From positions 1-23,737 of IMG/VR virus record IMGVR_UViG_3300035703_000409: a stretch of 23,737 bases of DNA, one strand, 5' to 3'. The notes under the pieces are model-generated. The model was given only the letters and a program-made list of their open reading frames with translations. It made no database searches and was not told the DNA's origin. Within the stretch, counting starts at the first letter, position 1; every line of letters starts with the position of its first letter. Made by a program: the position numbers and the translations under genes. Of this stretch, positions 1 to 23,737 are shown piece by piece. The stretch comes from a virus.

Positions 1-459
1 GGAGCCGGCTTCCGAGTCCGCGCCGTGGCCCACCGCGAGGTAATGCACCAGGACAAAATCCACCCCCTGGTGGTAGTGCGGAAGCGTCCGGTCACCAGTG
101 CGCTGCACGTTGCCGAAGCAACGCCCGGAGAGTTGGACGTCTCGGGCTTCGCGCAGGTCGAGCGCGTGGGCGAGGTATTCCCGGGCGGCCAGGCAGGCCA
201 CCCGCTCGAACATCAGGATCGCCTCGCGCTCGGGATGCGCATCGGCTTCGTCGAACAGGTTGTAGTGAGAAGTAGCGTAGAAGCCCTTGTCCTTCATGAA
301 GGCGTGAAAGTCGGGGGCACGCTTGGCTAGGTCGCCACGCTCGGCATCCTTGCGTTTGAGCACCTCGATCAGCGCCTCGCGCATCGGTTCCGGAAGATCG
401 ATCTGCTGCTGTGCGACCGGCGTGGCCCACATCTGGGCGATGACCATGGGCTGGATCAC
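1..459 (-). CDS. Partial 2OG-Fe(II) oxygenase-like protein (TIGR02466/PF13759 type), cut by the window edge
   Basis: 153 codons are visible and the frame is still open at base 1, so the C-terminus is missing. It starts with GTG at 459, and GTGA overlaps the TGA of the 316-aa gene upstream, which indicates translational coupling. An ATG four codons later is a possible alternative start. The N-terminus (QMWATPVAQQQIDLP, residues 9-23) resembles the 'F-[AP]-TP' opening of TIGR02466 putative 2OG-Fe(II) oxygenases. Residues 113-144 (RCFGNVQRTGDRTLPHYHQG, then a hydrophobic strand) look like the double-stranded beta-helix core, with H128 and H130 in the P-H-x-H metal-binding region. In this superfamily Fe(II), O2 and 2-oxoglutarate are used to hydroxylate a substrate. 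Here the substrate is unknown. The position behind two tail genes suggests a virion protein but does not prove it. The assignment rests on motif recognition only. The distal iron ligand and the 2OG-binding arginine would lie beyond the window. Confidence 0.6.
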   Translation of the reverse strand, partial: MIQPMVIAQMWATPVAQQQIDLPEPMREALIEVLKRKDAERGDLAKRAPDFHAFMKDKGFYATSHYNLFDEADAHPEREAILMFERVACLAAREYLAHALDLREARDVQLSGRCFGNVQRTGDRTLPHYHQGVDFVLVHYLAVGHGADSEAGS

Positions 460-1406
460 GGCGTCACCTCGAAGTGCAGATCGATGAGCCCGGTGTAGCT
501 GTAGAAGCCGGCCTTGACCCGGAAATGCTCGCCGTCCGACAGTCCCAGCGCGCCGACACGTAACTGCGCCAGGCCTGACGTACACCCCACACGCTGCTGG
601 GGCAGATAGCCACCAGTGGCCTCGAGATGCAGGGTGGTGTCCTGGTTGATGCGTTGGCCCGAGCTGTCGACCATCTCCAGACCAACGGTTACCCATCCAT
701 CCGGGGCGATCGGAATGACGCCGGTCTGTCCGTCGGCACGACGCAGCGTCGGCAGTGCTGCCGCCATATCGCCGAGGTACTCAAAGTCGGCATACGGTTG
801 CCACGACTCTGCGTTTGAGTAGAAACCCAGACCCTGGTTGAACTTGAGGGTCATCGAGCACTCTGTGAACGGCACCGAGGCGAAGGGTTGGTAAACGAAC
901 AAGCATGCCGGCGCACCGATTTGTCGCGCGGCTCGCAAGGGATGCATTTTGGTGGAATGCTCATAGGCGAGCGCATTGAATCCCGGGCGAGCGTAGCCGT
1001 CGTAGTCGACACCGATTACCCAGACAGCGGCGTCCTTGCGCTCGACGGAACCGATTGCCGGGTCGTCTAGATCAATCATCGAGTAGCTGCGGGTGCGAAA
1101 GAAGCGTCCAGCGAGCCGATCAGAAAGAGCGCTGCCCTCGACATAAGGCGTCTCAAGACGCATACAGGGAAGATGCCGAAAGTAGATGCCTGAAACTTCA
1201 GGCGGAAACGACTTGGGAGCGACAAACTCCTCAAGGTTGAGCGAGCGCTCGACCCGGGTGTCCATCGTGGTTGGGCTCTCAGGGTTAAAGAGCGCATACG
1301 TCGATTCAGGAATTTCCTGGTAAGTCTTCAGGCAAACCCTGCGCTGCGCGATCAACGCTTCAACGAATACGGGTGTGGAGAGGCTTGGCACGGTGTGGCG
1401 AAACAT
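456..1406 (-). CDS. Unrecognised tail-region protein with Ig-like C-terminal domain
   Basis: 316 aa starting MFRHTVPSLS. I chose the ATG at 1406 because CGGAGA lies about 9 nt upstream, after the TAA of the fibre gene. A longer frame to 1445 would run into the fibre's Asn-Cys codon repeats and is rejected. I do not recognise the family. Residues 1-235 look like a globular mixed domain with no obvious catalytic motif. Residues about 238-316 alternate beta strands (VTVGLEMVDSSG, TTLHLEATGGYLP, HFRVKAGFYS, IDLHFEVTP) as in Ig-like domains of phage surface proteins. GVDYDGY (132-138) resembles GFNYDGYY (292-299) in the fibre next door, which may reflect shared ancestry or chance. There is no signal peptide or membrane segment. 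Its place between a fibre and a putative oxygenase suggests a tip or adhesin component, or an accessory factor for the fibre. The function is not established. Confidence 0.85.
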   Translation of the reverse strand: MFRHTVPSLSTPVFVEALIAQRRVCLKTYQEIPESTYALFNPESPTTMDTRVERSLNLEEFVAPKSFPPEVSGIYFRHLPCMRLETPYVEGSALSDRLAGRFFRTRSYSMIDLDDPAIGSVERKDAAVWVIGVDYDGYARPGFNALAYEHSTKMHPLRAARQIGAPACLFVYQPFASVPFTECSMTLKFNQGLGFYSNAESWQPYADFEYLGDMAAALPTLRRADGQTGVIPIAPDGWVTVGLEMVDSSGQRINQDTTLHLEATGGYLPQQRVGCTSGLAQLRVGALGLSDGEHFRVKAGFYSYTGLIDLHFEVTP

Positions 1407-1420
1407 GGGTATGGTCTCCG

Positions 1421-2437
1421 TTAGCAATTGCAGTTGCAGTTGCAATTGCAGTTGCAGTTCGTGACGCAGTTGAAAGAGCCGCAGTTGCAGTTGCGGTAAT
1501 TGCGGTGGTACTCGCCACCGCCTATTTCATCTGCAGCCAGGTAGTACCCGTCGTAGTTAAAGCCAACCGAGACCGGGTTGTAGGCGTATGTCGTTCCACC
1601 GGCTCCGTCATACGAGCTGCTGTTGTGCCAGGCGGACTGTCCGATGAGCGTGTACCAGGTCCACCAATTTCCGTTCGGTGGTGTCCAGTAGGGGTTGCCT
1701 TGGCAATTGCCGTTGGGTACGTATCCGTTGCAGTTGCTCGCGAGGTCGTCGTAGTACTGATTGCTACGATTCATCTCGCCCAGGTCCTGGCCATCGGACA
1801 TCTTGTAACCGGTGTCCCTTGCGTTATCAGCAGGCCGAGATGAGCGAATGGTCGCGCTGCCGGACATCACGAGATTGCCCGTCATCGTGTCGCCGGTCTT
1901 AGCGACCCTGCTGGACAGGTCGATGTTGACCGTCGCGTTCCCAGCGGCATCAGGCCCGGCACCGTTGACTGACCTCACAAAGGCTGTGGAGTCATAGCCA
2001 TCGAGCTTGTCGGCGTCGGCTGCCTTGGCGGTGATGCCGAGGTAGGCTGCGTTGTGGTTGTGCGTGCTGGAGGCAAATGCGCTCGCATGTTGCCCATCGA
2101 GCAGGTCGGCATCCAGGCCAGTACCTGCACCATCCACAGTCAGCAGCTTCGCCAGGACATCAGCCGCCGTGTAGCTCGCGGCATTGAGCTTGGCGGCGAA
2201 TTGCGTATCGATGCCGCTTGCCAAATCCATGATGAAGCGCCAGTTATCTGGGTTGGTCCCGATCAACTGGTAGAGCTTCAACTGGTCCGTGCGGTAGCAC
2301 AGCATCCCAATCTGAAGGTTGGTCGTCGGGAAGGTGGTGCCGCTGTTGCACGAAATGGCCGTCTTGTCGTTGTTCAGGATCTCGATCAGAGAATCGGACA
2401 GCGTTCTGGACGACGGTATGTCGGTGAAGTTTTGCAT
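1421..2437 (-). CDS. Tail fibre protein with C-terminal Asn-Cys repeats
   Basis: 338 aa. The ATG directly abuts the TAG of the 450-aa gene (TAGATG), with AGGGG about 7 nt upstream. The N-terminal ~75 residues probably attach to the tail. Two fibre-type repeats follow: DADLLDGQHASAF (109-121) and DADKLDGYDSTAF (141-153), with a THNHNAAY segment between. A KTGDTMTGNLVMSG stretch (180-193) is common in phage tail fibres. Residues 225-338 are rich in Asn, Gly, Tyr, Trp and Cys. Cysteines are at 236, 245, 317, 319, 324, 328, 330, 332, 334, 336 and 338, and each is preceded by Asn. The last twelve residues are six Asn-Cys pairs, so the protein ends in Cys. The fibre is expected to trimerise and sit at the tail tip as a receptor-binding protein. 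The Asn-Cys end is unusual for a structure exposed outside the cell; it could bind metal, form disulfides or be enzymatically modified. Confidence 0.9.
   Translation of the reverse strand: MQNFTDIPSSRTLSDSLIEILNNDKTAISCNSGTTFPTTNLQIGMLCYRTDQLKLYQLIGTNPDNWRFIMDLASGIDTQFAAKLNAASYTAADVLAKLLTVDGAGTGLDADLLDGQHASAFASSTHNHNAAYLGITAKAADADKLDGYDSTAFVRSVNGAGPDAAGNATVNIDLSSRVAKTGDTMTGNLVMSGSATIRSSRPADNARDTGYKMSDGQDLGEMNRSNQYYDDLASNCNGYVPNGNCQGNPYWTPPNGNWWTWYTLIGQSAWHNSSSYDGAGGTTYAYNPVSVGFNYDGYYLAADEIGGGEYHRNYRNCNCGSFNCVTNCNCNCNCNCNC
1424..1459 (-). repeat. Two tandem 18-bp repeats encoding (Asn-Cys)6
   Basis: Read on the minus strand this is two perfect tandem copies of an 18-bp unit (codons AAC TGC AAC TGC AAT TGC), at 1442-1459 and 1424-1441, followed directly by the TAA stop. 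Within each unit the 6-bp Asn-Cys codon pair is itself repeated. Gain or loss of units by slippage would change the number of Asn-Cys pairs without shifting the reading frame. Confidence 0.95.
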
Positions 2438-3790
2438 CTAGTACCCCTGTGCAATCCAGGTGAAGGAGCCGGTCACGCGCGTGCCGGAACTGTTTTCGAG
2501 GACAGCAGTAAAGCCTGCCGTGGTGACTGCACCGAGCAGCCGAGGGATCGCCACAGTTGTGCCGCCCTTATGAGTCATGGTCACCTCTGGTGGCACACGG
2601 AAGCTGCGCGTGAAATTGATCACCGCGCCCGTTGCCGCATCTGTGATCTGTGCGGTGCCGCGATCGAAGATGTCGGGCACATCCACGGTGACGCGCAGAC
2701 CATCGATGTAGCCGCGGTCGGAATTGCGCGAATTCAGGATTGCCCGGAATAGCGCGCGACGGTAGGTGTAGTCGCCTTGGATGAAATCTCGGAAGTCGGT
2801 GTACCCGGGCGGGTGACCGGCCTCGACGATGGCAGCAAAGTCCTGCTCGGTGATCTCGGTGCTGCCAACGATCATGTCGCTGATCACGCCGTTGGCATGC
2901 CTGCGGTACTGCTCGGCAAGCGCCAAGGCCTCCTGCGCGGTCAGTCGGATTGCTTTACGCAGCGCATCCGATACCGCAAAGCCCTCGGACAGATTGCGGC
3001 GGTAGGCTACCGTTCGACCCAGTGCCTCGCCCAGGGCGACAGCCTCGACCACTCGCTTGACCGTCTGCCGTGCAGCCTTGTCAGACGTACCGAAGGCCTC
3101 TGAGAAAGGCTTCCGGAGCTGCTTGACTCCCAAGTCGCTCACGCCCAGGCCTTCGCTGATTCGCAGGATGAATGCGATCAGATCGGTATAGGTCTCGGCA
3201 AACGCGACAGCCTCTGAGATGCGCTTGGTCATCTGCCGATCCAAGTCGTCACCTAGCCCGAAGGCTTCGAATGCGTTCTTGGTTACCCCCCGTTGAGGCG
3301 TCTCCGACATCGGCAGGCTTTCGGCCAGGCGCTTCGTAGTGCTTTGGCGAAGCAAGTCACCCCAGGCCAAGTTTTCCGCAGCGCTTTTTGTCAGCACTCG
3401 GGTCAGGTATTCAGAGGTCTGGAACGCCTCCCGAATCTCTTTGCGACTGGCTTTTCCGACCCCCTCCGTGAAAGCCATCGTCTCTACCCATCGAAGCACG
3501 TATGCGATCAGGTCCGAATAGGTTTCCCCAAACCCGACTGCTTCGGATTCCCGCAGCGTCAACTGCTTGGCCATACCCTCGGCAAATGCCAAAGATTCGC
3601 TGGAGCGCTTGGTCCACTGCCTGCCGGTGGCCTCAACTAAGGCCAGCGTCACAGCAACAGCGACGTTGTAGACAGCCGGATAGGCTGTGGTCCAGTTTTT
3701 CCCGGCGCTGGCGCTCGACCATGTAAAGCCAGCCGATGCCCAGGTGTACCTCGCGCCCTGGGTCCCGCTGACCGTCACCGTATCGGGCAT
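2438..3790 (-). CDS. Tail-tip or fibre-associated protein with 18-residue repeats
   Basis: 450 aa, starting 5 nt after the TGA of the 148-aa gene and ending directly against the fibre ATG. Residues about 45-300 form roughly fourteen imperfect copies of an 18-residue unit, with a few copies of 20. The pattern is x-S-E-A-h-A-h-A/G-E/D-x3-R/K-x2-T-K-R (h is hydrophobic). Examples are SSESLAFAEGMAKQLTLR and FSEAFGTSDKAARQTVKR. The units at 82-101 and 192-211 are nearly identical, which suggests an older block duplication. The charged, helix-friendly composition suggests an elongated helical or coiled-coil shaft. The C-terminal ~140 residues (DFRDFIQGDYTYRRALFRA onward, including FRVPPEVTMTHKGG) look like a compact beta domain ending in an aromatic-rich strand (GSFTWIAQGY). 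I recognise no catalytic motif. By position after J it is a distal tail structural protein, perhaps linking the tip to the fibre. Confidence 0.85.
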   Translation of the reverse strand: MPDTVTVSGTQGARYTWASAGFTWSSASAGKNWTTAYPAVYNVAVAVTLALVEATGRQWTKRSSESLAFAEGMAKQLTLRESEAVGFGETYSDLIAYVLRWVETMAFTEGVGKASRKEIREAFQTSEYLTRVLTKSAAENLAWGDLLRQSTTKRLAESLPMSETPQRGVTKNAFEAFGLGDDLDRQMTKRISEAVAFAETYTDLIAFILRISEGLGVSDLGVKQLRKPFSEAFGTSDKAARQTVKRVVEAVALGEALGRTVAYRRNLSEGFAVSDALRKAIRLTAQEALALAEQYRRHANGVISDMIVGSTEITEQDFAAIVEAGHPPGYTDFRDFIQGDYTYRRALFRAILNSRNSDRGYIDGLRVTVDVPDIFDRGTAQITDAATGAVINFTRSFRVPPEVTMTHKGGTTVAIPRLLGAVTTAGFTAVLENSSGTRVTGSFTWIAQGY

Positions 3791-3795
3791 CTCGA

Positions 3796-4242
3796 TCAGC
3801 TCATCGTAAAGGTGAAGACCGCGGTCAGGCTGTCATCTGCGCCCTTGTTGACCACTGGAAACACCACCCGATCGAGCATGATGCCCCCGGTCGCTGCGTT
3901 GAATACCCCGGCTTCGGTCAGAGCGCCGGTGCTGTCGCCCGCCAAGAAGTCCGCGCTGAAGGTGAAGGTCTTGGTGCCTGCCGTGTGCGCGTAGGTCGCA
4001 GCATTTCGGTCAATTTCGGTCACCAGCGCCGACTGGGTGGCAGCCGCCGCGGTCGTGCCGGTGCCTAGCGCAATAAAGCCCATTACGGCGGGTCGGCTGG
4101 CGGCTTTGCCAATGGCGTCAGCAATGAAGTCAAAGCCAACGTTGACGATGATGTTGTCTTTGTGGACCGTCTCGACCTCACCGCTTGCACGGCGAAGGAT
4201 CAGGGTCATAGCACCGTGAAGCTGCATGGATTCGTCGATCAT
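3796..4242 (-). CDS. Conserved phage tail protein (tip or fibre accessory)
   Basis: 148 aa. The ATG at 4242 is preceded by GAGGAC (ACGAGGACTTTTC then ATG), a good ribosome binding site. It has the look of a small beta-rich protein often found after J in siphoviruses: GFIALGTGTTAAAATQSALV (residues 55-74), an alternating strand around TKTFTFSADF, then EAGVFNAATGGIMLDRVVF and a hydrophobic C-terminal strand (SLTAVFTFTMS). No enzymatic motif is visible. It is the first gene after the hairpin at 4262-4299, so it opens the distal tail module. The structural role is inferred from position and general resemblance, not from a named domain. Confidence 0.85.
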   Translation of the reverse strand: MIDESMQLHGAMTLILRRASGEVETVHKDNIIVNVGFDFIADAIGKAASRPAVMGFIALGTGTTAAAATQSALVTEIDRNAATYAHTAGTKTFTFSADFLAGDSTGALTEAGVFNAATGGIMLDRVVFPVVNKGADDSLTAVFTFTMS

Positions 4243-4261
4243 GAAAAGTCCTCGTGAAATG

Positions 4262-4299
4262 GAAAAAGAAATGGCGCTGTCTCTTTCGAGAGCAGCGCC
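4262..4299 (-). terminator. Hairpin with T tract between the J-like gene and the distal tail module
   Basis: On the minus strand the arms GGCGCTG and CAGCGCC enclose an inner TCTC-GAAA-GAGA stem-loop with one bulged base, followed by ATTTCTTTTTCC. This is a GNRA-capped, GC-rich stem with a T-rich tail, which fits an intrinsic terminator or attenuator. It lies 31 nt past the J stop and about 20 nt before the next start codon, so it probably lowers or stages expression of the tail-fibre genes. The T tract is interrupted by a C, so termination may be partial. Confidence 0.65.
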
Positions 4300-4329
4300 A
4301 CGGTTGGGAATGGGTTGAAAAGCTGAGGG

Positions 4330-7300
4330 CTAGTACAGACGCAGGCTGGTAAAGGCTCCGATTGGCGTAAGCGCCAAACTGGCTGACTCCACATCACCCC
4401 CCATCCGACCGACAAAGAGCCGTCGCTCGGTGGCGGTCTGGCATACGCCGATGCAAACGCGGTCCGTAACCGAGACCGCAAAAGGCACGCTCACTCGCCT
4501 GGACAGTTGGTCTTCAAGAAAGAACGCACCCGTCGTGGCGTCATAGCCCACCAGGAGTGATCCTGCGGGGCCAAGAGCCGCCCAGATCACGCAGGTTGTG
4601 ACCTCTGACGGTATGAACCAAAAGGAGGTGTGAAACACCGATGGGATGCTCACCGTCCAAGCCACGCGGGTGGTGTCCCGGACCATGAGACCGTCGCCAT
4701 ATCGGCCGGCGGCATAGGCGACGCCTGCTGCCTGGCTGGAGACTGGACTGCCAAATCCACCATCAAGGCCTGCGGTAGAACCGTTCAGACGCCATCCGTA
4801 GACCTCGCCGGCTTGCAGTGCGTCTTCCCTGGCGATTTGAAACCGCGCATCCACGTTGGCAATCGCGCCGTCATAGGCCCACTGGCGCCTAGCAGCATCG
4901 CTGCTCCAGGGGAAATTCGCCTCCAGCCATGTGGTCCGGTCGTCAACCGAGGCCCCAAGGCTATTGAGCAGCGTGTTCTGGGCTCGGATCGGTGAAACAA
5001 GGTCCACCTCAAAGAGGTACTCAGCCGTCTGGGCACCGGTGCTCATACGCAGGGCGTTTCGACCGTTGACCGAGACGACAGAAGCGAAGTGCTTGGTGCC
5101 GGGAAATCCTAGCGCCTGCTCATCGCGTGCCAGGATCAAATTGGCGTTCTGCGGCTGGGCAACCACCGTCGACACAAAGGTCGGCGTGTCGCTGTAGATG
5201 CCAGGGGACGCAATCGCCTTGATCCAAAACTTGCGCTCTCCGTCAAACCCTGAGGGCAGCGTGTAGCTGGTGGACTTGACCTCAGCCACAAAGAGCGAGG
5301 CATCCCAGGCCGCACCCTCACGAAGCTCATACCCGACAACTTCAGGCTCTGGGTTAGGCTGCCACCGAAATTCCAGCCGGTTGGCCGACTGCAGCACATC
5401 GAACTGACGCACGGTCGAGGGCGCTTGCAGGCTCAGCACAAAGGTTGTGACGTGGGCGCTGTAATTGCCAGAAGTGTCGTAGGCCCGGATGTGATACGGG
5501 TAGAGGCCTGCCGCGCTTTGGTCGTGGACCATCTGCGTGCCCGCGGTCTTGGCCACCAACTGGCCGTTATCCCAGCCAGCACCCACGCGGACTTCGTAGC
5601 CAGCAAGGTCTGCATCTTGTAGTTCATCCCAAGAAATCAGCAGATCGGAGACCCGGCGCTGGACTAAGAAGCCCGTGACATCGGAAGGCGGCAGGGTTTT
5701 ACCCAGAACTGTTGCGCTCAGGGTCGCAGGAACACTCTCCTTGCGCGTGATCCCGATCGCACGCAGGCTGAATTCATACGCGCCTTCTTGCGCATCCCGG
5801 ATTTCGACGTAGTTGGCACTGGTGAGCGGAAGGCTCACGAAGTTGCCGCCTGCCACCCGGTAGGACAGTCGGTAAGCGACTGCGGTCTGCACCTCGTTCC
5901 AGGACACCTGAACCAGCACCTGCGCCTGGTCTTTGACCCGGTACAGGCTCTCCTGCATGGAGAGCCCAGTCGGTGCCGGTGGCATATCCGACAGGACGGT
6001 GATCGAGCGGGGCTGCAATGCCAGCCCCTTTTCAATCGCATCGAACTTGCTCGGGTTGTGAGCGAGTGCGGTGACTTCGTGAACCCCCGGGTCCCGCTCG
6101 GCGACCGTAACTACCCGAAAGAGTTGCGGTTCGATGATGATTGATGAAAGCACCCAAATGGCGCCAGCCTGCGGCACCGCACTGAATGGGATCGTCACCG
6201 TCAGGGCTCGACCCGAAATCGGACCTACCAGCCGCTCCTCAACCACCCCAGTAGGCAGAATGACCGATAGCCGCCATGGGAGATCCGCTGGCAGGTCCTG
6301 ATCCAAAGTGACCGTGCTGGCAGTTGCCGCAGCGATTCTGCCCCCAAGGCGCATGCCCCCTCGAACCGAATCTGCGATCTTGATGACGTCGCCTGGGCGC
6401 ACCACCGCACCCTCCAGGCCCGTGCGGAAGGTGACGATCTCGGATTCCGACTGCTCGGAATACAAGAGCCACTTACCCACGCGGTGAGCCTGGCCCCTTG
6501 AGGTGCACCCCAGGGCCACCACCTCGCTTTGCACGATGCCGTAGCGGGCGATGCCGGCGGCGTCCTCGACGTACTCCACCTTCTGACGGTAGAAGTCTTC
6601 GGGGTCGTTCCAAGTGACCAAGGCCACCGTGTGCCGCGCCTTCGCCGATGACCCCTGGTAGGCAAATTCGCCATCCACGACATTGCTAGGGGCGAACTGG
6701 TAGACCGGATCAGCGGGTGCATCCTGCGTGACCGTGATCGCGCCCCCCGACCAGTACACCATGCCCCGAAAGATCGAGGCCATGTCCTGCACGACCTTGT
6801 AGGCCTGCTCCCGCGTCTGGAGGTACAGGTTGCAGGTAAAGCGCGGCTCAAAACCGCCCAGCCCGTTGGGAACCAACTGGTCGCAGTATTGGGCTACCCG
6901 GTAGAGCGCCCACTTGTCGACCTGGGCCTCAGGGATGTGGCCACCCAAGCCGTAGCGGGTGCTGGTCACCAGGTCGTAAAAGCACCAGGCAGGGTTATCG
7001 GTCCAGGCTATCTTGAAAGTGCCATTCCACACACCGCTGTAAGCGCGCATGGCTGGGTCGTAGTTCACAGGAACGCGAACCCGCAGCAACTTCATGTCAT
7101 AGCTGCGCCGCGGGATGCTTGAGAATTGGGATGCATCGACCCGAAGCGCTACCAGCGCGCTGTTGGGGTAGCGCAGTTTGCTCTCAATGACCTCGGTGTA
7201 GGACTCCACAAAGGTCTTGTTCTGGATCGCACTTGACGTGGAGTCCGCCGTGATCCGGCGCACTCGGATATCCCAGGGGCCACTGCCCGTGAGCGGCACG

Positions 7301-7842
7301 TAGTAGCTGCGCTGGTACTTGGTGGTGGTCTTGCCGGAGATCGTGTCGTTGATCATCTCCACGAACCCACCGCCGTTCACTTGGCGATCGATCGCAAAGT
7401 TCACCGTGCTGCCATTGAGATCGCCATTGGTCGTGTCCTGGTTGGTCAACTGCGGCACGCTCACCTTGACCCGAACGGCATCCACATCCGGGTCGGTGAT
7501 GGAGCGCACCACCGGCTTGCTCGCCTTGACCTCGACACCGACGACCACCTCGTTCTCAACGGACGAGAACCCCGGCACATAGCTTTGCTGCTGGCTGCCG
7601 TTACGGGTCTCCAGGGTGACGCCTGAGAAGTTGGTCGAGCCATCAGGGTTCTCAATCGGCGTGTCGTCCAGGTAAACCGATTGCAGGCCGTCGACCAGCC
7701 CCTCGATCTCACCCTCGGAAATGAGGTCAACCACTCGCGCATAGGCTTTGGAACGCAGGCTGTCGGGGGCCTCTTGCGCCACACGGGCGCTTCCTCCGCC
7801 GCCTTTGCCACCACCGCCCGCCCCAATGATGAGTTGGCTCAT
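4330..7842 (-). CDS. Lambda J-like tail tip / host-specificity protein
   Basis: 1170 aa, close to the length of lambda gpJ. The ATGA start overlaps the stop of the I-like gene. A glycine-rich N-terminus (residues 7-18) is followed by the typical J opening (SLRSKAYARVVDLISEGEIEGL, given here only as its conserved region at 28-50). Residues 50-610 form the tip-complex core, including GLGGHIPEAQVDKWALYRVA (298-317). Three fibronectin type III-like domains follow at about 620-712, 718-805 and 808-895. The C-terminal ~155 residues (GWRLNGSTAGLDGGF, AAGRYGDGLMVRDTTRVAWTV, FHTSFWFIPSE) resemble a LamG/concanavalin-like jelly roll. In lambda, gpJ forms the tip of the tail and its C-terminus binds the host receptor. 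Here the LamG-like end is the likely surface-binding part. The domain edges are estimates by eye. Confidence 0.93.
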   Translation of the reverse strand: MSQLIIGAGGGGKGGGGSARVAQEAPDSLRSKAYARVVDLISEGEIEGLVDGLQSVYLDDTPIENPDGSTNFSGVTLETRNGSQQQSYVPGFSSVENEVVVGVEVKASKPVVRSITDPDVDAVRVKVSVPQLTNQDTTNGDLNGSTVNFAIDRQVNGGGFVEMINDTISGKTTTKYQRSYYVPLTGSGPWDIRVRRITADSTSSAIQNKTFVESYTEVIESKLRYPNSALVALRVDASQFSSIPRRSYDMKLLRVRVPVNYDPAMRAYSGVWNGTFKIAWTDNPAWCFYDLVTSTRYGLGGHIPEAQVDKWALYRVAQYCDQLVPNGLGGFEPRFTCNLYLQTREQAYKVVQDMASIFRGMVYWSGGAITVTQDAPADPVYQFAPSNVVDGEFAYQGSSAKARHTVALVTWNDPEDFYRQKVEYVEDAAGIARYGIVQSEVVALGCTSRGQAHRVGKWLLYSEQSESEIVTFRTGLEGAVVRPGDVIKIADSVRGGMRLGGRIAAATASTVTLDQDLPADLPWRLSVILPTGVVEERLVGPISGRALTVTIPFSAVPQAGAIWVLSSIIIEPQLFRVVTVAERDPGVHEVTALAHNPSKFDAIEKGLALQPRSITVLSDMPPAPTGLSMQESLYRVKDQAQVLVQVSWNEVQTAVAYRLSYRVAGGNFVSLPLTSANYVEIRDAQEGAYEFSLRAIGITRKESVPATLSATVLGKTLPPSDVTGFLVQRRVSDLLISWDELQDADLAGYEVRVGAGWDNGQLVAKTAGTQMVHDQSAAGLYPYHIRAYDTSGNYSAHVTTFVLSLQAPSTVRQFDVLQSANRLEFRWQPNPEPEVVGYELREGAAWDASLFVAEVKSTSYTLPSGFDGERKFWIKAIASPGIYSDTPTFVSTVVAQPQNANLILARDEQALGFPGTKHFASVVSVNGRNALRMSTGAQTAEYLFEVDLVSPIRAQNTLLNSLGASVDDRTTWLEANFPWSSDAARRQWAYDGAIANVDARFQIAREDALQAGEVYGWRLNGSTAGLDGGFGSPVSSQAAGVAYAAGRYGDGLMVRDTTRVAWTVSIPSVFHTSFWFIPSEVTTCVIWAALGPAGSLLVGYDATTGAFFLEDQLSRRVSVPFAVSVTDRVCIGVCQTATERRLFVGRMGGDVESASLALTPIGAFTSLRLY

Positions 7843-8432
7843 GCGGCGATCTCATCCACGTCAATGCCGGCGCTGATCACCGCCGAGCCCACTATCAATC
7901 GGCCGTAACCCACCGGCACGGGATGCCCCTGGGCGGTGGTGTTGACCGCACCATTGAAACTGTAGCTGGGCTTGTTTTCTGGGCGCTCAGAGGGCTCCGT
8001 GGCCTTCGGCGTAGGCGCAATCATCTGCGCCACACCACCCAGAATCATGGCAGTGCCCACCGAGTAGAGCGTGGCCTGAGACAAAAACGCACCCGAAGCC
8101 GCCCAGCCCAGCGGGTTCCACCAGGCAACGGCCAACAGGGCTGCACCCAGCAAGATCTGACCGAGGCCATTGCCACCCGCACCAGAGACCACCGGTGCAA
8201 TCGTGATGCGGCTCTGTCCTGTCGGCTCATGCAGGCGGTCCAGCGTCAATGCCTCACGGCCGGCCAGAACGCGGTAGCCCACGCCGCGCTCGCCTGAAGC
8301 CACCAATTCCCGCTCGAAGGCTGGGAAATTGGCCGCCAGCGCCCGAATGGCTTCGGCAGCCGATGAAATGGCCAGGCTATGTCTGCGGCCGAAGCGGCGC
8401 CCAAGTTCACCGAGAAGAATGATCGTGACCAT
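7839..8432 (-). CDS. Lambda I-like tail assembly protein
   Basis: 197 aa from the ATG at 8432 (MVTIILLGELGRRFGRRH), which matches the usual start of lambda tail I proteins. The frame extends upstream to an ATG at 8480, but that adds 16 atypical residues and deepens the overlap with the K-like gene, and neither start has a strong Shine-Dalgarno sequence. The N-terminal half has a ubiquitin-like beta-grasp look with AAEAIRALAANFPAFE. Residues about 83-130 (numbered from this ATG) are small, hydrophobic and glycine-rich (GAGGNGLGQILLGAALLAVA and following), which can look like a membrane hairpin. The C-terminus (PVPVGYGRLIVGSAVISAGI) is conserved in the family. It sits between K and J as in lambda and acts in assembly of the tail-tip initiator complex. 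Confidence 0.88.
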   Translation of the reverse strand: MVTIILLGELGRRFGRRHSLAISSAAEAIRALAANFPAFERELVASGERGVGYRVLAGREALTLDRLHEPTGQSRITIAPVVSGAGGNGLGQILLGAALLAVAWWNPLGWAASGAFLSQATLYSVGTAMILGGVAQMIAPTPKATEPSERPENKPSYSFNGAVNTTAQGHPVPVGYGRLIVGSAVISAGIDVDEIAA

Positions 8433-9138
8433 GCCTGAGGATGTGTGTTGTGACTTTTTGCCAATAGCCGCCGTAGACATCTCGGCTGGAGAGACGCCCC
8501 TGCAAGTGATGAAGGATCAGCCCGTCTCCGAGATAGACCGCTGCGTGATTCGGTACAGGGGATGCCACCTGCATCAGGAAGCAATCCCCAACCGTTAGTT
8601 CGTCTGCATCCACCGAGAAGAAGCCAGCCAGGGCAAAGTTCTCCAGGTAGAGGTTCTCCCCGCGCTTCCACCAGTCGTCAAAGCGCGCGAAGTTGGGCAA
8701 CTCTACCCCGCGCTCTGCTCGGAACCAGTCGCGCACCAGGGCGTAGCAGTCGAGCACGCCGTGAGACCATTCGCGGCCTACCAACGGGGCGACATAGCCC
8801 GACGGCTCGATACTTGCCCAGGCGACGCTTGGGACACTCACGATGTGCCAAGGCAAGCCACTGGCCTCACACGCCACCCGGTCAGCCTGACTCGGCTCGG
8901 GCGGCAGACCGGGGTGGCTGTGCACCACGGCAACGATCTGGCCCTGCTCATCGGCTTTGGCGTAGTCCTCGGGGTGAATCACGAACTGATCGGTTCCCAC
9001 ACCCAGGTTTCGGCACGGCCAGTAAACCTCCCGACCTTTTCGGATCACAAGCAGCCCGCACGACTCGCGCGGACCGTCTGGCCCTGAATACGCCTGCCGG
9101 GCGTGATTGAGCGCCAGGGCTTGGTTCTCAGGCAGCAT
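8407..9138 (-). CDS. Lambda K-like tail protein: JAMM (MPN) plus NlpC/P60 domains
   Basis: 243 aa from the ATG at 9138, which shares one base with the upstream stop (TGATG). A TTG one codon earlier is also possible. The N-terminal domain carries a complete JAMM zinc-protease motif: E25 in RESCGLL, then H73-S-H75-P and S83/D86 in HSHPGLPPEPSQAD. The C-terminal NlpC/P60 half has the catalytic cysteine C131 in HGVLDCYALVRDW and the histidine H198 in NHAAVYLGD. This two-domain layout is typical of gpK in lambda-like tails. It is required for tail-tip assembly and may cut peptidoglycan cross-links during infection or process a tip protein. Both catalytic sites look intact. The 3' end overlaps the I-like gene by 26 bp. 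Confidence 0.94.
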   Translation of the reverse strand: MLPENQALALNHARQAYSGPDGPRESCGLLVIRKGREVYWPCRNLGVGTDQFVIHPEDYAKADEQGQIVAVVHSHPGLPPEPSQADRVACEASGLPWHIVSVPSVAWASIEPSGYVAPLVGREWSHGVLDCYALVRDWFRAERGVELPNFARFDDWWKRGENLYLENFALAGFFSVDADELTVGDCFLMQVASPVPNHAAVYLGDGLILHHLQGRLSSRDVYGGYWQKVTTHILRHGHDHSSR

Positions 9139-9842
9139 CAACGAATCAGCCCAGCTGCCGGAAAGCCACCAAATGGCAACTCAGCGTTCTGCCCAAACCG
9201 GGCCTTGCACGATGACAGCCGCTTGCCGCAGATATCCAGGCTGCTTGAGCCAACCGCCTGGTCATTGGCATCCAGGTAGACCGTCCCGGTGTAACCGCAC
9301 TCTGCCCCCCGGTAGCGCCAGGGGCACACGTTTTGAACGATCTGCCGACGAGGGAGTGTGACCCCCTCCAGATCAAACGATGCGGCCAACTCAAACTCGA
9401 CCACATCCCGCGTTTCTCTGGACTTGCGGTCGACGTAGTACACGTCATCAGCGAATTCGGCCGAGGGGTCGGCTGTCGGATTGACACCACCCTCAAAGTT
9501 CACCGCATCGAGGTATTTCGCAAGCGTCCTCTTGCGCGTGATCTTGGCGCCCACCAGGTCCTGGTAGGTGAGCACCAGCGCCGTGATGGCGCCCGTGACA
9601 TTGGCTACCCGCAGGCGCGGCCGAGGTACCTGGCCGTTGCCGTTGAATTCGAAGCCTTCAACCTCAATGGGAAATGCCTCATAGGCGTTACCTTGCCAGA
9701 CAACCCGCTGCTGCAAGGCATTGGTTCCGGCATGAAAGCGAACCGGTCCTTGGCCAAACAGTGCCAGATCCAGCACAAAGAGTTCGATCACGCTGCTGGG
9801 CGCAAGCTTCTGGATTTCGGAGGTAATCGCGACGGCGGTCAT
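9138..9842 (-). CDS. Lambda L-like minor tail protein (probable Fe-S protein)
   Basis: 234 aa. The ATGA start overlaps the stop of the M-like gene. N-terminal strands (MTAVAITSEIQKLAPSSVIELF) and the body (NVTGAITALVLTYQDLVGAKITRKRTL) match phage minor tail protein L. The C-terminal domain has four cysteines, C173 (NVCPWRYRG), C182 (ECGYTG), C205 (DICGKR) and C212 (SSCKARFG), spaced as in lambda gpL, which is known to bind an iron-sulfur cluster. These are the only four cysteines I see in the protein, which supports a shared metal-binding role. The protein is part of the tail-tip complex together with M, K, I and J. Confidence 0.93.
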   Translation of the reverse strand: MTAVAITSEIQKLAPSSVIELFVLDLALFGQGPVRFHAGTNALQQRVVWQGNAYEAFPIEVEGFEFNGNGQVPRPRLRVANVTGAITALVLTYQDLVGAKITRKRTLAKYLDAVNFEGGVNPTADPSAEFADDVYYVDRKSRETRDVVEFELAASFDLEGVTLPRRQIVQNVCPWRYRGAECGYTGTVYLDANDQAVGSSSLDICGKRLSSCKARFGQNAELPFGGFPAAGLIR

Positions 9843-10177
9843 GACAAATCGAACACCTGTTTGAAGGTGACCCGCACCGTTTCGACATTGGGCTCATCCA
9901 CGGATCGACTCCACTCCTCGCACACGAACTTGGCAGCAGTGCCACCAGGCGGTGTCCAGTCAAAAGCCTGCACGGCACCCCGTGCGCGCAAAAACGCATC
10001 GATTGCGGCCGCATCAAGGCTGGTGCGCCCCCGAAACTCCAGCGACCAGACCTGGGGCTGGGTGTTGATGCCGAAGGCCAAACGCTGCTCATAGCCGTCA
10101 CCAAAGGCCACACGGCGCACGGTGGGCCGCATCGACAAGTTGGCTCCAACCGAAGGGGTCCAGGTAAAGGTCGCCAT
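9839..10177 (-). CDS. Lambda M-like minor tail protein
   Basis: 112 aa, starting directly after the tape measure TAA (TAAATG). Features of the phage minor tail protein M family (PF05939) are the opening FTWTPSVGA, the RRVAFGDGYEQR block (residues 21-32), the central WSLEFRGRT and the closing strand VETVRVTFKQVFD. In lambda, gpM joins the tail-tip complex near the end of the tape measure. The length fits the family (about 110 aa). The gene order H-M-L-K-I-J is the same as in lambda. Confidence 0.94.
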   Translation of the reverse strand: MATFTWTPSVGANLSMRPTVRRVAFGDGYEQRLAFGINTQPQVWSLEFRGRTSLDAAAIDAFLRARGAVQAFDWTPPGGTAAKFVCEEWSRSVDEPNVETVRVTFKQVFDLS

Positions 10178-13012
10178 TTACACCGCCCTTCGGCCATCCA
10201 GCAGGCCACCGGCGCGCTTTTGGGCAAGCAACTCCTGGCGCACAGCACTGGCTATCGCCCGGCCAAGATCACGTCCGCCCGTGTCATCCCCACGGCTTGA
10301 CGTTCCTGCATCGGAGACGCTGACTGAAATGTTGAATACGTCACCGCCGGAGGCACCGCCGCTCATCGTGACCGGAATCGATCTGCCGTCGGGCAGCGGC
10401 ACATAGGCCTCTGGTCTGCTGCCCTCGCCAAAGAGAGCCAGCTGTGGGGAGTTGGCAATGCCTCCGGAGGCATAGCTGCGCAGCGCCATAGGGCCTGATC
10501 CGGACATGACGCCCCCGTTGGCAAAGCCAAAGAGGCCCATCATGGCGTTGGCCAACGGAATGGTGATCGCCCGCTGGATCTGGATTCGAATGAGGTCGGA
10601 GATGATCGAGTTGGCCAGACTTTTGAAGTCGAGCTTTCCGGTCATCACAAACTGGGTGAGCGCATCGGTCATTCCGTTGAAGGCTCGGCTCGTGATCGAC
10701 TCGATCTGCTTGCCCATGGCCTCGGCATCTTCGATAAAGCTTTTCAGCCCCTTTTGAAATCCAGCTGTGAAGGGCTCAGCAACCTCCTTGGCGCGCTGCC
10801 CCAACTCCTTGGCACCTGCGGCCGCAGTACGGGCCGCTTCGGCGATCTGGCGCATGGCTTCGGCAAAGCGCTCGTTGCCAGGCGCAGCCTCAGCGACCGC
10901 ACGCGCTTCGGAGGCCAACTGCTCCAACTGCCGTGCACTTTCTTCTCTAGCGGTGGCCAGACGCCGCAAGGACTCGAGTTCGCTGATCGCACCCGACTCA
11001 CGCAGCAGCCTGACCTGCTCCTCGCGGGTCTTAAATTCCGACTCCGCTCGCGAGGCCCGCTCCTGGATATCGCGCAACGCCTCAAAGGGACTGCGAATGG
11101 CCCGCTCCAGGGTGACCTGGGCTGCCTCACGCTCCATGCGCTGGCGCTTGGCAGCCAGGGTGGCTAGCCGCTCCTCAATCTGCCGACGCTGATCGGCGGT
11201 CTGGGCGACCGTCTCAAGGGCGGTGCGCAGCAGCGCCTCCTCCTGGTCGAAGAACGTGCGCGAACGCTCCAGGTAGTCCTGCTGCGCGTTGACCCGCAGA
11301 TCGGTGGCCTCCCGAAAGCGCAGATAGCCCTGCTCCTGGTAGAGGTCAATGACACGCTGGCGGCTTCGCATGATGGCCGCCTCATCGTCAGCCAGTGCCT
11401 GAAGCGCCTTGGATCGTTGCTCAATGTCCGCGAGCGTGGTCTTGAACGTCTCGCCAGGTTCCCGGATATTGCGCTCAAGACCCGCCATCTGAACCTCACG
11501 CTCAAGTCGGGCGCGCCGGGACATGACCTCTTCAAGTCGCGCTGTGAGTCTGGCTTTTTCCTGGGTGGTCTTGGCAACGGTGGCCAGACCCCGCTTCAAG
11601 ATGGCTTCTTCCTCGGCCATGTTGGCGCGAAGTCGCTCGGTGAAGTCCTCCTGCGCTGCAATCCGGGCTGCACTTCCTTGCTGGAAGGTTATGAAGCCCT
11701 GGCCCTCATAGAGATCGATGATCCGCTGACGGTCTTTGAGCAGCGTGCTCTCAACATCCAGCGCATCCTGCAATCGTTTGACGTCGCGCTCGATCCCGGC
11801 AAGTGCCTCTGCACGGTTGGCATCGCTTGCCGTGTTGTACTGCAGGGTGGGACGCTGCGGCTTGTCGCCCTGCTGGCTTGCACCTGCCTGCGCATTGCGG
11901 CGCATCTCCTCAAAGCGCTGGGTCACCGCATCAGCAAGCAGCGGCATGTTCCAGAGTTCGACGTAGTTGCGGTTTGCCTCTTCGACGATTTGGTTGCGCT
12001 TATCGAGTGCCTCGCGCAGTGCCTTGCGGTTGCTCTCCATCACTAGGCCTGGCAAGGCGCCACGGGCGATGAATCCACCGGCAAGCTCAATGTCAGCCCA
12101 AACCGCCTGAAAGCTGCCGACGATCGCCTTGATACCCTGAAAGATAGCCCGCAGGCTATCCACGAGCACTGCAATCGCATAGGCGGAAGCCTCTGCCCAT
12201 TTGGCAAGCGTCCCATCGTCGCGCAGCCGGCTGATGCCAGCGACCGCGTTGTCGGTCCCGAGCAGAATCTTCTTGAGTTCCTCGGCCAGGACCGAAAACG
12301 CCGGAATGGCGCTTGTCACCAGGGTCTGGGAGACAAAGCTGCTCTCCGCCCGCATCCGCGCCATGGCCTTGGAGGCCTTGTCCGCCTCCTCAATCTGCTG
12401 TGCGGTGAGCCTGATGTTGAGGTTTTGGTTTTCAGCGAGGTCCTTCAAGAAGGGCAGCATCGAGGCACCAGACTTGCCAAAAAGGTCCATGGCAAGTGCC
12501 GTTTTGCCTGCACCATCCTCGAACTGGGCAAGTTTCAAAGCGATATCGTTGAGCACCTCTGCCGGATCGCGCAGATTGCCGCCAGAATCCTTGGCCGTGA
12601 TCCCAAGGAACTGCAAGGCCTTGCTGGCATCCGCCCCCTCGTCATCCACGCCGGCAAGGGCCTTGGAGAGTTTGGAGAGATTGGTGCCAATCGTCTCCAT
12701 GGCGGTGCCAGAGATCGTCGCAACGGGGGCCAGGCCCGATAAGGCCGTGGTGCTCGCTCCGGTCTGCTCGGACAACTGCTGTAAAGCTGCCGTCGCCTCA
12801 ATCGTGCGGTCAATGAAGTCGCGCAAGGCGCCAACCGAGGCCGCACCGACCGCTACCGCAAAAGCGGTCTTGGCGACCGTTGCGACCTGCTGGAGCGAGG
12901 TCTTCATGTCATTGGCATGACGATCCAGAAGGCGCGCGGTGCGCCCCAGATCGGCCCGAAACTCAGACGTCTCGGCCGAGAGCTTGACAACGAGAGAGCC
13001 GAGGTCAGCCAT
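10178..13012 (-). CDS. Tape measure protein (lambda H-like) with internal duplication
   Basis: 944 aa, overlapping the T-like gene by 8 bp, with AAGG about 10 nt before the ATG. Residues 1-130 include LVVKLSAETSEFRADL and a small hydrophobic segment (49-66). A second hydrophobic stretch lies at about 275-325. Residues 408-700 are charged helix, probably coiled coil, with two copies of a ~114-residue unit (about 408-520 and 530-643) and a partial third (about 648-700). Matching landmarks are DRQRIIDLYEGQGF and SRQRVIDLYQEQGY. The C-terminal part (FNGMTDALTQFVMTGKLDF, GGIANSPQLALFGEGSRPEAYVPL) is the lambda-type tape measure C-terminal domain (PF09718-like). The protein sets tail length and is injected during infection. 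At about 1.5 angstrom per residue, 944 residues suggest a tail near 140 nm, which is an estimate from the known scaling. Confidence 0.96.
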   Translation of the reverse strand: MADLGSLVVKLSAETSEFRADLGRTARLLDRHANDMKTSLQQVATVAKTAFAVAVGAASVGALRDFIDRTIEATAALQQLSEQTGASTTALSGLAPVATISGTAMETIGTNLSKLSKALAGVDDEGADASKALQFLGITAKDSGGNLRDPAEVLNDIALKLAQFEDGAGKTALAMDLFGKSGASMLPFLKDLAENQNLNIRLTAQQIEEADKASKAMARMRAESSFVSQTLVTSAIPAFSVLAEELKKILLGTDNAVAGISRLRDDGTLAKWAEASAYAIAVLVDSLRAIFQGIKAIVGSFQAVWADIELAGGFIARGALPGLVMESNRKALREALDKRNQIVEEANRNYVELWNMPLLADAVTQRFEEMRRNAQAGASQQGDKPQRPTLQYNTASDANRAEALAGIERDVKRLQDALDVESTLLKDRQRIIDLYEGQGFITFQQGSAARIAAQEDFTERLRANMAEEEAILKRGLATVAKTTQEKARLTARLEEVMSRRARLEREVQMAGLERNIREPGETFKTTLADIEQRSKALQALADDEAAIMRSRQRVIDLYQEQGYLRFREATDLRVNAQQDYLERSRTFFDQEEALLRTALETVAQTADQRRQIEERLATLAAKRQRMEREAAQVTLERAIRSPFEALRDIQERASRAESEFKTREEQVRLLRESGAISELESLRRLATAREESARQLEQLASEARAVAEAAPGNERFAEAMRQIAEAARTAAAGAKELGQRAKEVAEPFTAGFQKGLKSFIEDAEAMGKQIESITSRAFNGMTDALTQFVMTGKLDFKSLANSIISDLIRIQIQRAITIPLANAMMGLFGFANGGVMSGSGPMALRSYASGGIANSPQLALFGEGSRPEAYVPLPDGRSIPVTMSGGASGGDVFNISVSVSDAGTSSRGDDTGGRDLGRAIASAVRQELLAQKRAGGLLDGRRAV

Positions 13013-13283
13013 GCTTTTTCACCTTGTGGGCAAAAAGTGCCTTGAATCGGGCCACATTCAGGCGCGCATCGTCCCTAGGCTCGGTCCTCTCCACGAAAGG
13101 CATGAAGTCTTCCGGCGAAAACGCGCGGGCGTGTTTGGCCCTGTTGGCGTTCGCAAAGGTTGAAGCAATCACACCGCTTCTGAGATCGGCACGCATGTCG
13201 CCAAATGGCTCGATTTGGTAGAAGGCCATCCACTCGGTAAGTTCGTCAGATCCGATGCGGGCGAGCAGCTCGCGCACCGGCAT
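13005..13283 (-). CDS. Lambda T-like tail assembly chaperone segment
   Basis: 92 aa if started at the ATG at 13283. The sequence (RELLARIGSDELTEWMAFYQIEPFG, cited as its conserved block at residues 4-28) and the DFMPFVER end match the T part of lambda-like GT chaperones (DUF4035/TIGR01715-like). No Shine-Dalgarno sequence is visible before this ATG, and the frame is open upstream without a stop to the slippery site at 13340. It is therefore more likely made only as the C-terminal extension of the G-like protein. The T part is thought to recruit tail tube protein to the tape measure. Confidence 0.8.
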   Translation of the reverse strand: MPVRELLARIGSDELTEWMAFYQIEPFGDMRADLRSGVIASTFANANRAKHARAFSPEDFMPFVERTEPRDDARLNVARFKALFAHKVKKHG

Positions 13284-13690
13284 CCCAAGCGCAAGCGCCA
13301 GGCGAAAGACGAACCGTCGGGTGGGGTTGGCCTTTAGGCTTTTTTTGCAGCTGCCGCCTGCTCGGTACCGATGCCGTTCAGACGCTGGGCCACAGCAAAC
13401 ACACGATCGAGCGCCCGGGCGCTCTTGCGGCCCAGGGCAGCAATCTCGCCATCCTCAAAAAGACGTGCGCCGCTCTCATCACACAGAGTGAGCGCCACAA
13501 GCCGGGCTCGGACGTTTTCCATGCGACCGTCCCGCTCACCCTCGCGGGCGATGAGACTGGTCTCAAAGGCATCGCGATCGGTTCCGCTCATCGTGCGCAC
13601 GTACACATCGCCACCCCATTCGGGTACGTGAACGGTTTCGCGCGGCAGGTCGTCAGCAGCCAGGATGGCGTCTTTGGAAAGAATATTCAT
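13005..13690 (-). CDS. G-T fusion tail assembly chaperone made by -1 frameshift
   Basis: The predicted product reads the G frame from 13690 to the slippery run, re-reads base 13340, and continues in the -1 frame to the stop at 13005-13007. After the two lysines of G come nineteen linker residues (SLKANPTRRFVFRLALALG) and then the T sequence. The total is about 228 aa. I checked the codons between the slip site and the T ATG and found no stop. Fusion of G to T by programmed -1 frameshifting is conserved in long-tailed phages. The free G and the GT form are made in a fixed ratio and coat the tape measure before tube assembly. Confidence 0.8.
13334..13690 (-). CDS. Lambda G-like tail assembly chaperone
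   Basis: 118 aa starting MNILSKDAILAADDLP. An ATG three codons earlier (13699, ATGA overlap with the tube gene stop) is possible, but the GGAGG Shine-Dalgarno sequence is only 1 nt from it and 10 nt from the ATG at 13690, which favours the latter. The body (VPEWGGDVYVRTMSGTDRDAFE) is typical of tail chaperones in proteobacterial siphoviruses. The C-terminus runs into alanines and lysines (AAAAKKA) encoded by the run of seven A residues used for frameshifting. The protein is expected to bind the tape measure and to be absent from the mature virion. Confidence 0.92.
   Translation of the reverse strand: MNILSKDAILAADDLPRETVHVPEWGGDVYVRTMSGTDRDAFETSLIAREGERDGRMENVRARLVALTLCDESGARLFEDGEIAALGRKSARALDRVFAVAQRLNGIGTEQAAAAKKA
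13340..13346 (-). other. Programmed -1 frameshift site (A_AAA_AAA)
   Basis: On the minus strand the G frame reads GCA AAA AAA GCC TAA, giving a heptamer of seven A residues that lets both tRNA(Lys) slip back one base. The zero frame ends 4 to 6 nt later at TAA. The -1 frame is open through 19 codons into the T-like sequence. The position at the very end of G, directly before a G-stop, is exactly where lambda-like tail chaperone frameshifts occur. I did not see an obvious strong pseudoknot, but I could not compute the folding. Confidence 0.85.
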
Positions 13691-13695
13691 GCGCT

Positions 13696-14109
13696 TCATG
13701 CCTCCGTGATGTCGCCATCGATTTCAATCGTGACGCTGGCCTCAACCACCGCATCCACGCCGCCTTGGACGCTGAACTGCGTCACATAGCCGTAGAAGGT
13801 CCAGGTTGCGGCCGGAGTGGTGTCGGTAAAGGTAATCTTGAATTGCCGGCGGGTGCGATTCGCGCGGTCAGTGCGCAGCCCCTGATGGACGGTGTCATCA
13901 GGATTGAAGTGCAAAGACAGCGAGAGCTGACCTTCATCGCGAAGACCAACCCGCTTTTCCTTCGCAGTCGAGGTCAGATTGGTGACGTCAATGACCGATG
14001 CCTGGCCGCCGGGTCCTTGGAAGGACACGACGTTGGGGATGGTCTCAAAGGTGGTGGTACCGAATCGGGCAATGGTGATGCCCTGCGCGGTGATCGCAGT
14101 ACTAGGCAT
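13696..14109 (-). CDS. Major tail tube protein (lambda V-like)
   Basis: 137 aa with a strong GGAGG about 7 nt before the ATG, consistent with high expression. The sequence PNVVSFQGPGGQASVIDVTNL and the following TAKEKRVGLRDEGQLSLSLHF match phage tail tube proteins (PF16461-like). The C-terminal strand AVVEASVTIEIDGDIT fits the tube fold. It lacks the extra C-terminal Ig-like domain of lambda gpV, so it is a short form. Rings of this protein stack around the tape measure. It lies directly before the chaperone genes as in lambda. Confidence 0.92.
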   Translation of the reverse strand: MPSTAITAQGITIARFGTTTFETIPNVVSFQGPGGQASVIDVTNLTSTAKEKRVGLRDEGQLSLSLHFNPDDTVHQGLRTDRANRTRRQFKITFTDTTPAATWTFYGYVTQFSVQGGVDAVVEASVTIEIDGDITEA

Positions 14110-14154
14110 AGAGAGCCTCCATGTGAAGAAACAAAAGACCCGCCTTGCAGCTGG

Positions 14155-14490
14155 TCAGCGGTAGTAGGTGAAGTCCACGGACACTCGGTAGATCCGGGCT
14201 TCTTCATCAAAATCAGTCAGGCCCATGCGCACATCGGCCACCGTATGGATGTCCGCGAGCAGTGCTGCGAGTACCTGGTCTTGCAATTGGTCGCATTGCG
14301 CAAGCGTGCGGGCATAGGCGTCGACCTGCACCCTGGAACGCCTGAGCGAATTGGGTCCGTCTAGCGAGACGACACTGGCGCTGTCAACTGGGGTGTAGAC
14401 CAGCGTTGGGTACTGGGCGTCCTGGGGAGCCACGATCGCGTACACCTGTCCGCCTGCCAGATGCTTGATAGCGTCATAAAAGTCCTGCAT
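14155..14490 (-). CDS. Tail completion/terminator protein (DUF3168, lambda U-like role)
   Basis: 111 aa. The ATG at 14490 is 2 nt after the stop of the gp10-like gene, with GAGG about 8 nt upstream. The sequence has the DUF3168 layout: a short N-terminal helix (MQDFYDAIKHLAGGQVYAIV), PTLVYTPV, a strand RSRVQVDAYARTLAQCDQL and a C-terminal strand pair (RIYRVSVDFTYYR). Family members end the tail tube and connect it to the head. Position between the gp10-like and tube genes agrees with this role. Confidence 0.9.
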   Translation of the reverse strand: MQDFYDAIKHLAGGQVYAIVAPQDAQYPTLVYTPVDSASVVSLDGPNSLRRSRVQVDAYARTLAQCDQLQDQVLAALLADIHTVADVRMGLTDFDEEARIYRVSVDFTYYR

Positions 14491-14492
14491 CG

Positions 14493-14981
14493 CTAACCTC
14501 GATTCAGGTCCTTGGCTTCGATTTCAATGCGCTGGGCAAGACGGTCCTTGATGGCATTGACTGCCTCGCGCCTGCGCGACTCCAGCGCAGGACGCAAGAA
14601 CGGTCGAGCACTCATCTTCCGTGTCCCGAACTCCAGGAAGCGCCAGTACCAGGCGTCTTGAGACAAATTGCCCCGCTTGCCTTGATTGCGGTACTTCTTG
14701 CCATGCCGGACCAGCACGTAAAACGTATGCCGCCCGCCACCGGAGAGCTCCCGGACGTGTTTCATGATCACCGAGCGTTTGAGCGTTCCAGGTGGAGGCT
14801 GCTTGGGGCCAAGCGACTGCGCAGCCTTGGGCGCCCGAGCGCGGGCCTCATCGCGGATGACCTTGGCACCGGCATAAACCGATGCCCGCAGGCCTCGATT
14901 GGCCACGCGCTGAGGCAACTCACGAAGCGCCCGATCCAACTGAGCCAGACCCTCAATGCGCACCGTCTCGACTCTAGCCAT
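14493..14981 (-). CDS. HK97 gp10-like head-tail joining protein
   Basis: 162 aa from the ATG at 14981, which has GAGGGGG about 7 nt upstream. A GTG one codon earlier is less likely. It opens MARVETVRIEGLAQLDRALRELP-like and contains APKAAQSLGPKQPPPGTLKRS and YWRFLEFGTRKMSARPFLRPAL, the classic HK97-gp10 family (PF04883) signature 'EFGT..M.A.PF.RPA'. The protein is basic. It is part of the neck between connector and tail. It overlaps the closure-protein gene by 8 bp. Confidence 0.93.
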   Translation of the reverse strand: MARVETVRIEGLAQLDRALRELPQRVANRGLRASVYAGAKVIRDEARARAPKAAQSLGPKQPPPGTLKRSVIMKHVRELSGGGRHTFYVLVRHGKKYRNQGKRGNLSQDAWYWRFLEFGTRKMSARPFLRPALESRRREAVNAIKDRLAQRIEIEAKDLNRG

Positions 14982-15324
14982 CACGCACCCCCTCGCTGGC
15001 CAGCAGGATCACCGCGACATTGGCCTCGTCCTCGTTGAGCGCACCATGAATGGCAAACACGCGTCCCTTGAACAGCACCCGCATTTGGGAAACCAATCTG
15101 GGGTCGGAAAAGAGGGGCTGATAGCGCACCGTGATCTGGTGACTCACCTCGGATGCAATCCGATCTGCAATGCGCGCCTCGCGTCCCGAGATTGGGGCAA
15201 TATCAGCCCACACCGCAGCGACGTCAGCCCAGACTTGGGTGGGAGCTCCAAGGGCATCCTTGACTGTCGTCGGCTGCTGGATGAGCACGCGGTGGTTCAG
15301 TTGCCCGGCGCTGATGACACTCAT
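14974..15324 (-). CDS. Head closure protein (head-tail joining, PF05521-like)
   Basis: 116 aa, with an ATGA overlap with the connector gene. Typical features are SAGQLNHRVLIQQPTTVKDA near the start, VWADVAAVWADIAPISGREA in the middle, SHQITVRYQP, and the end strand VAVILLASEGVRDG. These match the SPP1 gp16 / HK97 gp7-type closure family, beta-barrel proteins that plug the portal channel after packaging and receive the tail. Length is as expected for the family (about 110 aa). Confidence 0.92.
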   Translation of the reverse strand: MSVISAGQLNHRVLIQQPTTVKDALGAPTQVWADVAAVWADIAPISGREARIADRIASEVSHQITVRYQPLFSDPRLVSQMRVLFKGRVFAIHGALNEDEANVAVILLASEGVRDG

Positions 15325-15944
15325 ACAAGGCTCACCTTGAAGCCGTCGAGCAGGCCATCCACAAAGGGCAACGGATCAATGCGACCGCGTGAGAGCACGG
15401 ACATTTCTTCCCGATGACCGTAGAGACTGCCGACCCGCAACTTGATCCAGCTTTTTAGCCCCTCGGGCACCGCACTGGCAGCGCCGTAGCCCGCATCAAA
15501 GGTGACTGAAACAGCCCCCATCTGAGGCAAGGTAGGCGGCCAAGTCTTTCCAAAGACTGGCGTGATGCGAGCCGGTTCGCAGGCCGCATCGAGCACATAG
15601 TCACCGGCTGGCATCACCTGAGTGGCGCCATTCATGTCCAGATACTCGATGCTCACCACCGCCTGAACCGGGCATTTGGCGAGCAGGATCGCGTGACCCG
15701 GCAAGCTAAATGATGCACCGGTGGCAGATTGCATCAGCGATGGCCCAGGAAAGGCATCGAGCACCAGTTGCCAGCGCGCAGTGATCAACTGCCTGCCGGT
15801 CTTTGTCTCGGCTGCCTGGCGGGCCGCGGTGATGAGCGAGCCGATCAGCAGATCATCGTCGCCACCATCCACCCGCAGGTGTTGCTTTGCCTCGGCAAGC
15901 GAGACGGGCTCTTCAGCGGGTGGGGTGACGAGTTGCAGCGGCAT
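15321..15944 (-). CDS. Head-tail connector protein (gp6-like)
   Basis: 207 aa, with a TGATG junction to the gene before it. The N-terminus PVSLAEAKQHLRVDGGDDD, followed by LLIGSLITAARQAAETKTGRQL, is the hallmark of the phage gp6-like connector family (PF05135). The middle carries beta strands (VSIEYLDMNGATQVMPAGDY). The C-terminal helix (PEGLKSWIKLRVGSLYGHREE) is also typical. The protein forms a ring below the portal. The layout of connector, closure, gp10 and completion genes is standard for HK97-type heads. Confidence 0.92.
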   Translation of the reverse strand: MPLQLVTPPAEEPVSLAEAKQHLRVDGGDDDLLIGSLITAARQAAETKTGRQLITARWQLVLDAFPGPSLMQSATGASFSLPGHAILLAKCPVQAVVSIEYLDMNGATQVMPAGDYVLDAACEPARITPVFGKTWPPTLPQMGAVSVTFDAGYGAASAVPEGLKSWIKLRVGSLYGHREEMSVLSRGRIDPLPFVDGLLDGFKVSLV

Positions 15945-16390
15945 CAGACGATCTGCACGACAGCAGCCTGGTTAGCAGTGCTTGCTGGCAGTTCACGGGC
16001 GTTGATGCCCAACACCTGCGCGGCAGTCTGGCTCGCTGCCACCCCCACCGTGACCGACAGGCGTACAAAGCCAAAGCCACTCACCGTATCAAGGTCCTCG
16101 GGCTTGACGTTGATGAGCGCCTGCTTATTGTCACCGGTGGCCTTGACGATCTGGCTGATCGCTTTACCAGTGATGTCCTTGGCGCCGGTGCCCGAGGCAT
16201 CTTGGGCCTGCTGGAGCTTGGCATCGACCGTAGCGCCTGTGCCGAGCACGCCGGTCTGGACAATGGCCAGAAGGCCGTGGTGGTTTGCCACTGAGATCCA
16301 GCCTGTAGTGGCGGTTCCAGCCGCTTGGCTGGAGGGATCGAGCGTAGCCAGGATGGCGAGCAGTTCACTGCCCTTTGCGTTGGGAAACAT
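15944..16390 (-). CDS. Unrecognised head-region structural protein
   Basis: 148 aa with AAGGAGAA about 6 nt before the ATG, a strong ribosome binding site. It lies between the capsid and connector genes. I see GWISVANHHGLLAIVQTGVLG, then TGATVDAKLQQAQDASGTGAK and DLDTVSGFGFVRLSVTVGV. The pattern of beta strands with no charged active-site cluster suggests a virion component, possibly a capsid decoration or fibre protein. I cannot name a family with confidence. Similar proteins next to capsid genes are common in proteobacterial siphoviruses. The position and strong ribosome binding site fit high expression. Confidence 0.85.
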   Translation of the reverse strand: MFPNAKGSELLAILATLDPSSQAAGTATTGWISVANHHGLLAIVQTGVLGTGATVDAKLQQAQDASGTGAKDITGKAISQIVKATGDNKQALINVKPEDLDTVSGFGFVRLSVTVGVAASQTAAQVLGINARELPASTANQAAVVQIV

Positions 16391-16447
16391 GAGCGTTCTC
16401 CTTGAAGAATTGAAACGAATTGGCTGCTACCGATTGGCGCTCACCCA

Positions 16448-17764
16448 TCAGCGGGCACCGAGTTGCACGAAGGGAGAAAGCGAAGCGCTTCCCTTGGCTG
16501 GCGAGATCGGCGCTGCCAGCTTGGACTGCCCGTCCATGCGGAAGGTGGTCCTGAAAGCCGTCAGATCGGCATCGAAATACAAATGCATAGACGTTGCCGT
16601 TTGCATGCCGCCGGCCTTGGTGATCGTCTGGTAGTAGGAAAGGTCTGCCAGCAGCACATCGCCTTGCCCCGAGAAGGTGTTGGCGTGTTGCGAGACGAAG
16701 ACCGGGCGACCCAGCAAAGAGCCGTAGGGCGAGACCTGGATGCCACCGACATTGATGCCAACAGGCAGGTAAATGGGGTAGTTGCCCAAGGTGAGCGTAA
16801 AGAGCGCGGGCAAGACGTCGTTGTTGACGATCCAGACCGCCTTGGAAAACGATCCAGGGGGCAGGCGCGAGATCATCTTGGCCAGGTTTTGGGCAAGCAG
16901 CGTCTGAGCGGCCTGTCCGGTCTCCTTAGCCACCGTCACCGTAGAGCCACCGCTCATACAACCCATGGGCACGCCGGTGCCGGAGCCAAAGAGGATGGAC
17001 TCGTTGGTCTTCCAGCGGATCGAAGTGGCGATCTTGTCAGGCAGATAGGTTGAAAGCGCGTTTGTGTCATCCAGCAGTTCGTCCGTCACTGGCACCAAGG
17101 CCATCAGCTTTTTAAGGCGCAGGCTCGCCAGACCCAGCACCGGCTTGGTGCCTGCCGCAGGCGTTGCCTCGCCTTGCCAGTAGGCGCGAATGCCGTTGGT
17201 ACCCCAGGGCGTGGTCTCATCTTTGGGAAACGCCATGGTGTTACCCGTGATCTCGACGTTGTCGGTCATCGGCAAGAGGGAGTCCTCACCCAGAGAGAGC
17301 TGGAAGATTTCTTGGGCAAACTGCGGCGGCACCAGAAAGCCGCCGTCCTGGCCCGAGCCCTCGGCTCCGAAGTTGGCAGGAACCGCGGCACCCCGGTTAG
17401 CGCCGATCAGCAAGCGCTCATCGATGCCATTTCCAGGCTTTTGCGCATGGCAGACCGTTTTGAGGAACTCGCCCACGCTTTTGAAACCGTGGCGGGGGTC
17501 TGCCTCCCGGTTGTCCGTGACGGTCACGAACCCGCGCGCCGAATCGTCGGGCAGCATGGCCATTCGGGCTTCTTCCGCAATCAGCGCCGACTCACGGTCA
17601 ATGGCCGCTGACGCCGCTTCGATTCGAAGCTTTAAGGCATCGAAGGCGTTCATCTCCTCCTCATTCATATCGCGCTGCTCGGCAGCTGCTGTATCGGTGA
17701 GCGCGCGGGCGTCTTTGATCAGGCCCGCTTTGCGAGCCTGCAGTTCACGAAGTTGTTTACTCAT
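16448..17764 (-). CDS. Major capsid protein (HK97 fold)
   Basis: 438 aa from the ATG at 17764, which has TGGAGA about 7 nt upstream. A longer frame to 17803 would run through the terminator hairpin and is rejected. Residues 1-~100 are a charged, helical delta (scaffolding) domain (SKQLRELQARKAGLIKDARAL onward), expected to be removed by the protease encoded next to it. The HK97 fold follows, with GGFLVPPQFAQEIFQL, ALVPVTDELLDD and FGSGTGVPMGC as family landmarks. The C-terminus FDADLTAFRTTFRMDGQ is the usual P-domain end. The protein forms the icosahedral shell. I cannot judge from the sequence whether it makes HK97-style covalent cross-links. Confidence 0.96.
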   Translation of the reverse strand: MSKQLRELQARKAGLIKDARALTDTAAAEQRDMNEEEMNAFDALKLRIEAASAAIDRESALIAEEARMAMLPDDSARGFVTVTDNREADPRHGFKSVGEFLKTVCHAQKPGNGIDERLLIGANRGAAVPANFGAEGSGQDGGFLVPPQFAQEIFQLSLGEDSLLPMTDNVEITGNTMAFPKDETTPWGTNGIRAYWQGEATPAAGTKPVLGLASLRLKKLMALVPVTDELLDDTNALSTYLPDKIATSIRWKTNESILFGSGTGVPMGCMSGGSTVTVAKETGQAAQTLLAQNLAKMISRLPPGSFSKAVWIVNNDVLPALFTLTLGNYPIYLPVGINVGGIQVSPYGSLLGRPVFVSQHANTFSGQGDVLLADLSYYQTITKAGGMQTATSMHLYFDADLTAFRTTFRMDGQSKLAAPISPAKGSASLSPFVQLGAR

Positions 17765-17776
17765 TTGGATCTCCAG

Positions 17777-17815
17777 AAAAAAACAAAGCCGCCCAACACC
17801 CACGGGTGTGGCGGC
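17777..17815 (-). terminator. Rho-independent-like hairpin directly upstream of the capsid gene
   Basis: On the minus strand the stem is GCCGCC-ACACC...GGTGT-GGCGGC with a CCGTG-type short loop and a small bulge, followed by TTTGTTTTTTT and then, within 6 nt, the capsid Shine-Dalgarno GGAGA. It is a textbook intrinsic terminator in shape. It lies inside an operon whose downstream genes are essential, so termination must be partial or overridden by an antiterminator, or the stem may serve as an mRNA 5' stabiliser after processing. Confidence 0.75.
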
Positions 17816-17927
17816 AAAAATGAATCGATAGGAGTGACCCTAGGGGCTACTCATTTGAAGCAATCATGCGCGGAGGTCCGCAGTTACGCTCGATCGCGCC
17901 ACGCATATCAGCCGTGATCATGGTCGT

Positions 17928-18866
17928 TTATCCCAGCAGCACGAGAGCCGCACGCGCGCGATCGATCTGAGAAGTACGCGATCTCAAACCGGGCGGGCTC
18001 TGCCTGTCGCGCTTTTGCATTCGACTGAGCACGTCCTCAAGCGTGGCAATGCCATCCACCATGTTTTGCTCAAGTGCGACTTGTGCGCCTACAACCCGGC
18101 CTTGACCCATCCCATCGCGGACCTGTGAAATCGGTACACCCCGGCCGCGCGAGACGGCTTTGGCAAAGGCAGCGTAGTACTCGTCCACCCGGGACTGCAT
18201 GAAAGATTGCGCCTCTGAGTCGAGCGGGCTGTAGGGGTTGCCCTCGACCTTGAACTTGCCCGCCGAAATGAGCGTGGTGGTAACACCGGCCTCATCAAGT
18301 GCCCGGCTGAAGTCCTGGTGCGCTTGCCACACGCCAATCGACCCAACTTCACCCCCAGGGGTGACGAAGAACTCGCTGGCAGCGCAGCCAATCCAGTAGG
18401 CCGCCGAGGCGGCCAGGGAGTTGGCGATGGCCACCACAGGCTTTTGCGCCCGCGCCGCCATGATTTCGTCGGCCAGTTCGCAAACGCCATAGACACTGCC
18501 GCCAGGACTATCGATGTCGATCAGGATCTGGCTGACGCTCTTGTCGGCAACGAGTTCACGCAAGGCCGCAGAAAACTGCTGCGTGCTTGTCATCCCTGGG
18601 CCCGAAACGGCATCGACCATATTGCCGCGCTGGGTGATGACCCCGTAAAGAGGAAGAACGGCGATTCCACTTGGAGCAGGCGCAGCATTGGATGCGCGGC
18701 GGATCTCGCGGGCAACGCGGTCAATTTCGATTTGTTTGAGGGTATCGGGGTCGGCCGCATTGCCCACTGACCAGCGGGTGACAACGCTTGCAAGCGCATG
18801 AAGGCGCTCTGGCATCAGCGCCCAGGGGGTAGCCAGACATTCAGCGACCAGCAGGGATGGATTCAT
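17928..18866 (-). CDS. Prohead protease, S49 family (SppA / ClpP-like fold)
   Basis: 312 aa. The ATGA start overlaps the portal stop, with GAGGA about 8 nt upstream. Landmarks of S49 peptidases are GIAVLPLYGVITQRG (67-81), the IDIDSPGGSV oxyanion region (117-125), the nucleophile S154 in NSLAASAAYWIG, and the catalytic lysine in SAGKFKVEGNPY (K206 or K204). The protease is expected to mature the prohead by trimming the capsid delta domain and itself. The gene order portal-protease-capsid is the standard HK97-type order. No internal scaffold fused to the C-terminus is obvious. The last ~45 residues are basic. Confidence 0.95.
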   Translation of the reverse strand: MNPSLLVAECLATPWALMPERLHALASVVTRWSVGNAADPDTLKQIEIDRVAREIRRASNAAPAPSGIAVLPLYGVITQRGNMVDAVSGPGMTSTQQFSAALRELVADKSVSQILIDIDSPGGSVYGVCELADEIMAARAQKPVVAIANSLAASAAYWIGCAASEFFVTPGGEVGSIGVWQAHQDFSRALDEAGVTTTLISAGKFKVEGNPYSPLDSEAQSFMQSRVDEYYAAFAKAVSRGRGVPISQVRDGMGQGRVVGAQVALEQNMVDGIATLEDVLSRMQKRDRQSPPGLRSRTSQIDRARAALVLLG

Positions 18867-20170
18867 GGGTGGGTTCCTCGGTATTTCAGTGGGCCAGGTC
18901 CGCCTGGGGCGAACGGGTTAGATTCGGGCACGTCTTTGAGGGCTTCGCTGGGCCCCGCGATTTGCGAGTCGGTCTCATCGGCGTGGTTTTCTTCAACCAT
19001 GTTGAGCGGTCTCAGGGGTTGATCCAGCCCGTCGATGGGGTTGAGGTTCTCGGCGATCCGCGCCTCGTTGCGCGTGAGCCAGCCGTTTTGAATTCCACTT
19101 TGGTAGTAGGCCGAGCGGCTGGCTGCGTCACCGCGCATGAGGTTGGCAAAGTCAAACTCAATCTCCAGCGGATCGTTATCGAGCAGAAGTTCCGCTTCGA
19201 TCGATGCCTCCCAGCGTTCGGCCCAGGGCGTCATGGTGTGCATCACGAACTCGAGCGACTGCTGCTCTATGTTCGAGAACGTGGCGCGGTCCAGGTCTGC
19301 AATCATGTGGGGGGGCACCCGAAATAGCCGAGCGATATCGGTGATCTGGAACTTTCTAAGCTCCAGAAACTGGGCGTCCTTGTTGGTCACGCCCACCTCA
19401 TGGAACTTCATCCCGTTTTCCAGGACCAGCACCTTGCCGCGGTTGGCACCTGACTGGGCCGCTTGGTAGGACTCGCGAAAGACCTTTTTAGCCTCGGGAT
19501 CTTTGAAGGAGCCCGGAAACTCAATCCAGCCACCCGATGGCTTGGCATCATTGGCAAAAAACCGAGCGCCATAGTCCTGAGCAGCGAGCGCGATGCCGAG
19601 GCTTTCACGTGCAAGCTCAATCGGGTTCATGCCCATGACACCGTCAGAGGACAGCCCTCGCAGGTGCCAGACGGCGCTTCGGGCAAGGACGGTTTCATCG
19701 CCAAAGCGATCGGTGACTCGGTACCGATACTCGCCTGAGCGCATCACCTCAACGCGAACCCGATCGGGATGGATGGGCAACAACTCGGTGATCTCGCCAC
19801 GGGGGTTGGTGATGATCTGACAGTAGGCATTTCCTCTGAGCGCAAGGTGGCCCTGAAGCATCTCTCGCCACTCAAACGGGTTTTGATACCGGTTGGGCCG
19901 CCGGCACAAAAGCCGGTACAGCCAGTGATCGGTGACCCGGTCTTTGCCGCCATCTTCACGCTTTCGATACAGCACGATCGGAAGCGATGCCATCGTCTCT
20001 GACAAGATGCGTACGCAGGCATACACCGCCGAGAGGCGAAGCGCCCCATCAGGCGAGACGCGCAGACCCGTTGCCGACCGGATCGAGACCGGCTCAAACC
20101 AAAAGTCTCCCCAGGTGGATCTGTCATCGCTCGATGCACGAAATCGCTCGAAGAAGTTCAGTAGTCCCAT
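18863..20170 (-). CDS. Portal protein (HK97 family)
   Basis: 435 aa starting MGLLNFFERF. No clear Shine-Dalgarno sequence precedes the ATG; it begins 34 nt after the large terminase stop. Typical HK97 portal features are LRLSAVYACVRILSETMASLPIVLYR-like text near residues 44-70, PFEWREMLQGHLALRGNAY, the wing strand ITELLPIHPDRVRV, and the region FQITDIARLFRVPPHMI with SNIEQQSLEFV (the portal clip and crown side). Twelve copies form the ring at one vertex through which DNA is packaged and ejected. The C-terminal ~40 residues (ADETDSQIAGP onward) are low in structure and probably flexible. Confidence 0.96.
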   Translation of the reverse strand: MGLLNFFERFRASSDDRSTWGDFWFEPVSIRSATGLRVSPDGALRLSAVYACVRILSETMASLPIVLYRKREDGGKDRVTDHWLYRLLCRRPNRYQNPFEWREMLQGHLALRGNAYCQIITNPRGEITELLPIHPDRVRVEVMRSGEYRYRVTDRFGDETVLARSAVWHLRGLSSDGVMGMNPIELARESLGIALAAQDYGARFFANDAKPSGGWIEFPGSFKDPEAKKVFRESYQAAQSGANRGKVLVLENGMKFHEVGVTNKDAQFLELRKFQITDIARLFRVPPHMIADLDRATFSNIEQQSLEFVMHTMTPWAERWEASIEAELLLDNDPLEIEFDFANLMRGDAASRSAYYQSGIQNGWLTRNEARIAENLNPIDGLDQPLRPLNMVEENHADETDSQIAGPSEALKDVPESNPFAPGGPGPLKYRGTHP

Positions 20171-20204
20171 CGGTAAATGTCAGAAAACGACCTGGCCAGT
20201 TCGC

Positions 20205-21917
20205 TCAGAGCAGCATCAATTCGTAGTCGGATCCCAGCACCACGTTCTCCCCGGGCTTGATAGCCCGAGAGAGCGCCATGATCAGTGCCACGATGCCGTC
20301 GATCTTGTTTTCTGGCCTCTCCTTCCTTGGGTAGATGTTGTCTTTGACGTCCAGGTGCGCCACCACATTGCTGGCCATCCAGGTGAGCACCGGGTCGCCG
20401 TCATGGGTGAGCTTTTTCTGAAGCACCAGGGCTTCGAGCGTCTTCATCGGCTCGCTGAAGTTCAGCACCGTCGGACGCACTTCAATCATCGGCAGGCCTT
20501 CGGCCAGCATCCGGGTCGAGAGTTGGGTGGCCTGAAAGGGATCGAACGCCACCGCCTGCACCTCGAAGCGCGAGGCCATCTCCAGGAGGTCTGCCTCGAT
20601 CCAGCCGAAATCAATCACGTTTCCAGGCGTCACGGTCAGACGACCTGTGCGCATCCAGCCTTCGTACTGGCTGTTGCCAGCGGCGGCTACCGTGTCCTCC
20701 GGCAGGTAGTACTTGCCAAAGACCACGTAGGCGTCGGCAACTTCGGGGTGCGGAAACACCAGTACCAACGCCGCGATGTCCGTCTTGCTGGCCAGATCCA
20801 ATCCAATCCAGCAAGGCTGGCCGGTGAACGCCTCGATATCGAGCGTCGGGTCGCCACAGGCATCCCAGGCCCGCATGTCCATCCAGGCGGTATCCGCGTT
20901 GACCCACTCATTGAGGTGCTTGGTCTTGAAGTTGTTGACCGCACTGGGCAACTGCATGGCCTTGGCCTGAAGCGGCACCAGGACTTCCGGCCGTACCGAG
21001 ATGCCCCAGTTGGGGTTGGCCTTGATCAGCGCACTCTCGGACGTCCAGTCGTCCCCATCGTCCAAGCCGTAAATGATTCCGAACTGGGTGTCATCTTCGA
21101 ACACCCCATCGAGTAACTTGGTCACGAAGGTCCGGACCTCGTAGCAGATGCCAGCCCGATTGCTGCCCGCGGTGGTGATCACCCAGAGCAGCGAGTTGTC
21201 TCGCTTGCCAGTACCGGTTTCGACTACGTCATAGACGGTGCGTGTCTTGTGCGCATGCAACTCGTCCACGCATCCGAAGTGGATGTTCAGACCGTCCAGG
21301 GTCGAGCCTTCAGCCGATAGGGCCTCAAACTTGGAGCCTGATGCCAGCACATGCATGTTGTGCGCGCCAACCTCCACCGAGAACCTGCGCCGAAAGCCCG
21401 GGCTTTTACGAGCCATGGCCTGCGCATCGCCAAAAACAATCCGAGCCTGGTCACGCGTGGTTGCCAGCGAATACACCTCGGCACCGCCTTCACGATCGGC
21501 CGCCAGCATGTAAAGGGCTACGGCCGACGACAGGGTCGACTTGGCGTTACCCCGGGGTACCTCGATGTACGAGCGCCGAAAGCGCCGAGTGCCGTTGGGT
21601 TTGACCCATCCGAAAACCGTTGTCAGGATGAAGGCCTGCCAGGGCTCCAGGTGAATCGGCTCGCCTGCCAGCGGCCCCTTCACATGGGGCAATCGTTCGA
21701 TTAACGCGCACAGGTTGTCGGCGGGCTGGAAAGTCCTTCCGTCCTTGTCCGTGAGTTTGGGGTTAAAAAGGTAGGGACTGGCTTTTCCTTTGAACTTGGC
21801 GAGGTCATCCAGTTGTCGCTGACAGGCCCTCTGCACCCAGCGGCAAGCCAGGATTTCCCCAGACAACACCTGCTCCGCGTAGCGCTTGGCAGCCGCCGCG
21901 TAATTCGAAGGCTCCAT
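20205..21917 (-). CDS. terL: Terminase large subunit
   Basis: 570 aa from the ATG at 21917, which shares one base with the stop of the small subunit (TGATG). A longer frame to 21938 adds seven residues inside the small-subunit gene and is rejected. The ATPase domain has the Walker A-like PRGNAKST (121-128) and the Walker B with catalytic acid VDELHAH (D218, E219). The nuclease domain (RNase H-like) has D374 in IGLDLASKTD, D459 in VAFDPFQA and D540 in KIDGIVALIMAL. This is the Terminase_1 type found with P27-like small subunits. It drives DNA into the prohead with ATP and cuts at packaging ends. All key residues are present. Confidence 0.97.
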   Translation of the reverse strand: MEPSNYAAAAKRYAEQVLSGEILACRWVQRACQRQLDDLAKFKGKASPYLFNPKLTDKDGRTFQPADNLCALIERLPHVKGPLAGEPIHLEPWQAFILTTVFGWVKPNGTRRFRRSYIEVPRGNAKSTLSSAVALYMLAADREGGAEVYSLATTRDQARIVFGDAQAMARKSPGFRRRFSVEVGAHNMHVLASGSKFEALSAEGSTLDGLNIHFGCVDELHAHKTRTVYDVVETGTGKRDNSLLWVITTAGSNRAGICYEVRTFVTKLLDGVFEDDTQFGIIYGLDDGDDWTSESALIKANPNWGISVRPEVLVPLQAKAMQLPSAVNNFKTKHLNEWVNADTAWMDMRAWDACGDPTLDIEAFTGQPCWIGLDLASKTDIAALVLVFPHPEVADAYVVFGKYYLPEDTVAAAGNSQYEGWMRTGRLTVTPGNVIDFGWIEADLLEMASRFEVQAVAFDPFQATQLSTRMLAEGLPMIEVRPTVLNFSEPMKTLEALVLQKKLTHDGDPVLTWMASNVVAHLDVKDNIYPRKERPENKIDGIVALIMALSRAIKPGENVVLGSDYELMLL

Positions 21918-22378
21918 CAACCGGCAATGTCCGCCCATGGGTCAAAGGCATCTGCGGCAGACTCAATCGGCAATGCGACCCTCGAACGCGAGGCCGGGGT
22001 GAAGCCCATTTCCGTGGCAGCCTTGGTCATGATCTGAGCCTGCTTGTTGGCAATGGCCAGGTACGGTGACTGCATCGGCACGCCCGTGTTGGGAGCTTTG
22101 ACCAGCAAGCCGGTCTTGGCGATGCCCGCCTGAGCCTTGCGGTAGAGGTCTGCGGCGCAAGCCCAGATTTCCAGGACCGACATGTCCAGGCGCTTGAGCA
22201 GATGGGGCGGTGCGCATTCGAGCGCGTAGCGCCAAGCCGCCTTGGCCCCCTCGGGCATGTAATCGGGCGGATCGACCAGATCCCCTTGGGGCTTGGGTTC
22301 CCGCAGGTTCGTGCGGCACTTCTGGAGCGTTCCTTTGATCTGCTTGACTTTGGTCGGCAGCGGCTTACGACCGGCCAT
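21917..22378 (-). CDS. terS: Terminase small subunit (P27 family)
   Basis: 153 aa from the ATG at 22378 (MAGRKPLPTKVKQIKGTL), the usual start of the P27 small terminase family (PF05119), with GGGGA about 7 nt upstream. An ATG four codons earlier (22390) lies directly against a GC palindrome and is less likely. The body (YMPEGAKAAWRYALE, DMSVLEIWACAADLYRKAQ, LVKAPNTGVPMQSPYLAIANK) matches the family. The C-terminus ends FDPWADIAG, a typical short acidic tail. It recognises the packaging start site and hands DNA to TerL. P27-type systems generally belong to cos-type, 3'-overhang packaging, which is a family-level expectation. Confidence 0.94.
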   Translation of the reverse strand: MAGRKPLPTKVKQIKGTLQKCRTNLREPKPQGDLVDPPDYMPEGAKAAWRYALECAPPHLLKRLDMSVLEIWACAADLYRKAQAGIAKTGLLVKAPNTGVPMQSPYLAIANKQAQIMTKAATEMGFTPASRSRVALPIESAADAFDPWADIAG

Positions 22379-22856
22379 GAATATCCCCATCCGGGGGGAT
22401 CCCCCCCTGTTTCAATTTGCACGCGGAAAAATTTGGGCAGGCGAGCGCATCGCCGCCCCCCAACCGTAGAGATTTATCCCCCCTGGGGGGTACCCGCCGC
22501 CCAGCGCTCTCGCGTGCCGTCTTGCGGTTGTGGCAGGACACGCACAGCGCCTGCAAGTTGTTGGCGAGATAGCGGGCACCACCGTCCTTGAGCGGCACCA
22601 CGTGGTCCACGACACGCGCCGGCACCAGTCCACCTCGCTCGCTGCACGCCCCACACAAGGGGTGCTCACGCAGGAAGGCTGCGCGCACCAGCCGCCACTG
22701 GCGGGATTGGTAGAAACCGACCTCGCCATCAAAGCCACGCCGTGCGCGTCCGTAATCGCGGTGGACGAGCGGCCGATGGGTCGGGCAGTAGCCCGGTTGT
22801 GCAAGCACCGCTGCACACCCCGGGTATCGGCATGGTGTCGGGGCTCGGCGAGGCAT
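22365..22856 (-). CDS. HNH endonuclease of the packaging module
   Basis: 163 aa with AGGGA about 6 nt before the ATG. Cysteines of a zinc site at the N-terminus (C9, C14, C24 in CRYPGC and YCPTHRP) and two CxxC pairs (C68/C71 in LCGAC and C105/C108 in LCVSC) frame the HNH core: D84-H85 in VVDHVVPL, N100, and H109-N110 in CHNRK. HNH proteins next to terminases, such as HK97 gp74, stimulate terminase cleavage at the packaging site. The glycine- and proline-rich C-terminal ~40 residues are poorly conserved in the family. The 3' end overlaps the small terminase by 14 bp and contains the two palindromes listed separately. Confidence 0.93.
   Translation of the reverse strand: MPRRAPTPCRYPGCAAVLAQPGYCPTHRPLVHRDYGRARRGFDGEVGFYQSRQWRLVRAAFLREHPLCGACSERGGLVPARVVDHVVPLKDGGARYLANNLQALCVSCHNRKTARESAGRRVPPRGDKSLRLGGGDALACPNFSACKLKQGGIPPDGDIHGRS
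22393..22406. repeat. Perfect 14-bp GC palindrome near the small terminase start
   Basis: GGGGGGATCCCCCC is its own reverse complement. It lies 15 nt upstream of the chosen TerS ATG and within the 3' end of the HNH gene, where it encodes Gly-Ile-Pro-Pro. On the minus strand the G run is seven long. It may be a protein-binding site of the packaging machinery or may partly sequester the TerS ribosome binding region in mRNA. The sequence alone does not decide. Confidence 0.6.
22478..22490. repeat. Second poly-C/poly-G inverted repeat in the HNH gene
   Basis: CCCCCCTGGGGGG pairs six bases on each side of one central base. It lies about 72 bp from the first palindrome, and on the minus strand both contain CAGGGGGG followed by AT. 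Two copies of such a rare element so close together are unlikely to come from codon use alone, but the coding sequence (Val-Pro-Pro-Arg-Gly) constrains it as well. Confidence 0.5.
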
Positions 22857-22963
22857 CGTAAGTCCCTACAAAAAGATGCGGCACACCCGCAGATTCGACT
22901 TGGCTTCCTTCGGGAACAGAGCGTTCATACGAACACCATCAACAACCCCTGAAGGAGTTTCAA
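22857..22963. promoter_or_regulatory. Divergent intergenic region, candidate promoter, operator and cos area
   Basis: 107 bp between the leftward packaging operon and the rightward DUF3489 gene. It holds TGCGG-N5-CCGCA (22877-22891), a TTCC-TTCG-GGAA stem-loop (22906-22917) and three half-sites GAAC, GTTC and GAAC at 22914, 22923 and 22931, the last two forming GTTC-ATAC-GAAC. I found no convincing -35/-10 pair on either strand. In P27-type phages the cos site commonly lies just before the HNH gene, so the cos could be here. This is a positional guess. Confidence 0.35.
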
Positions 22964-23449
22964 ATGACGACCACCCAACTCACCCCTGCCCAGCACGCCA
23001 TCCTGGCCTACGCCAATCAGCACACCGAGGGCAAGATCGCCTGGTTCCCTGAGAACATCAAAGGCGGTGCCCGCCAGAAGGTGATCGACGGCCTCTTCAA
23101 GCGCGCCCTGATCACCTACGACGGCACCGACTGGTTCATGGCTGCCGAGGGCTACGAGGCCCTTGGAGTGCCGCGCAAAGCGCCTCTGAGCGTCCAGGCC
23201 ATCGACGAGGTCATCGAAGTTGCAACAGCAACGAAACCTCGCACCCGCGACAGCAGTAAACAGGCTCAGGTGTTCGCGATGCTCAAGCGTCCCGCGGGCG
23301 CCACGATCGCGCAGATTTGCGAGGCCACCGGCTGGCAGCAGCACACGGTGCGCGGCACCTTTGCCGGCGCCTTCAAGAAAAAGCTCGGGCTCGACATCAA
23401 CTCGACCAAGGAGGCCGGCGGCGAGCGGGTCTACCGGATTGCGAGCTAG
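22964..23449 (+). CDS. DUF3489 protein, probable winged-helix
   Basis: 161 aa on the plus strand, opposite to every other gene here, with AAGGAG about 7 nt before the ATG. The C-terminal ~70 residues (KQAQVFAMLKRPAGATIAQI, ATGWQQHTVRGTFAGAFKKK, GGERVYRI) are the DUF3489 domain, which looks like a winged helix-turn-helix. The N-terminal half (LTPAQHAILAYANQHTEGKI onward) resembles a second, divergent helical unit with aromatic residues. The domain is common in proteobacteria and mobile elements and has no firm function that I know of. The gene's stop TAG shares CTAG with the convergent methyltransferase stop. Its own promoter and orientation suggest a cargo (moron-type) gene or a local regulator. 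Confidence 0.9.
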   Translation: MTTTQLTPAQHAILAYANQHTEGKIAWFPENIKGGARQKVIDGLFKRALITYDGTDWFMAAEGYEALGVPRKAPLSVQAIDEVIEVATATKPRTRDSSKQAQVFAMLKRPAGATIAQICEATGWQQHTVRGTFAGAFKKKLGLDINSTKEAGGERVYRIAS

Positions 23450-23737
23450 TCGACCGGCGCGACGGTGTCCTCAAAGCGCGTGCCATCGGCACGCGTTGCT
23501 TCTTTCCCCGTCCATTCCTGCCAACGCCGCACAATGACATCGACATACTTCGGATCGAGTTCGATCAGCCTCGCGCGACGACCGGCTTTCTCGCAGGCAA
23601 TCAGCGTCGAACCCGAGCCGCCGAAGGGATCGAGTACCAGGTCTCGGGTCTTGCTGCTGTTGCGAATGGCACGTTCAACCAGTTCGACCGGCTTCATGGT
23701 CGGATGCAGATCGTTCTTCTGTGGCTTCTTGATGTTC
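23446..23737 (-). CDS. Partial DNA methyltransferase (beta-type N4/N6, C-terminal part)
   Basis: Only the last ~96 residues are visible; the frame is open through the right edge, so the ATG at 23697 is internal. HPTMKPVELVERAIRNSS is the typical methylase stretch before motif I. Motif I is DPFGGSGSTLIACEKAGR, which binds S-adenosylmethionine, followed by RARLIELDPKYVDVIVRRWQ. Having motif I near the C-terminus means that the catalytic DPPY-type motif IV must lie upstream, outside the window. Such methylases, often with a ParB-like N-terminal domain, are frequent beside phage terminases and may protect phage DNA from host restriction. The ParB domain itself cannot be seen here. Confidence 0.92.
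   Translation of the reverse strand, partial: NIKKPQKNDLHPTMKPVELVERAIRNSSKTRDLVLDPFGGSGSTLIACEKAGRRARLIELDPKYVDVIVRRWQEWTGKEATRADGTRFEDTVAPVD

Follow-up and report, generated by a model that had tools for sequence, protein, structure and literature searches.

Genes and features at the locus

The window analysed here is a 23,737-nucleotide stretch of DNA (positions 1 to 23,737 of the IMG/VR virus record IMGVR_UViG_3300035703_000409), and at its beginning lie a tail fibre gene, a partner gene and the first part of an oxygenase gene (Table 1). The fibre gene sits behind a lambda-J-like tail-tip gene, gpJ (4330-7842, matching phrog_31), and the N-terminal half of its product matches the tail-fibre families phrog_7389 (5e-10) and phrog_19602 (5e-8), so that homology and position behind gene J both identify it as a tail fibre. 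A Pfam search of the fibre gave no match, and an NCBIfam search gave a weak match under the cutoff. Upstream of the fibre, positions 2438-3790 (minus strand) encode a protein with degenerate AESLAFAE-like repeats that is conserved in relatives and has a weak C-terminal match to the H-type lectin family (PF09458, E 0.008).

Table 1. Positions of the fibre gene, its Asn-Cys sites and the adjoining cassette genes in the window
Feature	Positions	Strand	Basis or remark
Tail fibre gene, 338 aa, tip rich in Asn-Cys	1421..2437	minus	ORF
Terminal ladder (Asn-Cys)6, residues 327-338, Cys last before TAA	1424..1459	minus	sequence
N-C-N-C, residues 316-319, invariant in 34-row homologue alignment	1481..1492	minus	
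Isolated N-C, residues 323-324	1466..1471	minus	
Isolated N-C, residues 244-245, invariant among homologues	1703..1708	minus	
Isolated N-C, residues 235-236, invariant among homologues	1730..1735	minus	
Partner gene, 316 aa	456..1406	minus	no Pfam family
2OG-Fe(II) oxygenase, first 153 codons, cut by window end	1..459	minus	complete homologue L121:5364-6062

The fibre cysteines at residues 236, 245, 317, 319, 324, 328, 330, 332, 334, 336 and 338 are each preceded by Asn, which amounts to Asn at position -1 for 11 of 11 cysteines within the last 103 residues. The original prediction, that every cysteine of the fibre C-terminus follows Asn, holds for the C-terminal domain, though not for the whole protein, as the N-terminal Cys30 (S-C) and Cys47 (L-C) have other residues before them; its reading of an (Asn-Cys)6 end with Cys as the last residue is confirmed by the sequence. 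In 200,000 shuffles of the 134-residue C-terminal domain (23 Asn, 11 Cys), 11 N-C pairs never arose, the maximum being 8. The ladder is encoded by AAC TGC AAC TGC AAT TGC AAC TGC AAC TGC AAT TGC, with Asn as AAC or AAT and Cys as TGC throughout. Codon slippage alone, which had already been judged insufficient, was ruled out because the Asn codons vary, the isolated pairs are conserved in homologues, and the ladder cysteines keep every second place even where the residue between them (x) changes. N-glycosylation sequons were likewise rejected, as N-C-N does not fit them. The C-terminal domain of the window fibre contains no HxH motif, and the protein terminates right after the ladder with no added self-cleaving domain. 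AlphaFold modelled this domain with a mean pLDDT of 55.7 (<50 at residues 74-132 and 156-178) and gave no confident model of the Cys-rich parts, so structure is not used as an argument here.

Recurrence of the Asn-Cys ladder in unrelated tail proteins

Scanning IMG/VR with the C-terminal domain recovered 49 relatives. Three elements do not vary in the 34-row alignment A2: the pairs N75-C76 and N84-C85 and the block N156-C-N-C159. Asn-1 of the isolated cysteines is kept across 33 homologues, with A-C, D-C, Y-C and C-C as exceptions, so conservation of Asn-1 holds at the invariant pairs and is not universal. The terminal run differs among relatives in length and in x (e.g., NCNCNCACDC, NCNCACCGNCCGCC and others). 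A DNA scan for (AAYTGY)4 returned at least 119 stretches, and the database search for repeated Asn-Cys ends that had been suggested yielded at least 95 genuine (Asn-Cys)4-ending phage proteins. Among the matches listed, many (NC)n-ending proteins are unrelated to the window fibre, including 95-aa proteins (two in tandem at some loci), 134-aa GNCNNGNC proteins, 70-aa HTHIFYDDY proteins and other fibres. A tblastn search of 50,697 cultured-phage records gave no hit for the C-terminal domain or for three other ladder proteins (GNCNNGNC, HTHIFYDDY and short LGNYGGF types); in that collection the system is visible only via Achromobacter phages JWF and 2-1.

We compared 46 non-redundant tails drawn from the loci of the enzyme-first test described below. 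With the last 30 residues removed, these proteins fall into about 11 groups with no detectable mutual similarity. The spacing of successive cysteines is dominated by 2 (208 cases), and the ladder residue x is Asn in 62%, Ala in 18% and Asp in 9%; the frequency of Ala and Asp indicates that Asn is not strictly required. Asn stands at -1 of 83 of the 118 isolated cysteines (70%, against a 7% background), and among the offsets from -6 to +6 no other exceeds 22%. The Cys ladder is thus the constant part and Asn-Cys a strong preference, both recurring on unrelated scaffolds as expected for an enzyme recognition site. Selection on the Asn-Cys dipeptide, as originally proposed, stands as such a preference and not as an absolute rule.

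Several relatives carry further sequence behind the ladder. A Hint domain follows it in JWF (PF05203, 3e-12), L158, L189-L193 and L209, and an S74 chaperone in L086. Fibres with an S74 chaperone are trimeric, and by analogy the S74 domain suggests a trimer here as well. Hint and S74 are both self-cleaving kinds and each is expected to expose the ladder as a new C-terminus, a sign that the mature protein is intended to end in the ladder. At three loci (L150, L116, L013) an unnamed domain starting VICTELYSQGYM / IICTKLFSLGMM comes after the ladder; the L013 form has no Pfam match. Five records (L008, L014, L049, L057, L073) encode proteins of ~70 aa ending HTHIFYDDYSTACNCNCNCNC and hold two to four divergent radical SAM matches. 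A 134-aa protein of L085 combines repeated Cys-Gln pairs (CQTCQGCQ...) with N-C pairs and has two divergent radical SAM matches nearby; it is perhaps a related system using Gln.

A cassette ending in a radical SAM-SPASM enzyme

In the closest relatives of the window (L121, L123, L124), the gene order is fibre, a partner of ~230-330 aa, at least one 2OG-Fe(II) oxygenase and, last, a radical SAM-SPASM enzyme. The closest of all, L121 (C-terminal domain 99% identical), has the fibre at 3389-4402, then the partner, the oxygenase at 5364-6062 and the radical SAM-SPASM gene at 6257-7699. The radical SAM gene is absent from the window, as the contig ends inside the oxygenase; judging from the near-identical L121, it should start ~430 bases past position 1 in the window's phage. 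Phages JWF and 2-1 have a minimal cassette, in which a fibre with NCNCDCNCNCSC directly followed by Hint is accompanied by a 240-aa protein and a radical SAM gene.

The partner combines a phage-specific N-terminal domain with a C-terminal Ig-like domain (structure model, pLDDT 86), has no Cys ladder, and has no Cys among its invariant columns. By iterated profiles, which make the counts approximate, 108 of 125 ladder and radical SAM loci have a homologue of the partner and 83 have an oxygenase resembling PF13759. In the window the oxygenase GTG start overlaps the partner stop. The complete L121 homologue matches PF13759 (E 3.5e-10, 40.6 bits vs a cutoff of 27), and the window's own 149-aa piece (from the ATG of residue 5 to the contig end) gave no Pfam match alone. 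2OG-type genes also occur in G002, where the ladder and the radical SAM gene are both absent, which makes the tie of the oxygenase to the tail looser. Two genes that adjoin the fibre cassette elsewhere (L130:7593-8366, without a Pfam match, and L435:5151-5942) resemble, by eye and from their His motifs, membrane fatty-acid desaturases.

The enzyme has a CX3CX2C cluster motif and a complete seven-Cys SPASM pattern, CX(9-15)GX4C...CX2CX5CX3C...C, with C78/C82/C85, C320, G334, C339, C373, C376, C382, C386 and C398 invariant in 19 sequences, and it scores above the cutoff for the SPASM family TIGR04085 (30-35 bits vs 27). Four enzymes, those of L121, L124, L019 and JWF, were scanned against curated families. 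The nearest were maturases of Cys-containing peptides or proteins: PapB, nif11, QhpD, CcpM, SCIFF and geopeptides. PapB was the second-best match for three of the four enzymes (2e-15, 3.8e-12, 4.4e-15) and the best for the fourth (7.8e-21), with scores of 56.9, 46.1, 55.7 and 74.6 bits against the cutoff of 340 for the PapB ranthipeptide maturase NF047865; QhpD (TIGR03906) matched at 1.7e-13 and 1e-17, under its cutoff of 453 bits. Since all of the nearest curated families lie far below cutoff, the enzyme is, on its sequence, assigned to a new radical SAM-SPASM subfamily. Matches in the PDB include 8vpo (3.7e-20), the anaerobic sulfatase-maturating enzyme (anSME) 4k37 (1.4e-15) and 5wgg (2e-14), the last of which we take to be the SCIFF maturase CteB.

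Linkage of the tail to the enzyme

Association was assessed from three starting points. The tail-first test took loci with the motif at or near a real protein end, or before a known extra domain, and counted whole records. Among the matches listed, the enzyme is in the record for 88 of 95 genuine (Asn-Cys)4-ending phage proteins, the remaining seven having 81-1225 bases of contig left after the ladder, and for none of 24 loci with the motif in a spurious frame (Fisher p=3e-19). The enzyme-first test used alignment A1, which was built from tail-linked loci, to scan bacterial genomes and viral contigs whose choice did not depend on the tail, taking in loci with at least 3.5 kb upstream. A putative Cys-rich substrate gene, as in radical SAM-SPASM maturase loci, was found in 116 of 130 loci as a Cys-x-Cys ladder protein just upstream of the enzyme (same strand in 116/116, median 1.35 kb), compared with 7 of 104 loci on the downstream control side. 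This control count is for the strict ladder criterion; a looser version matched 37 of the 104 control stretches in GC-rich false frames and was dropped. Finally, among 20 records >16 kb picked by terminase identity alone, five have the enzyme, the same five have AAYTGYAAYTGY, and 15 have neither (p=1/15504), though gpJ was found in only three and some of these 15 negative terminase relatives may end before the tail genes.

The original prediction held that loss of the tail in a close relative would make the pairing incidental. Such a relative exists in G002, which is not cut and has a terminase 92% and a gpJ 82% identical and a homologous fibre N-terminus; its fibre tip is of HxH type (SHTHSY, SHNHTF), and the ladder is absent, but the radical SAM gene is gone too, which supports coupling rather than an incidental tail. 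On a tree of 108 enzymes the tail groups cluster (18 changes vs 61.5 when shuffled), and they have been swapped several times.

The upstream ladder is missing at 14 of the 130 enzyme loci. Six of these (L230, L236, L238, L239, L242, L244) are of Bacteriovorax type, in which the same enzyme clade occurs in a non-tail setting with no ladder protein and in some cases beside another radical SAM gene; this part of the clade presumably has another substrate. In another, L317, the ladder CQCDCVCACECQCDCLC is at the N-terminus of a Gly-rich protein (6274-6759) just downstream of the radical SAM gene, and some of the others may be gene-finding failures.

Proposed modification of the fibre tip

The tail recurs in otherwise unrelated tail proteins and is linked to one enzyme clade, a coupling established by statistics, and recognition by a modifying enzyme, one of the original suggestions, has gained strong support from the specific radical SAM-SPASM gene that accompanies it. 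We therefore hypothesize, with considerable confidence, that the phage encodes a maturation cassette whose enzyme modifies the fibre tip, the Asn-Cys tail being the segment that serves as its substrate. The cassette would consist of the fibre, the partner, usually one or more 2OG-Fe(II) oxygenases and the radical SAM-SPASM enzyme, and that the last of these modifies the tail we regard as very likely. It would act on the Cys-x-Cys ladder and on the isolated Asn-Cys pairs, with Asn at -1 as a favoured element of its recognition site, and a second oxidative mark may come from the oxygenase. The product is more tentative. The likeliest would be thioethers, carbon-sulphur cross-links that join Cys to a carbon of the backbone or of a side chain, perhaps in the adjacent Asn, a choice on which we would not yet insist. 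Chemical precedents, with no homology implied, may be seen in the beta-thioether between Cys and an upstream Asn in NxxcB and the thiomorpholine ring of enteropeptins (review, PMC13361665), for Cys-Asn and short-range links. Such cross-links could lock the receptor-binding tip in a protease- and reduction-proof shape, and we infer that the modification helps the tip to bind its receptor or to remain stable. In many phages of Proteobacteria, and perhaps of other bacteria, a radical SAM enzyme encoded by the phage might then cross-link the fibre tip covalently through carbon-sulphur bonds, giving a polycyclic (e.g., Cys-Asn thioether) or interchain-stapled receptor-binding tip; this we advance as a conjecture that may well prove wrong.

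Four other explanations were weighed. The ladder could be a metal- or cluster-binding spindle on the axis of a trimeric fibre, CxC replacing the HxH iron ladder of T4 gp37, with the radical SAM enzyme acting elsewhere or only tuning it. The strict two-residue spacing (208 spacings of 2) fits one face of a beta-strand, and near-isogenic G002 has its HxH motifs at the tip instead, yet the spindle leaves the radical SAM-SPASM linkage and the Asn-1 preference at isolated cysteines unexplained and finds no confident structure in AlphaFold, and we consider it unlikely. Less likely again is oxidation of Cys to formylglycine by anaerobic sulfatase-maturase chemistry, which would leave an aldehyde tip able to bond covalently to amines of the host surface. 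The JWF enzyme is annotated in GenBank as an anaerobic sulfatase-maturating enzyme and the closest PDB matches include anSME structures (4k37), but the four enzymes score 41.8, 36.4, 51.2 and 47.6 bits for TIGR03942, far from its cutoff of 349, the tails lack the sulfatase motif C-x-P/A-x-R, and the conserved residue is Asn-1 and not those after Cys. Tail and enzyme might also be linked only by riding in a fast-exchanging receptor module, with the partner as the true target, as its presence at most loci and the clustered yet repeatedly swapped tail groups would allow. Ladder and enzyme are nevertheless retained at the 17 of 125 loci without a recognisable partner, the partner lacks a ladder and invariant cysteines, and the same sequence signature marks unrelated tail proteins, which makes this reading rather improbable. 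Interchain disulfides in a trimer, formed with no enzymatic modification, would suit many cysteines at the end of a probably trimeric fibre (S74-type chaperone in L086) but need no such partner enzyme and leave both its linkage and the Asn preference unexplained, and are the least credible of the four.

Hosts and implications

Among the bacteria with loci that carry both ladder and enzyme are Limnohabitans, Thalassovita, Nereida, Thalassobacter, Magnetospirillum, Burkholderia paludis MSh1 and Polynucleobacter, and homologues of the window tail genes lie in the same stretch at 44 of 62 bacterial loci, which identifies these as prophages. Fibre and dedicated radical SAM enzyme apparently form a widespread, hitherto undescribed system; a literature search of open-licence papers turned up no account of a phage fibre modified by a radical SAM enzyme. 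If enzymatic modification of the tip is correct, a phage tail fibre would be a radical SAM substrate, which would place between gene and receptor-binding tip an extra layer of which host-range prediction takes no account. A fibre produced from its sequence in the absence of the cassette may then be non-functional, which would matter for phage engineering and structure prediction, and the loci would offer a large natural collection of enzymes with their substrates for use in peptide cross-linking. Some of the 2OG-Fe(II) oxygenase genes that neighbour phage tail genes would also gain one possible role. Should the tips carry carbon-sulphur cross-links, this would be a class of virion modification and a genetically encoded chemistry not known before. 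The system has cultured representatives, both in Achromobacter phages (JWF and 2-1) and in bacterial strains that carry it on prophages, so the hypothesis is testable there; JWF is temperate, a siphophage whose host range is relatively broad (PMC3899368).

Comparison with known systems

The T4 gp37/gp12-type HxH tip similarly has alternating metal-ligand-like residues at the fibre tip, as does the homologous fibre of G002, whereas the window fibre has Cys for His plus an enzyme cassette. Phage fibres processed by Hint or S74 domains are matched by the relatives that fuse the ladder to a self-cleaving domain (JWF, L158, L189-L193, L209, L086), unlike the window fibre, which stops after it. Among enzymes, the anaerobic sulfatase-maturating enzyme (TIGR03942, 4k37) shares the fold, the SPASM pattern and the GenBank annotation of the JWF gene, but its cutoff is not reached and no C/S-x-P/A-x-R motif occurs at the phage N-C sites. 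QhpD, the thioether maturase of quinohemoprotein amine dehydrogenase, modifies a protein subunit and not a small peptide; it resembles the phage enzyme as a radical SAM-SPASM protein with a protein substrate and differs in that this substrate is unrelated and in the sub-cutoff score of the phage enzyme. PapB likewise combines radical SAM and SPASM domains with an adjoining gene for a Cys-rich substrate, though the putative phage substrate is a fibre end and not a short leader-bearing peptide, and the enzyme is far under the 340-bit family cutoff. The predicted substrate is a 338-aa fibre with a C-terminal motif rather than a short leader-core precursor, and by analogy the fibre would work like a classical RiPP precursor without being one.
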